This document shows positions 1-64,000 of a stretch of DNA of 64,000 nt, piece after piece. This DNA is from Fluviicola sp. (GTDB lineage Bacteria; Bacteroidota; Bacteroidia; Flavobacteriales_D; Crocinitomicaceae): NCBI RefSeq assembly GCF_039596395.1, contig NZ_JBCNJT010000002.1:992001-1056000 (forward strand), read 5' to 3'. The position numbers were made by a program, and so were the translations under genes. The notes under the pieces are model-generated. The model saw only the letters and a program-made list of their open reading frames with translations, had not been told where the DNA came from and searched no databases. Each line of letters opens with the position of its first letter. Position 1 is the stretch's first letter.

Positions 1-971
1 AAAATTCCTCCAAGTACCACCAGGATTCCTGCAGAAAGCCAGATCATCCGTTTTTTCTCAAGTGGCCCGGAAATTTTTTTGATCTCTGTTTCGATGTCTT
101 TTTTCGTCTCTTGCTGAGCAGTCGTTAGTTGCTTGATCGGTTTGTTGTCTTTTCCGATTGTCAGTTGTTCCAGATCTCCTTTTAATTCAGTTAATTGCTT
201 GGCTTCATCGGAACGGTAGCTGTTGAAAACAGGAGCGAAACAAGCGATCAGCAAACCGGTTACGACTAATAGGGTTACCATGGTTTTCTTTGCTTTTTCA
301 CTTGCGGGTATTTCCGAATCCATTTTACCTGCGGGAACTTTCTTAGAGAAACCGAATAACGCCGCGACTCCCAGGAATAAGCACCCTACGCAGGCATAAA
401 GAAAGATTACTTTATTCAGGCTCAGTTTGGAGATCATTTCATCACTTACGGCCGCCGAACTTCCGAAAAGTGCCAGGGACACAACCACAGGCCCGATCGT
501 TGTACCGAAGCTATTGATACCACCACCGAGGTTGATTCGGTTACTTCCGGTTTTTTCATCACCCAATGAAATCATGAATGGATTGGCCGCTGTTTGCTGC
601 AGGGAAAATCCCAACGCAACAATAAACAAACCGAAGAGCATCGCTGCAAATACATTGAGGTAAACGGAAATGATCATCATGGTTGCACCCAAAGCAGAAA
701 AAAGCAATCCGTTGACAATACTTTTCTTATATCCCCAGGTAGAAACCAGGTCCTGCCGGGTAAGAGTGCTGAACACGAAAAGACCCAATGCACCCAGGTA
801 ATAAGCCCCGTAAAAAGCAAAATCAATCAGCTGGCTTTGAAACTGGTCCAGCCCGAAGTAATGTTTACAAAATGGAATGAAAATACTGTTTCCTGCCGCA
901 ATGAATCCCCAGAAGAAGAAGACGGTCGTCAGGGTGGAAAGTGCTCCGTAGTTTGTTTTTGTAGTTTGCAT
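1..971 (-). CDS. Sugar MFS transporter, FucP/GluP-like (partial)
   Basis: Inner-membrane major facilitator permease resembling the fucose/glucose-galactose:H+ symporter family. It reads on the minus strand from an ATG at 969-971 and stays open to the window's left edge, so about 323 N-terminal codons are present and the C-terminus is missing. Seen: hydrophobic helices beginning with TVFFFWGFIAAGNSIFIPF, the fucose-permease-like stretch ALGFSLQQTAANPFM near residue 125, and a later hydrophilic, charged insert of roughly 60 residues (KQLTELKGDLEQL and onward) before the next helix. That insert probably forms an enlarged cytoplasmic or periplasmic loop and is longer than in textbook FucP. Substrate cannot be told from sequence. 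A hexose is the usual substrate in this branch in Bacteroidota, which is inference. Confidence 0.8.
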   Translation of the reverse strand, partial: MQTTKTNYGALSTLTTVFFFWGFIAAGNSIFIPFCKHYFGLDQFQSQLIDFAFYGAYYLGALGLFVFSTLTRQDLVSTWGYKKSIVNGLLFSALGATMMIISVYLNVFAAMLFGLFIVALGFSLQQTAANPFMISLGDEKTGSNRINLGGGINSFGTTIGPVVVSLALFGSSAAVSDEMISKLSLNKVIFLYACVGCLFLGVAALFGFSKKVPAGKMDSEIPASEKAKKTMVTLLVVTGLLIACFAPVFNSYRSDEAKQLTELKGDLEQLTIGKDNKPIKQLTTAQQETKKDIETEIKKISGPLEKKRMIWLSAGILVVLGGI

Positions 972-1084
972 GGGTAGTTTTTTCAAATTATATAAGCGAA
1001 AAATAAGTATAAAAAATTAATAATGGTACTTTTTACAATTTGTGATCATTTTATTAACTGATTCGTTTTGCGATAGTACGGATT

Positions 1085-1741
1085 TTATTTTTCATTCAGC
1101 AATTTTTGAATATCCTTAATCAGTTTATCCACTTCTTTGGAATCTGTTCCGTCGTAATATCCGCGAATGCGTTTTTGCGTGTCTACCAGCACAAAGTAGT
1201 TGGTATGTATAAAATCCGAACCGACATCTCCCTGGTTTTGAGCTTCAGCGGGTTTCAGAACAAAAAAACTTCTCCGGGCAAGCTTATACAGGTCTTTTTT
1301 CTCTCCGGTTAAAAAATGCCACTGGTTGGGATCGGCCCCATGTCCTTCTGCATACGTTTTCATTTGTGCAACGGAGTCGGTTTCAGGGTCCACCGTAAAA
1401 CTCAGAATTTTGAAGTTGTCGTTCCCCTTAAAGGCGGCCTGTACTCTTCGCATTTCAGAATTCATGATGGGGCAAATGGTTCCGCAAGTCGTAAAAAAGT
1501 ATTCGGCCACGTAGATTTTTCCTTTCAGGTCTTTGGATCCATAGGATTGACCTGTTTGATCGAGAAAAGAAAATTCCTGGATGCGGTGTCCATATCCTTT
1601 TCTTGCCAGGTCTTTGTCCACCATCTCGGATTCTACATCAATCGGATTGTAGATTTTCAATGGTTTCTCACCCGGCCGGGTAAAAAAATAAGCTACGATG
1701 ACTCCGGCAACGAAGATAAGGGCAACAATAAAAACGCGCAT
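1085..1741 (-). CDS. SCO1/SenC family cytochrome c oxidase assembly protein
   Basis: Membrane-anchored thioredoxin-fold copper chaperone or thiol reductase, expected to help build the CuA site of cytochrome c oxidase on the outer face of the cytoplasmic membrane. A single N-terminal membrane helix (residues 2-20) precedes the soluble domain. The copper-binding CxxxC motif is visible (TTCGTICP, Cys86 and Cys90), and the third ligand is His179 in DFIHTNYF. The 218-residue length is normal for the family. Monocistronic on the minus strand between the MFS gene and the TonB receptor. A TAnnTTTG-type box lies just upstream (1755-1762). No oxidase subunit genes are in the window, so the pairing with a particular oxidase is family knowledge. 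Confidence 0.9.
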   Translation of the reverse strand: MRVFIVALIFVAGVIVAYFFTRPGEKPLKIYNPIDVESEMVDKDLARKGYGHRIQEFSFLDQTGQSYGSKDLKGKIYVAEYFFTTCGTICPIMNSEMRRVQAAFKGNDNFKILSFTVDPETDSVAQMKTYAEGHGADPNQWHFLTGEKKDLYKLARRSFFVLKPAEAQNQGDVGSDFIHTNYFVLVDTQKRIRGYYDGTDSKEVDKLIKDIQKLLNEK

Positions 1742-1754
1742 CTTTGTTTTTTCA

Positions 1755-1762
1755 CAAAAATA
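1755..1762 (-). promoter_or_regulatory. Candidate -7 box for the SCO gene
   Basis: On the minus strand the bases read TATTTTTG, an exact match to the Bacteroidota -7 consensus TAnnTTTG, 13 nt before the SCO start codon. No clear -33 TTG is seen at 17-23 nt spacing, so the call rests on one box. Confidence 0.4.
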
Positions 1763-1786
1763 CGCGCTAAATGAATTGGATGGATA

Positions 1787-4198
1787 TTAATCTCCCCCTA
1801 ATTTCAACGTATATTGAAGCATCACCGTTCTTGGCGGTTCAATTTTCAATGGTCTTAATGAATAGGTTCTATTCAAAATGTTACTTCCGATAATCGCAAA
1901 GCGGTGTTTGTCTTTTAATAAATACGAAATACGCGCATCGAAAATCCAGTTGCCATGTCGGTGTTTTTCGAAATAATCCATGTAATAAATATCCTGAAGG
2001 AACTCAATGTCTTTCGTAAGCTTTTCAAAATCTTTAATGATAGCATCCATATTAACGATCTTAGAAAAGTATTTTGCACTCATTCCGATTGAAAATTTCT
2101 TGGCAAAAGTGTATTCCATATCAATCTTCACATTGTGCAGGAAGCGGTACTTCAGGATCTTTGATGTAGAATCCAAAGAGGTGGAGTTGTATGTGAATTT
2201 TCTATTCAGGGAGTCTATTGCGTATAAATAATTGGGAGTTAAAGTAGTCGGTACAATGTAAGTGTATCCGCATAGGAATGTCAGATCACTTTTTTTACCG
2301 ATGACTACTGTACCTGCTAAAGAAGCGTCAATCCCTTTTACTCTGGATTTACCTGTATTTAAGAATTTAAATCCGGCAGAAGAAGACATCGTTTCAGCAG
2401 AAGTAATCGGATGCCAGATACCGAACATATACTCAATTGTGTTTTGATATTCCTGCCAAAATCCCGCAACGTCAAAGAAACTCATTACCGGCCCGATTTT
2501 AAACCCTTGTTTGATACCAAATTCTGCATTCCAGCTGGTTTCTGCTTTTAGCTCCGGGTTAGGAAATACTCCGAAGTTACCAACTCCGGTTTTAATGTAG
2601 CGTTCTGTAATGGTTGGAAAACGATACCCTTGTCCATAAGATGCCCTTAAGAAAGTTGCTTTGTGAACTTTGAAATTGGTTCCGGCTCTGAAAATAGGTT
2701 TAAGGGCAGTCAGGCTGTCGTTTAATTGGAAATATTCTAATCGGCCGCCTAATGAAATGGTTAACCTTTCCCAGAATTTTTTTTCAGCCTGGGCATAAGC
2801 AGAGATATTCAATAGTTGATTGTAAGGGGAACCGGAGGCACGATAGATATTTGAATAGGAATGTGTATGCTGAACTGTGACGCCGCCCACAAAATCAACT
2901 GGAATTATTTGTTTAATAGAGGTGCGGTATTGATAATCACCGTATAGAACGGTGGATTGATTGTCCTGATTAGCTGTCAGTTCATTAACCGTGCGGAACA
3001 ATCGCGTGCGTAAACTATGTTTGGCTCCGCGTTTTGTGGAATAAAGAATGTAAGGATCAATATTAAAGATCAACTGATTTTGAAGAAACGCCGCTCCGGG
3101 GTATGCACGGTAAAGTCCGGAGGAATCATCCAGCCAGGCAAAAACCATATTGGATTGGGAAAGCATGAAATTTCCGTTTATCCCATACACTAATCCCTTT
3201 GTTTTAATGGATCTTCTGGATAAGTTAAAATTAATTCGCGCACGCTTACTTACCATCTGCTTATTGGAAAAATTTGTAATCGTATCTTTCCAAACAATGC
3301 TGTCTGTAATTATTGCAGGTCCCATATAACCATGGTCATAATTGAAATTCCCTCCAAAGACCAAATCCCATTGTTTGTATTTACGGGAGTGTAAAAAAGT
3401 TGCTCCTGCGATTAATGGTGTATCGTCATACCATTTTGAACCTTCTTCATTTGGGGTACTGTACAACCCGGAATATAAGATAACTTTAGTAAGAGGTTTG
3501 GCTGTCGGATAAGCAGTTCTAATGTTTACTGATCCGGATAAAGCAGCACTTCCGGAAAGTACGGAAGCCGCACCTTTGATTACTTCTACCTGACTGATAT
3601 TTTCAACCGGTATGAATCCCCATTCAGGTCTCCCGGCATCTCCCGATAGCATCGGCATATCGTCGACCATCACAGCTACTTTGGAACCAACACCGAAAGT
3701 AAATCCGCTTCCTCCCCGGATTTGCGGTTCTCCGTCCAGGATATTCAATCCGGGAGTTTGGTCCAATGCCGTCTCAATGCTTCGGGTATTCTTGCTTTCT
3801 ATTAATCGTGGTTTCAGTACTTCCATGGAAACCGTCTGATCTTCCAGAGGCTTGTCAAATTTTCCTACTTTGACTTCTACTACATCCAATACGGTTGAAA
3901 TTTCTTCCATCGGGATGTCCAATTCAATCAATCCGTTTTCTGTCACATTGATTTGAATGGTATCCGTATTCATTCCTTCCATCCGGCAAATCAGGTTGTA
4001 AACCCCTACAGGAAGTTCCAGAACGAACTGACCGTTCTCATCCGAATTGGCTCCATAAAGCTGGTTGGTTTTTACAAAAACAGTTGCACCTACTACAGCT
4101 TCTCCCTGAAGGTCGCGAACTTTACCTGTAATCCTGCCGGTTTGAGCAAAAATAAAAGAGGATATGGAAAGTAATAGAATGGAAAGCAGGTACTTCAT
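1787..4198 (-). CDS. TonB-dependent outer-membrane receptor with CarboxypepD_reg-like domain
   Basis: Outer-membrane active transporter. The start is set at the Met giving MKYLLSILLLSISSFIFAQ, a clear signal peptide; an ATG 30 nt further upstream would add ten residues in front of it and is unlikely. After the signal come a CarboxypepD_reg-like beta-sandwich (about 21-105), a plug domain (about 125-235, with QIRGGSGFTFGVGSKVAVMV and VEVIKGAASVLSGSAALSG) and a long beta-barrel to residue 803. The plug resembles vitamin B12/colicin I receptor types more than SusC: there is no SusD partner and the length is below usual SusC size. The C-terminus ends in GGD rather than an aromatic residue, which is slightly unusual for a barrel. 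Substrate unknown (siderophore, cobalamin or metal complex possible). The next gene upstream on the same strand is a T9SS cargo protein 72 nt away. Confidence 0.88.
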   Translation of the reverse strand: MKYLLSILLLSISSFIFAQTGRITGKVRDLQGEAVVGATVFVKTNQLYGANSDENGQFVLELPVGVYNLICRMEGMNTDTIQINVTENGLIELDIPMEEISTVLDVVEVKVGKFDKPLEDQTVSMEVLKPRLIESKNTRSIETALDQTPGLNILDGEPQIRGGSGFTFGVGSKVAVMVDDMPMLSGDAGRPEWGFIPVENISQVEVIKGAASVLSGSAALSGSVNIRTAYPTAKPLTKVILYSGLYSTPNEEGSKWYDDTPLIAGATFLHSRKYKQWDLVFGGNFNYDHGYMGPAIITDSIVWKDTITNFSNKQMVSKRARINFNLSRRSIKTKGLVYGINGNFMLSQSNMVFAWLDDSSGLYRAYPGAAFLQNQLIFNIDPYILYSTKRGAKHSLRTRLFRTVNELTANQDNQSTVLYGDYQYRTSIKQIIPVDFVGGVTVQHTHSYSNIYRASGSPYNQLLNISAYAQAEKKFWERLTISLGGRLEYFQLNDSLTALKPIFRAGTNFKVHKATFLRASYGQGYRFPTITERYIKTGVGNFGVFPNPELKAETSWNAEFGIKQGFKIGPVMSFFDVAGFWQEYQNTIEYMFGIWHPITSAETMSSSAGFKFLNTGKSRVKGIDASLAGTVVIGKKSDLTFLCGYTYIVPTTLTPNYLYAIDSLNRKFTYNSTSLDSTSKILKYRFLHNVKIDMEYTFAKKFSIGMSAKYFSKIVNMDAIIKDFEKLTKDIEFLQDIYYMDYFEKHRHGNWIFDARISYLLKDKHRFAIIGSNILNRTYSLRPLKIEPPRTVMLQYTLKLGGD

Positions 4199-4270
4199 AA
4201 ATGTAGCTTTAAAAAAGTGAACCACCATCCTGATTAGGAATGGTGGTTACACGACAAAGGTATGAAATTT

Positions 4271-6424
4271 TTATTTCTTGATAATGCGAATTGATTGAAC
4301 CCCTTGTTCCTGAGATAATTGAAGAACATAGACTCCATTTTCGAACGCAGAAATATCAATGCTGTTAGCTGCGCTTGAAACAACTCCGTTTGAAACCACT
4401 TGTCCTGAAACAGAAACAACGGTGTAAGTTGTATTACCTGTAATGTTTGACAAGATCAATTTACCTTCCGTTGGATTCGGATAAACAGTGATAGCTTCCA
4501 GTTCAGTTTCGTTCAATCCTAAACACTCATCAACCATGATCGTATTTGTAGCTGTATTTGAACATCCGTTTGCATCCGTGAAAGAATAAGTGATTGTTTC
4601 AGTTCCGATACCAGCTGTTGCCGGGTTAAAGTTTCCACCGCTAACACCGGTTCCGCTATAGTTTCCTCCAGCAGGTGCACCACCGGTTAAAGCAAATGCA
4701 GGATTGTAAACACATACATCTGAGAAGTTTGCCAAAGTCACGTTAGGAGCTGCATTTACAATAATGGTAGCTGTTTCTACATCTGAAGGGCAGGAACCAA
4801 CTGCTGCGATTGTATTTGTAACGGTATAAGTACCGGCTGTAGATGCAGATAAATCCACTATTCCTGAGTTGGAGTTTATTACCAAACCGGTTGTAGAAGA
4901 GAATACTCCTCCGTTTGCTCCTGTTCCGAATACAGGAGAAGGGTCTGTTGCATTCGTACAATAAGCCGCCTGAGAATAGGAGAATGCAGCATCCGGAGTT
5001 AATGTTAAAGTTACATTTGTTTGGCTCATGCTGGGACATATCCCGCCTACATTATAAGTAACAGTGTAAGTTCCGGCCGTACTTGTTGTAACATCAATTT
5101 CTCCGGTTGTGGTGCTTACAAATACCAACCCTGAAGTGGAAGAGAATGTTCCTGCCATTGCTGTAGTAGGAATTGGGTTGGCATCGGAAAGACAAATCGT
5201 ATTGGAAGGATAACTAAATGATGCATCAGAAGCAGCATTGATTGTAATGCTGGTTGTTTTCGTATCCGGGCAAGCACCTGAAGTTGTATTGGTAACGGTA
5301 TAAGTTCCCGGAGTACTTGCAGCAAGGTCAATTACTCCGGTTGTTGAGTTGATAACCAATCCTGAGGTAGAAGAGAATGTCCCTGCATCAACAACTGTTG
5401 GCGTTTGGTTTCCTGCATCTGAACAATAAGTTGCACTGCTGTAACTGAATGTTGCATCATCATAATCGTTTACAGTTACAGTCACAGGTGTTGAAGTTGT
5501 TGATCCCCATTGGTTCGTTACAGTTAATGTTGCGGTATAAGTTCCTGCAACATTGTATTGGTGAACAGGGTTAGCTGTTGTTCCATTAGGAGTTCCGTCT
5601 CCGAAGTTCCAGGAATAAGAAGTCGGATAGTTAGTAGACGTACTTGTAAAAGTTACGTTTCCTCCGGTACAAATAGTTGCAGCAGTATTGGTGAAAGATG
5701 CTTTAGGAACGTAAATCATTTCTACGTCATCGATGATTAACGAATCCTTATCCGAACCACCACCGGGAGTTTTGTGTGTTGCAAAAGTACCTATAACATA
5801 TGCTCCGAGGTTGGGAGTAGTTACATAGTCAAAAGGAATAGAAATTCTTTTCCAACCACCGCCGGTATAAGGGATGTTTTTGATGGCTTTAGCAACAACG
5901 TTTGTCCCGTTTACGTCATTCGGATCTTTGAAATTGTTGACATTTTTATGGATCACAAAACTAACCCGTGCCGAATCATTTTGTGCTGTATTTGTAGGTT
6001 TGTATCTCAGCCACACAACCACTGAATCAGGAGTGTCTGTAAAAGCTTCTGATTTAGCAGTAGAACTATTATCTGTATAATTGTAATTGGATGTGCTCGA
6101 CGGTGTTGAACTTCCCATATTGATAATACCACATGTCATGTTTCCTTGAGCAATAGTTCCTGAAATTGGTTCCTTCGCCCAAATTCTGACAGAATATATT
6201 CCTGTGGATCCAGGTCTGTGATCAGTTATTTTTCCCATTGTAGAGCCACCAAACAAAAAAGCAACTCCTCCTGTTCCGGATTTGAAACTGTTCCAGTTAA
6301 CAGGTTCAGCATTTTCGTTGGTAGATGTTTCCCAGGTTTCAAAACCACCATTTCCCATCTGTGTTTGGGCAGAAGCTTGCAGTGTAAGTGTGAATAAAGA
6401 TAAACTGAGTAAAATTTTTCTCAT
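4271..6424 (-). CDS. Secreted multidomain protein with PKD domain and T9SS type A sorting domain
   Basis: Predicted cell-surface or extracellular protein exported by Sec and then the type IX secretion system. Seen in order: signal peptide (1-19, ending LQASAQ); a N-terminal region of about 220 residues starting GGFETWETS that looks like a carbohydrate-binding-like beta domain; a PKD domain (about 245-327) with the hallmark YSWNFGDGTPNGT; three tandem repeats of about 75-80 residues, each with FSY..CS/CL/CT, a FSST(S/T)GLV segment and GTYTVT; a linker; and a C-terminal sorting domain (about 640-717) with ITVYPNPTEGKL and GVYVLQL...SIRIIKK. Low-complexity Thr/Ser-rich composition is typical of such adhesin-like proteins. 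The ligand is unknown. A -7-like box lies at 6471-6478. Confidence 0.85.
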   Translation of the reverse strand: MRKILLSLSLFTLTLQASAQTQMGNGGFETWETSTNENAEPVNWNSFKSGTGGVAFLFGGSTMGKITDHRPGSTGIYSVRIWAKEPISGTIAQGNMTCGIINMGSSTPSSTSNYNYTDNSSTAKSEAFTDTPDSVVVWLRYKPTNTAQNDSARVSFVIHKNVNNFKDPNDVNGTNVVAKAIKNIPYTGGGWKRISIPFDYVTTPNLGAYVIGTFATHKTPGGGSDKDSLIIDDVEMIYVPKASFTNTAATICTGGNVTFTSTSTNYPTSYSWNFGDGTPNGTTANPVHQYNVAGTYTATLTVTNQWGSTTSTPVTVTVNDYDDATFSYSSATYCSDAGNQTPTVVDAGTFSSTSGLVINSTTGVIDLAASTPGTYTVTNTTSGACPDTKTTSITINAASDASFSYPSNTICLSDANPIPTTAMAGTFSSTSGLVFVSTTTGEIDVTTSTAGTYTVTYNVGGICPSMSQTNVTLTLTPDAAFSYSQAAYCTNATDPSPVFGTGANGGVFSSTTGLVINSNSGIVDLSASTAGTYTVTNTIAAVGSCPSDVETATIIVNAAPNVTLANFSDVCVYNPAFALTGGAPAGGNYSGTGVSGGNFNPATAGIGTETITYSFTDANGCSNTATNTIMVDECLGLNETELEAITVYPNPTEGKLILSNITGNTTYTVVSVSGQVVSNGVVSSAANSIDISAFENGVYVLQLSQEQGVQSIRIIKK
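4593..5449 (-). repeat. Three tandem ~75-80 aa repeat units within the T9SS cargo gene
   Basis: Within the 4271-6424 gene three consecutive units share the pattern FSY-x-CS-x-GTFSSTSGLVINST-x-GTYTVTN. They are similar but not identical at DNA level, so this is protein repeat duplication rather than a recent DNA repeat. Boundaries are approximate. Confidence 0.6.
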
Positions 6425-6470
6425 AGTACGTTGATTTAAGATTCCGAATAGAATCTGGTTTAAGTAAAAA

Positions 6471-6478
6471 CAAATTTA
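6471..6478 (-). promoter_or_regulatory. Candidate -7 box for the T9SS cargo gene
   Basis: Minus-strand bases TAAATTTG match TAnnTTTG, 46 nt upstream of the start codon. The -33 region reads TGG at the expected 19-nt spacing, one base off TTG. The rest of the 302-bp gap 6425-6726 shows no gene. Confidence 0.4.
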
Positions 6479-6702
6479 ACCGATTTATTGAATCGAACCA
6501 GTTTTTAACATAGTTGACCCGGGTAAACCTTGGATTTTTAGGCAGATACCCGTTTTTTCGGATTTTAAACCGGAGGCCGGAATCATCCTGAAATGGAGCT
6601 TTTAAAAATGGCTTTTTAGTATTGAATTCCTGCTAAATCGTTTCCCGGAGCTCTTAACGATTCTTTAAACTCCGGAATGAACCAACACCCGTGGATTTCT
6701 AT

Positions 6703-6710
6703 TATTTTTG
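6703..6710 (+). promoter_or_regulatory. Candidate -7 box for the M42 peptidase gene
   Basis: TATTTTTG at 6703-6710 matches TAnnTTTG and lies 16 nt ahead of the ATG at 6727. No TTG stands at the usual -33 position. Confidence 0.35.
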
Positions 6711-6726
6711 AAGCAAACTCGAAGAA

Positions 6727-7770
6727 ATGAATAAAAAGCTCTTAGCCGAAATATGTAAAACTCCCGGTGCACCCGGATATGAAGACCGCGTCAGAAAACT
6801 GGTATTGCGTGAAATAGAGTCTCTTTGCGACAAAGTAGAAGTCGACAATATGGGCAACGTTTACGGAATCCGTAAAGGGAAATCCGAACAATCCGTTATG
6901 ATCGGTGCGCACATGGACGAAATCGGGTTCATGGTTACTTACATTGATGACAAAGGATTTATCCGTTTTACGACTCTGGGCGGCTTTGACCCGAAAACAC
7001 TGACGGCTCAGCGTGTAATCATTCATGGAAAAGAGGATGTAATCGGGGTGATGGCTTCAAAACCGATTCACGTGATGACACAGGACGAACGCAACAAGGT
7101 GGCGAAACTTTCCGATTACTTTGTGGATACCGGTTTGCCTGCTGAGAAAGTGAAAGAATTGATCTCGATCGGTGATGTGATCACACGTGAAAGGGAATTC
7201 ATCGAAATGGGAGAGTGTTTCAACAGCAAGTCCCTGGATAACCGCCTGGCAGTTTTTATTGCTATTGAAGTACTTAAATTATTGAAGGGCAAAGAACTTC
7301 CGCATGATGTATACATGGTTTTCACCGTTCAGGAAGAAGTGGGAATCCGCGGTGCCAACGTGGCAAGTTTGAATATCAAACCGACGTTCGGTTTTGGTTT
7401 GGATACCACCATTGCATTCGATTTACCGGGAGCGGCGGCTCACGAGCAAATTACCAAACTGGGCGAAGGGACGGCTATCAAAATCATGGATGCCTCAACC
7501 ATTTGTGATTCGCGGATGGTTCGTTACATGAAAGAAGTGGCCGATAGAAATAAGATAAAATGGCAGCCGGAAATCCTGACAGCAGGAGGAACGGACACAG
7601 CAGGAATTCAGCGTATGTCGCCGGGCGGATCCATCGCAGGAGCGGTTTCCATCCCGACCAGGCATTTGCACCAGGTGATTGAAATGGCGCACAAAGACGA
7701 TATCCAGGCAAGTATCGATTTACTGGCTTCATGTTTGTTAGAGCTCGATCAGTTTAGGCTGGAATATTAA
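6727..7770 (+). CDS. M42 family metallopeptidase (glutamyl/deblocking aminopeptidase type)
   Basis: Cytosolic dinuclear-zinc aminopeptidase of the tetrahedral (TET) M42 family, which trims short peptides released by proteasome-like proteases. All expected ligands are visible: His62 and Asp64 in AHMDEIGF, Asp171 in KSLDNRLAV, the catalytic and ligand Glu pair 203-204 in VQEEVGIRG, Asp226 in GLDTT, and His315 in TRHLHQVIEM. The length of 347 residues is normal. The assignment as endoglucanase sometimes attached to this family is historical and not supported. The gene is followed 17 nt later by the secreted EEP protein, so the two are probably co-transcribed, though functionally unrelated by sequence. 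Confidence 0.9.
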   Translation: MNKKLLAEICKTPGAPGYEDRVRKLVLREIESLCDKVEVDNMGNVYGIRKGKSEQSVMIGAHMDEIGFMVTYIDDKGFIRFTTLGGFDPKTLTAQRVIIHGKEDVIGVMASKPIHVMTQDERNKVAKLSDYFVDTGLPAEKVKELISIGDVITREREFIEMGECFNSKSLDNRLAVFIAIEVLKLLKGKELPHDVYMVFTVQEEVGIRGANVASLNIKPTFGFGLDTTIAFDLPGAAAHEQITKLGEGTAIKIMDASTICDSRMVRYMKEVADRNKIKWQPEILTAGGTDTAGIQRMSPGGSIAGAVSIPTRHLHQVIEMAHKDDIQASIDLLASCLLELDQFRLEY

Positions 7771-7787
7771 GATTATAGATTTCGATT

Positions 7788-8822
7788 ATGAGAAAAATTA
7801 TTTTGTTTTCGGTCCTGTTTACTGTTTGTTCGGTAAACGGATTTTCGCAAAAAGAATCCAAAAAAGGAGCGCTTCAGTCATTTCACGGCCGTGCGATTGT
7901 TTCGTACAACGTGGAAAACCTGTTTGATACCATTGATGACAAGGATGTGATCGATGAAGAATTCCTTCCGGATGGAAAATTGAAATGGAATTCGGGAAGA
8001 TACCATGTGAAACTGGACCATTTGGTGGAAGCAATCACGATGAACCTTCCGGAAAACCCGATTGTGATCGGTTTGGTGGAAATTGAGAACAAGGGAGTTT
8101 TGATGGATTTGAAGAAAACAGGCCGTCTGGCAAAAACCGGTTATGAGATCGCTCATAAAGATTCTCCGGACGCACGTGGAATTGACTGTGGTTTGCTCTA
8201 CGATAAAAGCGCTTTCAAACTGCTGAAGATGGAAACCCTGAAAGTTGCTATCGATTCCATTCCGGATTTCAAAACACGCGATATTTTATATGTCAAAGGG
8301 CAATTGGAAGGTGGAAAGATCATTCACTTATTCGTCAATCACTGGCCATCCCGAAGAGGCGGAGAAGGGGAATCTGAAATCCGCAGGATCCAGGCTGCAA
8401 CGGTTGCTCGTGCAAAAGTGGAGCAAATCCTGAAAGCTGATCCGAAAGCAAACATTGTTCTGATGGGTGATTTTAACGATCATCCGGATAATACGTCCAT
8501 CCAGAAAGTGCTGAAAGCTAAATCCGTTACGGATGCAAATGCTGACCTGGTGGATTTGTTTGAAGACGATCATAAAGCCGGAAAAGGAACACACAATTAC
8601 AAAGGTGAATGGGGTGTTCTGGATCATTTTATCGTTTCAAAAGCGCTTTACAACGGAACAGGTGGAATCGCCCTTTCACCGAATGACGGGAAGATCGTTT
8701 ATGAGGAAAAATTATTGTTCACTGGAAAAGACGGAAGTAAAAAACCTTCCACGACTTATGGCGGACCAAATTATTACGGAGGTTATTCGGATCATTTACC
8801 GATCCAGTTGATTTTAAAGTAA
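7788..8822 (+). CDS. Secreted endonuclease/exonuclease/phosphatase (EEP) family protein
   Basis: Predicted exported metal-dependent phosphoesterase of the DNase I/EEP fold. A signal peptide (1-20, ending NGFSQ) is followed by the EEP core: VSYNVENLFDT with the Asn, VIGLVEIENKGV with the metal-binding Glu, FVNHWPSRRGG with the catalytic His, LMGDFNDHPDN with the catalytic Asp/Asn pair, and the terminal YSDHLPIQLIL His. Every catalytic motif is intact, so activity is likely; whether the substrate is DNA, RNA or a phosphorylated lipid or sugar cannot be told. A Rho-independent terminator follows at 8848. Confidence 0.88.
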   Translation: MRKIILFSVLFTVCSVNGFSQKESKKGALQSFHGRAIVSYNVENLFDTIDDKDVIDEEFLPDGKLKWNSGRYHVKLDHLVEAITMNLPENPIVIGLVEIENKGVLMDLKKTGRLAKTGYEIAHKDSPDARGIDCGLLYDKSAFKLLKMETLKVAIDSIPDFKTRDILYVKGQLEGGKIIHLFVNHWPSRRGGEGESEIRRIQAATVARAKVEQILKADPKANIVLMGDFNDHPDNTSIQKVLKAKSVTDANADLVDLFEDDHKAGKGTHNYKGEWGVLDHFIVSKALYNGTGGIALSPNDGKIVYEEKLLFTGKDGSKKPSTTYGGPNYYGGYSDHLPIQLILK

Positions 8823-8847
8823 GAGAAAGCACTGCTTTCGATAAAAT

Positions 8848-8878
8848 AGGGCCGTAAATTTTTGCGGCCCTGTTTTTT
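8848..8878 (+). terminator. Rho-independent terminator after the EEP gene
   Basis: Perfect 7-bp stem AGGGCCG / CGGCCCT (8848-8854 with 8865-8871) closed by an AT-rich loop and followed by TGTTTTTT. Its GGCCG...CGGCC arms resemble the palindromes at 18738 and 36301. Confidence 0.8.
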
Positions 8879-8918
8879 GAGATAAAATGTGTATTTTCGG
8901 TTTCAGATCGCTTAAGGT

Positions 8919-9671
8919 ATGAAAACAATTTCTTTCACAACATCGCAATTTGTTACGATAGACTATGAGCTTGCAAGCCCGGTCTACAGAGCGGTTGCTG
9001 CCTTTTTGGACGTGATCTTCCTGCTGATCTACATGGCAATTGCCAGTTATGTGATCTCCATGAACCTGTTCGATGTCAATATGGACGTAGTGAAAGACCG
9101 GTGGTCGCTCTTGAGTATTTTTCTCCTGCGATTGCCCTGGTTATTATATTCTCCGGTGATGGAATACCTCACCAATGGGCGTTCTTTAGGGAAACTCATC
9201 ATGGGAATTCGCGTGGTAAAGAGCAACGGGGAAACTGCCGGATTGAGAGAATATTTTACCCGCTGGATTTTCAGAGTAGTGGATATCTGGGTCGGAGGTT
9301 TCGGCTTCCTGGCTTTACTGGTTTCCGGTACAACGGAAAAAAGACAGCGCATCGGGGATATCATGGCGGATACGGTGGTTATTAAAGTGAAAGACACACA
9401 AATTTATAATCTGAGAGATGTGCTTTCGATCAAAAGCTCCGATAACCACGTTCCTACTTATCCGAATGTGGTCCGCTTTTCAGACGAAGACATGCTTTTG
9501 ATTAAAAACACCATTTTGCGTGTACAGCGCTATCCGAATCAGTCCAATAAAGATTTTGCGATTGAATTGGCGGATGAAACAGCGCGTTTGATCGGTTTAC
9601 CGGAAACTCCGGCTAAGCGAATGGAATTCCTGAAAACCGTATTACAGGATTACGTGGTACTAACACGCTAA
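8919..9671 (+). CDS. RDD family membrane protein
   Basis: Integral inner-membrane protein with an RDD domain. The N-terminal 25 residues are soluble, then the family signature ASPVYRAVAAFLDVIFL begins the first helix (about 25-55), a second helix follows near 65-85, and the canonical GRSLGKLIMGIRVVKSNG appears near residue 87 before a third helix (about 120-135). The C-terminal roughly 100 residues are soluble and not part of the basic domain. RDD proteins are poorly characterised; some influence ion or compatible-solute transport. Eleven nt separate it from rsmI, so both are probably one transcript. Confidence 0.8.
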   Translation: MKTISFTTSQFVTIDYELASPVYRAVAAFLDVIFLLIYMAIASYVISMNLFDVNMDVVKDRWSLLSIFLLRLPWLLYSPVMEYLTNGRSLGKLIMGIRVVKSNGETAGLREYFTRWIFRVVDIWVGGFGFLALLVSGTTEKRQRIGDIMADTVVIKVKDTQIYNLRDVLSIKSSDNHVPTYPNVVRFSDEDMLLIKNTILRVQRYPNQSNKDFAIELADETARLIGLPETPAKRMEFLKTVLQDYVVLTR

Positions 9672-9682
9672 AACGAACTAAA

Positions 9683-10354
9683 ATGGGTGTGTTATTTGTT
9701 GTTCCGACTCCTGTTGGAAATCTGGAAGATATTACGTTGAGAGCGATCCGCCTGCTGAAAGAAGCAGAAATCATTTATTCGGAAGATACGCGTGTAACGA
9801 AGAAATTACTGTCTCACCTGGAAATTACCGGGAAGCAGATCATACCTTTTCACGCACACAATGAGCACAAGCAACTGGAACGTTCCGTTCAAACAGTTCG
9901 GGAAAACCAATGCACGGTTTTGGTTTCGGATGCCGGAACACCGGCTATTTCGGATCCCGGATTTTTGCTGGTGAGAGCTTGTGTGGAAGCGGGCCTCGAA
10001 GTAACTTGTTTGCCCGGACCTACAGCTTTTGTTCCTGCACTGGTTGCCAGTGGTTTTCCATGCGACCGTTTTGTGTACGAAGGATTCCTTCCGCATAAAA
10101 AGGGAAGACAAACCAAATGGCTTTCCTATAAGGAAGAAGAACGAACCATCGTTTTATACGAATCACCGCACCGGATTATCAAAGCACTGGAAGAATGTGT
10201 CAATTTCCTGGGGCCTGACAGGGAAGTGTGTGTAGCTCGTGAGATCAGCAAATTATTCGAACAGTTCGTTCGGGGAAGGGCAGAAGACGTGCTGAAACAC
10301 TTTCAGCAAACTCCGCCGAAAGGAGAAATCGTATTGCTTGTAAAAGGAATTTAA
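9683..10354 (+). CDS. rsmI: 16S rRNA (cytidine(1402)-2'-O)-methyltransferase
   Basis: SAM-dependent tetrapyrrole-methylase-fold enzyme that 2'-O-methylates C1402 of 16S rRNA in the ribosomal P site. The N-terminal PTPVGNLEDIT, the SEDTRVTKKLL segment, the SDAGTPAISDPG SAM-binding loop and the CLPGPTAFVPALVASG stretch are diagnostic for RsmI. The length of 223 residues is at the short end, as is common in Bacteroidota, which often lack the C-terminal extension. It follows the RDD gene by 11 nt and ends before a strong terminator shared with the convergent Usp gene. Confidence 0.93.
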   Translation: MGVLFVVPTPVGNLEDITLRAIRLLKEAEIIYSEDTRVTKKLLSHLEITGKQIIPFHAHNEHKQLERSVQTVRENQCTVLVSDAGTPAISDPGFLLVRACVEAGLEVTCLPGPTAFVPALVASGFPCDRFVYEGFLPHKKGRQTKWLSYKEEERTIVLYESPHRIIKALEECVNFLGPDREVCVAREISKLFEQFVRGRAEDVLKHFQQTPPKGEIVLLVKGI

Positions 10355-10359
10355 TAGAT

Positions 10360-10399
10360 AGCAGGTAAGCGATTAACCGCTTACCTGCTGGATTTTTTT
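10360..10399 (+). terminator. Rho-independent terminator after rsmI
   Basis: A 12-bp perfect stem (AGCAGGTAAGCG at 10360-10371 with CGCTTACCTGCT at 10378-10389), 6-nt loop ATTAAC, then a run of seven T. It sits between convergent genes and its T-run touches the stop end of the Usp gene. Confidence 0.88.
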
Positions 10400-11219
10400 A
10401 TTGTGTAATAAACCCGAATTGCGCTCCTGATGACGTATCTTCTCCGTCAAAAGTCATCACAGGAATTGCCAGCTCATTTTGAGCTAAACTCTGGATCAGG
10501 TTCGTGGAGAAAAGAGAGAACATGTCCTGGTAATGCGTTGCTGCAAGCAAGTCGGCACTTACTTCACGGCTGTATTCGATGAGGTTCTTTTCAAAATTCG
10601 TTGAATCCAATAAATGAACGGTTGTGTCGAGGCCCTGATCTGCCAGGTAACCGTTAGCCACACGCAAATTCACCTCGATTTTCTGCATCAATCCTTCATC
10701 GGAATAACGCTGGCCCACCAGGTAAACTTTAGAATTGAACACTTGTGCAACGCGGGAAGCATAACGCACAACCTGCACACTTTCACGTGCTAAATCAACT
10801 GTCATCACAATCGACTTGATCTTGTGGAAAGAAGTATCTTGCTGCGTCAGGATGATGGGAACATTGCTGTTGGAAATAACAGACAAAGCAGGGCTTCCGA
10901 AAATCTTTTGCCAGATGGAAGTACTATGTGTTCCCATAATAATCAGCTGCACACCGATAGAATCTGCAATGATCCCGATGTCTCTCAAAACTTTTCCGAT
11001 AACAACACGCGTGGAGATTTTTACGTCCTCATTCTGGTATTTAGCTGCCAGGTCGCGTAAGTTCTTTTCAGCTGCAATACGTTCTTTCGTATGAGCAATG
11101 ATGTGCAATAAAACAATATCGCCTTTGTTGTATTTGGCCGCATCCAGCGCAAAAACCAAAGCGTTTTCGGTTACTGGAGTAAAATCGATCGGAACCAGAT
11201 AGTGGAACGTTGAAGCCAT
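10398..11219 (-). CDS. Tandem universal stress protein (two UspA domains)
   Basis: Cytosolic protein of about 273 residues made of two UspA-like domains. The start is placed at the ATG giving MASTFHYLVPIDFTPVTENA, because the longer open frame to 11291 would add 24 unrelated residues and run across the divergent promoter region. Domain 1 (about 5-140) has the opening VPIDFTP and a LIIMGTHSTSIWQKIFGSPA stretch that resembles the nucleotide-binding GxxGx9GS motif with changes. Domain 2 (about 145-273) is more divergent and lacks an obvious ATP loop. Usp proteins modulate stress survival; the specific role here is unknown. Divergent from the quinone reductase-like gene. Confidence 0.82.
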   Translation of the reverse strand: MASTFHYLVPIDFTPVTENALVFALDAAKYNKGDIVLLHIIAHTKERIAAEKNLRDLAAKYQNEDVKISTRVVIGKVLRDIGIIADSIGVQLIIMGTHSTSIWQKIFGSPALSVISNSNVPIILTQQDTSFHKIKSIVMTVDLARESVQVVRYASRVAQVFNSKVYLVGQRYSDEGLMQKIEVNLRVANGYLADQGLDTTVHLLDSTNFEKNLIEYSREVSADLLAATHYQDMFSLFSTNLIQSLAQNELAIPVMTFDGEDTSSGAQFGFITQ

Positions 11220-11302
11220 TGTATCAAATTTAAGTTTGATTAAAAATAACATTTTTTCGGCAGACAGGTTCAAAATGGAACGGTGCCGCATACTTTTTAA
11301 GT

Positions 11303-11310
11303 TAAATTTG
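11303..11310 (+). promoter_or_regulatory. Candidate -7 box for the MDR oxidoreductase
   Basis: TAAATTTG matches TAnnTTTG, but it ends only 3 nt before the ATG at 11314, which would imply a leaderless or nearly leaderless transcript. No TTG is found at proper spacing upstream. Confidence 0.3.
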
Positions 11311-11313
11311 TGT

Positions 11314-12360
11314 ATGAGACAAACGGAAGCATTTTACCTGGTAAAAAAGGGAAGCGCTGAAAGTGCTTTCGAATTGAGAAGCCATAGCCTGCCTGAATTA
11401 AAAGACGATCAGGTTCTTATCGAAGTAGAAGCATTCGGATTGAATTATGCCGATGTTATGGCTCGTTTGGGACTTTACCGGGAAGCTCCGCCGATGCCTT
11501 GTGTAATCGGGTACGAAGTAGTTGGGATTATCTCTGAAACGGGAGTGAACGGTAACAAAGAACTGATCGGTAAGCGGGTCGTTGGATTTTGCCGGTTCGG
11601 CGGATATGCAAAGCATGTTATTACGGAGAATTATGCAGTTTCTGTCATTGATGACATGCAAGCCGGAATTGCTTTGTCGCTGGCAACACAATTCGTAACG
11701 GCGCATTACATGGTTAACAGATCTGCCAATGTACAAGCCGGCGAACGGGTTTTGGTGCATGCAGCGGCAGGAGGCGTTGGGACGGCTCTGATTCAATTGT
11801 GTAAATTGAAAGGAGCGCACGTGATTGCGAAAGTCAGTTCTGCCGAAAAAGCAAAACTGGTAAAGGAACTGGGTGCCGATGAGGTGGTCAATTATAAAGA
11901 AAGTGCTTACGAAGATCAGGTGTCAACGTATTTAGGATCAGAACGATTGGATGTGAGTTTCAACCCGGTAGCCGGTGCTACATTCAAAAAAGACCAGGCA
12001 CTTTTGGGAACCGGTGGAAGGATGGTGTTATTTGGTGGTTCTGAATTATCAAACGGTAAGTGGGGACTGCTTTCAACGCTTAATTTTGTTAGAAAGATGG
12101 GTTTTGTTGTACCAATCGGGTTAATGATGCGTTCTAAATCCATTATTGGAATAAACATGCTTAAGATAGCTGACTTCAAACCAAAAGTGCTCGCTCAATG
12201 TCTGAACGAAGTAGTACAATTGGTTAAACAAGGGCAAATTCATCCGGTTGTAGGTGGTGTTTACAAAGCAGGAGAATTAAAAACGGCCCATCGTTTGCTG
12301 GAAGAAGGCAAAACTGTTGGAAAATTAATAATTGAGTGGGATGATAAACCGAATGAATAG
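11314..12360 (+). CDS. Zinc-independent MDR oxidoreductase (quinone reductase/synaptic VAT-1-like)
   Basis: Medium-chain dehydrogenase/reductase of 348 residues, likely NADPH-dependent and acting on quinones or enals. The ATG at 11314 gives MRQTEAFYLVKKG, the natural domain start; the upstream frame extension is non-homologous. GroES-like N-terminal domain (about 20-120: NYADVMARLGLYREAPPMPCVIGYEVVG) and Rossmann domain with VLVHAAAGGVGTALIQL near residue 145-165. Catalytic-zinc ligands of classical alcohol dehydrogenases are absent, as in quinone reductases. Its last codons overlap the start of the NlpE-like lipoprotein gene, so the two are translationally coupled. Confidence 0.82.
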   Translation: MRQTEAFYLVKKGSAESAFELRSHSLPELKDDQVLIEVEAFGLNYADVMARLGLYREAPPMPCVIGYEVVGIISETGVNGNKELIGKRVVGFCRFGGYAKHVITENYAVSVIDDMQAGIALSLATQFVTAHYMVNRSANVQAGERVLVHAAAGGVGTALIQLCKLKGAHVIAKVSSAEKAKLVKELGADEVVNYKESAYEDQVSTYLGSERLDVSFNPVAGATFKKDQALLGTGGRMVLFGGSELSNGKWGLLSTLNFVRKMGFVVPIGLMMRSKSIIGINMLKIADFKPKVLAQCLNEVVQLVKQGQIHPVVGGVYKAGELKTAHRLLEEGKTVGKLIIEWDDKPNE

Positions 12361-12835
12361 TTTGTTTGTTGTTACGAGTTCAGTATTGATCCTGGGTGCT
12401 TGCATTGAGCACCGGGAAGATGAAAAGAAACCGGTAAAACTGTCTGCTGCAAGTAAAGAGGAAGAAAAATACATCCGCGATAAGGATTATAAAGTATTCC
12501 GCATTTATGAAGGAAAAATTCCTTGCGAGGATTGCGACGGAATAGAGCAGCGTTTGGTCGTAAAAGGCGATACCATGGGAATTTTCCGCTTGACGGAAAC
12601 CTATAAAAATGCCACAGAGGACGGCGATGCAACCCTTGTTTGCAGCGGTCAGTGGAAAAGGATCCGCAATCAATCAAAAGACCTGTTGATTTTATCGCAA
12701 GGTGGAATCAATGATTCGGTGCGCAGAATGGAATATGAATTCCACCCGAAAGAAATCGTTCAATTGTCGCTGGATGAAAATCGTTTTAAGAATACACATG
12801 CTTACCATTTGAAGATGGTCCGGCAATCGAAATGA
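12341..12835 (+). CDS. NlpE-like lipoprotein
   Basis: Small outer-membrane-type lipoprotein with an NlpE N-terminal-like beta-barrel domain. Start candidates are ATG 12341 and ATG 12353; 12341 is preferred because it supplies an arginine before the hydrophobic core (MINRMNSLFVVTSSVLILGAC), with lipobox LGAC and Cys21 as the modified residue. The domain shows the family's EGKIPCEDCDGIEQRL with a CxxC pair, followed by ...GIFRLTETYKN and CSGQWKRI. In enterobacteria NlpE senses envelope and copper stress; that role in Bacteroidota is not established. It overlaps the preceding gene by 20 nt and is followed by a terminator. Confidence 0.75.
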   Translation: MINRMNSLFVVTSSVLILGACIEHREDEKKPVKLSAASKEEEKYIRDKDYKVFRIYEGKIPCEDCDGIEQRLVVKGDTMGIFRLTETYKNATEDGDATLVCSGQWKRIRNQSKDLLILSQGGINDSVRRMEYEFHPKEIVQLSLDENRFKNTHAYHLKMVRQSK

Positions 12836-12850
12836 TCGCGTAAATTGATA

Positions 12851-12887
12851 CCGCAGGGACGCAATGCTTTGAGTCCCTGCGGTTTTT
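12851..12887 (+). terminator. Rho-independent terminator after the NlpE-like gene
   Basis: A 10-bp perfect stem CCGCAGGGAC / GTCCCTGCGG (12851-12860 with 12873-12882) followed by TTTTT. The stem centre GGGACGCAATGC resembles the palindrome at 36265-36300. Confidence 0.88.
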
Positions 12888-12900
12888 CATATGATCCAAA

Positions 12901-14643
12901 TTATAATTTAATCCCCAATTCTTTCAATTGCGCTTCGTCAATTTGCGAAGGCGCATCAATCATCACATCTCTTCCGCTGTTGTTTTTCGGGAATGCGATG
13001 TAATCGCGGATGGAGTCGGAACCGCCCATGGTTGCTACCAAACGGTCAAGCCCAAATGCCAGTCCACCGTGTGGAGGAGCACCATATTCGAAAGCATTTA
13101 GTAAGAATCCGAATTGCTCCTGTGCCTGCTCCGGCGTGAACCCTAACAACTCGAACATACGCGATTGCAAAGCTCTGTCATGGATACGGATAGACCCTCC
13201 GCCCAATTCAACACCATTCATGGCTAAATCGTATGCATTTGCCCGTACTTTACCCGGCTCGGAATCAATTAAATGGAAATCTTCCGGTTTCGGGGAAGTG
13301 AATGGGTGGTGCATGGCGTGGTAACGGCCATTTTCCTCGTCCCATTCCAACAGCGGGAAATCCAATACCCATAAAGGCTTGAATTCATCCGGTTTGCGAA
13401 GTCCCAATTCGGTTCCCATGCGCAAACGCAATTCATTCATTTGCTTGCGGGTTTTGTCCAGGTCGCCGCTCAAAACAAAGATCAAATCTCCTGCTTTTGC
13501 ACCTGCAGCTTCCGCCCAGGATTTCAAAGCCGCTTCGTCGTAGAATTTATCTACCGAGCTTTTGTAGGTTCCATCTGTGTTGCATTTCACGTAAACCAAC
13601 CCAAGCGCACCGATTTGCGGGCGTTTTACCCAGTCGGTGATTTCATCGAGTTGCTTGCGGGTGTATTCGCTTGCTCCCGGAACAGCAATTCCGATCACAG
13701 CTTCCGCATTGTCAAATACCTGGAAGTTTTTTCCTGCTGAAAGTGCTTTCAGATCTGTAAATTTCATATCAAAACGGATGTCCGGTTTGTCGGATCCGTA
13801 TGTTGCCATGGCTTCGGCATAACTCATTCTCGGGAAATCTCCTTCGAAAGTGATCCCGCGAACGGTCTGGAACAAATGTTTGATCAATCCTTCGAACATG
13901 TTCAGAATGTCTTCCTGTTCCACGAAAGCCATTTCACAGTCGATTTGGGTAAATTCCGGCTGACGGTCAGCACGTAAATCCTCGTCACGGAAACATTTCA
14001 CAATCTGATAGTAGCGATCGAAACCGGAAACCATCAACAATTGCTTGAATGTTTGCGGAGACTGAGGCAAAGCATAAAATTCGCCCTGGTTCATTCGGCT
14101 TGGAACCACGAAATCGCGTGCTCCTTCCGGGGTGGATTTGATCAAATAAGGAGTTTCTACATCCAAAAATTGGTTTGAATCCAAATATTTACGTGTTTCC
14201 AATGCTACGTGGTTACGCAAACGCAATTTCTGCTGCACCGGGTTTCTTCTCAAATCCAGGTAGCGGTATTGCGCACGCAATTCTTCTCCACCATCCGTCT
14301 CATCTTCAATCGTGAATGGAGGAGTTTTCGCAGCATTCAGTAAGTTCAGTTCCGAAACTTTGATCTCAATTTCTCCGGTAGGAAGGTTCGCATTCTTACT
14401 GCTTCGCTCAATCACTAACCCTTTTACCTGGATCACGAATTCACGTCCCAATTTTCTGGCCTGCAAGCACAAATCACTATTTTCTTCCAGGTTGAAAGCC
14501 AATTGGGTGATTCCATAACGGTCACGCAAATCAACAAAGGTCATTCCTCCAAGGTCTCTTGATTTCTGGACCCATCCTGCCAATGTTACTTCCTGTCCGA
14601 TATGTGTGGCGCGTAATTCGCCGTTTGTGTGTGATCTGTACAT
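12901..14643 (-). CDS. aspS: Aspartyl-tRNA synthetase
   Basis: Class IIb aminoacyl-tRNA synthetase that charges tRNA-Asp in the cytosol. Layout: OB-fold anticodon-binding domain (about 1-105, [20 protein letters not shown]), catalytic core with motif 2 [18 protein letters not shown], the bacterial GAD insertion (about 280-415), and motif 3 [16 protein letters not shown] near the C-terminus. Length 580 is standard for the bacterial type, whose presence with gatA and gatC suggests amidotransferase-dependent Asn-tRNA or Gln-tRNA formation may also operate. Transcribed convergently with the NlpE-like gene; the leader carries a hairpin and a -7 box. Confidence 0.96.
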
Positions 14644-14659
14644 GTACTTGAAAATTTAT

Positions 14660-14688
14660 CCCGGTAGTTTTTACCGGGAGCAAAATTA
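14660..14688 (-). promoter_or_regulatory. aspS leader: -7 box and 5'-UTR hairpin
   Basis: Minus-strand TAATTTTG (14681-14688) matches TAnnTTTG. Directly downstream a perfect 7-bp hairpin, CCCGGTA / TACCGGG (14660-14666 with 14672-14678), lies 17 nt before the aspS start. It has no T-run, so it is not a classical attenuator and could be a stability or translation-control element. Confidence 0.45.
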
Positions 14689-14763
14689 ACGATTGTCCGA
14701 AAGCTTTGACGCCGTTCGCACGTTTTTTTTAAGAAAGTACATTCCTGCAGATCAGAAAATAAT

Positions 14764-15642
14764 TCAATCAGTCACAAATACTTTGGAAGAAATCCAGTTG
14801 TTTTTGGTGGTCAATACCTGGATGAATAACAAACCGCGGACCTGTTCAGGGATATCGAACCGGAATCCTCCGTCGGATGGAATGATGTTGCGAACGGGAA
14901 ACCTGCTTCCGGAAAGTGTTACGAAATCTGCTTTCTGAACCTTGTTAGCCTCTACACCTTCCACAACGATTTGGTGATCCCGGATATAAACGTTTAATTG
15001 ATCCAGCAAAACATCGGAAATTCCTAAATCGTTGATACAAGTCTGGAAGTCGGGATTGTGGTAGTAGATCGTATCAAGTTCCGAACAAATAAGCGTGGGA
15101 TAAGTAATGTCAAAGATTGTCACACCTGTCAGACCCGGATTTAAAACACCGAAACTACTTCCTGTTCCGAACTGCCAGCTTTCCGGCGGATAAGGATAGA
15201 ACTGATCCACTCCTTCCACTCCCACTTTTTGGTACTGCTGGGAACCGATAGTAACGGTGGACAAAGAATTGACTTGCACTCTGGTTGGCTGACTGAAACC
15301 GGTTAGATCGTTGAAAACAGTAACTGTGTCCTGCAGGTTCACATCAAAATCATAAAGCAGGAATTCCGTTTCGTTGGGCATACCGGCTATCATTCCCGGT
15401 ACGAAAAACACGCGGGAAGAAGCAGTTTCATAGCGAATGGCACCAACGTATTCTCCGTTCAGAAAATCAGGCTGGCCAGACCGGAGGAGTTCTTTGTAAG
15501 TCATGGAATTAATAGTTACATTCTGACCGGTAATGTAGTATCCGCTGGTAGTGTACCATTTAGAACCGATCGAATCGAACAGGTTTGTTTGACCGAACGA
15601 TAAGAACGGCAGAAAAAACAGAAGTAGTAAAGAATAGCGCAT
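14764..15642 (-). CDS. Secreted protein of unknown function with sorting-like C-terminus
   Basis: Exported protein of 292 residues, start chosen at the ATG giving MRYSLLLLFFLPFLSFGQ, a textbook signal peptide; the longer open frame upstream is basic and non-signal-like. The body (LFDSIGSKWYTTSGYYITGQ, a FEF-like series of short strands, FYPYPPESWQFG) has no family I recognise. The final 75 residues (LDQLNVYIRDHQIVVEGVEA ... RGLLFIQVLTTKNNWISSKV) resemble a degenerate type IX Por sorting domain in strand pattern and end with an SSKVFVTD terminus. Function unknown; probably surface-exposed or released. Confidence 0.6.
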   Translation of the reverse strand: MRYSLLLLFFLPFLSFGQTNLFDSIGSKWYTTSGYYITGQNVTINSMTYKELLRSGQPDFLNGEYVGAIRYETASSRVFFVPGMIAGMPNETEFLLYDFDVNLQDTVTVFNDLTGFSQPTRVQVNSLSTVTIGSQQYQKVGVEGVDQFYPYPPESWQFGTGSSFGVLNPGLTGVTIFDITYPTLICSELDTIYYHNPDFQTCINDLGISDVLLDQLNVYIRDHQIVVEGVEANKVQKADFVTLSGSRFPVRNIIPSDGGFRFDIPEQVRGLLFIQVLTTKNNWISSKVFVTD

Positions 15643-15903
15643 ATTGAATAGTTTATGAGTTGAGTAGGTAAGACGAAGAAATCGAAGGAAAAGTTGAATT
15701 GAAACTTGAAAAGAATCTTTATTCCTACGATAAGCAGTGATTTTATTCAAAAAATATGTAAGTATAAACCGTTGATAAATAAGCGATTGAAAAATAATTA
15801 GCATTTTTTTTGTATCAGCTGTAACAAAATCATCCCCGAGATGGTCATACGTTCGAAAAGCCCGAAGTACTCAGCTATTAGAAAACGATAAAAATTAGAA
15901 AAT

Positions 15904-16707
15904 ATGAAAACAGGTTTATTTATTACATTTATTTTCTTCCTGTTCGGTTATGCGAACAGCCAGGAAGATCCGGACACAACAACCGTCCGCATGAAGGGAA
16001 AAAAGATTTTGATTATCAAGAACGGCGGTGACGATGATGACGACAACGATACCATCGATGCTGCACCCGACCACAAAACCCTGAAACATTTCGAGGCACA
16101 TTGGGCGGGAGTTGAATTCGGACCAACCGTTTTGTTGAACAGTGCCATGAAAAGCAGTTTCCCGAACGACAAGCAGTGGGAAAATGATCCGGGAAGGTCT
16201 TTCAGCTGGAACTTCAACTTTGCAGAATACAAGTTCAAGATCTACAAGAATTACATCGGGTTGACTACCGGTTTGGGGATCAACTGGACACAGATCGGTT
16301 TGAAGAATAATTTGTTGTTTGCCAATTCAGATTCCCTGTGGGTGATGAAAGATACGGTAAACGATTACCAGAAAAACAAACTCAGAGCCGTTTACCTGAC
16401 AGCTCCAATCATGGTCGAGTTCTGTACGAACGGAGAATCTGACAAAGGATTTTACCTCGCTGCGGGTGTAATCGGAGGTGTTCGTTTGGGATCAAGCACC
16501 AAACAGGTTATCGAAGAAGACAAGACGAAAATCCGCACAAAAACAAAAGGAGTTTACGGTTTGAATGCATTCCGACTGGATGCAGCAGTTAAACTGGGAT
16601 ACAAAGACATTGGAGTGTTTGCAAATTACAATTTGCTGCCTCTTTTCGACACCGATAAAACGGTCGGAGTTTACCCACTAACATTTGGTTTAACAGTCAA
16701 TTTTTAG
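15904..16707 (+). CDS. Outer-membrane beta-barrel family protein
   Basis: Predicted small outer-membrane barrel of 267 residues, PorT/OMP_b-brl type. Signal peptide (1-20, ending GYANSQ), then a short KKILIIKNG strand and an extraordinarily acidic linker (GGDDDDDNDTID near residue 41-52) ahead of the barrel, which begins around WAGVEFGPTVLL and ends with the barrel-typical PLTFGLTVNF. An acidic calcium-like linker is seen in some Bacteroidota proteins of this class. Function unknown. The terminator at 16736 isolates it from the following gene. Confidence 0.65.
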   Translation: MKTGLFITFIFFLFGYANSQEDPDTTTVRMKGKKILIIKNGGDDDDDNDTIDAAPDHKTLKHFEAHWAGVEFGPTVLLNSAMKSSFPNDKQWENDPGRSFSWNFNFAEYKFKIYKNYIGLTTGLGINWTQIGLKNNLLFANSDSLWVMKDTVNDYQKNKLRAVYLTAPIMVEFCTNGESDKGFYLAAGVIGGVRLGSSTKQVIEEDKTKIRTKTKGVYGLNAFRLDAAVKLGYKDIGVFANYNLLPLFDTDKTVGVYPLTFGLTVNF

Positions 16708-16735
16708 TGATTTCACCTCATAAGTAACAAAGCGA

Positions 16736-16776
16736 AGAAAAGGAGTCCGTCAAAAGGGGCTCCTTTTCTTTTTTTT
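16736..16776 (+). terminator. Rho-independent terminator after the OMP gene
   Basis: A 10-bp perfect stem AGAAAAGGAG / CTCCTTTTCT (16736-16745 with 16760-16769) leading into a run of eight T. Confidence 0.88.
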
Positions 16777-16821
16777 GTAAAATCAGTTAAGAGCTTTTTG
16801 CTAACTTTGAACAAGAACTCT

Positions 16822-18723
16822 ATGAAACGTTTTATTATCTGTCTGGTCTTTATAGGTTTTGCCGAATTCATTCAGGCACAATCCGGTTGCTCGTGCAAAT
16901 CCATGCAGGATTTCATTGCGCAGCGCGATATGGACAGTACCGCGGTTCACAAATCATTCAGTCTTTGGAAATATGCCAAAACGCTGGAGAAAGACAAGAG
17001 CCCGAGATGCCAGGCGTTTGCGTTTCAGTTGAAAGCCCAGGTTCAGATTAAAAACGGACAGTTTGAAGATGCCAGAAAGAGCCTGGACCGCGAAAAGTTT
17101 ATTTTAGACAGTATTCGCTGCAAATCCGCTTCTTATGTAGAGAATAACCTCACGCTAGGCGAGCTTTTGATGTTGCAGGGAGATTATCCGGGATCCATCG
17201 ACGCTTACTCGAAAACGATCCGGATTCTTCAAAGGTCGGGAAATAATACGATGCTTTCCAGAGCTTATCTGGGTTTATCTGGTAGTTACGGAAGATCCAA
17301 AGACAAGGAAAAAGCGAAATATTACGCCAACCTGGCTTATCCGATCGTCCGGGTTTTATCGGATAACGAAGCAAAGATAGATTTGCTGGGCCAGCTATCT
17401 TCCCGCTATTACAAATTGTACCAGCTTGAAAAAGACAAATCTTACCTGGATTCTGCACTGAATACGGTTTCTTTCTCTTATGTAATTGCAAAGAAAATCC
17501 AGTATTCGGAAAGTTACCTGCAGATTTACAATTTATTCGAGGACCATGCTTATTACAACCGCAATTTCCGCCTGGCTTTAAAATACCTGGACAGTGCTTT
17601 GGCACAAACCAACCCGGAATATCACTGGAAAGAGCGCGGGGCAATCTATGGCGATATCTCAGACATTTACCTGGAATTGAAACGATACGATAAAGCGTAC
17701 CAATATGCAGATTCCAATTTGGTTTATGCCCAAAAGATCGGTGATCCGTATGACGTGACCAATGCCCTGGAATTGCTTTACAATTGCGCAAAACTGAGCG
17801 GGGAATACGAGCGTGCGCTGGTTGTTTACGAGGATCTGTCCAAGATGAAAGACAGCGTTCTGAAGATTCAGAATGACCGGGCCTATACGCAATTGGAAGA
17901 AAAGTACCACCGGGTCCGGAAAGAAAAATCGGATGCGGAATACGAACAGGATAGACGTTTGTTGCAGCAACAACAGCAGATCGGACATCTGAAGTGGCGT
18001 TTGATCTTAGTAGGAAGTATCATTTTCGCATTGCTTGCAGCGTATGTGTTGATGGTCTTCAGACAAAAATCCATTAAGCAGAAACAAAAGCGCCTGGAAA
18101 TTCAGCAACGCCTCAACAGGGCACGGATCAACCCGGATTTTATTTTCAATGCACTGAACCAGTTGCAGAATGCCGAACTAAGCCAGGGAACCGATTACAA
18201 AAAGAAAATTCAGTCGTTCTCCAAATTGCTGAAACAGGTATTGGACAGCACGCATGACGATTTCATGACACTAGACCGGGAAATCGAATTCCTGACGTTC
18301 TACCTGACTTTGCAGAGAGACCGTTCTAAGAATGCCTTTAATTTCTCGTTTGAGGTAGATGAAAACCTGGATCCTTCCAATGTGTGTTTGCCGACTATGA
18401 TCCTGCAACCTTTTGTGGAAAGTACGGTACTGGAAGGTTTTTCGAACTTAAACAAAGTGGGTGAATTGACAATCCGCTTCAAATTAAGAGGATTGAACGA
18501 ATTGGCGATCGTTATAGAAGATAACGGAAAAGGGCTGAAAGCAATCGATTCTTCAAGAGCTTCGGAAATTATCAACGATCGTTTATACTTGTTGAACAAA
18601 CTCAATAAAACAAGTTCTTCCTACCTGATCCGTGAAAGGTCACGGGGCGGAGTTTCCGTAGAGATTTTCATTCCGCTGATCACCAAAGCGTATGCGGAGG
18701 AACTGAAGAAAGAAGGATTTTAA
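16822..18723 (+). CDS. TPR sensor with LytS-type kinase module lacking key residues
   Basis: Membrane protein with a periplasmic tetratricopeptide sensor and cytoplasmic LytS/YehU-type histidine-kinase module (633 residues). The start at 16822 gives MKRFIICLVFIGFAEFIQAQ, a signal peptide. TPR-like helical repeats fill about 30-340, a coiled coil 345-390 leads to a membrane helix (about 393-415), then the kinase module. The phosphorylation motif normally reads INPHF; here it is INPDF, with Asp439 in place of His. In the ATP-binding N box the expected QPFVEN is QPFVES (Ser534). The G1 motif IEDNGKG (Asp567) is kept. No LytTR regulator lies beside it. Probably a pseudokinase that signals by other means, or an ATP-sensing adaptor. 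Sequence changes are direct observation; loss of activity is inference. Confidence 0.8.
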   Translation: MKRFIICLVFIGFAEFIQAQSGCSCKSMQDFIAQRDMDSTAVHKSFSLWKYAKTLEKDKSPRCQAFAFQLKAQVQIKNGQFEDARKSLDREKFILDSIRCKSASYVENNLTLGELLMLQGDYPGSIDAYSKTIRILQRSGNNTMLSRAYLGLSGSYGRSKDKEKAKYYANLAYPIVRVLSDNEAKIDLLGQLSSRYYKLYQLEKDKSYLDSALNTVSFSYVIAKKIQYSESYLQIYNLFEDHAYYNRNFRLALKYLDSALAQTNPEYHWKERGAIYGDISDIYLELKRYDKAYQYADSNLVYAQKIGDPYDVTNALELLYNCAKLSGEYERALVVYEDLSKMKDSVLKIQNDRAYTQLEEKYHRVRKEKSDAEYEQDRRLLQQQQQIGHLKWRLILVGSIIFALLAAYVLMVFRQKSIKQKQKRLEIQQRLNRARINPDFIFNALNQLQNAELSQGTDYKKKIQSFSKLLKQVLDSTHDDFMTLDREIEFLTFYLTLQRDRSKNAFNFSFEVDENLDPSNVCLPTMILQPFVESTVLEGFSNLNKVGELTIRFKLRGLNELAIVIEDNGKGLKAIDSSRASEIINDRLYLLNKLNKTSSSYLIRERSRGGVSVEIFIPLITKAYAEELKKEGF

Positions 18724-18737
18724 TGAAAATATGTATT

Positions 18738-18769
18738 ATGTAGGGCCGAAAAATTTTTCGGCCCTACAT
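18738..18769. terminator. Perfect 32-bp palindrome between convergent genes
   Basis: Arms of 16 bp (18738-18753 and 18754-18769) are exactly complementary with AAAAATTTTT at the centre, so either strand folds into a stem followed or preceded by A/T runs. Placement between convergent TPR-kinase and ppk1 genes suggests a bidirectional terminator. It belongs to the palindrome group with 8848 and 36301. Confidence 0.75.
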
Positions 18770-18774
18770 GTATA

Positions 18775-20874
18775 TCAATATCCCAAATGCTCTATCAATT
18801 GCCGGTAATAATTCTGCAATTCAACCTGTGACCGGATGACAGCTTCGTTTCCAGTTGCTTCTTTGTATGCGTTCTTCTGGTATTTATCAATAATCCGTGC
18901 TTTTTCCCGGTCGCCCCATTGAAAGGAAAATACCAGGTCAATGAGTTTCTTGATCTCTTTATCGTAAACCGGTGCTCCTACTTCAATGCGCTTGTCGAGG
19001 TTTCGCTCCATCCAATCCGCAGAAGTAATGAAATGAAGCGGTTTGTCGTTGTTTCCGAAAACCAGGAAGCGGGTATGTTCCAGGAAACGGTCTACCACGC
19101 TCAGAACCTCGATATTTTGGCTCAGGCCTTTAATTCCTGGAACCAGGCAGCATATGCCGCGAACCATCATTTTTATCTTCACACCGTGCTGGGAAGCTTC
19201 GTAAAGTTTATCTATCAGTTGCTTATCTACCAGGTTGTTGATTTTCAGATGAATGAACGCCGGTAATCCTTTTTTGGCATTTTTGGTTTCGTTCTCAATG
19301 AGGTGCAGGTACTTTTTCCGGGCATTTACCGGGGAAACGATCAGCGTTTTGAAATGGTACTGGTGCAACGGATGTTCCATCATGTGAAAAACCTCGTGTA
19401 CTTCTTCCGCAATTTTCTTATTGACAGTAATCAGTCCCATATCCGTATATACCTGTGCCGAGCGCTCATTGAAATTCCCGGTTCCCACGTAGGTGATCAG
19501 TTGTTCCTTTTTGTCGGAAACCCGTTTGATCTGGATCAGTTTGGAATGGATTTTCAGGTCTTCCGGGCCGTAAAGAACCTTGGCGCCTTCTTCTCGCATT
19601 CTTTCAGACCAGAACAGGTTGTTTTCTTCGTCAAAACGCGCCTGTAGTTCCAGAACTACCGTCACATCTTTTCCATTTCTAACCGCATTTACCAGCGCAT
19701 TCATAACCTGTGAATTCTTCGCAACGCGGTAAATATTAATCTTGATAGAAACCACTTTCGGATCAATAGCTGCTTCCCGGAGCAAATCCACTACGTGATC
19801 GAAGCGGTGGTAAGGATAATGCAATAACACATCCTTCTCGAGAATGACTTTAATCAAACTGTGTTGTTTGTGAAAACTCGGATGGTCCACCGCCTTGTAG
19901 GGTGAATACACAAAATCGGTATTCCCGAAATCCGGGAATTTCATGAAATCCTTGAAGTTGTGGTATTTTCCGCCCGCGATGGTATTGATTCCCAATGTCA
20001 GGTTCAAACTCCGGATCAGCATTTCCAGCAAATCCTGTGGCATACGGTGATCGTAAACCATTCTGACCGGCTCGCCTTTTTTGCGCTGCTTGATGCTTTT
20101 CTCCATTTTCTCAATGAAAGACATGGAAACATCATCATCGAGGTTCAGTTCGGCATCCCGGGTGAATTTGAATGTAAAGGCTTCTATCGTATCAAAGGAA
20201 AAGATCGGGAAGATATCTGCCAGGTGCAGGCGGATAATGTCGTCGATGAGAATAATTCCTTTTCCTTTTTCGGATTCCAGGATGTAGAACCGCGAAACCA
20301 GGTTGGGAATCTCAATCAAGGCAAAGCGCGCTTTCCGTTTGTAATCCCATTCCATGCGCACTGCCAGGTAAATGGCCTTGTCACGCAATCTGGGAAAAGG
20401 CATTTTTTTATCGATCAGTACCGGCACAATGTCGTGAATAACCGAAGAAAAGAAGTAATTCTTTAATTCTTCTTTCTGTTTATCGTTGACGGTCAGTTCA
20501 TCGTAATGCCGGACTCCTTTCAGTCTTAATTTGTGAAGAATAGAAGCATAAGCATGCTCGAACTTGCGTTGCTGCTTAATCACTACATTCCGGATTTCTT
20601 CATATAATTCTTCGGCTGTTCCTTTGTAGCCTTCTACTTTTTGATCATCTACCTGGATCATGCGCTTGACATTCGCAACACGAACCCGGTAAAATTCATC
20701 GAGGTTATTCGAATAAATTCCCAAAAAGCGTAAACGCTCTACCAGCGGAACTTCATCATCCAGTGCTTCCTGCAGCACGCGGTCATTAAAAGCAAGCCAG
20801 CTCAATTCGCGGTTGAAATATTTAGCGCTGTGTGTTTTGTGTTTGGAAGAACCGTTTTCCTGAATTTTTACCAT
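18775..20874 (-). CDS. ppk1: Polyphosphate kinase 1
   Basis: Reversibly polymerises the gamma phosphate of ATP into inorganic polyphosphate; peripheral membrane or cytosolic. At 699 residues it has normal PPK1 size. N-terminal domain begins YFNRELSWLAFNDRVLQEA, the head domain follows, and the catalytic C-terminal phospholipase D-like halves contain YHRFDHVVDLLREAAIDP, the autophosphorylated histidine in EDLKIHSKLIQIKRV (about His441), and YVGTGNFNERSAQVYTD. Stand-alone here: no ppx exopolyphosphatase is next to it. Transcribed convergently with the TPR pseudokinase. Confidence 0.95.
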   Translation of the reverse strand: MVKIQENGSSKHKTHSAKYFNRELSWLAFNDRVLQEALDDEVPLVERLRFLGIYSNNLDEFYRVRVANVKRMIQVDDQKVEGYKGTAEELYEEIRNVVIKQQRKFEHAYASILHKLRLKGVRHYDELTVNDKQKEELKNYFFSSVIHDIVPVLIDKKMPFPRLRDKAIYLAVRMEWDYKRKARFALIEIPNLVSRFYILESEKGKGIILIDDIIRLHLADIFPIFSFDTIEAFTFKFTRDAELNLDDDVSMSFIEKMEKSIKQRKKGEPVRMVYDHRMPQDLLEMLIRSLNLTLGINTIAGGKYHNFKDFMKFPDFGNTDFVYSPYKAVDHPSFHKQHSLIKVILEKDVLLHYPYHRFDHVVDLLREAAIDPKVVSIKINIYRVAKNSQVMNALVNAVRNGKDVTVVLELQARFDEENNLFWSERMREEGAKVLYGPEDLKIHSKLIQIKRVSDKKEQLITYVGTGNFNERSAQVYTDMGLITVNKKIAEEVHEVFHMMEHPLHQYHFKTLIVSPVNARKKYLHLIENETKNAKKGLPAFIHLKINNLVDKQLIDKLYEASQHGVKIKMMVRGICCLVPGIKGLSQNIEVLSVVDRFLEHTRFLVFGNNDKPLHFITSADWMERNLDKRIEVGAPVYDKEIKKLIDLVFSFQWGDREKARIIDKYQKNAYKEATGNEAVIRSQVELQNYYRQLIEHLGY

Positions 20875-20954
20875 GAATGAATTATAAAAACGACAAACTT
20901 AGCAGGTAGGATTTGATTCTAAGTTAAGAAATTTTTGAGATTTTGTTAAGGCAA

Positions 20955-20986
20955 CAAAAAAAGGCAATCCGCCTTGGACTGCCTTT
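20955..20986 (-). terminator. Rho-independent terminator after the peptide-binding lipoprotein gene
   Basis: An 11-bp stem (20960-20970 with 20976-20986, AAAGGCAATCC / GGACTGCCTTT with one internal mismatch) and on the minus strand a following T-run from the A-tract at 20955-20960. Confidence 0.8.
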
Positions 20987-21021
20987 AACTTTTTGCAAGC
21001 TGAGAGTTAGTTAAAAAATAA

Positions 21022-22740
21022 TTATTCTGAACCCTTTGGTTCTTTTATAAATATACTTGAAAAATCCAGATTCTCCAAAGAATTTGTCTTAAAATTTCGA
21101 ACGCGTGAATTAATCATCGTGATAAAGTCATCATTTATAAGAGGAAGGACAACCGCATCATCCACAATTTGCTGGTCGCATTCCACCATAATATCTGTGC
21201 GTTTTTTGGGATCCAGTTCTTTATTAAGGCGCACATACAAGTCATCGAAGCGGGCATTCCGGTATTTGAACGGGTTCATGAACTCGGAATTCAGGTTCGC
21301 ATATTTTCCGTAGAAAATACTCAGGAAGCTTTCTCCGTCCGGGTAATCTGCGATCCATCCGGAAACCCACAAGCTGGCTTTTCCTGATTTTACATACTCA
21401 TTTCTTTTGTCGAAATCGATCAATTCCACCGAAGTGATAATTCCCAGGTTCTCCTTCAGTTGTTTGGAGATTCCCTTTGCCAGTAAATGGTTTGCCGCAT
21501 CTTTATTCCCGCTTACGTAAATCACCAGTTCCGGGAAACCTTCTCCGTTAGCGTATCCGGCCTGGGCAAGTAAGGCGTTTGCTTTGTTTAAATTAAAGTC
21601 CGGGCCTTTTACACGATTTGCAGGAAAGAATTCGGTGTTTGGAATAAATCCGTTCAAAACCGGATATCCTTCTCCCAATAAGGTGCGATCAACGAGGCTC
21701 TTACGGTCAATGGCATGATTCAATGCTCTTCTGACACGATCATCCTTCAGAACAGGATTCCTTTGAGACATTCCCAGGAAGGTTACCGAAAAAGATTGCT
21801 TGGAATCCACTTTATGCTTCACGGTCTTTCCTTCCTGCGCTTCCTGGAGCGATCCGAGGATATTGTCCACGTCTTCTCTCGGAATCTCAAGTACCAGATC
21901 AATTTTTCTTTCGCGGAACGCAATGAGCTCGCTGCGCTTGTTTTTGGTATAGCTCAACTCGATTGCGGCAAGGAAAGGAAGCTGGTTCCCGAACTGGTCT
22001 TTTGCCCAGTAATTCGGATTGCGTTTCATTTTCAACCCTTTCCCGGAGAATTCTTCCAACATGAAAGGACCTGTTCCCACCGGGTGTTTTTTGATATCGT
22101 CTTTGTAGAAATCATAAGCTTCCTTCGGAAAGACCCCGAAACCGGAATAAGTCAATAGCTTATCGAATCCTGCAAATGCTTCAACCAGGTTGATCTGTAC
22201 TTTATAGCGGTCCAATACTTTGATACCGGAAACTCCGCCCGCTTTGAATTGTGTTTTGGTTGCCTTGTTGAATTCGGAAGCGCCTACTACACGATCGTTC
22301 AGCATGAAGCTGATTTCGTTTAATTTCAATCCGCTGCAGGACATGTCCAAGGTGAATTTCACATCTTCCGCCGTTAATTCCCTGCCTTCACCGTCCAGGC
22401 ATTCATCCGGGTGAAAGTAAATTCCTTTCCGGATATTCAGGGTATAGGATTTCCCGTCTGGAGAAACCGTAAAACTTTCGGCAACAGATGGGATGACTTT
22501 GGACCCCGAAGCATCTAAGCGCAAAATCGGATCGAAAAGCTGGGATGTAATTCGCTGAATATAAAGAGTGGTGGCCTGAAGCGGAATGAGTGTTTCGATT
22601 TTTTCCGAAGACATGAACCGGAATGTTCCTCCGTACCGTGCGCCACCTATTGCTTTCAGATCTTCAACGTTCACAGAGTCATCTGTGCAGCCGACAAACC
22701 CGACAGCGATCATGGAAATAAGAACGAACCGTTTAAACAT
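21022..22740 (-). CDS. ABC transporter substrate-binding lipoprotein, SBP_bac_5 (peptide/DppA-OppA type)
   Basis: Periplasm-facing lipoprotein that would deliver oligopeptides or similar ligands to an ABC importer. The signal MFKRFVLISMIAVGFVGC has a lipobox (FVGC, Cys18). Family 5 features: RYGGTFRFMSSEKIETLIP opening, PSVAESFTVSPDGKSYTLNI, DVKFTLDM, PVGTGPFMLEEF, KMKRNPNYWA and the RRALNHAIDRKSLV helix. Length 572 is usual. No permease or ATPase genes are adjacent, so it is an orphan component in this window. Bounded by its own terminator downstream. Confidence 0.9.
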   Translation of the reverse strand: MFKRFVLISMIAVGFVGCTDDSVNVEDLKAIGGARYGGTFRFMSSEKIETLIPLQATTLYIQRITSQLFDPILRLDASGSKVIPSVAESFTVSPDGKSYTLNIRKGIYFHPDECLDGEGRELTAEDVKFTLDMSCSGLKLNEISFMLNDRVVGASEFNKATKTQFKAGGVSGIKVLDRYKVQINLVEAFAGFDKLLTYSGFGVFPKEAYDFYKDDIKKHPVGTGPFMLEEFSGKGLKMKRNPNYWAKDQFGNQLPFLAAIELSYTKNKRSELIAFRERKIDLVLEIPREDVDNILGSLQEAQEGKTVKHKVDSKQSFSVTFLGMSQRNPVLKDDRVRRALNHAIDRKSLVDRTLLGEGYPVLNGFIPNTEFFPANRVKGPDFNLNKANALLAQAGYANGEGFPELVIYVSGNKDAANHLLAKGISKQLKENLGIITSVELIDFDKRNEYVKSGKASLWVSGWIADYPDGESFLSIFYGKYANLNSEFMNPFKYRNARFDDLYVRLNKELDPKKRTDIMVECDQQIVDDAVVLPLINDDFITMINSRVRNFKTNSLENLDFSSIFIKEPKGSE

Positions 22741-22830
22741 AGTAAGCGCGTTGCAGTGTTTTACAAAAATAACATTTAAAACAAATGTTAGTGGTTTCGG
22801 GGAAAATACACCTTAATTTTTAGTCCTTTC

Positions 22831-22866
22831 CCCCTAAAAAGGCAAAAGCCCCATAATTGGAGCTTC
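22831..22866 (-). terminator. Probable terminator after trpS
   Basis: On the minus strand a 7-bp stem with one G·U pair (22846-22852 with 22859-22865, AAGCTCC with GGGGCTT) and a loop AATTAT is followed by TTTTGCCTTTTT. Weaker than the other terminators. The gap 22741-22965 otherwise shows nothing coding. Confidence 0.5.
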
Positions 22867-22965
22867 AGCATGTTGGTTTAATAAGAGTAGTTTATGTTGG
22901 TGTAACATAAGTTGATTCAAATATAGTATTTTTTGATTAAACGGTATAGTTCAATAAAAATATTT

Positions 22966-23934
22966 TTAGTATCCAACTTTACTGCGAACACGTTTTAGAG
23001 TCTCCTGCGCAATAGTTCTCGCTTTGGAAGCCCCTATTTCTAAGGCTTTATCAATCTGAGACTTATCCGCCATTAGGGCATCGTATTTTTCTCTTTCTGT
23101 TGAAAATTTGGTCAAAATCAATTCCAAAAGTGAATTTTTTGCATGTCCGTATCCGTAATTGCCACCCAAATAATTGGCGCGCATGGTTTTAATCTCGGAA
23201 GGGGAAGCCAGTAATTCGTACAAACGGAAAATATGACAAGTATCCGGATCTTTCGGTTCTTCGAGTCCTTTGCTGTCGGTAACGATGGACATCACCTGCT
23301 TTTTCAACTGTTTTTCAGGCAGGAAAATATTGATCGTGTTGTTGCGCGACTTACTCATTTTTTCGCCGTCTGTTCCGGGAATGATTTGTGTTGCTTCGTT
23401 AATCTTTGCATCCGGAAGGACAAAAGTTTCACCCATTTTCAGGTTGAATTTCACTGCTACATCCCGTGATATTTCCAGGTGTTGCTGCTGATCTTTTCCA
23501 ACCGGAACCACTTCCGCGTCATATAAAAGAATATCCGCTGCCATGAGAATGGGGTAGGTGAACAACCCGGCATTTACATCGGATAAATAGTCTGCTTTGT
23601 CTTTAAAACTGTGAGCGAGCGTTAAACGCTGGTAAGGAAAAAAACACAATAAATGCCACATCAGTTCGGTTACTTCCGCTACGTCACTTTGCCTGTAGAA
23701 AGTGGTAAGCTCAGGATCCAATCCACATGCTAACCAAACAGCAGCCGTAGAATAAGTGTTTTCGCGCATCAACTCTGCATCTTTGATCTGTGTCAGCGTG
23801 TGCAGGTTTGCGATGAAAAGAAAGGAATCATTCTGCTGATCCTTTGCCATCTCAATTGCAGGTAAGATCGCACCGAGCAAATTTCCCAAATGCGGGGTTC
23901 CCGTGCTTTGTATACCTGTAAGAACTCGTGCCAT
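22966..23934 (-). CDS. trpS: Tryptophanyl-tRNA synthetase
   Basis: Class Ic aminoacyl-tRNA synthetase charging tRNA-Trp. HIGH-like signature in STGTPHLGNLLGA (residues about 11-22), KMSKS in GTDGEKMSKSRNN (about 190-200), and the family's GLDPELTTFYRQSDV segment. Length 322 matches bacterial TrpRS. Monocistronic, minus strand. Confidence 0.95.
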   Translation of the reverse strand: MARVLTGIQSTGTPHLGNLLGAILPAIEMAKDQQNDSFLFIANLHTLTQIKDAELMRENTYSTAAVWLACGLDPELTTFYRQSDVAEVTELMWHLLCFFPYQRLTLAHSFKDKADYLSDVNAGLFTYPILMAADILLYDAEVVPVGKDQQQHLEISRDVAVKFNLKMGETFVLPDAKINEATQIIPGTDGEKMSKSRNNTINIFLPEKQLKKQVMSIVTDSKGLEEPKDPDTCHIFRLYELLASPSEIKTMRANYLGGNYGYGHAKNSLLELILTKFSTEREKYDALMADKSQIDKALEIGASKARTIAQETLKRVRSKVGY

Positions 23935-24052
23935 TCAAATTGTTTTCTGCGAATTTAGGGGTTTCTTTCAGCTAAAAGGAAGGATTTGGATAGAAATTCC
24001 AAGAATGCCGGATTTTTTGTACCTGATTATTGGCGGGAAGCGTTATTTTTGA

Positions 24053-24814
24053 GTGGTGAAGCAGTTCCTGGGAGTCTTAAGTTTATGTTACAAGTTTTAT
24101 GTCGGGCTGATCTTCGTAGCGACACTCCTGTTCTTTTATCCGTTTATTTGTCTGACACTTTCCCGCGTTTCCTGGCGTAAATGGAGTTTTCCGATTAATG
24201 TAGTCTGGAGTTTTACCGTGCGCCTTTTGTGTGTGATTTGGGTTCACCGGCTCAGAAGGGTGAAATTGCCCAAAGGTCCTTACCTCATAGTTTCGAACCA
24301 CACTTCTTACTTTGATATTTTCATCATGTATTCCATTTTACCTACACACCGGTTTTTGTTCATGGGTAAAAGTGAGATTCTGAGTTATCCGCTGGTAAAG
24401 ACTTTTTTCAAGAAACTGAATATTCCGGTTCACCGCAACGACAGGATGAAAGCGGCAAAATCATTCATTCAGGCAAAGACCGCGGTTCAGTGTGGCTGGT
24501 CCATTGTAATTTTCCCTGAAGGTGGAATCCCCGACGATAACCTGCCGGAAATGGTGGAGTTTAAATCCGGTGCATTCAAATTATCCAAGAATGCGCAAAT
24601 CCCGATTGTTCCGATTACGTTTTTAGATCATTACCACATGTTCTCCGATCCGGATCAGCTTTTGGGTTACGCGCACCCGGGAATTTCGCGGATTTATATG
24701 CACGATGTTATTTCGGTGGAACAACAGAACGAACTCACGGAAGCTGAATTGTCGGACCTGGTTTTCGCTATTTTAGCCGGGCCGCTCAGAGAAAGAGGGT
24801 TGATGAAGAAATGA
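24053..24814 (+). CDS. plsC: 1-acyl-sn-glycerol-3-phosphate acyltransferase
   Basis: Inner-membrane enzyme acylating lysophosphatidate to phosphatidate in phospholipid synthesis. No ATG fits: two consecutive GTG codons (24053, 24056) open the frame and the membrane-anchoring N-terminus (VKQFLGVLSLCYKFYVGLI) starts immediately, so a GTG start is chosen. Motif I NHTSYFD (NHx4D, Asn82-Asp88) and motif III FPEGG (about 154-158) are present. Followed 27 nt later by gatC, which has its own -7 box. Confidence 0.9.
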   Translation: MVKQFLGVLSLCYKFYVGLIFVATLLFFYPFICLTLSRVSWRKWSFPINVVWSFTVRLLCVIWVHRLRRVKLPKGPYLIVSNHTSYFDIFIMYSILPTHRFLFMGKSEILSYPLVKTFFKKLNIPVHRNDRMKAAKSFIQAKTAVQCGWSIVIFPEGGIPDDNLPEMVEFKSGAFKLSKNAQIPIVPITFLDHYHMFSDPDQLLGYAHPGISRIYMHDVISVEQQNELTEAELSDLVFAILAGPLRERGLMKK

Positions 24815-24829
24815 TTCGGCCAAATTTTG

Positions 24830-24837
24830 TAATTTTG
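24830..24837 (+). promoter_or_regulatory. Candidate -7 box for gatC
   Basis: TAATTTTG matches TAnnTTTG, four nt before the gatC ATG at 24842. A TTG at correct -33 spacing is not evident. Confidence 0.35.
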
Positions 24838-24841
24838 CATC

Positions 24842-25135
24842 ATGGAAAAGATTTCAGAAGAAACAATTGATCACATTGCGCACTTATCAAGATTGCGTTT
24901 TGAAGGAGACGATAAAGTAGCCATCCGCCAGGATTTGGATAAAATTATCGGTTTCATGGGTAAATTGTCTGAAATTCCTACCGATGATGTGGAACCGTTG
25001 ATCTTTATGAGCGACGAAGTCAATGTGCTTCGGGATGATGAGCCGGAAGTAACCGTAACACAGGCTGAAGCATTGAAAAATGCACCGAAGAAAGATTCCG
25101 ATTATTTCCGCATTGCGAAGGTATTGGATAAGTAA
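24842..25135 (+). CDS. gatC: Asp-tRNA(Asn)/Glu-tRNA(Gln) amidotransferase subunit C
   Basis: Small stabilising subunit of the GatCAB complex that converts misacylated Glu-tRNA-Gln or Asp-tRNA-Asn. Diagnostic N-terminus ISEETIDHIAHLSRLRFEG and the later DDVEPLIFMSDEVNVLRDDEP segment; 97 residues is standard. gatA is in the window but 6.6 kb away on the other strand, and gatB is not seen, so the complex is encoded at dispersed loci. Confidence 0.93.
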   Translation: MEKISEETIDHIAHLSRLRFEGDDKVAIRQDLDKIIGFMGKLSEIPTDDVEPLIFMSDEVNVLRDDEPEVTVTQAEALKNAPKKDSDYFRIAKVLDK

Positions 25136-25234
25136 TTCAATTGAAAATGGATAATTGATTCGGGGTCATATTCGGTTTATTTTCCTCTTGAAGATTAGAC
25201 GGGAGAAACGTGAAAAGATTGCCTTTGAACAAAA

Positions 25235-26089
25235 TTAAAATGCCCAGCCGATGATAATTCCTGCATAAGGCTGAATTTTCGGTTCCGCTTCTCCTCCTCT
25301 GAGAACGAACAGATCGGTATTTGGCGTGTATTTGACGTATGGCATTTTGGAAAGGAACAGATCCGCTCCAAGGAACAAATGTTTGTTGATTTGCTGACGG
25401 AAGTTATAGCGTAAATAATAACCGGACCTGTCAAAGCCGTAGTTCTTCGGTGGCCGAATGGAAGGATTTTCACCGTCTATTTTCACATAACCCTGCAGGT
25501 CGTAATTGAGTCCGTAATACACACCTGCTGAGAAAGAATGCTGGCGTTTCAGTTTGATAGCGTTCGGGTCTTTGATGTTGTTTTCGCGAATGATGAAGGA
25601 GAATCCCAAAGAAACGGAAAGCCGGTTGATGCTGTTGATCACGCTGTAATTTCCCTGGTCGTCCAAATCGTAGGAATAGTAATCGGTTTGCATCGCTGCA
25701 AATTTATAATAAGTCAGGCCCAGGTCTGCCCGGAATAACTTCTGATTCCATGATTTCGGGGAAATGTCTTCCGTAGGATCAAGTCTGGGCTGTTTGGAAT
25801 TCACCAGGGTAATTCCAAGCTGGATATCGGAAAGCGAATTCTTCTTGTAGGGATACGGACTGCTTTTTTGTGTGGAAGAGATCATGTCGGCATACAATTC
25901 CTGGTTGTGTCGTGCAGACAACGAAAAGTACTTGTTGAATTGGTAGCTCAATTTCCCCTGGAAGTTATAAGAAAGAGTCGTGTGCAGGCCTATATTGACC
26001 GGTGAAATCTCAGCAACAAATTTCTCGGTATGCTGTCCGGATGAGAAAATGGAGACAAGACAAAGCGGGATCAGGATGATTGTTTTCAT
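25235..26089 (-). CDS. Predicted outer-membrane beta-barrel protein, unknown function
   Basis: Exported protein of 284 residues. Signal peptide MKTIILIPLCLVSIFSSGQ, then alternating strands with aromatic girdles (FSLSARHNQELYADMIS, LGLTYYKFAAMQTDYYSY, GYYLRYNFRQQINKHLFLG) ending in GIIIGWAF, whose terminal Phe is the usual barrel signature. No enzyme motif and no named family recognised. Monocistronic between gatC (convergent) and pgk. Confidence 0.6.
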   Translation of the reverse strand: MKTIILIPLCLVSIFSSGQHTEKFVAEISPVNIGLHTTLSYNFQGKLSYQFNKYFSLSARHNQELYADMISSTQKSSPYPYKKNSLSDIQLGITLVNSKQPRLDPTEDISPKSWNQKLFRADLGLTYYKFAAMQTDYYSYDLDDQGNYSVINSINRLSVSLGFSFIIRENNIKDPNAIKLKRQHSFSAGVYYGLNYDLQGYVKIDGENPSIRPPKNYGFDRSGYYLRYNFRQQINKHLFLGADLFLSKMPYVKYTPNTDLFVLRGGEAEPKIQPYAGIIIGWAF

Positions 26090-26206
26090 AATTTGGAAAC
26101 GCTATTGGCTTCGAAGGAAGAAATAATTCACGAATTCAAAACGCGAAATTAACATCTGTTGCTCAGGAACGAAGATTTTTGCCCGTAAAATGAACAAGCG
26201 TAAACT

Positions 26207-26240
26207 AAAAATCCCCGATCTGCTAAACAAACCGGGGATT
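26207..26240 (-). terminator. Rho-independent terminator after pgk
   Basis: An 8-bp perfect stem AATCCCCG / CGGGGATT (26210-26217 with 26233-26240) with A-tract on the plus strand giving TTTT after the stem on the minus strand. Confidence 0.78.
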
Positions 26241-26258
26241 CTCTTGTATGTTTTCTGA

Positions 26259-27452
26259 TTAAGAACGAATCGCTTTGATTCCCGGCAATTCAATTCCTTC
26301 CAAATATTCCAGCATGGCTCCTCCACCAGTGGAAACGTAGCTTACTTTATCCGCCAACCCGAATTGATTGATTGCTGCAACGGAATCACCGCCACCGATC
26401 AGTGAAAATGCGCCTTTCTCAGTTGCACGCACAATTGCCTGGGCAACTTCTACCGTTCCTTTTTGGAAATTACTCATTTCGAATACGCCCATCGGGCCGT
26501 TCCACAAGATCAATTTGGAGTTTTCAATGATTTCAGCACAAGCTTTGATGGATTCCGGACCAACGTCCAGTCCCATCCAACCTGCAGGAATTTGCCCGAT
26601 CGGAACTAATTGTGTGCTTGCATTGTTGTCGAATTTATCTGCAACAATGGTATCTGTAGGAATGTATAAATTCACTCCTTTTGCTTTTGCTTTCTCCAAA
26701 ATTTCGTTGGCTGTTGCCAGGAAATCGTCTTCAACCAACGAGCTTCCTACCGAACCGCCCTGTGCTTTTACAAAGGTATAAGCCATTCCGCCGCCAACGA
26801 TCAGGTTATCTACTTTTTCCAGTAAACGCTCAATGATCGTGATCTTGGAAGAAACCTTCGCCCCACCAACGATTGCCGTCAATGGTTTGTCTTCGCTGTT
26901 CAACACGCGGTCTACACTTTTGATCTCCGCTTCCAGCAGGTATCCGAACATTTTATCGTTCGGGAAGTAGTTGGCAACAACGGTTGTAGAAGCATGAGCG
27001 CGGTGTGCCGTTCCGAATGCATCATTTACGTAGCAATCTCCGTGCTTGGCCAGATCGGCAGCAAAAGAATCCGTTCCTGCTGTTTCCTGCTTGTAGAAAC
27101 GCACGTTTTCCAATAGCAATACTTCTCCCGGTTTCAGGTTCGAGCTCATTTCAAGTGCACTCGCTCCAATACAGTCGGAAGCAAACTTCACGTGTTTTCC
27201 CAACAGGCTTTCAATTTTTCCTACGATGTGGCGCAATGAGAATTTGTCTTCCGGGCCTTCTTTTGGTCTTCCCAGGTGAGACATCAAAACCACGCTTCCG
27301 CCTTTTTCCAAAATGTGCTTGATCGTCGGTAAAGCTGCACGGATTCGCGTATCGTCCGTTACTTCCAGCGTTTCTTTGTTCAAAGGAACATTAAAATCTA
27401 CGCGTACCAATGCACGCTTGTTTTGAAAATCGTAAGTTGCTATTGTTGCCAT
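26259..27452 (-). CDS. pgk: Phosphoglycerate kinase
   Basis: Glycolytic cytosolic enzyme interconverting 1,3-bisphosphoglycerate and 3-phosphoglycerate with ADP/ATP. Substrate-binding [12 protein letters not shown] near residue 16, [26 protein letters not shown], the GGAKVSSKI nucleotide region and the [13 protein letters not shown] loop are all present. Length 397 is normal. It carries the only promoter in the window with both boxes in place. Confidence 0.97.
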
Positions 27453-27474
27453 TAATGGAATCTTAATTTTGGGG

Positions 27475-27504
27475 CAAAGTTAGGTTAAAACCTGAAAACC
27501 GCAA
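27475..27504 (-). promoter_or_regulatory. pgk promoter (-33 TTG and -7 TAACTTTG)
   Basis: On the minus strand TAACTTTG (27475-27482) matches the Bacteroidota -7 consensus and TTG (27502-27504) lies exactly 19 nt upstream, the typical -33/-7 spacing. The -7 box is 22 nt before the pgk ATG. Confidence 0.65.
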
Positions 27505-27569
27505 ATTTGTAATAGCTGGTAGAACTACATCTGATCGAATATCCAAACTTTTCCCACAGATGCGCGGTT

Positions 27570-28385
27570 TCAAGCTAATAAAAACCACAATCCCATCAAG
27601 CCAAGCGGTAATTCCCACATGAATTCCAGGCGCAGCTGATAGCCTATCAGAAACGGAATCAAGTGCCCGACCGCTCCGCAAAGAATCGTGAACGGAAGCA
27701 GCCAGTGAAAGCCCAGTAAACACGTTTGTATTCCAAGAGCAATGATCAACAATGCAAATCCTGCATAGCGCGCTTTTTGTGCCCCGATCAGTTGCGGAAT
27801 GGTTGACAGGGATTTCGGGTCGTGAGCCAGATCGCGGTTATCGAAAGGAATGATCTGCGCAAAAACGGCGATGAAAACCAGCAAAGGGATTTCCCAACCT
27901 GCCCGTGTCAATTGTTTATTCGAAGCAAAGGGAATCAGAACGATCAGCACCCAACTGGTGGAAATCAGGATGTTTTTAGCAAAGGGAATATTCCGGATCC
28001 CGTTCCCGATTACCGGAAGCGGGAGAGCGTAGAGTGCTACAATCACCAGGTTGATTCCTATCAGGATAATAGCTTCTTTCGTAATGGGAATGTAAAGAAT
28101 ACAAGCGCAGCAGGCCAGGAGGTTGACAATGAACCAAATAACCTGGAAGGTATACGTGTTCTGCATCCAGAGCAAACGACGGTTGGAGCGCACGGTATGT
28201 TTGAGTTGCCGCAGGCGGAACAGGCGGTGCAACTGGTAAGCACTTACCGTTCCGGTAAAACTCCAGATTGCAAACAATTCCAGGTGGCGTAATTGAAAAT
28301 AACTTCCGATCCCATAGACCAGACTTGTGACGCATAAAGCAACCCAGCTATTGCTATATATCAATATGCTGAGAGCCGTCCTCAT
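27570..28385 (-). CDS. UbiA-like polytopic membrane protein
   Basis: About eight hydrophobic helices over 271 residues. The stretch FDNRDLAHDPKSLST near residue 178-190 resembles the second Asp-rich motif of UbiA prenyltransferases, and the spacing of helices fits that superfamily. The first Asp-rich motif (NDxxD) expected near residue 50 is not visible; the corresponding place reads VSAYQLHRLFRL. It may be a UbiA homologue with altered or lost prenyl-diphosphate chemistry. Its start is one nt after the stop of the glycosyltransferase 9 gene, so it is the last gene of the tatA-to-UbiA operon. Confidence 0.6.
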   Translation of the reverse strand: MRTALSILIYSNSWVALCVTSLVYGIGSYFQLRHLELFAIWSFTGTVSAYQLHRLFRLRQLKHTVRSNRRLLWMQNTYTFQVIWFIVNLLACCACILYIPITKEAIILIGINLVIVALYALPLPVIGNGIRNIPFAKNILISTSWVLIVLIPFASNKQLTRAGWEIPLLVFIAVFAQIIPFDNRDLAHDPKSLSTIPQLIGAQKARYAGFALLIIALGIQTCLLGFHWLLPFTILCGAVGHLIPFLIGYQLRLEFMWELPLGLMGLWFLLA

Positions 28386-28386
28386 G

Positions 28387-29403
28387 TTATCTCAGGATTT
28401 CGTTGAATACGCTTTCAACGGAAATGTCGGAAATGCAATCGCATTCTTTTTTTGCAGCGCATTTTTCACAGTTGGGGTCATACACCAATGCGGTGGAATG
28501 CTTGCCCAAAGGCCTCCATCTTCCCGGATGAATGGGAATTCTCGGCGAAAATAACCCGATGGCTTTCACATCCATAAAACCGGCTATGTGAAGCGGCCCG
28601 GTGCTGCAGGCAACCAAAGCCGAAGCGTTTTTGATCAGCCAGATCAATTGATCGATAGTCAGTTTCCCGGTAGAATCATGACACTTATCGACAACCGGAA
28701 TGAGATTGCGGAATTGTTTTCCTTCGGGTTCTGTTCCTGTAAAAACAACTTCGTAACCGTTTCCGATCAACTCAACCGCTAACTGAGTGTATTTCTCAAT
28801 TGGCCATTCACGGGCACTTCCTTGTGATTTAGGATGCAGTACCACGTACTTCTTTTTCAAAAGTGTTTCAAATTCTTCCGGAAGCTCTTGCTTTTCAATC
28901 GCAAAATGAGAAGTATAGGTATTTACCTGCTCAAAGGTCGGAATTTCGGTAAGCCCGAACGGACGAAGCAATTCAAAATTCAGTTGTGACTCGTGGAGCG
29001 GGGATTTTTTACGGGTAAAATTGGGCCTGACATTGCAGGTGCTCAAATGGAACATGCGGTGTGAAGTTCCGATACGCATGGGAACTTTGGCCTTTTTGAA
29101 TAATTTTGCCAGTTCTTTTTTCGGAAAAACGTGGACTACTGCATCAATTCCGAGGCTTTCAATGGCATCTGCCTGTTCTTTTTTCGATAGGGTAAACAGA
29201 TCGTCGGCCTTTACAATATCATCGATTGCCGCGTAGTATTTGACAATAGGTGCCGTATAATTCCGGCAAATAAATGTAATGCGGCAGGTCGGGAATTGTT
29301 CTTTCAGCCAGGCGGTGATCGGAAGGGTAAGAAGTACGTCGCCAATGCTGTCCACGCGACTGATTGCAATGTGTTTTCCGTTCCAATTCTTATTTTCCTT
29401 CAC
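28387..29403 (-). CDS. Glycosyltransferase family 9 (heptosyltransferase-like)
   Basis: Cytosolic or peripheral GT-B enzyme, expected to add a heptose or related sugar to lipopolysaccharide core. N-terminal ISRVDSIGDVLLTLPI, the VVLHPKSQGSAREWPIEKY centre and the STGPLHIAGF signature are typical of GT9. A cysteine-rich tail, YDPNCEKCAAKKECDCIS, near residue 315 (four or five Cys) is uncommon in standard WaaC/WaaF and could bind metal. Overlaps the preceding GT2 gene by 14 nt, indicating coupling. Confidence 0.85.
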   Translation of the reverse strand: MKENKNWNGKHIAISRVDSIGDVLLTLPITAWLKEQFPTCRITFICRNYTAPIVKYYAAIDDIVKADDLFTLSKKEQADAIESLGIDAVVHVFPKKELAKLFKKAKVPMRIGTSHRMFHLSTCNVRPNFTRKKSPLHESQLNFELLRPFGLTEIPTFEQVNTYTSHFAIEKQELPEEFETLLKKKYVVLHPKSQGSAREWPIEKYTQLAVELIGNGYEVVFTGTEPEGKQFRNLIPVVDKCHDSTGKLTIDQLIWLIKNASALVACSTGPLHIAGFMDVKAIGLFSPRIPIHPGRWRPLGKHSTALVYDPNCEKCAAKKECDCISDISVESVFNEILR

Positions 29404-30145
29404 GATTCAGTCTTCTTAGTTCTTTGTACTTTAAAACGTTGGATTGGGCGCTGATCTGGGCAATTTTGAATCCTTTCCAGCCGTCCAGGAATCCTAATTT
29501 AATAAAATACATCGCAACAAAACGGCCCAAAGCACTAATTGCGGGTTTAAGTGGTCCCACTTTTTTGCCTTTGGCATGGAATTTTTTGGCTGTCAGCAGT
29601 GAATATTTATCCGCTCTTGCACGATGATCTTCATACGAATAGTAGGAATAATGTTCCAGTACGCCTTTGAAAATTTTGACCTCGGAAGGAGGGTGCACCA
29701 GTTCTTCGTGCACGTATTCGCCCGACCAGTAAGATCCCTCTTTCGGGAACAACCGCGGTTTGATATCCGGGTACCAGCCACTGTGGCGGATCCATTTCCC
29801 CATGTAATTCGTCATGCGGTTCACAGAATAAGTACCTGTGAATCCTTTTTCCTTTTCTGCTTTGATTTCCTGGTACAATGCTTCACTCAGTGCTTCATCG
29901 GCATCGAGAGAAAGAATATAATCGGAAGAAACGAGGCTGTTCAGGTAATTTTTACTGGCAGAATAGCCTTCCCATACCCTTTGCTCGAAGCGAACAGGGT
30001 ATTTTGCACAAATTTCGGCTGTTCTGTCGGAAGAAAAAGCATCGAGTACAATGATCTCATCTGCCAGGTCGCGAATGGATTTCAGGCAGCGTTCGATGTT
30101 GCGCTCTTCATTTAACGTGATGATGACAACTGCAAGCGAATTCAT
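29390..30145 (-). CDS. Glycosyltransferase family 2 (WaaE/KdtX-like)
   Basis: GT-A fold inverting glycosyltransferase, probably LPS core-modifying. The start is the ATG giving MNSLAVVIITLNEERNI, since the longer form only adds seven residues before the conserved VVIITLNEE. Nucleotide-sugar motifs: VLDAFSSDRT and the LDADEALSE (DxD-like). The tail has SALGRFVAMYFIKLGFLDG, a membrane-associating segment seen in WaaE-like enzymes. Sits 10 nt after the lytic transglycosylase gene and overlaps the GT9 gene. Confidence 0.87.
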   Translation of the reverse strand: MNSLAVVIITLNEERNIERCLKSIRDLADEIIVLDAFSSDRTAEICAKYPVRFEQRVWEGYSASKNYLNSLVSSDYILSLDADEALSEALYQEIKAEKEKGFTGTYSVNRMTNYMGKWIRHSGWYPDIKPRLFPKEGSYWSGEYVHEELVHPPSEVKIFKGVLEHYSYYSYEDHRARADKYSLLTAKKFHAKGKKVGPLKPAISALGRFVAMYFIKLGFLDGWKGFKIAQISAQSNVLKYKELRRLNREGK

Positions 30146-30155
30146 AAAAGAAAGT

Positions 30156-31757
30156 TTATTTGACACGTATGCGCTGTCCTACACGTATGCGGCTTGCAGA
30201 AACTCCCGGATTCAGGCGAGCCAATTGGTTCATCGTTAATCCGTGTCTGGAAGCGATTTTGGAGAAGGTATCCCCGCTTCGCACCGAATAATATTTTTTG
30301 GCAACAGGGAGAGGAGTTTGAACAGGAGGAATGATGGTTTTGTTCCCGGCATTCTCTATGCTGTCTGCAACTGCTTCCTGGTATGCTTCATTTTCCACAG
30401 TGGTGCTGACCTTCGTTTGTATCTTCAGCAACTGGTTTACCGTAATCCGCGCGGTTGTGAGGTCGTTCCAATCCATCAATTCCTGGATCGCTACATTGTA
30501 TTGTGCTGCGATGCTTCCAAGGCTTTCTCCCGGCTTCACTTTGTGATACGTGTAATTGATCGTTGTAATCACTTTGGTTTTAGGAACATCAATTTTAGTT
30601 GCCGGATTGGAAATAACCAGCTGATCGTTTTGAGGATCAACGGCCACATCAGTAGGTAAAGTGTTCCGGTACCCGCCAATACCGTAGATGCGTTGTTCCA
30701 GCGCATAAAGCGAATCTTCCAGGCTCACCAGTAAACCGATCTTTTGAAGCGGCCCGGTTACACATTGCTGTGGAAACGTCGGTGGAATGTATGATGTCTT
30801 GTAAACCGGGTTCAGGCTTTGGATATCTTCCACCGACCAGGAAACCAGTTTTTCAATGGTTTGCATGTGAATACCGCGGTTCAGGCAAAGTGTATCCAAT
30901 TGGTAGAAATGCATTTTCGGTTCTGCCGGAAGCAAATTGTGTTCCGCATGGTAAGTCATCAGGTAAGTTGCGGCGATGAAATTCGGTACGTAACCCTGTG
31001 TTTCGCGCGGCAAAAATGGCCGTACTTCCCAATACGTTCTTTTTCCTCCTGAGCGGCGGATAGCTTTGTTCACGTTACCCGGACCAGCATTGTAAGCTGC
31101 CAAAGCCAGGTTCCAGTCACCGTAGATGTCGTACAGTTTTTTCAGGTAGCGGCAAGCAGCATCCGTTGATTTTGCAGGGTCCATACGTTCATCCAGGTAG
31201 GAATTTTCCTTCAGGCCGTATTGCTTCCCGGTTGCATACATGAATTGCCACAAACCCAATGCTCCGGCTCTGGATTTTACCTGTGGCCGCAAACCGCTTT
31301 CGATAACAGAAAGGTATTTCAATTCAAGCGGAAGTCCGTATTCGGCCAGCTTTTCTTCGTAAAGGTCAAAATACAAACGGCCACGGCCCAATGCTACGCG
31401 AACAAAATTCCGGCGGTTTTGAGCAAAAAATTTGATGGTTGTCAGTGAAACGTTGTTGCAATCAAAGCCAAAAGAGGAGATTTCGTTCAGTTTCGCCAGG
31501 CGCTTGCAGTAATCTTCGTCCGAAAAGGATGGAATAGTACCTGCTTCGTAATCCAGCGCATCTACAATGGAATCGTAATTGGTTCCTTTGGAGAAATCGT
31601 CGTAATAAAGACTCAGGCTCTGATCAACTATTCGGATAAATACTTCCCCGGTTACTGTGTCCTTTACAGGAGGTTTCTGTCTGCGCTGCGCTATCAAATC
31701 GGTTGAGTTCAGCAACGTGATAAAAAGCAAAAGAAGTACGGTTCCGAATCGTTTCAT
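30156..31757 (-). CDS. Lytic murein transglycosylase with two LysM domains (MltD-like)
   Basis: Periplasmic peptidoglycan-cleaving enzyme. Start at 31757 gives MKRFGTVLLLLFITLLNSTD, a signal sequence. SLT domain: LPLELKYLSVIESGLRPQV holds the catalytic Glu153, and ALGLWQFMYATGKQYGL and AYNAGPGNVNKAI follow. Two C-terminal LysM repeats (about 410-455 and 490-533) bind glycan: YHKVKPGESLGSIAAQYNV and YYSVRSGDTFSKIASRHGL. The layout SLT-linker-LysM-LysM is that of MltD. It sits 13 nt after gatA and 10 nt before GT2 in the same transcript. Confidence 0.92.
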   Translation of the reverse strand: MKRFGTVLLLLFITLLNSTDLIAQRRQKPPVKDTVTGEVFIRIVDQSLSLYYDDFSKGTNYDSIVDALDYEAGTIPSFSDEDYCKRLAKLNEISSFGFDCNNVSLTTIKFFAQNRRNFVRVALGRGRLYFDLYEEKLAEYGLPLELKYLSVIESGLRPQVKSRAGALGLWQFMYATGKQYGLKENSYLDERMDPAKSTDAACRYLKKLYDIYGDWNLALAAYNAGPGNVNKAIRRSGGKRTYWEVRPFLPRETQGYVPNFIAATYLMTYHAEHNLLPAEPKMHFYQLDTLCLNRGIHMQTIEKLVSWSVEDIQSLNPVYKTSYIPPTFPQQCVTGPLQKIGLLVSLEDSLYALEQRIYGIGGYRNTLPTDVAVDPQNDQLVISNPATKIDVPKTKVITTINYTYHKVKPGESLGSIAAQYNVAIQELMDWNDLTTARITVNQLLKIQTKVSTTVENEAYQEAVADSIENAGNKTIIPPVQTPLPVAKKYYSVRSGDTFSKIASRHGLTMNQLARLNPGVSASRIRVGQRIRVK

Positions 31758-31770
31758 AGGCAAAATGGGA

Positions 31771-33177
31771 TTAATTATGTGCGATCTGATTTGCCAATGA
31801 GAAAATTGCTTCTTCATTGAAATCGTCAGCCATAATCTGTAAACTCATGGGTAATCCGTTGCTATGCGTTCCCTGTGGAATTGCAATCGCCGGATTTCCT
31901 GTTAAGTTCGCATGTACGGTAAAAATGTCTTGTAAGTACATCTGGATCGGGTCGTTGATAGATCCGAACTCAAATGCAGTAGAAGGAGTGGTCGGTAAGA
32001 TCATCAGGTCATATTGACTGAAAATCTCTTTGGTTTTGTTTTTCAAAACACGTCTTACCTTCATTCCTTTGGTGTAATAAGCATCGTAATATCCGTGAGA
32101 TAATACGAATGTTCCTGCCATAATACGTCTTTTCACTTCCGGGCCGAATCCTTCCGAACGGGAAAGGGTGTAGGTTTGTTCTACTCCTTTAGCTTCCGGG
32201 GATTGATACCCATAGTGAACACCGTCAAACCGGGAAAGGTTGGAAGATGCTTCCGCGGTGGTTAATACGTAATAAGTCGGAACCAAATATTCCAGGTAAG
32301 GAAAACTTACTCCTTCAACGGTATGGCCCAAAGCACGCAGGTCCGCAATGATTTTTTCCATCATGGCACGAACTTCCGCATCCATACTTTCGTTTTCGAG
32401 TGCTTCCTTCAAATAAGCAATTTTCTTTTTCCCGATTGCGGGAATGTCTGTAGAGAAACCAAGCGGTTTGGAAGAACTGGTTGCATCCATCGGATCTTTT
32501 CCGGCGATTACTTCCATGACCAAAACCGTATCTTCCAGGTTGTTTGCAAACGGGCCGATCTGATCAAAAGAAGAGGCGTAAGCAATTAGGCCGTAGCGGC
32601 TCACTCTTCCGTATGTCGGTTTGAATCCGTAAGTTCCTGTGAAAGAAGCCGGTTGTCTGATGGACCCACCGGTATCCGATCCCAATGCAACGGTGCACAT
32701 TCCTGCAGAAACAGAAACGGCAGAACCCCCGGAAGAACCTCCCGGTACGTGCGTTGGTCTCAAGTTGTTTTTCACCGGACCGTAAGCGGAATTTTCGTTG
32801 GAACTTCCCATCGCAAACTCGTCGCAGTTCAAACGGCCGATAATTACAGCATCTTCTGCTAAAAGCCGCTCTACGACCGTTGCAGAGTAAAGCGATTCGA
32901 ACCCGCCCAGGATTTTGGAGCTTGCGCTCACTTGATGTCCTTTGTAACAAATGTTATCCTTCAATCCGATCACCATGCCGGCTAATCTGCCTGCTTTTCC
33001 GGAAGTCCGTTTCTGATCTACCACACGAGCCTGTTCCAATGCGCTTTCGGTAAATACTTCCAGGAAGGCATTCAGATGGTTGTTTTTTTCAATTTGCTCT
33101 AAGTAGGAAAGCACGATACTCTCCACAGTTTTCCCTGCGGAGAGTGCAACTTTAACTTCCGAAAATGTTTTATACAT
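31771..33177 (-). CDS. gatA: Asp-tRNA(Asn)/Glu-tRNA(Gln) amidotransferase subunit A
   Basis: Amidase subunit releasing ammonia from glutamine for GatCAB. The Ser-cisSer-Lys triad is intact: Lys73 in GLKDNICYKG, Ser148 in PGGSSGGSA and nucleophile Ser172 in GSDTGGSIRQP. Length 468 fits GatA. Lies between tatA (27 nt upstream) and the lytic transglycosylase, an operon unusual for a translation gene. Confidence 0.94.
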   Translation of the reverse strand: MYKTFSEVKVALSAGKTVESIVLSYLEQIEKNNHLNAFLEVFTESALEQARVVDQKRTSGKAGRLAGMVIGLKDNICYKGHQVSASSKILGGFESLYSATVVERLLAEDAVIIGRLNCDEFAMGSSNENSAYGPVKNNLRPTHVPGGSSGGSAVSVSAGMCTVALGSDTGGSIRQPASFTGTYGFKPTYGRVSRYGLIAYASSFDQIGPFANNLEDTVLVMEVIAGKDPMDATSSSKPLGFSTDIPAIGKKKIAYLKEALENESMDAEVRAMMEKIIADLRALGHTVEGVSFPYLEYLVPTYYVLTTAEASSNLSRFDGVHYGYQSPEAKGVEQTYTLSRSEGFGPEVKRRIMAGTFVLSHGYYDAYYTKGMKVRRVLKNKTKEIFSQYDLMILPTTPSTAFEFGSINDPIQMYLQDIFTVHANLTGNPAIAIPQGTHSNGLPMSLQIMADDFNEEAIFSLANQIAHN

Positions 33178-33204
33178 GTAGAATGGATTGGCTTAAGCTT
33201 AAAT

Positions 33205-33378
33205 CTATTTTTTCTCTTCCGTAGTGGATGGAGCAGCTCCGTCTTCGCCTTTGCTAGCGTCTTTGAATTCCTTGATCCCTTTTCCAAGACCTTTCATTAA
33301 TTCAGGAATTTTTTTACCTCCGAATAACAAAAGAACAACTGCAAGGATTAAAATAATTTCTGTTGCACCTAATTTCAT
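33205..33378 (-). CDS. tatA: Sec-independent protein translocase protein TatA
   Basis: Small 57-residue pore-forming component of the twin-arginine translocase. Translation gives [20 protein letters not shown] followed by [20 protein letters not shown]: one membrane helix, the [17 protein letters not shown] hinge and amphipathic helix diagnostic of TatA/E, and a short charged tail ([16 protein letters not shown]). No TatC is in the window. First gene of the tatA-gatA operon with a -7-type box at 33395-33402 (minus strand TAATTTTG). Confidence 0.92.
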
Positions 33379-33394
33379 AACTTCTAATTTGTTG

Positions 33395-33402
33395 CAAAAT
33401 TA
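33395..33402 (-). promoter_or_regulatory. Candidate -7 box for the tatA operon
   Basis: TAATTTTG on the minus strand matches TAnnTTTG, 16 nt before the tatA ATG. No -33 TTG at regular spacing. Confidence 0.4.
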
Positions 33403-33495
33403 AGGAAATATAAGTTAAGATGAGTGTTAAAAATGCGACTGTCGGGCATTTGATCGAAAAAACCTGAATTTTTAACGAATCTTATTTCGCCGGGA

Positions 33496-33858
33496 TCAGC
33501 TGTTTGGTTGATCCGGTGAGAATTCCTGAAGGGCTTTTTCCAGGGCTTTTAAGATACGTACGCGTTTGGTTCCGCGAATTAATCCGGCAGGTAACCGCTC
33601 AAACCAACTTTGCCAATAATGTTCCAATCCGTTGTTGAATCGCTTGGTAGAAGGGTGGACCTTCATTGAAAAATAGGCTTTTGCAACCTTTAACTGATCT
33701 ATGGAAGCAAATTGAAATGTAAAGGAGCATTCCCGGACAAAATAGACCCATTCACCTTTTTCCGATGAATTTTGAATGGGAAAACCACCGATATGAGAAG
33801 TGGACATATAATCGATATGTTCTTCCGGGTTTGTTTTCTCTTTCCAGTGTTTCGACAT
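33496..33858 (-). CDS. Conserved-looking hypothetical protein
   Basis: A 120-residue soluble protein, family not recognised. Start chosen at 33858 (MSKHWKEKTNPEEHIDYMST) because the frame extends upstream into the previous gene. The middle has a beta-rich WVYFVRECSFTFQFASIDQL stretch and the C-terminal half is basic (FERLPAGLIRGTKRVRILKALE), suggesting nucleic acid or partner binding, which is speculative. Ten nt after the 33869-34513 gene, so likely co-transcribed. Confidence 0.55.
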   Translation of the reverse strand: MSKHWKEKTNPEEHIDYMSTSHIGGFPIQNSSEKGEWVYFVRECSFTFQFASIDQLKVAKAYFSMKVHPSTKRFNNGLEHYWQSWFERLPAGLIRGTKRVRILKALEKALQEFSPDQPNS

Positions 33859-33868
33859 TTCCGGAGGA

Positions 33869-34513
33869 TTATTCTTTGATGTAAACCAGCTTTTTCCCGG
33901 TAAACAAACCCGCTTCCAAACGTTCCCACTGCTCATAAGTAGGAGCAAGAATGGCTACTTCCGAACCGTAACGCGTGATGGTATTCACCTGCAAAATAGA
34001 CTGAAACAGCGGCTGGTAGCTCAATTCGCTGTGAACGATGGTCATTTTTCCTCCTGCAAAAGTAACAATGCTTGGCTCGAAATAAGATCCTTCGTGGAAG
34101 TTGATCACGTATTTGTTGGTGTTGATCTTAATGAATGTATTCATGGAACCTTCCCCGGCAATAACCAGTTTGGACTCAATTCCGTAGTAATAGTTTTCTC
34201 CTTCCAGCACGCAGGGAACAGAATCATTGGCCTTGATCCCGAACAAATAATTTCCTCTTACCTGTAATTTGGAAGATTCACGTACCTGTTCGCGTGAAAT
34301 GCTGGCAATAGCAACGGTAACAATGGAGATACCTTTTTCATCAATGACATAGGTCACCTGCGAATCACTACTTTTGTATTTTCCAAAGTGAATTTTGTCT
34401 GTTGTCAGCTGGGCACTGCTTCCGAAAGGAAGCGGGTCTGAGAACTGAACACTTTTTTGGGAAAAACTGAAAAATTGAAGGGAAAGGGTAAAAACAAGAA
34501 GAACTTTTTTCAT
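33869..34513 (-). CDS. Secreted hypothetical protein
   Basis: Exported 214-residue protein with signal peptide MKKVLLVFTLSLQFFSFSQ. The mature part is mostly short beta strands (FGKYKSSDSQVTYVIDEKGI, YYYGIESKLVIAGEGSMNTF). No enzymatic motif or named family seen. Divergent from recJ and followed by a small hypothetical gene. Confidence 0.55.
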   Translation of the reverse strand: MKKVLLVFTLSLQFFSFSQKSVQFSDPLPFGSSAQLTTDKIHFGKYKSSDSQVTYVIDEKGISIVTVAIASISREQVRESSKLQVRGNYLFGIKANDSVPCVLEGENYYYGIESKLVIAGEGSMNTFIKINTNKYVINFHEGSYFEPSIVTFAGGKMTIVHSELSYQPLFQSILQVNTITRYGSEVAILAPTYEQWERLEAGLFTGKKLVYIKE

Positions 34514-34538
34514 AACTTATATTAGAAAACGGAAATTT

Positions 34539-36263
34539 ATGCAAAAACACTGGTTTATCAAACAAACACCTAGTCCCGACAATATTCAAGCCGCAGTTGA
34601 CAACCTGAAAGTGAGCCCGGTCATGGCATCCTTACTTACTCAAAGAGATCTTACAACACTTCCGCAAATTCGTTCATTTTTTACTCCACAGTTAAGCGAT
34701 CTGCACGACCCTTTTTTGATGTTACATATGGAAGAAGCGGTAGAAAGGTTACAAACGGCTATAGAAAAAAACCAGCGTGTAATGGTCTTCGGAGATTATG
34801 ACGTGGATGGAACGACTTCGGTAGCTTTGGTATACAGCGTTTTAAAAACATATGCTTCCGTAGATTTTTACATTCCGGACCGTTATGAAGAAGGATACGG
34901 TTTATCATACAAAGGAATTGACACGGCACTGGAAAACGGATGCAGCCTGCTCATCGCATTGGATTGCGGAATAAAAGAAGTGGATAAAGTAGCTTATGCA
35001 CGGGAAAAAGGCCTGGACATCATTGTTTGTGATCATCATACTCCCGGAGCAATTATTCCGGATTGCATTGTTTTGGATCCCAAGCAGGAAGATTGCGCAT
35101 ATCCTTTCAAGGAATTGTGCGGATGCGGTGTCGGGTTTAAATTATTGCAAGCCTGGTTTTCAAGAACCGGTAAACCGGAAGAAACATTGTTTGAATACCT
35201 GGATTTGGTGGCAGTTGCCATCGGTGCGGACATCGTTTCCGTAACGGGTGAAAACCGGATTTTGTGTAAACATGGCATTCAGCGCATGAATGAAAATCCG
35301 CGCCCGGGAATTGCTGCTTTGGTAGAACAGGCGCAACGCTCTTTCCCGCTTGATTTGTCGAATGTGGTTTTCACCATTGCACCGCGCATCAACGCCGCCG
35401 GACGTTTAAAAAGCGGTTCGCGGGCGGTTGAGTTGTTATTGGCAGGATCCAGGGAACAGGCAAAAAGTATTGCGCTGGAAATCGATGAGTACAATTCCGA
35501 GAGACGGATCCTGGATGCGCAAACAACGCAGGAAGCGTTGGCAATCATTCAGGGAGATGAATTGTTTATCAGCCGCAAATCAACGGTGGTCTTCCAATCC
35601 GACTGGCACAAAGGTGTTGTCGGAATTGTTGCTTCGCGGTTAATTGAACATCATTACCGTCCGACGATTGTTTTGACCCAGAACAAGGGCGAAGCAACCG
35701 GTTCGGCACGTTCGGTTTCAGGGTTCAATGTGTACGAGGCCATCTCGGCTTGCGAACACTTACTGACACAATACGGCGGACATCAGCACGCCGCAGGACT
35801 GACTTTGCCTCTGGAAAATATTGCGCTGTTCACCGAACATTTTGATGCATATGTTCAACAGAACATCCAGCCATTGGATGAGGTGGAAGATTTGGTGATT
35901 GACCTGGAAATTAAGGCTTCGGATTTGTTCCTGGCGGGAGAATCGGTGCACCAGGTACCGAGAATTTACCGCATGCTGGAACAAATGGAACCTTTCGGGC
36001 CGGGAAATGACAAACCGGTTTTCTGTATCCGGAATGCCTATGCGAGTAAACGAAAAGTGCTGAAAGAAGCGCATTTGAAATTCGACCTGGTAGATCCTGT
36101 TTCAGGAATCGAACTTTCCGCGATCGGCTTCAATATGCCGGATAAAGCGGATTTGATTGCTTCGGGTTGTGCGTTTGATTGTGCCTTTACGCTTGAAACC
36201 AATACCTGGCAAAACCGAACGACTTTACAAATCCAGGTGCGGGATATCCGGGAAACGTTATAA
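34539..36263 (+). CDS. recJ: Single-stranded-DNA-specific exonuclease RecJ
   Basis: Mn2+/Mg2+-dependent 5'-3' ssDNA exonuclease in recombinational and mismatch repair. DHH-phosphoesterase signatures: GDYDVDGT (Asp86, Asp88, Asp90), DCGIKE, CDHHTPG (Asp165-His166-His167) and the DHHA1 GGHQHAAGLTL. Length 574 is normal, with the C-terminal OB domain. Followed by tandem hairpins. Confidence 0.95.
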   Translation: MQKHWFIKQTPSPDNIQAAVDNLKVSPVMASLLTQRDLTTLPQIRSFFTPQLSDLHDPFLMLHMEEAVERLQTAIEKNQRVMVFGDYDVDGTTSVALVYSVLKTYASVDFYIPDRYEEGYGLSYKGIDTALENGCSLLIALDCGIKEVDKVAYAREKGLDIIVCDHHTPGAIIPDCIVLDPKQEDCAYPFKELCGCGVGFKLLQAWFSRTGKPEETLFEYLDLVAVAIGADIVSVTGENRILCKHGIQRMNENPRPGIAALVEQAQRSFPLDLSNVVFTIAPRINAAGRLKSGSRAVELLLAGSREQAKSIALEIDEYNSERRILDAQTTQEALAIIQGDELFISRKSTVVFQSDWHKGVVGIVASRLIEHHYRPTIVLTQNKGEATGSARSVSGFNVYEAISACEHLLTQYGGHQHAAGLTLPLENIALFTEHFDAYVQQNIQPLDEVEDLVIDLEIKASDLFLAGESVHQVPRIYRMLEQMEPFGPGNDKPVFCIRNAYASKRKVLKEAHLKFDLVDPVSGIELSAIGFNMPDKADLIASGCAFDCAFTLETNTWQNRTTLQIQVRDIRETL

Positions 36264-36264
36264 A

Positions 36265-36318
36265 ACACGTAGGCACGCGATGCGTCGCGTGCCTACGTGT
36301 GGCGAAAAATTTTTCGCC
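36265..36318. terminator. Tandem palindromes between convergent recJ and carboxylase genes
   Basis: Two hairpins back to back: a perfect 16-bp stem with TGCG loop (36265-36280 with 36285-36300), then an 18-bp palindrome with AAAAATTTTT centre (36301-36318). Both fold on either strand; they fit a bidirectional terminator and look like repetitive extragenic palindromes. Confidence 0.75.
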
Positions 36319-36324
36319 CTTATT

Positions 36325-37869
36325 TTATAACGGGATATTTCCGTGTTTTTTCTTCGGTAATGTTTCGGATTTTTTCTCCAGGGATTGGAATGCCGCAATC
36401 AATGTTGCGCGGGTTTCTTCCGGTAAAATAACCGCATCCACGAAACCTCTTTCTGCTGCACGGTAAGGATTGGCGAACATATCGGCGTATTCCGCTTCTT
36501 TTTCTTTCCATTTTCCTTCTTTGTCTTCTGCAGCGGCAATTTCGGATTTGAAGATAATTTCCGCAGCACCTTTTGCCCCCATTACTGCAATTTCTGCAGT
36601 CGGCCATGCATAGTTCAAATCTGCCCCGATGTTTTTGGAGTTCATTACGTCGAATGCACCACCGTAAGCTTTACGCGTAATTACCGTAATTCTTGGAACG
36701 GTTGCTTCGGAGAATGCGTACAATAATTTTGCCCCGTGGGTGATAATTCCTCTCCATTCCTGGTCGGTTCCCGGTAAGAATCCGGGTACGTCTTCCAATA
36801 CCAGCAGCGGAATGTTGAAGGAATCACAGAAACGCACAAAACGCGCACCTTTTCGGGAAGAGTCAATATCCAATACTCCGGCCATGGATGCGGGCTGGTT
36901 GGCAATAACTCCGATGGATCTTCCGTCGAGGCGTGCAAAACCAACTACAATGTTAGGCGCAAAATCTGCCTGTACTTCGCGGAAGGTGTCGTCGTCGATC
37001 AAACAATCGATGATCTCACGAATGTCGTATGGTAAATTGGAATTATCCGGAACAATATTCTGAATGCGGCTCAATTTTTCTTTTGCAAACAAAGCTGTTC
37101 CGAATTGCGGTGCCAATTCCATGGCATTTTGAGGCATGTAGGTCAATAGTTCGCGAACCTTGCGTAAACATTCCACGTCGTTTGCAGCGGTGAAATGCGT
37201 AACTCCGGATTTTTCAGCGTGAGCCTTCGCCCCACCTAAGTCTTCCGAACTAACTTCTTCGTGCGTGACCGTTTTTACAACGTTTGGCCCGGTTACGAAC
37301 ATATACGAAGTATCTTCCACCATGAAAACGAAATCGGTTAATGCCGGGGAATAAACCGCTCCACCTGCACAAGGTCCCATAATCACGGAAATTTGCGGAA
37401 TTGCTCCGGAAGCGCGGGTGTTGCGGTAAAAAATATCTGCATAACCTGCCAGGGAAACAACACCTTCCTGGATACGTGCGCCACCAGAGTCGTTCAAACC
37501 GATAACAGGAGCGCCGTTTTTCATGGCCAAATCCAATACTTTACAGATTTTCTGAGCATGTGTTTCGGAAAGTGAACCACCCAAAACCGTAAAATCCTGC
37601 GAGAACACGTAAACCACTCTTCCGTGGATCGTACCGAAACCGGTAATTACACCGTCACCCGGACTTTTTGTTTTATCCAATCCGAAGGAAGTAGCACGAT
37701 GCTCCACAAACATCCCGATTTCCTGGAATGATCCTTCATCCATCAATAAGGTCACTCGTTCTCTTGCGCTTAGTTTCCCTTGCGCATGTTGTTTATCAAT
37801 TCGTGCCTGGCCACCGCCTAATTGTGCAGCGTCGCGTTTTTGAATCAGTTCAGCATTCTTTTCTTTCAT
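36325..37869 (-). CDS. Acyl-CoA carboxylase carboxyltransferase subunit (PccB/MmdA type)
   Basis: Carboxyltransferase beta subunit that moves CO2 from biotin to an acyl-CoA such as propionyl-CoA. The [20 protein letters not shown]-like opening ([13 protein letters not shown]), [18 protein letters not shown], the oxyanion-hole [15 protein letters not shown] and [12 protein letters not shown], and C-terminal [16 protein letters not shown] are all family hallmarks. Length 514 matches PccB. No biotin carboxylase or carrier gene lies beside it, so substrate (propionyl versus methylmalonyl) stays open. A -7 box is at 37890-37897. Confidence 0.9.
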
Positions 37870-37889
37870 GAAAAAAGGTTTGTGGGCAC

Positions 37890-37897
37890 CAAAGATA
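37890..37897 (-). promoter_or_regulatory. Candidate -7 box for the carboxyltransferase gene
   Basis: Minus-strand TATCTTTG fits TAnnTTTG, 20 nt before the start codon. No TTG at the expected upstream distance. Confidence 0.4.
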
Positions 37898-37986
37898 CAC
37901 TTTCAGCTTAAAAATCATCTTACCGATTTAAAAGGCGGTATTTTTTTCTTTCGGGAAAAATGATATCTTTCTCAAAAAGATCAGTT

Positions 37987-38745
37987 ATGCGTACTCTCCA
38001 CTTCGTTTTCGTGCTCTTCCTGGCATTTGTGCCTTATTCCTGCAAAAAAGACAGCGACCGCAGAATCCGGAAATTCCACCGGCAGGACGTAGGTTCTTCC
38101 GCCAACGATATCCTTTCGGACAAGAAATATAAATCGATTACAATTGAAATTATTTACATGACCGGGTTCCAACCCACGGACCAGGCGGTTGAGAACCTGA
38201 AACAACTGGTAACGAATGTCTGCAATAAGCCGGAAGGAATTCATGTGGTGCTTCGTGAAATTGTGGCACAGGGAAAAAGTTCTTATTCCATCGAAGATGT
38301 AAAAACGATTGAAAATGATAACCGGCAGGAATTTACCTATAAGAAAGACCTTGCAACCTGTTTTATCTTCCTCGACGGCCCTTCGGCTGAAAACGAAGGT
38401 TCCGCCATGGTTTTGGGGCAGGCTTATTTCAATACGTCCATGGTGATTTATGAAAAATCCCTGAAAGATAATGCCGGTGGTTTCGGCGAGCCTGAATTGT
38501 ACAAACTGGAAAGTACGGTGATCAATCACGAATTCGGCCATATTTTAGGCCTGGTGAATCTGGGTTCCACCATGTATAGTTCTCACCAGGATACAGCTCA
38601 CGGTGCTCATTGCGATAATACGGATTGTTTGATGTACTGGGAAGTAGAAACCGGAAATGTCTTCAATAACCTGATCGGGAATTCCCCGGTTCCGGCCTTT
38701 GATGAAAATTGCCTGAGAGATTTAAAAGAGAATGGCGGAAGATAA
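37987..38745 (+). CDS. Lipoprotein zinc metalloprotease, metzincin-like
   Basis: Predicted surface or periplasmic lipoprotein protease of 252 residues; the start at 37987 yields MRTLHFVFVLFLAFVPYSC, a lipoprotein signal with Cys19. Zinc motif HEFGHILGLVN (His181, Glu182, His185) resembles metzincins, but the usual third ligand position is Asn191. A later CLMYWEVE looks like the Met-turn, and a DTAHGAHCDNTDC stretch provides alternative His and Cys residues. The same arrangement is usual in a Bacteroidota membrane metalloprotease family, as I recall it. Substrate unknown. Confidence 0.72.
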   Translation: MRTLHFVFVLFLAFVPYSCKKDSDRRIRKFHRQDVGSSANDILSDKKYKSITIEIIYMTGFQPTDQAVENLKQLVTNVCNKPEGIHVVLREIVAQGKSSYSIEDVKTIENDNRQEFTYKKDLATCFIFLDGPSAENEGSAMVLGQAYFNTSMVIYEKSLKDNAGGFGEPELYKLESTVINHEFGHILGLVNLGSTMYSSHQDTAHGAHCDNTDCLMYWEVETGNVFNNLIGNSPVPAFDENCLRDLKENGGR

Positions 38746-38859
38746 ATTAAGCTTTTTTAAATCTTCCTTCCTGTTCATTTTTTGTATTTTGTGACTCCCT
38801 GCTGATGCAGTTTCCTCGATTTGCCTGATTGGATGCCTCTTACCAATTAGTGATTCGCT

Positions 38860-39318
38860 ATGAAAAAAGGAAATAAGATCCTGACAGTTATTCTCATTCC
38901 GGCAATGCTGGTTCAGTCGTGCATTATCTCGGCACCTAAGTACACGCATGTAGAACAAGTCATGCAATTGAAAACCGGTATGACTCTGGATACCGTAAAC
39001 GCCCGGCTGGGAATACAGCCCTACGATATGGATATCTACGATTCTACCGGATACCGGTCATTTGTTTATAAATACCGCACCACGGACCGCAAAACCATTC
39101 CATTTATGCTGAAGGAAACAAATGGGAAGAAAAAGATCGGGAAATACATGGACCTGGTTGCTTATTACGATTCCACCGATGTGGCATACCGGTTTGAGTC
39201 AAGGCCTACCGATTCAAAGGTGGATCAGAAGAAGTTCAACATCAATGCGATCGTAACGTTGGTGACCGTTGTTGTGCCGGCTTTGCTGGTTTATCTGGGG
39301 ATTCAAAATACGAAGTAG
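38860..39318 (+). CDS. Small lipoprotein, SmpA/BamE-like fold possible
   Basis: A 152-residue lipoprotein: MKKGNKILTVILIPAMLVQS followed by Cys21. The segment VMQLKTGMTLDTVNARLGIQPYD resembles the SmpA/OmlA (BamE) start (LxxGMTxxxVxxxLGxP), then YRSFVYKYRT strands and a C-terminal hydrophobic stretch (AIVTLVTVVVPALLVYLGI), which is atypical for BamE. Envelope role is probable, exact function unknown. Confidence 0.5.
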   Translation: MKKGNKILTVILIPAMLVQSCIISAPKYTHVEQVMQLKTGMTLDTVNARLGIQPYDMDIYDSTGYRSFVYKYRTTDRKTIPFMLKETNGKKKIGKYMDLVAYYDSTDVAYRFESRPTDSKVDQKKFNINAIVTLVTVVVPALLVYLGIQNTK

Positions 39319-39366
39319 TTAAAATGTAAAATGATGAAATGTTAAAAGTAAAAATGAAATGTAAAT

Positions 39367-39738
39367 TCACTTGGTAGCGTGCAGGTTTGCTTTTGACTTT
39401 ATAATCGTTGCGCTAAGTATGCGCATTAATTCTTCCGATTCTTGATGTAAGGGCTTAAGTTTTGATTCGTAATTAGCAGTTGAAGCCAATAAAAGTTCAA
39501 TCCAGTAGGTTGTTTCATCACATTCTTTTTGTGCAATACTAACTTTATGAATGAAGTCTTTTTTACTTTGAGCACTTCGGGATTCACGAATATTTGCGCC
39601 AACGGATGTCGCAGAACGAATCAATTGTTTGGTTAGAATATATTCGCGATCTGTTTCCTGGATTTGTTTACAAAGAAGTAATATTTCCAGAGCAAATTGA
39701 AAGGTTCTTTTCTTGATGTCGAATTCTGTGTTTTTCAT
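39367..39738 (-). CDS. Four-helix-bundle protein (23S rRNA intervening-sequence type)
   Basis: A 123-residue helical protein of the S23/IVS family, with the typical ILLLCKQIQETDREYILTKQ and RSATSVGANIRESRSAQSK-like signature (SATSVGANIRESRSA). First described from ORFs inside 23S rRNA intervening sequences, but common as free genes in Bacteroidota. No rRNA is near. Function unknown. It marks the left flank of the AT-rich island. Confidence 0.85.
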   Translation of the reverse strand: MKNTEFDIKKRTFQFALEILLLCKQIQETDREYILTKQLIRSATSVGANIRESRSAQSKKDFIHKVSIAQKECDETTYWIELLLASTANYESKLKPLHQESEELMRILSATIIKSKANLHATK

Positions 39739-40075
39739 GGGTTTTATAACTGTTTCCTATTTAAGTAAGTCATGAAAATATCCTATAACTGCCGAAAACA
39801 CTCATGTTTTGATTCTTTTCACACTATGGGTACAGAAAAAGGTTATGAATTGAAATCCTACTGGAAAATAAAGGTATTAAAAAGTTTAAGATAGTTTGAT
39901 TAGGGGTCAGATTAATTCGGTGCAGCGGTAATTTTCATATTTACAATCCGAACTTTTAACTCCTTGAAAAATCTAGATAGAGAATTATGGTCGGAATAAA
40001 AGAAGAACTGTTTTGTAATCAATGAAGTTGATCTTCTCGTATATTATGAACAATGAGCCAATCTCAAATCAATCA
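39739..40075. other. 337-bp intergenic region at the island's left edge, no gene seen
   Basis: Nothing coding is convincing. From about 39902 the bases read AGGGGTCAGATTAATTCGG, a string similar to the flanks often seen around REP-associated (RAYT/Y1) transposase genes; no transposase is present. Composition becomes more AT-rich across this gap. Confidence 0.3.
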
Positions 40076-40366
40076 TCAAATTGAACATTCGGGTAAACTC
40101 AAGAGATTATCTGTAAGTGTTCCATCTTTTATTGTTCTTAGATACTTGGTTCCATTTGACATATTTACAACCCCTATTTCAGCAGTGTTGAATCCTTGAG
40201 TTACAAAGAACTGGTGAGTTCCAGCTTCTATTCTGGCAATTGCATTTGGTACGGAAACCTCCCATTTTTGATTTAGATGGATTCCTCCTATATGAGTTAT
40301 ATGTTCATGTGCATTTACGTTTCCAGCTCTCTTAATGCATTTTACTTCAAGTTTTGTTGTTGCCAT
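40076..40366 (-). CDS. DUF3892 domain-containing protein
   Basis: A 96-residue soluble protein matching the DUF3892 pattern: LEVKCIKRAGNVNAHEHITH with the IGG element (ITHIGGIHLNQKW), AIARIEAGTHQFFVT and the ending KYLRTIKDGTLTDNLLSLP. This domain is widespread in bacterial accessory regions with no biochemical role known. One of three small minus-strand genes before the structured element. Confidence 0.75.
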   Translation of the reverse strand: MATTKLEVKCIKRAGNVNAHEHITHIGGIHLNQKWEVSVPNAIARIEAGTHQFFVTQGFNTAEIGVVNMSNGTKYLRTIKDGTLTDNLLSLPECSI

Positions 40367-40441
40367 GTTTCAATGAATAATAGTTAAGTGACGAATCTAA
40401 ATATTTGATTTTCAAAAACCAATTGTATTTCTAGAAACTTT

Positions 40442-40909
40442 TTACTTCACAACCCTAACAGTATAATTAACCAAAAGAATCACTGAACAAATTATTGCAA
40501 TCCTGATCGTCCATGCGAATAGTTTATTTCCAAAATGTTTATGATCTGTAACAAAGATGTAAGCATAAATCATTAAAATGACTGCAATTATAATGTTAGT
40601 AGTACGTGCTGCTCTGTACTTTTGCTTGTATTCAGCAACAGAACCTTCAAGCCGTTGGTTCTCATCCCAAAGCTGCCGGAGAACTTCGTCTTCAGTAGCA
40701 GACCATTCTCGCTCATACAATCCAAAAAGATTTATTTTATCTGTTTTCCAAGTCCTATACTTACTTTCTTTCCTAAGTATTCTTACAACCATTATAATGG
40801 CTATTATAGTTATTGAGAAGCTGTACCAAAGTATAAGATCAATATTAGAGGTCGCAATAGTTGTTATAGCTTCACCAATGGTTTGGATATGGACTGTCTT
40901 TTCGCTCAT
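40442..40909 (-). CDS. Small membrane protein, unknown
   Basis: A 155-residue protein with three predicted helices: LILWYSFSITIIAIIMVVRI (about 26-45), then a cytoplasmic helical, charged segment (LWDENQRLEGSVAEYKQKYR) with coiled-coil character, and a C-terminal hairpin of two helices (NIIIAVILMIYAYIFV and IRIAIICSVILLVNYTV). No family recognised. Membrane plus coiled coil layouts are frequent among defence effectors, but nothing more specific supports that here. Confidence 0.5.
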   Translation of the reverse strand: MSEKTVHIQTIGEAITTIATSNIDLILWYSFSITIIAIIMVVRILRKESKYRTWKTDKINLFGLYEREWSATEDEVLRQLWDENQRLEGSVAEYKQKYRAARTTNIIIAVILMIYAYIFVTDHKHFGNKLFAWTIRIAIICSVILLVNYTVRVVK

Positions 40910-41051
40910 GGAGTGGAATATGGTTAATAGTCATCGAAGATATAAGAAAATGACTATACTCAAAATTCTAGAAAACATTTTTGAGTGTAATTTTTCGAAG
41001 ACAATTTGAGTAAAAACATAAACCCCACCATCCAATTTGAAAAGCGGTTTC

Positions 41052-41067
41052 GCTAGTGTTAACTAGC
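41052..41067. repeat. Short perfect palindrome downstream of 41074 gene
   Basis: GCTAGT / ACTAGC stem with GTTA loop, 7 nt beyond the stop codon of the minus-strand gene at 41074. No T-run, so only a weak terminator candidate. Confidence 0.3.
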
Positions 41068-41073
41068 AGTTTA

Positions 41074-41397
41074 TTATTGACTTAAGCTTTCTAGGTAATT
41101 ATATATTTTGGAAGCAAGTAGATCAATTCTTCGATTTGATTGATTTGCTTTCGTCTTTAGTATCGGCTTTGACATTTCCACATATTTATCAAAGATTTCA
41201 CTTGCATCATTGCGATTTTCTAGGTCCATCATTTCAAAGATGATCGGTCCTATATCCAGTTGATAATCATCCGCACGAATCTGCATCTTTTGAAGTGAGT
41301 AGATCATTTTCCAGTTAATCAAATCCTGCTTTATTAGATTGATTATGATAGTCTTATTACAGATGAAAGTGTTTTGTGAAGGAGTTGGAAGTGCCAT
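41074..41397 (-). CDS. Hypothetical protein
   Basis: A 107-residue soluble, mostly helical protein (DLENRNDASEIFDKYVEMSK, RRIDLLASKIYNYLESL), no family known. Start at 41397 is uncertain: an alternative ATG encodes MIYSLQKMQ thirty codons later. Its first nine or so codons overlap, on the opposite strand, the 5' stem of the structured element, so the true start may be internal or the two may be functionally linked. Confidence 0.45.
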   Translation of the reverse strand: MALPTPSQNTFICNKTIIINLIKQDLINWKMIYSLQKMQIRADDYQLDIGPIIFEMMDLENRNDASEIFDKYVEMSKPILKTKANQSNRRIDLLASKIYNYLESLSQ

Positions 41398-41655
41398 TAG
41401 AAGGAGGGTTAATTTCTGTTCAGCACCAAAACAGAACGTTGATAAACAAGCAGGCGTGGTGCTCAGCTTACTGTCTCACAGGCATCGCCAAACGCCTTGT
41501 ACACAATAAACCAAAGACAACCACGCCCGTTTCTTGGGAGTGGTTAGTCTATCAGTTCTTGTGTACTAAATTTGGCGATTTCGTGAGACAAGACCTAATA
41601 GCTAACGCTACTCTTAATATTTAGAAGTACCTTCTTTGTTCTTTCACAAAGGTAC
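41371..41655 (+). ncRNA. Structured element with nested stems and pseudoknot (retron-like shape, unassigned)
   Basis: Outer stem 41373-41384 with 41639-41650 (12 bp, two G·U pairs that favour the plus strand); inner stem 41399-41404 with 41630-41635; hairpin 41414-41420 with 41430-41436 whose loop AGCACCA pairs with TGGTGCT at 41457-41463 (pseudoknot); then a 119-nt long hairpin 41472-41590 built from 8, 9, 8 and 10 bp segments (TGTCTCAC, ATCGCCAAA, GTACACAA and AGAC-AACCAC with their exact complements). A further inverted repeat GTACCTT/AAGGTAC (41628-41655) competes with the outer stem. Long terminal hairpin framed by an outer stem resembles retron msr-msd, but no reverse transcriptase is present. 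Structured RNA or recombination (ssDNA) element. Confidence 0.6.
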
Positions 41656-41716
41656 GATTTGACATATTTTAATTGTTTTTACATGAAATAAAAAAGTTTT
41701 AAACAATGCTAAGATA

Positions 41717-41833
41717 CATAAAATGAATTTTAATACAAATTTTATGAATTAAATAATCCATAAAATGTATTTTTTGAGATTCACTAGTCTTTCTGATCTC
41801 TTTGTAAAACGTATGCTTTCATTCATTTTATGG
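41717..41833. promoter_or_regulatory. Candidate operator cluster for the XRE regulator
   Basis: CATAAAATG at 41717-41725, ATTTTATG around 41740-41747, CCATAAAATG at 41758-41767 and its exact inverse CATTTTATGG at 41824-41833: four copies of one half-site in alternating orientation, ending 28 nt before the regulator's ATG. Suggests autoregulation by the encoded helix-turn-helix protein. Confidence 0.5.
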
Positions 41834-41861
41834 ATATTTTAGAGTGAAAAAACAAATTACG

Positions 41862-42098
41862 ATGACTAAAGACAAAGAAGAGAAGATTCGAATGAACAGG
41901 ATAAAAGTTGTTTTGGCTGAATTGAATATTTCTCAAAAGGCTTTAGCTGAAATGGTAAATAAGACTCCCAATACCATTACGCGAATTTGTAACAATGAAA
42001 GTCAACCGACAGTCAAATTTCTTAGAGATATTGCAATAGCACTTGAAGTAAATGTTCAGGAATTATTGGTGCCAACACCTGCAAAAACTAGAGATTAG
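41862..42098 (+). CDS. XRE-family helix-turn-helix regulator
   Basis: A 78-residue transcriptional regulator: LNISQKALAEMVNKTPNTIT is the helix-turn-helix core, followed by RICNNESQPTVKFLRDIAIA and LEVNVQELL, a compact Cro/C1 (HTH_3) domain. Start at the ATG 41862 (MTKDKEEKI); a GTG at 41844 would add six residues. Repeated half-sites upstream support autoregulation. It is convergent with the NADAR gene (16 nt apart) and probably controls part of the island. Confidence 0.88.
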   Translation: MTKDKEEKIRMNRIKVVLAELNISQKALAEMVNKTPNTITRICNNESQPTVKFLRDIAIALEVNVQELLVPTPAKTRD

Positions 42099-42113
42099 AA
42101 AAAACACATTAGT

Positions 42114-42737
42114 TTATGCTAATTCCATAGCATATCTGTTTTCAAAATCCATGGATACATAGGACGGATCATAAACAGTTGTAATAATATGATCAAATAG
42201 TAAAAAACCAGGAATATTTGGAGGTGATATTGAATTTATTTTTGAACCATCTACCACATACTTTTCCCTAATGTCCATTAATAACCTTCCGAGTGCGTTT
42301 ACACCTTTCAGGGTTTTATCATCCGATGGTGCTGCTCCCCAAAATTGATCTTTAGTGGAATATTCAACAATCGGCTTGTTGCTTGTGCTGAGTAAAAGAG
42401 AGCCGAACGATTCCCAGTTTTGCACCAGCTTTACCATCACACACCAACGCATAATTTCAAACTTCACGTTTTCCCAATCTTGTCGTGTGTACTGTGTGTA
42501 TTCCCTACTGATCCGCTTCGCATCCATCGGGCTTGATTGGCTGATTATCTTCTTTTGTAATTCAGGAAACAAAGGAAATCTGCAAGCCTGATACAATGCC
42601 TCCACATTGGGAATAATAATTTCATTTACAAAAAGAGTATAATCAGGTGCCATGTTTGACAACCCACCAAATTTTCCTTTTGTATTACTAAATGTAATGA
42701 CTTCGGATGCAATATATGTTCTTTGTGATACCTTCAT
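42114..42737 (-). CDS. NADAR family protein (YbiA-like)
   Basis: A 207-residue NADAR-fold protein. Seen: FGGLSNMAPDYTL near residue 23-35, the IIPNVEALYQA element with Glu46, MDAKRISR, W88/M96 in DWENVKFEIM, VEYSTKDQFWG (Glu125 to Gly134) and GVNALGRLLMDIRE. In characterised members this fold acts on ADP-ribose linkages: YbiA/RibX on riboflavin intermediates and others reverse ADP-ribosylation of guanine next to DarT toxins. Here it follows a phosphoribosyltransferase-like gene by 24 nt, in the same transcript, which points to a nucleotide/ADP-ribose conflict module; no DarT or TIR is seen. Confidence 0.82.
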   Translation of the reverse strand: MKVSQRTYIASEVITFSNTKGKFGGLSNMAPDYTLFVNEIIIPNVEALYQACRFPLFPELQKKIISQSSPMDAKRISREYTQYTRQDWENVKFEIMRWCVMVKLVQNWESFGSLLLSTSNKPIVEYSTKDQFWGAAPSDDKTLKGVNALGRLLMDIREKYVVDGSKINSISPPNIPGFLLFDHIITTVYDPSYVSMDFENRYAMELA

Positions 42738-42761
42738 GCTACACTAAGATAATGAATTTTA

Positions 42762-43805
42762 TTAATTTCTTCGTCTCGCTGGAAACAATGGATGCCAGTC
42801 ATGCCCCGGAACCTCCCACCACAACGCTAACGGTGCATTATTCGGGATATTGCGCCAGGTAAAAAAGTGAGTACCCAAACCGTAAGTCTTGTAATTAGGA
42901 TTGATGAACCCCAATGGTCTGATATTGGGCGAAACTGGACCTTGAATCATGTCAATAATCAACAGCCCCTTTTGAAGCAATATTCCTTCATATTTGACTC
43001 TGTTTTCCGGAGAAGAAAAAAAGCTTTCTTTAGCTGGAATATTATCCGGTCGGTAAGCATAATCTTCATATTTTTGTGCGTTCAAGTTAGCCAGATAAGT
43101 TTTAGCATTGTTAGGCTGATCTTTGACCGGAATAGCAATATTCAATTCTTCCCCATGGAATTTGATATGATTCTGAATTTCGAAATTCCTGTACCATTTG
43201 ATTTTTCTTTCCAGTGCTTGAGAGAATGTTTTAGATATCCTGATTTTTTGAAAAGAATGTCCCCATGTATGTAAGCAAAACAGGTGAATCGACAGCCGGA
43301 ATTCATCCTTTGAAATTCTCAAATGATTCTCATTACGTCCATCATTCTTTAATTTGAGCCAGTCGATAACTTGTCCGCCTATTGTACCTCCTGAAGCCAG
43401 CACATCATCAAAATAAACAAAATTGGTTTTTGGGAAAGTCACATAATCTTTGAATGAATGCTGGTATTCAGCAACGAGTACTTCGTCCACCAACTCAAGG
43501 ATTACATTCTGGCTCTTTCCAATTGGCTGCATATCGAGAAATTCAGTTTCTGATAAAAACTCAGTGATTGATCCATACTTGGAATCACTAAGCATTGTTT
43601 CAATATGGCTTTTGATCCAGTTTCTCGCAATTTCAAGAGGTATATATGTTTGTGGCAATATGTGATTGATTTCAGTTAACATGAACTCAGCATCCTTTCC
43701 AAATTGTTCTGCCCATTTCAGAATACTTTCCACTGTTATTTGAATACCATCACTATTTCTGTAATCCTTAATTTTTTCTAAAACACTGTTTGCCAAATCT
43801 TTCAT
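42762..43805 (-). CDS. Phosphoribosyltransferase-like effector protein (PRTase-CE type)
   Basis: A 347-residue protein. The first 125 residues are helical; then VYFDDVLASGGTIGGQVID carries the PRPP-binding fingerprint (Asp133, Asp134 and the SGGT loop 138-141), followed by a beta/alpha core (RLSIHLFCLHTW). The C-terminal third is specific to this class (LGTHFFTWRNIPNNAPLALW, then PLFPARRRN), including an invariant-looking GTHxFFTWRNIPNN segment. It matches the PRTase-like domain described in bacterial conflict systems (computational work by Burroughs and Aravind). First gene of a two-gene operon with NADAR. Reaction not known. Confidence 0.68.
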   Translation of the reverse strand: MKDLANSVLEKIKDYRNSDGIQITVESILKWAEQFGKDAEFMLTEINHILPQTYIPLEIARNWIKSHIETMLSDSKYGSITEFLSETEFLDMQPIGKSQNVILELVDEVLVAEYQHSFKDYVTFPKTNFVYFDDVLASGGTIGGQVIDWLKLKNDGRNENHLRISKDEFRLSIHLFCLHTWGHSFQKIRISKTFSQALERKIKWYRNFEIQNHIKFHGEELNIAIPVKDQPNNAKTYLANLNAQKYEDYAYRPDNIPAKESFFSSPENRVKYEGILLQKGLLIIDMIQGPVSPNIRPLGFINPNYKTYGLGTHFFTWRNIPNNAPLALWWEVPGHDWHPLFPARRRN

Positions 43806-44227
43806 ATCATCTTAATTGGTGTGCATTTCAGAAAGTGAAGCGGTAATGGTAATAACTTTATTTATCATGGAATCTATAGGAATTATAAGGTTTTAAAATA
43901 TGAAATAGTGATTTTTTTGTAAAGTTAATAGAAAACGATTGGATAATATGTAATTGTTTCTGTACTCAATTACAATTTATAGTCATTCAATATATTCTTG
44001 CTTCCAAAAGAAGAACTTTTCATTAACGCTGCTCAGGACAACTTAAAATCTCAAATCCTGGTATAATTAGCTAGAAACAATATCAATTAAATACCTAACA
44101 CAATAATTTTTAGTCTTTTCTGATGTGTTTTGGTTTATGGAACAAAATAATTATTTCCTTTGCTGAAGGATTGCAAGAAAGAATATGCAATCATATTATT
44201 CACTGGAAATAGCTCTTAAATCATATC
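43806..44227. other. 422-bp AT-rich divergent intergenic region
   Basis: Lies between the minus-strand PRTase gene and the plus-strand defence operon, so it should contain both promoters. An 8-bp inverted repeat TGTAATTG / CAATTACA with 10-nt spacer is at 43949-43974 and could be an operator. No ORF or TAnnTTTG box of good quality is evident. Confidence 0.35.
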
Positions 44228-45223
44228 ATGCCCGACTACTATACTCCCGATCCAATTTGGTTAACAGATTTGAAAATCGAAAATCAGGATGATTACGTAA
44301 AAAAATATGTAATCAAAGGAAACTTCCATTCCGGAGTTCACGAAGATGTAATCAATAGTTTCAAAACAGTTGAATACCTAATGGCTCATGCCTATTATCA
44401 TTGGCAGATGTATGACCAGGTACTTGCAAAACTGCTTTCCATTTTTGAAATGGCTGTAAAATTAAGATCGAAAGAACTCGACAATCCATTGCAATATCAA
44501 GATCGTAGTGATGAAACTAAGGATAAAGAATTATGGCGATTGATAAAAGAATTAAAAAACTTTGGATATCCGGGTTTTGTGATTCGTGATCTGCATTGGT
44601 TGAGAAAATTAAGAAATCAGGAATCACATCCTGATGGGCATCATTTTGCTGGAGCAATTAAAAAAGTTGCAATCATGCCTGGAATCAATATAATCAACCG
44701 GCTTTTTCTTGACCCTAATAAATTGACTCTCCAGATAAATAACGATACCCAAATGCGGAGAGATAAAAACATCTTCTCAAATAATGTGTTCATTCACTCT
44801 TATGATGGAAAAAAAATCTTAGTCCATGGCCTTGAATTTCTCCAAAATATTGAATTGGAATCCACCAATTGTGAGTACTGGAAAGCAAATCCTATACTCA
44901 CAGATACTTATGAATCCTTCAGTAGAGGAAGTTTTGGATCCCCATTTAGATTTTTCTTAACAAATGTCCGTATAGAAAACGGAAACTTGCTTGCAACAGA
45001 CTTCCATTCCAATGAATTCGTCACATTATATAAAGCCACGGATGAAAGATCTCTTCAGGCATACCAGAAACATGTAGAAGAATTAGAGAGATTGGAGCCT
45101 ATACAAAAATCCGCAGCAGAGTCATCTTATAGACATCATTTAAATAGTCACCTGGAAGAGTTTGTATATATCAATTGTTGGACAAGCGAACAAGAAATTA
45201 TCCCGGATTCGATTAATGAATAA
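44228..45223 (+). CDS. HEPN-motif protein, first gene of the defence operon
   Basis: A 331-residue soluble protein. The helical N-terminal half includes VEYLMAHAYYHWQMYDQVLA, LLSIFEMAVKLRSKEL and LRKLRNQESHPDGHHFAG, where Arg129-Asn-Gln-Glu-Ser-His134 fits the Rx4-6H motif of HEPN ribonucleases and toxins. The C-terminal half (about 190-331) is beta-rich and unrecognised. HEPN proteins commonly cut RNA or bind nucleotide. Its stop is followed 16 nt later by the GajA-like gene, whose upstream alternative ATG even overlaps, so it is coupled. It might be an added effector to a Gabija-like system, an inference from context. Confidence 0.6.
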   Translation: MPDYYTPDPIWLTDLKIENQDDYVKKYVIKGNFHSGVHEDVINSFKTVEYLMAHAYYHWQMYDQVLAKLLSIFEMAVKLRSKELDNPLQYQDRSDETKDKELWRLIKELKNFGYPGFVIRDLHWLRKLRNQESHPDGHHFAGAIKKVAIMPGINIINRLFLDPNKLTLQINNDTQMRRDKNIFSNNVFIHSYDGKKILVHGLEFLQNIELESTNCEYWKANPILTDTYESFSRGSFGSPFRFFLTNVRIENGNLLATDFHSNEFVTLYKATDERSLQAYQKHVEELERLEPIQKSAAESSYRHHLNSHLEEFVYINCWTSEQEIIPDSINE

Positions 45224-45239
45224 CCACAAAAAAGAACAA

Positions 45240-47333
45240 ATGAAAATATTCAAAATAGAGGTAGACAATTTCAGACTTCTTAAAGCCTTTTCAATGGATT
45301 TGGAACAAGGACTTTCCTTAATCATTGGCAAAAACAATACAGGGAAAACGTCTATACTTTCCGTAATGGAAAAGTTCTTAGGATCATCAGATAAAAACAA
45401 ATTTTCGTTTGACGATTTTAGCATAGAGTTTAAAAAACATCTGAAAAAGATAATTACTGGTGCTAAACCAATTTCAGAGAACAATTATGCACCAAGTGGA
45501 ATTAAATTGAAGGTGTACATTGAATATAATGAGCATGATGATCTTTCCAATATTAGTCGTGTAATGATGGATCTGGATCCAGCTAATAATATCGTTGTGC
45601 TAGGATTTGAATATACTCTGCATTTCAATGATTATGTCAAGATTCGAAAAGACTATTCCGAATTTAGTAAGGAAGAAGTGAAAAAAAGGGCTAAGCAAAA
45701 GGCATATACACCAAAAAAATTATATGATTTTTTACAAAGACATCAGTTAAGCTATTTCAAACTTCAAAAGAAGTCTTTTGAATACAATCGTCGTTCAAAA
45801 CGAATTAATGAATCGAATTATATTGATTTGATTGACGGGAAAATAAAGATTGACGATATTATTAATTTCAAATTTATTAGTGCCAAGAGAGATGTCACAA
45901 ATAAGGACATTGACAAAACATTGTCCAGACAAACTTCAAGAATTTACAAACGCACTGAAGTAAATGAAGAGCAAAGAAAAGAAGTAGATATATTTCAGGA
46001 CACATTGACGGTAACAGATGATAGTCTTACAACGATCTATTCGACGTTATTCAACGATGTGGTGGAAAAGGTCAGATCATTTGGAGGGATAAAACTCAAC
46101 GAGTCAGAAATTAAAATTGTTTCTACTTTGCAACACAGAGAATTACTGGAAGGAAATACTACTGTAGTTTACAGTCATGATGAAGATCATAAACTTCCTG
46201 AACATTATAACGGTTTAGGCTATATGAATCTGATCAGTATGATTTTCGAAATCGAAATACTGCTTCAGGATTTCAAAAGAAAACAAGGAGAAAAGTTGGC
46301 AGATATTAATCTGTTGTTTATTGAGGAACCTGAAGCTCATACCCATCCTCAGATGCAATATGTTTTTATCAAAAATATTAAAAAACTTCTTGGAGAAGGG
46401 ATCAATCGAATTGATAAGGAGCACCGTGATCTGCAATATATTATAAGTACCCATTCAGCATGTATAGTTGCTGATAGCGATTTTGATGATATTAAATACC
46501 TGAAGAAGGAAGATAACAATAATGTGTTAGCCAAAAACTTAAAGGATTTAAAAGATGGTTATGCTAAAGACCCGAAGCAATATCAGTTTCTGAAGCAATA
46601 TCTCACAATAAGCAGAGCTGAGATTTTCTTTGCAGATAAAGCAATATTGATTGAAGGAGATACAGAAAGAATTCTTATTCCTACAATGATGAAGCAGATT
46701 GATCTTGAGGAGGAAAAACGTTTTTCTGATCTTGGAGAAAAAGATCCGTTGCTACCACTTCTTTCACAGAATATTTCCATCATTGAAGTAGGAGCCTATT
46801 CACAGATTTTTGAAAGATTCATTGATTTTATAGGAATTAAGTCAATAATCGTCACCGACTTGGATGCAATAGACAACAGTGGTGAAAAATGCGAAGTGTC
46901 TGCAGGTGTGGGATACTCTAATGGAGCCATCAGCTTCTTCTTCAATGATGCAAACTTGAATGATTTGAAAGGTTATAATTTATCGCAAAAATTGTTTAGT
47001 AAGGTTAAGGATAAATGGAAAAAAGATGCGAAAGGAAAATTGTGTGTCGTTTATCAGGTTGCAGAGCAAGGGTACAATGCAAGAAGTTTTGAAGATGCAT
47101 TTATACATATCAATCATGATTTTGTAAAGAATAAAAAAGATGATTTTCGAGGACTAAAGAACCGAGAATATTTTGATGATCCAACTAAAAAATCATATTT
47201 CTTAGCTGATAATTGTATTAAAAAGAAAACACACTTCGCATTAGATATAGTTTATCACAGTAACAGTAAATTAAGTAATTGGAAAACTCCGCAATACATT
47301 AAAGAAGGTTTATTATGGCTGAAGCAAGATTAG
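45240..47333 (+). CDS. gajA: GajA-like OLD family ATP-dependent endonuclease
   Basis: A 697-residue protein with AAA/ABC ATPase and TOPRIM domains, the class 2 OLD/GajA layout; GajA nicks DNA and is inhibited by NTPs in Gabija immunity. Walker A GKNNTGKTS (residues 30-38), an insertion-rich middle, the GLGYMNLISMIFEIE signature-like segment, Walker B FIEEPEAHTHPQ, and the H-loop STHSACIVADSDF. TOPRIM: AILIEGDTER (Glu about 472) and IIVTDLDAID (Asp540, Asp542). ATG 45240 is preferred; 45216 adds eight residues. About 100 residues longer than the classic GajA. Overlaps the next gene by 19 nt. Confidence 0.82.
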   Translation: MKIFKIEVDNFRLLKAFSMDLEQGLSLIIGKNNTGKTSILSVMEKFLGSSDKNKFSFDDFSIEFKKHLKKIITGAKPISENNYAPSGIKLKVYIEYNEHDDLSNISRVMMDLDPANNIVVLGFEYTLHFNDYVKIRKDYSEFSKEEVKKRAKQKAYTPKKLYDFLQRHQLSYFKLQKKSFEYNRRSKRINESNYIDLIDGKIKIDDIINFKFISAKRDVTNKDIDKTLSRQTSRIYKRTEVNEEQRKEVDIFQDTLTVTDDSLTTIYSTLFNDVVEKVRSFGGIKLNESEIKIVSTLQHRELLEGNTTVVYSHDEDHKLPEHYNGLGYMNLISMIFEIEILLQDFKRKQGEKLADINLLFIEEPEAHTHPQMQYVFIKNIKKLLGEGINRIDKEHRDLQYIISTHSACIVADSDFDDIKYLKKEDNNNVLAKNLKDLKDGYAKDPKQYQFLKQYLTISRAEIFFADKAILIEGDTERILIPTMMKQIDLEEEKRFSDLGEKDPLLPLLSQNISIIEVGAYSQIFERFIDFIGIKSIIVTDLDAIDNSGEKCEVSAGVGYSNGAISFFFNDANLNDLKGYNLSQKLFSKVKDKWKKDAKGKLCVVYQVAEQGYNARSFEDAFIHINHDFVKNKKDDFRGLKNREYFDDPTKKSYFLADNCIKKKTHFALDIVYHSNSKLSNWKTPQYIKEGLLWLKQD

Positions 47334-49240
47334 GACTGGAACCAGAAGTTAAGCAAATACTTGAATGTATTGATAAGAAAAGTAACTTTCTTTTGAGTGG
47401 AGGAGCCGGAAGCGGTAAAACATATTCATTGGTCCAGGTTATCCGGCAAGTGATTGAAGAGAATCCTACTTCGATGGTAGCTTGTATGACCTACACAAAT
47501 GCCGCAGTTAAAGAAATTGAGGAGCGTGTAAATCATAAACATTTGAATGTAACTACAATTCACGATTTTTTATGGGACAATATCAAGCACTTTCAAAAAG
47601 AACTTAGAGCAGCACTTGTCAATTTAGCAAATGATGAAAACATCTCTAAAATTTCAATTCAAGGAATTTCTCCGGTACCGGATGATTATTTTGACGGGTT
47701 GGAAAAAGGAATTCAGTATAAAGAATATTTAAGAGTCGCAGAGGGCATAATTTCTCACGATGAATTATTAATTGTTGCTGAATACCTCTTTAAAAAATAT
47801 GTCAGATTGAATGACATCGTAAAAGACAGATACAAATACATTTTTATTGATGAATATCAAGATACCAGTAAATCTGTAGTGGAAATATTTTTGACTCATT
47901 TAAAGGGGAGCAAAAAACAAAATGTTATTGGCTTTTTTGGTGATGCTATGCAATCTATATATGATGAAGGAATTGGAAATTTAGATGAATACAAAAATGG
48001 TGGGGCAGCGGATGAAGTATTTGAGATTAAGAAGGTTCAAAATCGGAGAAGTCCTCAAAAAGTGATCACACTTGCAAACAGGCTTCGCACAGATGGAATT
48101 GTCCAGGAACCTTCCTCTGACAAAAATGCGCCAAATATGTTCAACGGAGCTGTTAAACAAGGAGAAATTATATTCTTACATTCCACTAATCAGGATCTTA
48201 CTGAAGTAAGAAAATTCTTGTCCACTGAATATGGATGGGATTTTGAAAATGCAAAAACGACTAAAGAACTTAATTTAACTCATAATTTAATTGCAGATAA
48301 AGTGGGTTTTAGAACCTTGATGGATATATATGATAAAGATCCGATCATGGCCCTAAAGAAAGATATATGGGAAAAAATCAAGGCAAACCGAAATCCTGAG
48401 ATAGTAGTTAATGAAGATGATACTTTTGACATAGTTGTTGACAAGTACAAACCAAAAAACAGGAGTCGGCAACTAAAGAAAGATTTGATATTAGAAGATC
48501 CTGATCAGGCGCACCTTTATAATCAGTTAAAGGACAAATTGTTTTCGGAAGTGAGGAAAATGTATTTGGATAAAGATGCATTGATTGATGACAAAAAGCA
48601 GGATGAAGATGATGAAAATAGAAAAGGTTCGAAGAGGGATAATTTGATAAAACACTTATTCAATATCCAAACCAATATTTCACTTTATTCAAATGGCAAT
48701 TACAATGAATTTCTTCGAGTTACTGATTACAGGTTCAAAATAAAAAGTGTTGCTGATAAAAAAGCGTTGAAGAAAAATATTGAAAGTTTAATAGTAGTAG
48801 GTGAGAAAACAATAGAAGAGGTTATAACCGAAGCAAATGAAAAAGGAATTTGCTTAATTGATGACAGACTGGAGAAATTCAAGGAACATAATGAATATTT
48901 ATACGGACGTGTAAAAGCGGTTAAATTCCGTGAATTTCAAAAACTCTATGAATACCTGGAAGGTCGTACACCATTTTCTACACAACATAAAACTAAAGGA
49001 GCGGAGTTTGATAACGTGCTTGTCATCTTGGATAATGGTAACTGGAATGATTACAATTTTGAATATTTGTTTACAAATCGCACCGATAAAGAGAGTGTTT
49101 TAAATAGAACTAAAAAATTGTTTTATGTCTGCTGCACCCGATCAAAAGAGAAGTTAGCTGTTTTCTATTTTGATCCAAAACCCGAAGTAATATCAACAGC
49201 AGAAAGTTGGTTTGGCAAAAACAATGTAAAAAAAATATAA
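47315..49240 (+). CDS. gajB: GajB-like UvrD/PcrA-type helicase
   Basis: Superfamily 1A helicase of 641 residues, partner of GajA in Gabija, where it senses DNA termini and activates the nuclease. Motif I GGAGSGKTYS (from residue 29), MTYTNAAVKEIEERV (motif Ia), motif II IDEYQDTSKS (Asp179, Glu180), FFGDAMQSIYDEG (motif III), QHKTKGAEFDNVLVI (motif V-like) and FYVCCTRSKEKL (motif VI). Between about 330 and 480 there is a charged insertion (DDKKQDEDDENRKGSKRDN). The start overlaps the gajA-like gene by 19 nt and rmuC begins two nt after its stop. Confidence 0.83.
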   Translation: MAEARLGLEPEVKQILECIDKKSNFLLSGGAGSGKTYSLVQVIRQVIEENPTSMVACMTYTNAAVKEIEERVNHKHLNVTTIHDFLWDNIKHFQKELRAALVNLANDENISKISIQGISPVPDDYFDGLEKGIQYKEYLRVAEGIISHDELLIVAEYLFKKYVRLNDIVKDRYKYIFIDEYQDTSKSVVEIFLTHLKGSKKQNVIGFFGDAMQSIYDEGIGNLDEYKNGGAADEVFEIKKVQNRRSPQKVITLANRLRTDGIVQEPSSDKNAPNMFNGAVKQGEIIFLHSTNQDLTEVRKFLSTEYGWDFENAKTTKELNLTHNLIADKVGFRTLMDIYDKDPIMALKKDIWEKIKANRNPEIVVNEDDTFDIVVDKYKPKNRSRQLKKDLILEDPDQAHLYNQLKDKLFSEVRKMYLDKDALIDDKKQDEDDENRKGSKRDNLIKHLFNIQTNISLYSNGNYNEFLRVTDYRFKIKSVADKKALKKNIESLIVVGEKTIEEVITEANEKGICLIDDRLEKFKEHNEYLYGRVKAVKFREFQKLYEYLEGRTPFSTQHKTKGAEFDNVLVILDNGNWNDYNFEYLFTNRTDKESVLNRTKKLFYVCCTRSKEKLAVFYFDPKPEVISTAESWFGKNNVKKI

Positions 49241-49242
49241 GA

Positions 49243-50709
49243 ATGGAAGTGTTATTTATCATAGTAGGATTAATCATTGGAGCAGTAATAGCTTGGCTTT
49301 TTGTAAATCAAAAAAGTGCAGCCGTTATTGCAACATTACAAAGTGAATTGCAAAACTCAAATACCAAAATATCTGAGACAAACACAGAATTGGAAAATTT
49401 GAAACAAGAGTTGGAAAATGAAAAAAAATTAAAAGGAGATGTAGAACGAAAGGCTTTAGAATTTGAATTGAGGGAAGCATCTGTTAAGCAGGAACTATCC
49501 AGTGCAAATGAAAGACTAAATAAAGTTGTTGAGGAACTGGATCAGAAAACTTCTGACTTCAACAATGTCAATACACAACTCGCAACAGCTAACGCGAATA
49601 ACAAGTCACTTATTGAAAAACATGACTCTCAAAAACAGGAAATCGAAAAGCTCAATGAAAAATTTACTACAGAATTCGAGAATATTGCAAATCGGATATT
49701 GGAAGAAAAAACTGATAAATTCACTAAAACAAATAAAAGCAATATAGAAATGCTTTTAAAGCCGTTGGGAGATAATTTAGACAAATTCAAAGCGAAAGTA
49801 GAAGAAGTTTATGATAAAGAGTCAAAAGAGCGTTTCTCACTTGGTGAAAAAGTGAAAGAACTTGCCGAATTGAACCAGGTGATTAGTGATGAAGCTAAAA
49901 ATTTGACCCGTGCATTAAAAGGAGAATCAAAGACTCGAGGGCTTTGGGGAGAAATGATCTTGGAAAGCATCTTGGAAAAATCGGGTCTTGTCAAAGACAG
50001 AGAATATTTCATAGAACATCAGTTAACTGATGATGAAGGTAACGCAATTCTTTCAGAATCAGAGGGTAAAAAGATGCGTCCCGATGTTGTAATAAAATAC
50101 CCGGATAAAAGAAGCGTAATTATTGATTCAAAAGTTTCACTTTTAGCGTTTACTAGATATATGGATGCGGTTGATCCAGAAGAGCAACAAAGGGAATTAG
50201 CAGCACACGTTGGATCTATGAAAATGCATATAAATGCGCTTAGTTCAAAGGGTTACGATGATTACGACAAAGCATTGGATTTTGTGATGATGTTTATACC
50301 TAGCGAATCAGCATACATTGCAGCAATGCAAGGAGATCCCAATCTCTGGAACTTCGCTTATGACAAACGAATTTTATTACTCAATCCAACGAACCTTATT
50401 ACCTCATTAAAGCTGATAGTTGATCTTTGGAAGAGAGAATATCAAAATCAAAATGCGATCGAAATCGCAGAAAGGGGTGCTAAACTGTATGATAAATTTG
50501 TTGGATTTATTTCAAATATGGAGGATATAGGCTCTCACATTGGTAAGGCTCAAAATAAATATGAAGAAGCATTTAAACAGTTGTCTACAGGCAATGATAA
50601 TTTGGTCGTTCAAGCTACAAAGCTTAAGAATCTTGGGTTGAAACCTAAAAAGCAGCTACCAAAGGAAATCGAAAATCAAGCTTTACAAAATACTGTTGAA
50701 GGTGAATAA
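49243..50709 (+). CDS. rmuC: DNA recombination protein RmuC
   Basis: A 488-residue RmuC-family protein: N-terminal membrane anchor (MEVLFIIVGLIIGAVIAWLF), long coiled coil (about 25-165, rich in Glu/Lys/Asn), then the RmuC nuclease-like domain: KTRGLWGEMILESILEKSGL, MRPDVVIKYPDKRSVIIDSK (a PD-(D/E)xK-type core) and MMFIPSESAYIAAM. Housekeeping rmuC limits inversion at repeats in E. coli; here it sits in a defence operon between gajB-like and a membrane coiled-coil gene. The start (ATG 49243) is clear. Whether it is a duplicate of a chromosomal copy cannot be seen. Confidence 0.88.
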   Translation: MEVLFIIVGLIIGAVIAWLFVNQKSAAVIATLQSELQNSNTKISETNTELENLKQELENEKKLKGDVERKALEFELREASVKQELSSANERLNKVVEELDQKTSDFNNVNTQLATANANNKSLIEKHDSQKQEIEKLNEKFTTEFENIANRILEEKTDKFTKTNKSNIEMLLKPLGDNLDKFKAKVEEVYDKESKERFSLGEKVKELAELNQVISDEAKNLTRALKGESKTRGLWGEMILESILEKSGLVKDREYFIEHQLTDDEGNAILSESEGKKMRPDVVIKYPDKRSVIIDSKVSLLAFTRYMDAVDPEEQQRELAAHVGSMKMHINALSSKGYDDYDKALDFVMMFIPSESAYIAAMQGDPNLWNFAYDKRILLLNPTNLITSLKLIVDLWKREYQNQNAIEIAERGAKLYDKFVGFISNMEDIGSHIGKAQNKYEEAFKQLSTGNDNLVVQATKLKNLGLKPKKQLPKEIENQALQNTVEGE

Positions 50710-51253
50710 AAAAAATTATAACTGGGGGCTCTACATTGTAATACTCATTGTAGTTGCAATCATATTTTGGCATTTTTCAAAACGTTCTAGAAATCAAGAT
50801 CATTCTGATAAAGAAGCAGAGCGTTTAAGACGTATAACTGATCTTGAAAATGAGAAACAGTTATTGATTGATGATCGAAATAAAGCAATTGATTTAGAAA
50901 AACAAATAAAGGCGCAAAGTGAAAAGTTATGGAGGAAATTAATTAGAATTTTAATCATATTACTTTTGTTTTCCAATGCACTCTGTTTTTTGATTATGAG
51001 GTCTATTGACATCGAAAATGTTTTGACATTTAATTCTATTGTTTTCGGAATCATCAATCTAGCTTATTTGTTTTGCACATTTAAATTATTCTCGGTTAAG
51101 CAATTTTTATTTGAACATTTGAAAGAATTCTCGTACAAAATTGTTGCTGGTAATAAAGATGCTTCGTACTTCGCAACAAAATTAGAAACCGTGCAAAATA
51201 GGATCGATCAAATTGATTTAGAATTGAATCAGTTAAGAGCCGTTATTTCATAA
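50702..51253 (+). CDS. Small membrane coiled-coil protein
   Basis: About 183 residues, opening at GTG 50702 (or TTG 50696), overlapping the end of rmuC by 8 nt. One N-terminal helix (WGLYIVILIVVAIIFWHF), a charged coiled coil (SDKEAERLRRITDLENEKQL and LIDDRNKAIDLEKQIKAQ), then two more helices (LIRILIILLLFSNALCFLIM and SIVFGIINLAYLFCTFKL) and a C-terminal coiled coil (AKLETVQNRIDQIDLELNQL-like). No family known. With RmuC's anchor, it suggests that part of the system sits at the membrane. Confidence 0.55.
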   Translation: MNKKNYNWGLYIVILIVVAIIFWHFSKRSRNQDHSDKEAERLRRITDLENEKQLLIDDRNKAIDLEKQIKAQSEKLWRKLIRILIILLLFSNALCFLIMRSIDIENVLTFNSIVFGIINLAYLFCTFKLFSVKQFLFEHLKEFSYKIVAGNKDASYFATKLETVQNRIDQIDLELNQLRAVIS

Positions 51254-51265
51254 TCCGAATCGAAT

Positions 51266-53128
51266 ATGAATAGGGTTTGGCGTATCGGAACTAATTGGGG
51301 AGGACAAGATGTATTGCCTCTTTTTAAAAAATATAAAATTGCTTTTGCAGGAAAAGAAATTGCTAACACATTTAAAAATATCAAACCTGGAGATTTGATC
51401 TGTATCACAAAAGGTCAGGAAATCGTTGCAATTGGAAAAGCTGGGAGTTTAAAGAAGTTGGATCAGATCGATCCTTTTTTCATCAAGAAGTATAATTCTG
51501 TAACAGCTGTGATGCTAACGGACTTATTTCTGAAAGACGATTATACCAATATTGATTTTGGAGAATATGGTGGGCGCGGTAGACAATTCACTCAATCCCA
51601 TGGGGATTATGTACAATTAATCAATTCAAACTATTTAAAAATATTAAGCATGCAAACCTCGGAAGAAATCATTAAAATTTTAAGACAAAAAAATCAAATA
51701 ATTCTTCAAGGACCTCCAGGAACAGGTAAGACTAGAATGGCTGAAAGCATTGCAAAACAGCTTACCTCTCCTAATAACATTTCTGAAGAAGATATTTTGA
51801 GAATTGTTTCTTTAGGATTAACGATTAAATCTACAAATGGTAAGGTGAAGTACGAAGTGGTTGCGATGAGCAATAATCATCTTGACTATCAGAGAGATTC
51901 CACTGGGAATAATGGGAGATTAAATTTTTCCGACATAATTAAAGCATATTCCTCCAGAAAATGGGAAAGCTCGGAGATTAGTGGTGGTAGTGGACCTTAT
52001 AGTGCTGCTTTTGCTAAGTATATCTATGAAAATTACGAATCAGATAAAGTAAAGATTATACAATTTCACCCAGCTTATTCATATGAAGATTTGGTCCGTG
52101 GAATTACGGTTAAGAGTGAAGGAGATAGAATTTCTTATGAAACACAAAACAGAATATTAGCCGAATTTGCGACTGAAGCGTACGCGAACCAAGTCAATTC
52201 TTCAAAAAATTTGAAAGATTACTCTATTGAAAAATATATTGAAGGAAAGATCAATGAGTATGTTGAGTATTTAAGTGAATTATTGGATGATGAAGATAGC
52301 GAAGAGCCTCAATTAACAAAAGCAATACGAATTACTGAAATTGAGGACAATGCATTCAAATTTCATGGAACTAGTTGGTATGACAGATTAAAGTTTGATC
52401 AAATAAGGAGAATGTTTCTTCTCGGTTTAAGAACTAGTTCTGATATTAGGGATACTCCGGGTTTTGTAAAAACAGTTTATAGAAGAATACCCTATTATGT
52501 GAGCATTTTAGACAAAATAAGAACTAAATTCCCAGAAATCGATCAGATTCCAGGAGAATTAACTAAAAAAGAAGAATTAAATAATTATGTATTGATAATT
52601 GATGAGATCAATAGAGCCAATTTGCCATCTGTTCTTGGCGAATTGATTTATGCCCTTGAATACAGAAATAAGAAAGTCAATAGTATGTATGCTATCGATG
52701 GTGAAAACACATTAATTCTTCCTAAAAACCTTTTCATTATTGGAACAATGAATACTTCGGACCGAAGCGTTGGTCATATTGATTATGCTATCCGCAGACG
52801 TTTTGCTTTTGTAGAAATACTACCGGAGATCCTGCAGATAGAAAACTTCCAAAAATCTGCTTTTGAAAAAGTTTCAGATTTGTTTATTTCCAACTACAAT
52901 GAATACGAGAAGAATAAAAATACGGAGTTAAAACCATCTGCTTTACTGAATGAAGAGTTTAGACCGGAGGATGTCTGGTTAGGTCACAGTTATTTTATTG
53001 CTAGTGATGAAGAATTCAAGATCAGAAGAAAGTATGAAATAGTTCCGATTTTAAAAGAATACATCAAAGATGGAATTCTCAAAGACCTCGATAAAACCTG
53101 GGAAGTAATTAAAGAACTTTCAAAATGA
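51266..53128 (+). CDS. mcrB: McrB family GTPase with N-terminal reader-like domain
   Basis: Restriction motor of 620 residues. The first 125 residues (GDLICITKGQEIVAIGKAG, GDYVQLINSNYLKI) have an EVE/PUA-like look, a domain class that recognises modified bases; this is inference. AAA+ core: Walker A GPPGTGKT (residues 149-156), PGFVKTVYRRIPY insertion, Walker B YVLIIDEINRAN (about 441-452), and the McrB signature GTMNTSDRSVGHIDYAIRRR (Asn496). It forms GTP-dependent rings with McrC. Four-nt overlap with mcrC. Confidence 0.87.
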   Translation: MNRVWRIGTNWGGQDVLPLFKKYKIAFAGKEIANTFKNIKPGDLICITKGQEIVAIGKAGSLKKLDQIDPFFIKKYNSVTAVMLTDLFLKDDYTNIDFGEYGGRGRQFTQSHGDYVQLINSNYLKILSMQTSEEIIKILRQKNQIILQGPPGTGKTRMAESIAKQLTSPNNISEEDILRIVSLGLTIKSTNGKVKYEVVAMSNNHLDYQRDSTGNNGRLNFSDIIKAYSSRKWESSEISGGSGPYSAAFAKYIYENYESDKVKIIQFHPAYSYEDLVRGITVKSEGDRISYETQNRILAEFATEAYANQVNSSKNLKDYSIEKYIEGKINEYVEYLSELLDDEDSEEPQLTKAIRITEIEDNAFKFHGTSWYDRLKFDQIRRMFLLGLRTSSDIRDTPGFVKTVYRRIPYYVSILDKIRTKFPEIDQIPGELTKKEELNNYVLIIDEINRANLPSVLGELIYALEYRNKKVNSMYAIDGENTLILPKNLFIIGTMNTSDRSVGHIDYAIRRRFAFVEILPEILQIENFQKSAFEKVSDLFISNYNEYEKNKNTELKPSALLNEEFRPEDVWLGHSYFIASDEEFKIRRKYEIVPILKEYIKDGILKDLDKTWEVIKELSK

Positions 53129-54408
53129 TCACTCTTCCCGAACAATACGGATATAAGGATGTAAATGAATTAATAGATTTATCTGATTTCCTTGATGTCC
53201 CACCATTTGGCAACCGCGCTTTCTCAAAACGGAAGGGTGAAGGCCTTTGCTACAAATTTTGGAAAGATAAGGATCAAAATGGATATGTCTTTCAGACATC
53301 ATATTACGTGGGTGTAGATTGGCTGATAGAAGGCAAAAAAGCAATTTACGTCGAACCAAAACAAAATGATGGAGAGATCCAGATTAATTATCTGAAAATG
53401 CTTCTTGATGCATTCAACGAAAATTCAGACTTAAAACATTTGGAAGAATTATTCGAGGTCGATTTTGATAAGCCTACAATAGAAATAGAGCAGCAACAAG
53501 ATTTATTGACTCCTTTATTGGTAATACAATATTTCCAACTTTTAAAAAGAATTGTTCGCAAAGGGCTTCGTAAATCGTATTACAAGGTGGATCGGAATTT
53601 GAATTCACGGGTAAAAGGGAAAGTTTTGATCAATCAGACAATTACAAAGAATCTGATTAAAAGTAAAAACACTAGTACTGTTTGTCACTTTGAGGAATTT
53701 GGGATAAACTCCCTGGAGAACAAAATACTAAAAAAAGCCTTCAATTTTTGTCGGGCAATTCTTTCAAATTCAAATTTCGATGGAGACAAATTAGTAAGTG
53801 ATTATGCAAATTTTATTCAGCCAGCCTTGGAGCAAGTCGATGAAGAAGTAAACATTTTAGATCTGCGTCATATAAAACCGAATCCACTCTATCCGGAATA
53901 CGAACAATCCTTAAAGCTGGCAAAAATTATCCTCAAAAAATATGGCTATTCAATTTCAAGAATCAGTAATCAAAAAATACTCACACCTCCTTTCTGGATT
54001 GATATGAGTAAGTTGTTTGAGTTGTATGTTTATTCGAAATTGAAACTACAGTTTCCATTGCCTGGAGAAGTCATATATCATCCTTCCGTCAATCGATTGG
54101 AACCTGACTTTCTCATTAGATCAAAAGATGGTCATTTTGTAATGGTGGTCGATGCCAAATATAAACCACAATACGTAGACAATACTATTACTGTTGACGA
54201 TGCTAGGCAAATATCAGGTTATGCAAGGCTGAAAATGGTTTATGAGCTTCTGCAAGAAAGTGATATGTCTAAAGTAATTGAATGCCTAATTATTTTCTCA
54301 GATCAAAATTCATTGGATGAGTTGGATAAAAGAGATTTCAGATCCTTTCCTGAAAAAAGTTATGTTAGTTTGTACAAAATTGGAGTTAGGCTTCCATCTT
54401 TGATCTAA
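53125..54408 (+). CDS. mcrC: McrC nuclease subunit
   Basis: A 427-residue partner of McrB that cuts DNA. An N-terminal beta domain contacts McrB, then a helical middle (RNLNSRVKGKVLINQTITKN is a family hallmark), and a C-terminal PD-(D/E)xK domain with LEPDFLIRSKDGHFVMVVDA: Asp328, Asp343 and Lys345 form the active site. The start at ATGA overlaps mcrB. End of the seven-gene operon; 171 bp then precede hsdM. Confidence 0.87.
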   Translation: MITLPEQYGYKDVNELIDLSDFLDVPPFGNRAFSKRKGEGLCYKFWKDKDQNGYVFQTSYYVGVDWLIEGKKAIYVEPKQNDGEIQINYLKMLLDAFNENSDLKHLEELFEVDFDKPTIEIEQQQDLLTPLLVIQYFQLLKRIVRKGLRKSYYKVDRNLNSRVKGKVLINQTITKNLIKSKNTSTVCHFEEFGINSLENKILKKAFNFCRAILSNSNFDGDKLVSDYANFIQPALEQVDEEVNILDLRHIKPNPLYPEYEQSLKLAKIILKKYGYSISRISNQKILTPPFWIDMSKLFELYVYSKLKLQFPLPGEVIYHPSVNRLEPDFLIRSKDGHFVMVVDAKYKPQYVDNTITVDDARQISGYARLKMVYELLQESDMSKVIECLIIFSDQNSLDELDKRDFRSFPEKSYVSLYKIGVRLPSLI

Positions 54409-54579
54409 TTTAAGACAGGCGTGTTGATTTCCTGAAATTCATCAAATGATTAATAACCTAATTCCAATCCAAGGTATTATTAAGAAACTAAAATGGAAAA
54501 GTTTTAATGGAAGCAAATTTATGGCCGCTTTAATTGATTAATATTACTGAGAAAATACAGTCTTACGGATAAATAACAC
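54409..54579. promoter_or_regulatory. AT-rich gap before the type I RM operon
   Basis: 171 bp with no coding potential between mcrC and hsdM, presumably with the hsdM promoter. AT-rich runs are present but no TAnnTTTG/TTG pair could be set with confidence. Confidence 0.3.
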
Positions 54580-56172
54580 ATGTCAGAAGAACAAAAAAAA
54601 CAGCTCGAACAAAAACTGTGGGCTATTGCAGATATATTAAGGGGGAAAATTAGCGCGAACCAATTCCAGGATTACATTCTGGGTTTCATCTTTTACAAAT
54701 ACCTTTCTGAAAAGCTTGAAAAGAAAGCAAACGAGTTTTTGAAAACTGACGGTATTTTGTTTGCTGAAATCGATGAACATTCCAAAGAGGGTATTGAAAT
54801 TTTATCAGCTTTGAAAGAAGCAACGGTTGATTCATTGGGTTATTTCTTAAAACCTTCCGAATTGTTCGGGAACCTGGCTAAAAAAGGAAACGCCAAAGTG
54901 ATCAATGACGCGGATGAAGAACAGATCCAGAGTACCTTTATACTCGAAGACCTAGACAATGTATTGAAAAGCATTGAAAAAAGCACCATGGGTTCGGATA
55001 GTCAGGACGATTTTGATAATCTGTTTTACGACATGGATTTGAACTCTACAAAAATTGGTCGTACTGCGAAAGACCGCAACGATGTAATTGTGAAAATTCT
55101 GAACTCACTCAACGAAATTGACTTTGATTTGGACAATACCGACGGAGATGTTTTAGGTGATGCCTATGAATACCTCATTGCAAAGTTCGCGGAAGGTGCT
55201 GGACAAAAAGCAGGGGAGTTTTATACACCCCAACAAGTTTCCACTGTTTTGGCAAAAATTGTTACCTCACGTAAAAACAAATTGAAATCTGTTTATGACC
55301 CAACTTGTGGTTCCGGTTCCTTATTATTGCGAGTTGCCAAAGAGGTAGAAGAAGTTGGTTATTTCTACGGTCAAGAAATGAATCGTACAACCTACAACCT
55401 GGCGCGAATGAATATGATTTTGCACGATGTCAATTATCATAAATTCAATATTAAACACGAAGATACACTTGAACGCCCTCAACATCTAGACTTGAAGTTT
55501 GAAGCTATCGTGGCGAATCCACCGTTTTCTGCTAAATGGTCTGCAAATCCTTTATTTAATAATGATGATCGGTTTTCTAAATTTGGTCGTTTAGCACCGG
55601 CAACAAAAGCGGACTTTGCCTTTATTCAACACATGATTCATCATTTAGATGAAAATGGAATTATGGCCTGTATCGCACCGCATGGTGTCTTATTTCGTGG
55701 TGCAGCTGAAGGTCACATTCGTAAGTTCCTAATAGAAGACCGAAATTACTTGGATGCTGTAATTGGTTTGCCTGCAAATTTATTTTACGGAACAAGCATT
55801 CCAACCTGTATTTTAGTTTTCAAAATCTGCCGTGAAAATCCGGAAAATATTCTGTTCATTGATGCGAGTAGTGGTTTTATCAAAGAGAAAAATCAAAACG
55901 TATTGTTAGATAATCACATCGAAAAAATTATAAATACTTACAATTCACGCACGATCATTGATAAGTACTCTAATACGGCAACATTACAAGAAGTAAAAGC
56001 ATCAGATTGCAACCTAAACATTGCACGCTATGTAAACACTTTTGAAGAAGCTGAGTCTATTGATTTGAATGCTGTCGTAGATAGAATATATGACATTAAC
56101 CGCAAAATGAAAGAAGTAGATGATTTATTGACTGGCTTTTGTAAAGAACTAAACATCAAAACTCCTTTTTAA
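54580..56172 (+). CDS. hsdM: Type I restriction-modification methyltransferase subunit
   Basis: N6-adenine methyltransferase of 530 residues. N-terminal HsdM_N helical domain (KLWAIADILRGKISANQFQD), SAM-binding motif I VYDPTCGSGSLLLR (from Asp240), catalytic NPPF (Asn313) and TPQQVSTVLAKIV. It pairs with HsdS to read and methylate the site. Two nt separate it from hsdS. Confidence 0.95.
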   Translation: MSEEQKKQLEQKLWAIADILRGKISANQFQDYILGFIFYKYLSEKLEKKANEFLKTDGILFAEIDEHSKEGIEILSALKEATVDSLGYFLKPSELFGNLAKKGNAKVINDADEEQIQSTFILEDLDNVLKSIEKSTMGSDSQDDFDNLFYDMDLNSTKIGRTAKDRNDVIVKILNSLNEIDFDLDNTDGDVLGDAYEYLIAKFAEGAGQKAGEFYTPQQVSTVLAKIVTSRKNKLKSVYDPTCGSGSLLLRVAKEVEEVGYFYGQEMNRTTYNLARMNMILHDVNYHKFNIKHEDTLERPQHLDLKFEAIVANPPFSAKWSANPLFNNDDRFSKFGRLAPATKADFAFIQHMIHHLDENGIMACIAPHGVLFRGAAEGHIRKFLIEDRNYLDAVIGLPANLFYGTSIPTCILVFKICRENPENILFIDASSGFIKEKNQNVLLDNHIEKIINTYNSRTIIDKYSNTATLQEVKASDCNLNIARYVNTFEEAESIDLNAVVDRIYDINRKMKEVDDLLTGFCKELNIKTPF

Positions 56173-56174
56173 GA

Positions 56175-57425
56175 ATGGAAGAACCACAGCCAAAACTAAG
56201 GTTTCCTGAATTTGAAAAATTTAATAATAGTGCGTACGTAAGGTACTCATTTAGCGAGATTTTTAAATTTTCAACTGGAAAAAACATTAAACAAAAAGAG
56301 GCTTCCCCTGAATTTGAAACTCCTTGTGTTCGTTATGGTGAATTGTATCATATGTATAATGAGGTTATTAGAAAGGTTATTAATAGGACAAATATTGACA
56401 AATCCGAATTGCACTTCAGTGAAGGTGATGAAATAATACTTCCATCAGCAGGTGAAGATCCTTTGGATATTGGATCGGCATCGGCTTTAACAGTAAAAAA
56501 CGTTGCCATCGGTAGAACAATTAACATCTTAAAACCCTTGAAATATGGTGTGTATTCACAGGTATATGTAGCATATTACATTAATCATAAATTGAAAAAG
56601 CGAATTGCCGCATTAGCGAAAGGAGTAAGTATTAGCAATGTGTATAATTCAGACTTGAAATCTTTAGATGTATTACTTCCTCCTCTCCCAGAACAAATCA
56701 AAATAGCGACACTCCTTTCAACTATAGATGAAAAAATCAATTTGCTCAAAGAAAAAAAAACAACATTAGGGGATTACAAAAAAGGTATGATCCAGAAAAT
56801 TTTCTCACAAGAAATTCGAATTAAAAACGAGAATGGGGAGGAATTCGATCCATGGCAGGAATTACGCTTAAATGATTTGTTAGTCGAGAACAAACGGCGT
56901 AATAATGATAATTCTTATAACGAAGTTTTTTCTATAGCTAAATTAAAAGGCGTGATTAACCAAGTAGAACATTTGGGGCGCTCCTATGCGTCGGATAATA
57001 TAAGTAATTATAAAGTAGTTTACCCAAACGACCTAGTTTACACCAAAAGTCCAACATCCGATTTCCCGTACGGTATAATTAAGCAAAATAAATTAAACCG
57101 CACAGGTGTTGTTTCTGTTTTATATGGTGTTTATACTCCAAAAAATAAATATGTTGGTGCTTTACTTCACGCTTATTTTGAAGATTGGAAAAACACATAT
57201 AATTACCTTGATCCAATTGTTCAAAAAGGGGCTAAAAACACCATAAATATTGGGAATCAAAAATTTCTCTTAGGAGATGAAATATTATTTCCAGTCGATA
57301 TTAAAGAACAAACCAAAATTGCTTCTTTTCTATCTACTATCGATGAAAAAATCGATTTGGTTTCAAAACAGATAGATGAAACTACACAATATAAAAAAAG
57401 CCTATTGCAACAGATGCTTGTATAA
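56175..57425 (+). CDS. hsdS: Type I RM specificity subunit
   Basis: A 416-residue specificity subunit of two target-recognition domains joined by conserved repeats. TRD1 covers about 5-170; the central repeat PPLPEQIKIATLLSTIDEKI and TRD2 (about 225-390) follow; the C-terminal repeat reads EQTKIASFLSTIDEKIDLVS. The two repeats are near copies, as expected for the HsdS pseudo-dimer. The stop overlaps the next gene's ATG by one nt. The recognised DNA site cannot be predicted. Confidence 0.93.
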   Translation: MEEPQPKLRFPEFEKFNNSAYVRYSFSEIFKFSTGKNIKQKEASPEFETPCVRYGELYHMYNEVIRKVINRTNIDKSELHFSEGDEIILPSAGEDPLDIGSASALTVKNVAIGRTINILKPLKYGVYSQVYVAYYINHKLKKRIAALAKGVSISNVYNSDLKSLDVLLPPLPEQIKIATLLSTIDEKINLLKEKKTTLGDYKKGMIQKIFSQEIRIKNENGEEFDPWQELRLNDLLVENKRRNNDNSYNEVFSIAKLKGVINQVEHLGRSYASDNISNYKVVYPNDLVYTKSPTSDFPYGIIKQNKLNRTGVVSVLYGVYTPKNKYVGALLHAYFEDWKNTYNYLDPIVQKGAKNTINIGNQKFLLGDEILFPVDIKEQTKIASFLSTIDEKIDLVSKQIDETTQYKKSLLQQMLV

Positions 57426-58045
57426 TGAATTCAGTTAAAGAAATAATTTCCAAACATCTAGATGAATTCGAAAACTTTGAGTATTACTTCAAAATAGTTG
57501 AAATTATTGAGTTAAATCTTGAATCACATCCTGATATTTCAATAGAATCATGTAAATCCCTTTTTGAAGGTATTTCGAAAACAATTATTCTAAGTTTAAA
57601 CCCTAATATTTCAATTAAAGAATTGGAAACTTTGAGTGCTCAAAAATTAGTTAGGTCTGCAGTTGATGAATTAGGAAAATATGGAGAGATCGAAGATTTG
57701 AATTTTATAACAGTATTTGTAAAGGAAATAGCAACTATTAGAAGCTTGCGTGGAGATATATCTCACGGTCGTCCATCCCCCAAAGTAATTGAAAGTGACA
57801 GCGGATACGCGATAATGGTTGCCAATACAACTTTTAACTTTGTAACTTATCTTTTACAAATATTTTTTAATTTGAAATTCGAAACTCAAAAAGATTATCA
57901 GTATGATAATTATCCGGAATTTAATGAATGGTTAGATGAACAAGATCAAGTAGGTTTTTTCAAGAGTTACAGTTTGGCTTTATATCAAACAGATTATATT
58001 CGTTACGAACAAGAATTGCTTAAATACTATCCTGATTTAGAATAA
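57425..58045 (+). CDS. Abi-C/HEPN-like protein inside the type I RM operon
   Basis: A 206-residue helical protein. The segment SCKSLFEGISKTIILSLN and later TIRSLRGDISHGRPSPKVIE contain the abortive-infection C-terminal (Abi_C) pattern, with Arg109-Gly-Asp-Ile-Ser-His114 fitting the Rx4-6H HEPN motif, and NTTFNFVTYLLQIFFNL after it. Its ATG shares a base with the hsdS stop, and hsdR starts one nt after its own stop. It would fit a back-up toxin or RNA nuclease triggered when restriction fails, by inference. Codon use is more AT-rich than in the flanking hsdM and hsdR. Confidence 0.72.
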   Translation: MNSVKEIISKHLDEFENFEYYFKIVEIIELNLESHPDISIESCKSLFEGISKTIILSLNPNISIKELETLSAQKLVRSAVDELGKYGEIEDLNFITVFVKEIATIRSLRGDISHGRPSPKVIESDSGYAIMVANTTFNFVTYLLQIFFNLKFETQKDYQYDNYPEFNEWLDEQDQVGFFKSYSLALYQTDYIRYEQELLKYYPDLE

Positions 58046-58046
58046 A

Positions 58047-60887
58047 ATGACAACCCAATCCGAACAAATACTAGAAGAGCAACTAATCCAACAGCTATCC
58101 TCCAATGGCTATGAAAAAGTAATCATCAAAGATGAGGCGGCGTTGTTGGCCAATTTGAAAACGCAGTTGGAAAAGCATAACAACAAAGCGTTTTCAGATA
58201 ATGACTTTAAGCAAATCCTGAATCACCTGACAAAGACAAATAACGTTTTTGAAAAAGCACTTTTATTACGTGATAAATTTTCGTTCCGTAACGATAAAAA
58301 TGAGTTGGTGTACATTGAGTTCATTAACATGGATTTTTGGTGTCAGAATGAATATCAAGTCACACATCAAATTTCTAATGAAGGAACCTATAAAAACCGT
58401 TACGATGTTACCATATTAATCAATGGTTTGCCATTGATCCAAATTGAATTGAAGAAAACAGGACTGGAACTGAAAGAAGCCTACAATCAGATCATCCGCT
58501 ACCAAAAGCATTCGTTTAGTGCCAATTCAGGTCTGTTTAACTTTGTACAATTATTCGTTATTTCAAACGGGGTCAACACCAAATATTACAGCAACTTCGG
58601 GAACAAAAAGCCCGATTTCAAACAAACATTCTTTTGGACCGATGAAAACAATGTTCGTATTTCCAAATTAGAAGATTTCGCAAATACCTTCTTGGAACGA
58701 TGTCATTTATCCAAGATGATTACCAAATACATCGTGTTGCACGATACAGATAAGCAGCTAATGATCCTTCGTCCCTATCAATTCAACGCAGTGGAAAGAA
58801 TCATTGATCGGGTTAAGAATTCAAATAAAAACGGTTATATCTGGCATACAACTGGTTCAGGAAAAACATTGACTTCGTTTAAAGCCAGTCAAATTTTATC
58901 ACAGTTACCCAAAGTAGATAAAGTGGTTTTTTGTGTTGATCGTCAAGATTTGGATTATCAAACAGCAAAAGAGTTCAATGCATTCAAACCTGATTGCGTG
59001 GATATGACAAATAACACCAAAACACTAGTTAACCAATTCAATGATGTCAATAACAAATTGATCGTTACGACGATTCAGAAACTCTACAACGCCATTACCA
59101 AAGAACGCCATTTGCGTACGATGGATGCCTTGAAGGATCAAAAGATTGTTTTCATCTTTGATGAGTGCCATCGCAGTCAGTTTGGAGATACGCATAAGAA
59201 AATAATAAGCTACTTCACCAATTACCAGCTTTTCGGGTTTACCGGAACGCCCATTTTTGTTGAAAATGCTCTTTCCAAAAAGAAGCAAAACCAAACTACA
59301 GCAAGTTTGTTTGGGGAGCAATTGCACAAGTATGTCATTACTGATGCAATCAAAGACCAAAACGTATTAAATTTCTCCGTCGAATATGTTGGTCGCTACC
59401 ACGAAAAAGGTTCTAAAAACGAAGTTGATATTGAAGTAGAAGCAATTGATACCCAGGAACTCATGGAAAGCGAAAAACGTCTTGAGAAAATTGCGAATTA
59501 TATCATTCAGCAACACCCGGTTAAAACCCACAATCGTGAGTTTACAGCCATGTTCTGTGTGAGTAATGTAGAAAGTCTCATCCGTTACATGGAAATTTTC
59601 AATCGTTGGAAAGCAGACGGTAAAAACAAACTCAACGTTGCGACGATTTTCAGTTACGGTGCCAATGATGATATGATGGAAATTGACTCCGATTACGACG
59701 ATAGGGATTTCAACCAGGTAGCAGATCCACTAGAAGACTACAAGGCGACACACAAACGGGATAAACTCGAAGAATACATCACGAATTATAACAAGACATT
59801 CGGAACAAATTATACGACCAAAGACAGTTTGTCATTTTACAATTACTACAAAGACATCGCTCAGCGTGTACGAAACAAACAAGTCGATTTACTAGTCGTC
59901 GTAAACATGTTTCTTACAGGGTTCGACAGCAAATCCCTAAACACTTTATTTGTAGATAAAAACTTAAAATACCACGGATTAATTCAAGCTTATTCGCGGA
60001 CAAATCGCATTTTCGGGGAAAAGAAGTCGCAAGGAAATATAGTGGTGTTTCGCAACCTCAAAAAAGCCACAGACGATGCCATAGCCCTATTTTCGAATAA
60101 AGATGCGAAGGAAATCATCATCATGCAGCCGTATGAAAAGTACGTACAGCAAATCGATGAAGCATACGATAAGCTATTAGAGATTGTACCAACTTTTGAA
60201 GCAGTTGATACCCTGGAAAGTGAACACGACGAATTAGATTTTATCAAAGCATTCCGCGAAATCATTCGCTTAAAAAATATCATCGCATCCTATGTTGATT
60301 TCTCTTTTGAGGACATTGAAATGGAAGAACAGAGCTTTGAAAACTACAAATCAAAGTATTTGGATCTGTATGATAAAACCATTCAGAAAAAAGAAAAGAC
60401 ATCCATATTGGAAGAAGTCGATTTTGAACTAGAATTGATTCATCGGGATGATATAACAGTGGCTTATATTCTAGGGTTATTGGCGAAATTGAAAGCAACC
60501 AACGCTGATGAAAAAGCGAAGAAACAAAAAGAAATTTTAGACATAGTAGCTGGAGAAACAAAGCTGCGCTCGAAACGCGAATTAATTGAAAAATTCATTA
60601 TTGAGAATCTACCATTGATCCATGATGGAAATATCGAAGAAGAATATGAAGCTTACATGGATGCAGAGAAGTTAAAAGCCTTCGAAAAATTTACGTTAGA
60701 AGAAAAAGTGAATCCCGAGAGGCTGAGAAAACTTACAGAAAATTATCTTTTTACGCAAAGAATACCGAAGAAAGAGGAAGTGATTCAGATATTGGAGGAA
60801 CAACCTTCTATTCTTCAACGTGCAACCATCGGTGATATGATTCTATTTAAGTTTTTGAACTTTATAGATACATTTTTTAAAGAATAA
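58047..60887 (+). CDS. hsdR: Type I restriction endonuclease subunit
   Basis: A 946-residue translocase and nuclease. PD-(D/E)xK in the N-terminal domain (Asp120; Glu134-Leu-Lys136 in IQIELKKTG), superfamily 2 motor with Walker A TTGSGKT (269-275, Lys273) and DECH box (Asp372-His375), GFTGTPIF (motif III), and GFDSKSLNTLFVDKNL and AYSRTNRIFGEKK (motifs V and VI). C-terminal helical domain present. Completes an intact M-S-(Abi)-R operon. Confidence 0.94.
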   Translation: MTTQSEQILEEQLIQQLSSNGYEKVIIKDEAALLANLKTQLEKHNNKAFSDNDFKQILNHLTKTNNVFEKALLLRDKFSFRNDKNELVYIEFINMDFWCQNEYQVTHQISNEGTYKNRYDVTILINGLPLIQIELKKTGLELKEAYNQIIRYQKHSFSANSGLFNFVQLFVISNGVNTKYYSNFGNKKPDFKQTFFWTDENNVRISKLEDFANTFLERCHLSKMITKYIVLHDTDKQLMILRPYQFNAVERIIDRVKNSNKNGYIWHTTGSGKTLTSFKASQILSQLPKVDKVVFCVDRQDLDYQTAKEFNAFKPDCVDMTNNTKTLVNQFNDVNNKLIVTTIQKLYNAITKERHLRTMDALKDQKIVFIFDECHRSQFGDTHKKIISYFTNYQLFGFTGTPIFVENALSKKKQNQTTASLFGEQLHKYVITDAIKDQNVLNFSVEYVGRYHEKGSKNEVDIEVEAIDTQELMESEKRLEKIANYIIQQHPVKTHNREFTAMFCVSNVESLIRYMEIFNRWKADGKNKLNVATIFSYGANDDMMEIDSDYDDRDFNQVADPLEDYKATHKRDKLEEYITNYNKTFGTNYTTKDSLSFYNYYKDIAQRVRNKQVDLLVVVNMFLTGFDSKSLNTLFVDKNLKYHGLIQAYSRTNRIFGEKKSQGNIVVFRNLKKATDDAIALFSNKDAKEIIIMQPYEKYVQQIDEAYDKLLEIVPTFEAVDTLESEHDELDFIKAFREIIRLKNIIASYVDFSFEDIEMEEQSFENYKSKYLDLYDKTIQKKEKTSILEEVDFELELIHRDDITVAYILGLLAKLKATNADEKAKKQKEILDIVAGETKLRSKRELIEKFIIENLPLIHDGNIEEEYEAYMDAEKLKAFEKFTLEEKVNPERLRKLTENYLFTQRIPKKEEVIQILEEQPSILQRATIGDMILFKFLNFIDTFFKE

Positions 60888-60908
60888 ATACTGTAGTGAC
60901 TATTGCAA

Positions 60909-61457
60909 TCACTTTTCACTTATTTGTCCGTAAAAGAAATCATACATTTCCTTTAGAATGGTTACAATTAAATACAACAAGATTGAACCAAGATATAATC
61001 CAACTGTCTGAATAATCAACAAATACCACTTGTTAAAATCAGGCAAGAAAGTGGACTCCAATCTTAATTCGCTTAGAAGGATCAGGATTATAAGTCCTAA
61101 TGAGATATATACTGTTGATGAAATTGTTCCGACCAGCTGCTTTCCAAAATCAATATATGCATTCAGTTTCGCTATTCTAGATCGATCTGGTGTACCATCT
61201 GATTCTCTATTGAGAATTTCATCTTTCTTAAATTGCACTCTATCAGAGATTACAAAAATCAACGAGAAAAAGAAACCAATAAACAATGATAAGCCAGATA
61301 TAATATTTCCACTTATTCCGTCATCTGCAAGCGAAAAAGTAAGATATAGTGGAAGGGTAGAAATTACCAAGGGGATTAACACAAAAAATATGATAACATG
61401 TCCTCGGGACTTTTCTTTTGCTACATGGCATACAGTATCCTTAATTGTATTAATCAT
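60909..61457 (-). CDS. Four-helix membrane protein of an unassigned pair
   Basis: A 182-residue protein with four predicted membrane helices: VIIFFVLIPLVISTLPLYLT, GNIISGLSLFIGFFFSLIFV, TISSTVYISLGLIILILLSE and LLIIQTVGLYLGSILLYLIV. A soluble loop (RVQFKKDEILNRESDGTPDR) lies between helices 2 and 3. No family recognised. It overlaps the upstream gene by eight nt, so both are translated together. The pore-like shape suggests a membrane effector, as in other bacterial immune modules, but this is inference. Confidence 0.55.
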   Translation of the reverse strand: MINTIKDTVCHVAKEKSRGHVIIFFVLIPLVISTLPLYLTFSLADDGISGNIISGLSLFIGFFFSLIFVISDRVQFKKDEILNRESDGTPDRSRIAKLNAYIDFGKQLVGTISSTVYISLGLIILILLSELRLESTFLPDFNKWYLLIIQTVGLYLGSILLYLIVTILKEMYDFFYGQISEK

Positions 61458-62433
61458 TTCTATCGTATCCGGATTCTACAATTAATTCATTCATAAATTC
61501 ACACACGTAAGCATGAATAGAGTTGAAATCAGGATGTTTCTCTTCATTTAACTGAATTTCATCGCTGATTACGATGGATGGTATAATTTGATATTCTTTT
61601 GTAAGCTTTCCTTTGGTCGTTTTTCCCTTGTAGTTGTATTCAACGATTCTATCGACTGGATTATCTAAGTTCACGTCTGACATATCAATTCCGAGTAAAT
61701 TTTGATTGCTACCAGTCAACCACTCCCTAAATTGTGCCCAAGAAGAATTTCTTCCAAAACCTTTTAATGTCAACTCCACGTTTAACATGTCTTTTTCAAC
61801 AAGAACCGGATTGATTGCCTGTCTTTTTTGACGTTCTAATCTTGATGATTTAAAAGTTACGCTTTTCACAATTGCATTATTCCGAAAGTCATCAATCATT
61901 CTTTGTGGAAGGAATTTTTGCCTGTTATAAGTGATTATGTTCTTAGCTTTAAAATAGTTTCCAAGCTGTTGTAGGAACATTCCAGATAAAGACTCTCCGG
62001 TATATGATTGAACCACTACAATACAAAAATTCAGATCAATTGGCATCCATATTTGAAAGTAATGCGGAATCGCATGTATTTTAGTTTGATCAACTTGGTT
62101 TCCACCAAGTGAATTACGTCTTTCTTGTATTTTCTTACCAATACCTGTATCGCCACCTCTTAGTACCCCACTAACAATATTAAAATTAGACTGAATTAAA
62201 TAAGTGTCTTCAGAACTAATAGTAATTCCTTTTGTTTCATTAACGTTAATTCTAAATTCTGAACCAAAATAATTGACTAAATCGGTGTAAAAAGAATTGT
62301 ATTGATTTTGAAGAGTTAGTGTTTGTCCATCGGGATTGAAAGAATTTAAAAAATCTCTGAAGAAATAATCCCCGTTATGTAATTGCTTTCTAAAAGTGAA
62401 ATGGTAGCAATCTAATTTTATGTCTCTTGCCAT
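61450..62433 (-). CDS. Soluble partner of the membrane pair, unknown
   Basis: A 327-residue protein opening MARDIKLDCYHFTFRKQL, beta-rich (FNIVSGVLRGGDTGIGKKIQ, ELTLKGFGRNSSWAQFREWL) with basic segments (FKSSRLERQKRQAIN). The shape suggests a sensor or DUF4747-like regulator, but the family could not be named. It is first in its operon, followed by the membrane gene. Divergent from the right-flank genes. Confidence 0.55.
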   Translation of the reverse strand: MARDIKLDCYHFTFRKQLHNGDYFFRDFLNSFNPDGQTLTLQNQYNSFYTDLVNYFGSEFRINVNETKGITISSEDTYLIQSNFNIVSGVLRGGDTGIGKKIQERRNSLGGNQVDQTKIHAIPHYFQIWMPIDLNFCIVVVQSYTGESLSGMFLQQLGNYFKAKNIITYNRQKFLPQRMIDDFRNNAIVKSVTFKSSRLERQKRQAINPVLVEKDMLNVELTLKGFGRNSSWAQFREWLTGSNQNLLGIDMSDVNLDNPVDRIVEYNYKGKTTKGKLTKEYQIIPSIVISDEIQLNEEKHPDFNSIHAYVCEFMNELIVESGYDRND

Positions 62434-62723
62434 GCTATGTAATTAGGTTATTAGTAAAATTAAACTTATTTTTTAATTATAAATCAACTTTTTATAGGAT
62501 TTTGACAAGAGTTCTGATTACTGTGAAAAGATAAAAACAATTAAATACAGATAATTACACTACTGTTGAATAGAGTTTTAAGAAAATAAGGAAAACATTA
62601 TCTCATGATTTCTTAAAAACTCTTAAAAAGTGTACTGAAGCGTACAAATGCGCAAGGGAATTGATTTCATTTTCAGAACTTACTTCTGTTAACTAGTAAT
62701 ATGTACAACAGAAATGAGTAAAA
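62434..62723. other. 290-bp AT-rich gap, right edge of the island
   Basis: No gene. Near its end TTCTGTT (62684-62690) and AACAGAA (62707-62713) form a 7-bp inverted repeat with a 16-nt spacer, the same arms as the hairpin at 41414-41436. It lies 10 nt ahead of the ATG at 62724. Confidence 0.35.
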
Positions 62724-63389
62724 ATGAAAAGCAAAGAGAAAATAAAACGTTTGGAGTTATTGGATGACGATGATCTTCCGCTATCCGAGATTCCCCGAAA
62801 AGACAAAAAGAAAAAGAAGCAAAAGGCAAATCTCGGCTCAGGGACTATCAAAGGAGTTTTAGCAGGGTTCAACAAACGGGAAGCAAAAAGCAGCGTTCCG
62901 AACACCTTGCTAAAACTTTTGGCTGATATTGCCGGAGTGGGGATGGGAACGGTACTTAGTGCTTCCGCTGGAAAGGCTGCTCCGGCAGTCGGCGTTGCAC
63001 TCTTGGGTGCGGGACATTACATGGGCGATGAATCCGGATTGCTTCGGGTTGTTGGGGCAAGTACCCTTTCCCATAGTGTAGCCAAAGCCAAAGAGTACCG
63101 TGAGAAATCGAATATGAGCATCTCAGAACGATTGAAAGATGTCAAAGACGGTTGGCTGTATGCGATCCTATTTAAGAAGTACCAGGAGGAGCAAAAATCA
63201 ACTGCTGCAAAAGTAATAGATTCGGCCTCAGAATCAGGCGTGGAAGAAACCGGTGTAGAAGGAATAGAACGGGATGATCCCGAAGAAGAATTCCAGGAAG
63301 AAGATAGTGATGAGTTTCATCATGATGAACCGGAACGAAAGAGAATTGAACTCCGCGATGATGACCTCCCAGATTTATCCCTAATGTAA
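62724..63389 (+). CDS. Hypothetical protein with matching acidic motifs at both ends
   Basis: A 221-residue protein. The N-terminus reads RLELLDDDDLPLSE and the C-terminus RIELRDDDLPDLSLM, a duplicated peptide of unknown meaning. After a Lys-rich patch (RKDKKKKKQK) comes a Gly/Ala-rich hydrophobic centre (LLADIAGVGMGTVLSASAGK and GVALLGAGHYMGDESG), then an acidic tail. It could be a structural or membrane-associated phage or mobile-element protein, but no family is known. Codon use returns toward core composition. Confidence 0.6.
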   Translation: MKSKEKIKRLELLDDDDLPLSEIPRKDKKKKKQKANLGSGTIKGVLAGFNKREAKSSVPNTLLKLLADIAGVGMGTVLSASAGKAAPAVGVALLGAGHYMGDESGLLRVVGASTLSHSVAKAKEYREKSNMSISERLKDVKDGWLYAILFKKYQEEQKSTAAKVIDSASESGVEETGVEGIERDDPEEEFQEEDSDEFHHDEPERKRIELRDDDLPDLSLM

Positions 63390-63395
63390 CACCTC

Positions 63396-63686
63396 ATGGA
63401 AAGTCGCCAGCCATACAAACCTGAAATCATTCAACGCATCTTTGAGCAATTGTGCTTTTTGGAGAAACAAGGTCAAAGTAGGGATTATGAAATTCGGTTG
63501 GATCAATTTACCGTTGTTCCAAGAACCAACCTTCCCGGATCTTTTTTCAATTATGAAGCATGTATCGACGAATGGACCAAAGAAGTCTCAATCTGGTTAT
63601 ACAAAGGCGCATCGCGTGTAGCTGATAAATACATCTTTATTCTAAAGGAGGAAGTAAGCGAGGCGGATATACTCAGGCGCAAGTAG
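63396..63686 (+). CDS. Hypothetical protein
   Basis: A 96-residue protein (PEIIQRIFEQLCFLEKQGQS, FTVVPRTNLPGSFFNYEACI) without known family. It ends about 50 nt before the next open frame, which is read in another phase and carries an AGGAGG upstream of it. Possibly co-transcribed with 62724. Confidence 0.55.
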   Translation: MESRQPYKPEIIQRIFEQLCFLEKQGQSRDYEIRLDQFTVVPRTNLPGSFFNYEACIDEWTKEVSIWLYKGASRVADKYIFILKEEVSEADILRRK

Positions 63687-63733
63687 AAGCACTCATCGCG
63701 CGAACCAAACGCGATTTTGCCCAGGGTTTGGAA

Positions 63734-64000
63734 ATGTCTGAACTCAGACAAAAAATCAAGCGACAAAAGAAAACAATTAAATCACTTAAAGTAGCATTGC
63801 AAACGAATCAAAACGATTCATCTGGTCAGGTAGCAAACCTGATCTCCAGCTTGGGAAAATCACCACTTTTTGAAGGTGTATTACTTTCCCAGGATCAAAC
63901 ACAACAAACAGCAAAAGAAGTAGAATCGACAGGATCAAACCAACTCCACGGTTATTCAACCGATCAATTAGCAGCTATTCTCGAAGAATACCGACTGAAA
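63734..64000 (+). CDS. Partial hypothetical, coiled-coil start, cut by the window
   Basis: The open frame runs to the window's right end. The first ATG is 63734 (MSELRQKIKRQKKTIKSLKV), giving at least 89 codons; a TTG at 63728 or a start just downstream of the AGGAGG near 63655 would be longer, since the frame is open from 63631. The early residues form a Lys/Leu-rich coiled coil, then NLISSLGKSPLFEGVLLSQD, a Gln-rich stretch (DQTQQTAKE) and STDQLAAILEEYRLK. Function unknown. Confidence 0.5.
   Translation, partial: MSELRQKIKRQKKTIKSLKVALQTNQNDSSGQVANLISSLGKSPLFEGVLLSQDQTQQTAKEVESTGSNQLHGYSTDQLAAILEEYRLK

Follow-up and report, generated by a model that had tools for sequence, protein, structure and literature searches.

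A predicted pseudoknotted 5' leader RNA in Fluviicola and its apparently undescribed family in Bacteroidota

We believe that the structured element reported here, found in 64,000 nucleotides of Fluviicola sp. DNA (the whole stretch analysed, called the window), is probably the 5' leader, of about 190 nt, of a minus-strand mRNA, with the gene for a 107-aa protein behind it. Judged from sequence comparison, it is a member of a widespread and apparently undescribed family of knotted leader RNAs in many Bacteroidota. The reading we favour is that of a new Bacteroidota leader-RNA family in which signal-driven switching would set the next gene. The comparison of copies supports the predicted structure, the strand, the promoter box, the position of the start codon and the long-range pairings.

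Copies of the element and their neighbouring genes

A covariance model (R1) built from six sequences matched 42 of 240 genomes of the family, 32 of 299 of the order (26 already counted in the family and 6 new outside it) and 39 of 392 of the phylum; its E-values are rough, and the weakest matches may be chance palindromes. Within the genus, DNA matches were found in 5 of 14 genomes, four of the seven listed places being full or near-full length, and the window's own genome holds a second copy, of 85 percent identity, about 0.42 Mb away. One genome, G011, carries the element in 6 distinct places (8 rows, two of which are opposite-strand readings); a weak match there is a distant homologue of the same architecture, and a pattern search added another copy. 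The pattern scan of named genomes gave at least 119 stretches, and 75 of the 80 listed have a model match. Among the matches listed, 67 of these 75 are Bacteroidota by title (including Prevotella, Bacteroides, Alistipes, Dysgonomonas, Chryseobacterium, Flavobacterium and Tenacibaculum), and the other 8 titles are Lentisphaerae, Kiritimatiellia, Ignavibacteria, Neomarinimicrobiota or unnamed bacteria. The 5 listed stretches in which the model found no match are titled Chromobacterium, Rhizobiales, Saccharibacteria, Thalassospira and Rhodospirillales. Viral contigs have a model match in 25 of 29 stretches; plasmid and phage records searched with the 285-nt region gave no match. From the 82 matches of the named-genome scan 14 were dropped (9 partial, 5 opposite-strand) and 68 used afterwards; one partial match of the 25 was dropped from the viral set, and L286, L290, L291 and L299 were excluded from the downstream-gene survey of the 29 phylum loci L272-L300, which leaves 25.

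The Rfam check proposed by the sequence-only reading gave no identity for the element: at the gathering threshold, nothing lies over an element copy in the whole window or the 49 loci scanned, and window positions 41300-41900 have no match up to E 5. Flavo-1 RNA (RF01705), which PMC9723704 describes as a structured motif that is widely distributed among Flavobacteriaceae and occurs in 5' regions, differs in its 76-position model and was found once, about 390 nt off an element copy (L057) and not on it. Fremin and Bhatt 2021 (PMC8040213) list two palindromic candidates from Bacteroidetes, HMP2_4205 (132 bp) and HMP2_1032 (106 bp), which they place near TPR and TonB genes and present as predicted terminators. 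These descriptions differ from that of the element; palindromic form and origin are shared with it, and the two candidates might overlap the family. No description of the element was found in the one open-access literature library searched.

A gene start lies within 160 nt of the element at 125 of 157 loci. The proteins encoded there form 86 similarity clusters, the largest of 7, and the ncRNA antitoxin offered by the sequence-only reading is left unsupported by this diversity. The 125 proteins found were reduced to 120 without near-identical starts and then to 111, which together with the window protein make the 112 scanned against Pfam. No family occurs in more than 6 of them, among the first 25 of 53 families; the leading ones are the T9SS tail (6), DNA methylase (5), HSDR_N (5), laminin-G-like (5), BspA repeats (4) and LuxR (4). 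Downstream genes without a common function are unusual for a ligand-sensing leader and count against our model. In the phylum sample, no gene start lies within 160 nt at 14 of 25 loci; at 9 of these 14, a SusC-like ORF (by sequence reading) starts about 220-715 nt past the element.

Some loci resemble one another in their surroundings. The downstream genes of L113, L114, L115, L119 and L120 encode secreted proteins with similar signal peptides, several of them laminin-G-like; their leaders are alike and the mature protein parts differ. L116, L117 and L118 are similar modules with the same order: an integrase-like gene, a protein of about 500 aa and the element, followed by an HTH-like protein and more genes. 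Integrase-like proteins (by sequence reading) were seen in 9 of 40 loci at no fixed position, and we take their genes as accessory-island neighbours.

The 107-aa protein has no Pfam, NCBIfam, PADLOC or PHROG match and a confident helical fold model (mean pLDDT 88.5); among solved structures it has no relative, either by sequence (best E 0.3) or by fold (none at E <=0.001). Several of its distant relatives are divergent from XRE-like genes (by reading), with the element absent. One of the earlier suggestions for the window element was a new regulatory RNA beside the XRE gene: a regulatory RNA is supported as a prediction, while its strand is the minus one and the gene it would lead is that of the 107-aa protein, not XRE. 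An obligate link to either gene as a general rule was rejected, since other copies have other neighbours. Divergent HTH genes nonetheless recur in some loci; in the phylum sample, a divergent small HTH-like gene starts 113-174 nt from the element at 12 loci (by reading; one confirmed).

In the window, a repeated inverted motif around CATAAAATGAAT / ATTCATTTTATG lies in 41711-41841, between the leader promoter and the XRE gene, and is a plausible XRE operator. Adjoining the XRE gene, 42114-43805(-) encodes NADAR and PRTase-CE proteins which match, above cut-off, the NCBIfam anti-phage pair DS32_2 / DS32_1. At 44228-47333(+), a GajA-like AAA ATPase (PADLOC E 7.8e-286) follows a 331-aa protein without a clear family; these genes are a defence island beside the element.

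Strand, promoter box and start codon

On the window-minus strand, the box TAnnTTTG, which we take to be the Bacteroidota -7 box, occurs within 90 nt 5' of the element in 107 of 150 copies, against 8.5 expected from shuffles and 13 of 145 on the other side; it is retained in the window (TACCTTTG) and in the three nearest copies (L002, L003, L004). Of the 99 copies with sufficient flanking sequence on the minus side, 85 have the ATG of an open reading frame of at least 60 aa at -30 to +99 nt from the element; the plus side has one in 9 of 104, and random points in 354 of 1080, these counts including related copies, unthinned. Considering that the box stands 5' of the element and the ATG of an open frame within 100 nt 3' of it, we read the element as a predicted leader on the minus strand. 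It lies between the promoter box and the start codon of the next gene, the exceptions being the 14 phylum-sample loci mentioned above.

With two invariant column pairs set aside, which the GGY/RCC stem described below explains, the wobble pairs point to the minus strand; when these columns are included, the plus-fitted alignments lean the opposite way. In the plus-fitted alignment A5 (the first 75 of 82 rows), 189 A-C cells, which are G-U on the minus strand, stand against 83 G-T cells without the two column pairs and 231 with them; in A4 (42 of 47 rows) the figures are 123, 67 and 144. The minus-fitted alignments gave 402 G-U versus 64 A-C (A7) and 143 versus 23 (A8). A comparison with mirrored covariance models showed no separation of the two strands (p 0.33, n=74; p 0.12, n=36).

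The earlier plus-strand reading is contradicted by the start-codon, promoter and wobble-pair evidence. A plus-strand RNA was favoured at first from the two column pairs, which read GG/TT; the stem accounts for them, and the promoter and ATG outweigh what they suggested.

Two further motifs were observed upstream of the element, for example at several Prevotella-type loci, L126, L137 and L153 among them. GCCTATG is present no more than 70 nt away in 13 of 152 copies, against an expectation of 0.1 and none on the opposite side, and is perhaps another promoter type. GACAT was found in 51 of 152, often directly 5' of the element, against an expectation of 10.4 and 5 on the opposite side.

Fold and long-range pairings

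The region 41371-41655 folds strongly beyond chance, as the sequence-only reading had claimed: z is -6.07 on the plus and -6.54 on the minus strand, with 0 of 200 shuffles as good on either, and the predicted minus leader reaches -6.90. The long hairpin (about 41471-41592) also proved to be conserved, with compensatory changes across copies. In 82 aligned matches (all rows, partial and opposite-strand ones included), the covariation score is 0.459, against 0.115 in shuffled alignments (0 of 500 as high) and 0.034-0.057 in slid ones; the count of further pair types was not raised over the shuffle control (168 of 500). Seven pairs are invariant in this alignment, for the most part as a consequence of the scan pattern, in which ATCGCCA and its partner were fixed. 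Where the basal helix does vary, each of the four Watson-Crick types occurs, mismatches are few and there is almost no G-U. The conserved fold with compensatory changes that marks a structured cis-regulatory leader is present; homologues lacking compensatory pairs, or no copies elsewhere, would have spoken against the element, and the opposite of both was found.

Table 1. Predicted features of the leader and its flanking genes in the window
Feature	Position	Strand	Basis or remark
-7 box TACCTTTG (TAnnTTTG), predicted leader promoter	41647-41654	-	Also in L002, L003, L004; family statistics
Predicted 5' leader RNA, 243 nt	41398-41640	-	From about 7 nt past the -7 box to the base preceding ATG; start inferred
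P1a, AGCGT, 5' strand of outer stem	41605-41609	-	Covariation, nearest-copy comparison
P2a, 5' strand of the long hairpin's basal helix	41582-41592	-	Covariation, nearest-copy comparison
P3a, AAATCGCCAAATTT, includes conserved ATCGCCAA	41568-41581	-	Alignments, nearest-copy comparison
P4 and apical hairpin; GGGCGTGGT on 3' arm	41499-41566	-	Covariation, own-versus-swapped pairing
Local stem GGC...GCC enclosing P3b (TTTGGCGAT), predicted internal pseudoknot	41481-41496	-	Alignment
P2b, 3' strand of basal helix	41471-41480	-	Covariation, nearest-copy comparison
PKa, GAGCACC, partner PKb	41458-41464	-	Own-versus-swapped flank pairing
3' switch segment CCACGCC, pairing with either P1a or the apical GGCGTGG arm	41453-41459	-	Covariation, own-versus-swapped pairing
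PKb, GGTGCTG, ends 23 nt 5' of ATG	41421-41427	-	Own-versus-swapped flank pairing
Gene for 107-aa protein, family unassigned, helical model	41074-41397	-	Directly behind leader
XRE (HTH_3) regulator, divergent from leader	41844-42098	+	Domain match

The hairpin with an outward-pairing loop, proposed earlier as a pseudoknot, stands in kind: a GGY...RCC local stem encloses the strand pairing with ATCGCCAA, and this stem and P3 make up the internal pseudoknot. In A5, the variable pair of the stem is T-A in 59 rows, C-G in 15 and C-A in 1 (n=75), the scan pattern behind this alignment having fixed only the purine; in A4, the motif fits 37 of 42 rows, with T-A in 24, C-G in 5 and 8 non-Watson-Crick in that register. 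The 12-bp outer stem of the earlier description did not hold in the copies: its duplex energy is -21.4 in the window against -10.1, -10.8 and -12.9 (other registers) in the three nearest copies, and its arms overlap the beginning of the 107-aa coding sequence and the promoter's -7 box. The outer stem of the family is AGCGT with CCACGC (helix 1), paired in 85.8 percent of cells.

CCACGC also fits the apical arm GGCGTGG, and the fit is better within a copy than between copies (mean 7.05 versus 6.16 swapped, sd 0.083, n=110), with a score of at least 6 in 98 of 110 own pairs versus 66.4 swapped. PKa paired with its own pre-start flank gave -10.28 versus -8.50 swapped (sd 0.28, n=105), and the own flank ranks in the best 5 percent at only 16 percent of loci. 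Stems between PKa and the flank score at least 7 in 20 of 112 copies, compared with 2.4 swapped (maximum 6), and at least 6 in 34 of 112, compared with 11.1; half of the score->=6 stems with a called start (16 of 32) end 17-25 nt 5' of the ATG. Of the 112 anchored copies (45 of 157 could not be anchored), 92 have no stem of score 7 or more. Some members of the family, the window's group among them, show the predicted second pseudoknot clearly; in many copies it is weak or absent. Covariation is seen for two predicted long-range pairings, of which one involves the flank preceding the start codon; with the rival partners of the 3' segment, this is a switch-like anatomy.

We infer that the RNA is made, switches and regulates. 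It would start just past the TAnnTTTG box, near 41650, and would fold into the outer stem P1, the long hairpin P2-P3-P4 and the internal pseudoknot, in which GGY...RCC encloses P3b; some members of the family, the window copy among them, would form a second pseudoknot with a segment shortly 5' of the start codon. CCACGC would pair either with AGCGT of the 5' end, in a stem that is followed by a U-run in most copies, or with the apical arm GGCGTGG, each pairing excluding the other. A signal, which may be a ligand or a protein, would choose between the two states and so set the translation of the next gene; in copies with a long U-run, the choice would perhaps also set transcription. Besides the diversity of the downstream genes, several observations speak against this model: the weak or missing second pseudoknot of many copies, the phylum-sample loci with no near gene start, the mirrored models, the count of further pair types, and the short U-run of the window copy, on whose minus strand no terminator was called. 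Riboswitches and protein-binding pseudoknot leaders (e.g., the preQ1 classes, PMC11625349) are alike in the 5' leader place, the conserved fold, a pseudoknot near the start codon and rival pairings; the element differs from them in having no common function of the downstream genes and no Rfam match over its copies.

Alternative readings and significance

The element could instead be a separate small RNA with its own promoter, which ends at the U-run behind P1 and acts in trans, the next gene being expressed by read-through or independently. In agreement with it, 104 of 152 copies have a T-run of at least five at the minus 3' end, against 32 of 151 at the opposite end, and 14 phylum-sample loci are without an ORF start within 160 nt. 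We nevertheless consider it unlikely: the ATG is found within 100 nt behind the element in 85 of 99 other copies, in some members of the family the flank near this ATG forms pairs with the element, and the U-run is short and weak in the window's own copy. No intrinsic terminator was called on the minus strand of window positions 41000-42150.

Even less probable in our opinion is a mobile non-autonomous unit of about 180-190 bp which spreads a promoter-proximal RNA among genes, with regulation as a by-product. Many copy pairs at different genes are similar over about 140-190 nt, ending near the element borders, including pairs within one genome (L084 versus five others), and the extent of about 280 nt assigned to the element in the sequence-only reading exceeds this shared unit; closely related loci have longer flanks in common. 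The copies L084 and L086 of G011 are alike within the element only (83.5 percent over 176 nt, no in-register match being reported beyond), and the 6 distinct places in that genome also suit mobility. However, other G011 copies have 450-680 nt in common, flanks included, as plain duplications would, while the helix covariation and the ATG spacing point to selection on RNA function. At L007 and L026, the copy is broken directly after AAACAAGCAGGCGT, and the sequence there seems to recur at L012; the break is perhaps the end of an insertion sequence.

That the element works at the DNA level, as a single-stranded DNA hairpin, a protein-binding palindrome upstream of genes, or an attC-like or other recombination site, we find very improbable. 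The nearly G-U-free, Watson-Crick basal helix and the model matches to some copies on both strands are consistent with it; the position between the -7 box and the start codon, the bias of wobble pairs elsewhere to the minus strand and the internal pseudoknot argue against it. Integron attC sites stand 3' of cassette genes, in arrays and without a promoter of their own. The attC-like site put forward earlier was rejected by position: the copies are mostly single (arrays were judged from copy positions) and stand 5' of genes, with their own -7 box ahead. A retron msr-msd with a trans-acting reverse transcriptase, the first likeness noted for this element, is hardly credible at all, as the resemblance (a long terminal hairpin and outer pairing) is one of outline, the element has no dedicated reverse transcriptase and stands 5' of diverse genes, the only RVT_1 match of its own genome is on another contig (C1, the window being on C2), and RVT_1 matches, present in 17 of 30 element-bearing genomes, were not detected in the other 13, seven of which are single-contig assemblies.

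Returning to the leader RNA that we prefer, its anatomy names specific strands to break and restore. A pseudoknotted leader that occurs across the phylum and is missing from Rfam would constitute a new class of orphan riboregulator. As a tentative and rather doubtful extension, this may be a new double-pseudoknot switch class, a portable control unit of about 190 nt by which horizontally acquired genes across the phylum would be placed under one common signal; the genes so controlled, if this is true, would be those of restriction enzymes, surface proteins, receptors and regulators. Because the element precedes diverse accessory genes, including those of restriction enzymes and cell-surface proteins, the signal could control some of the genes that gut and environmental Bacteroidota exchange.
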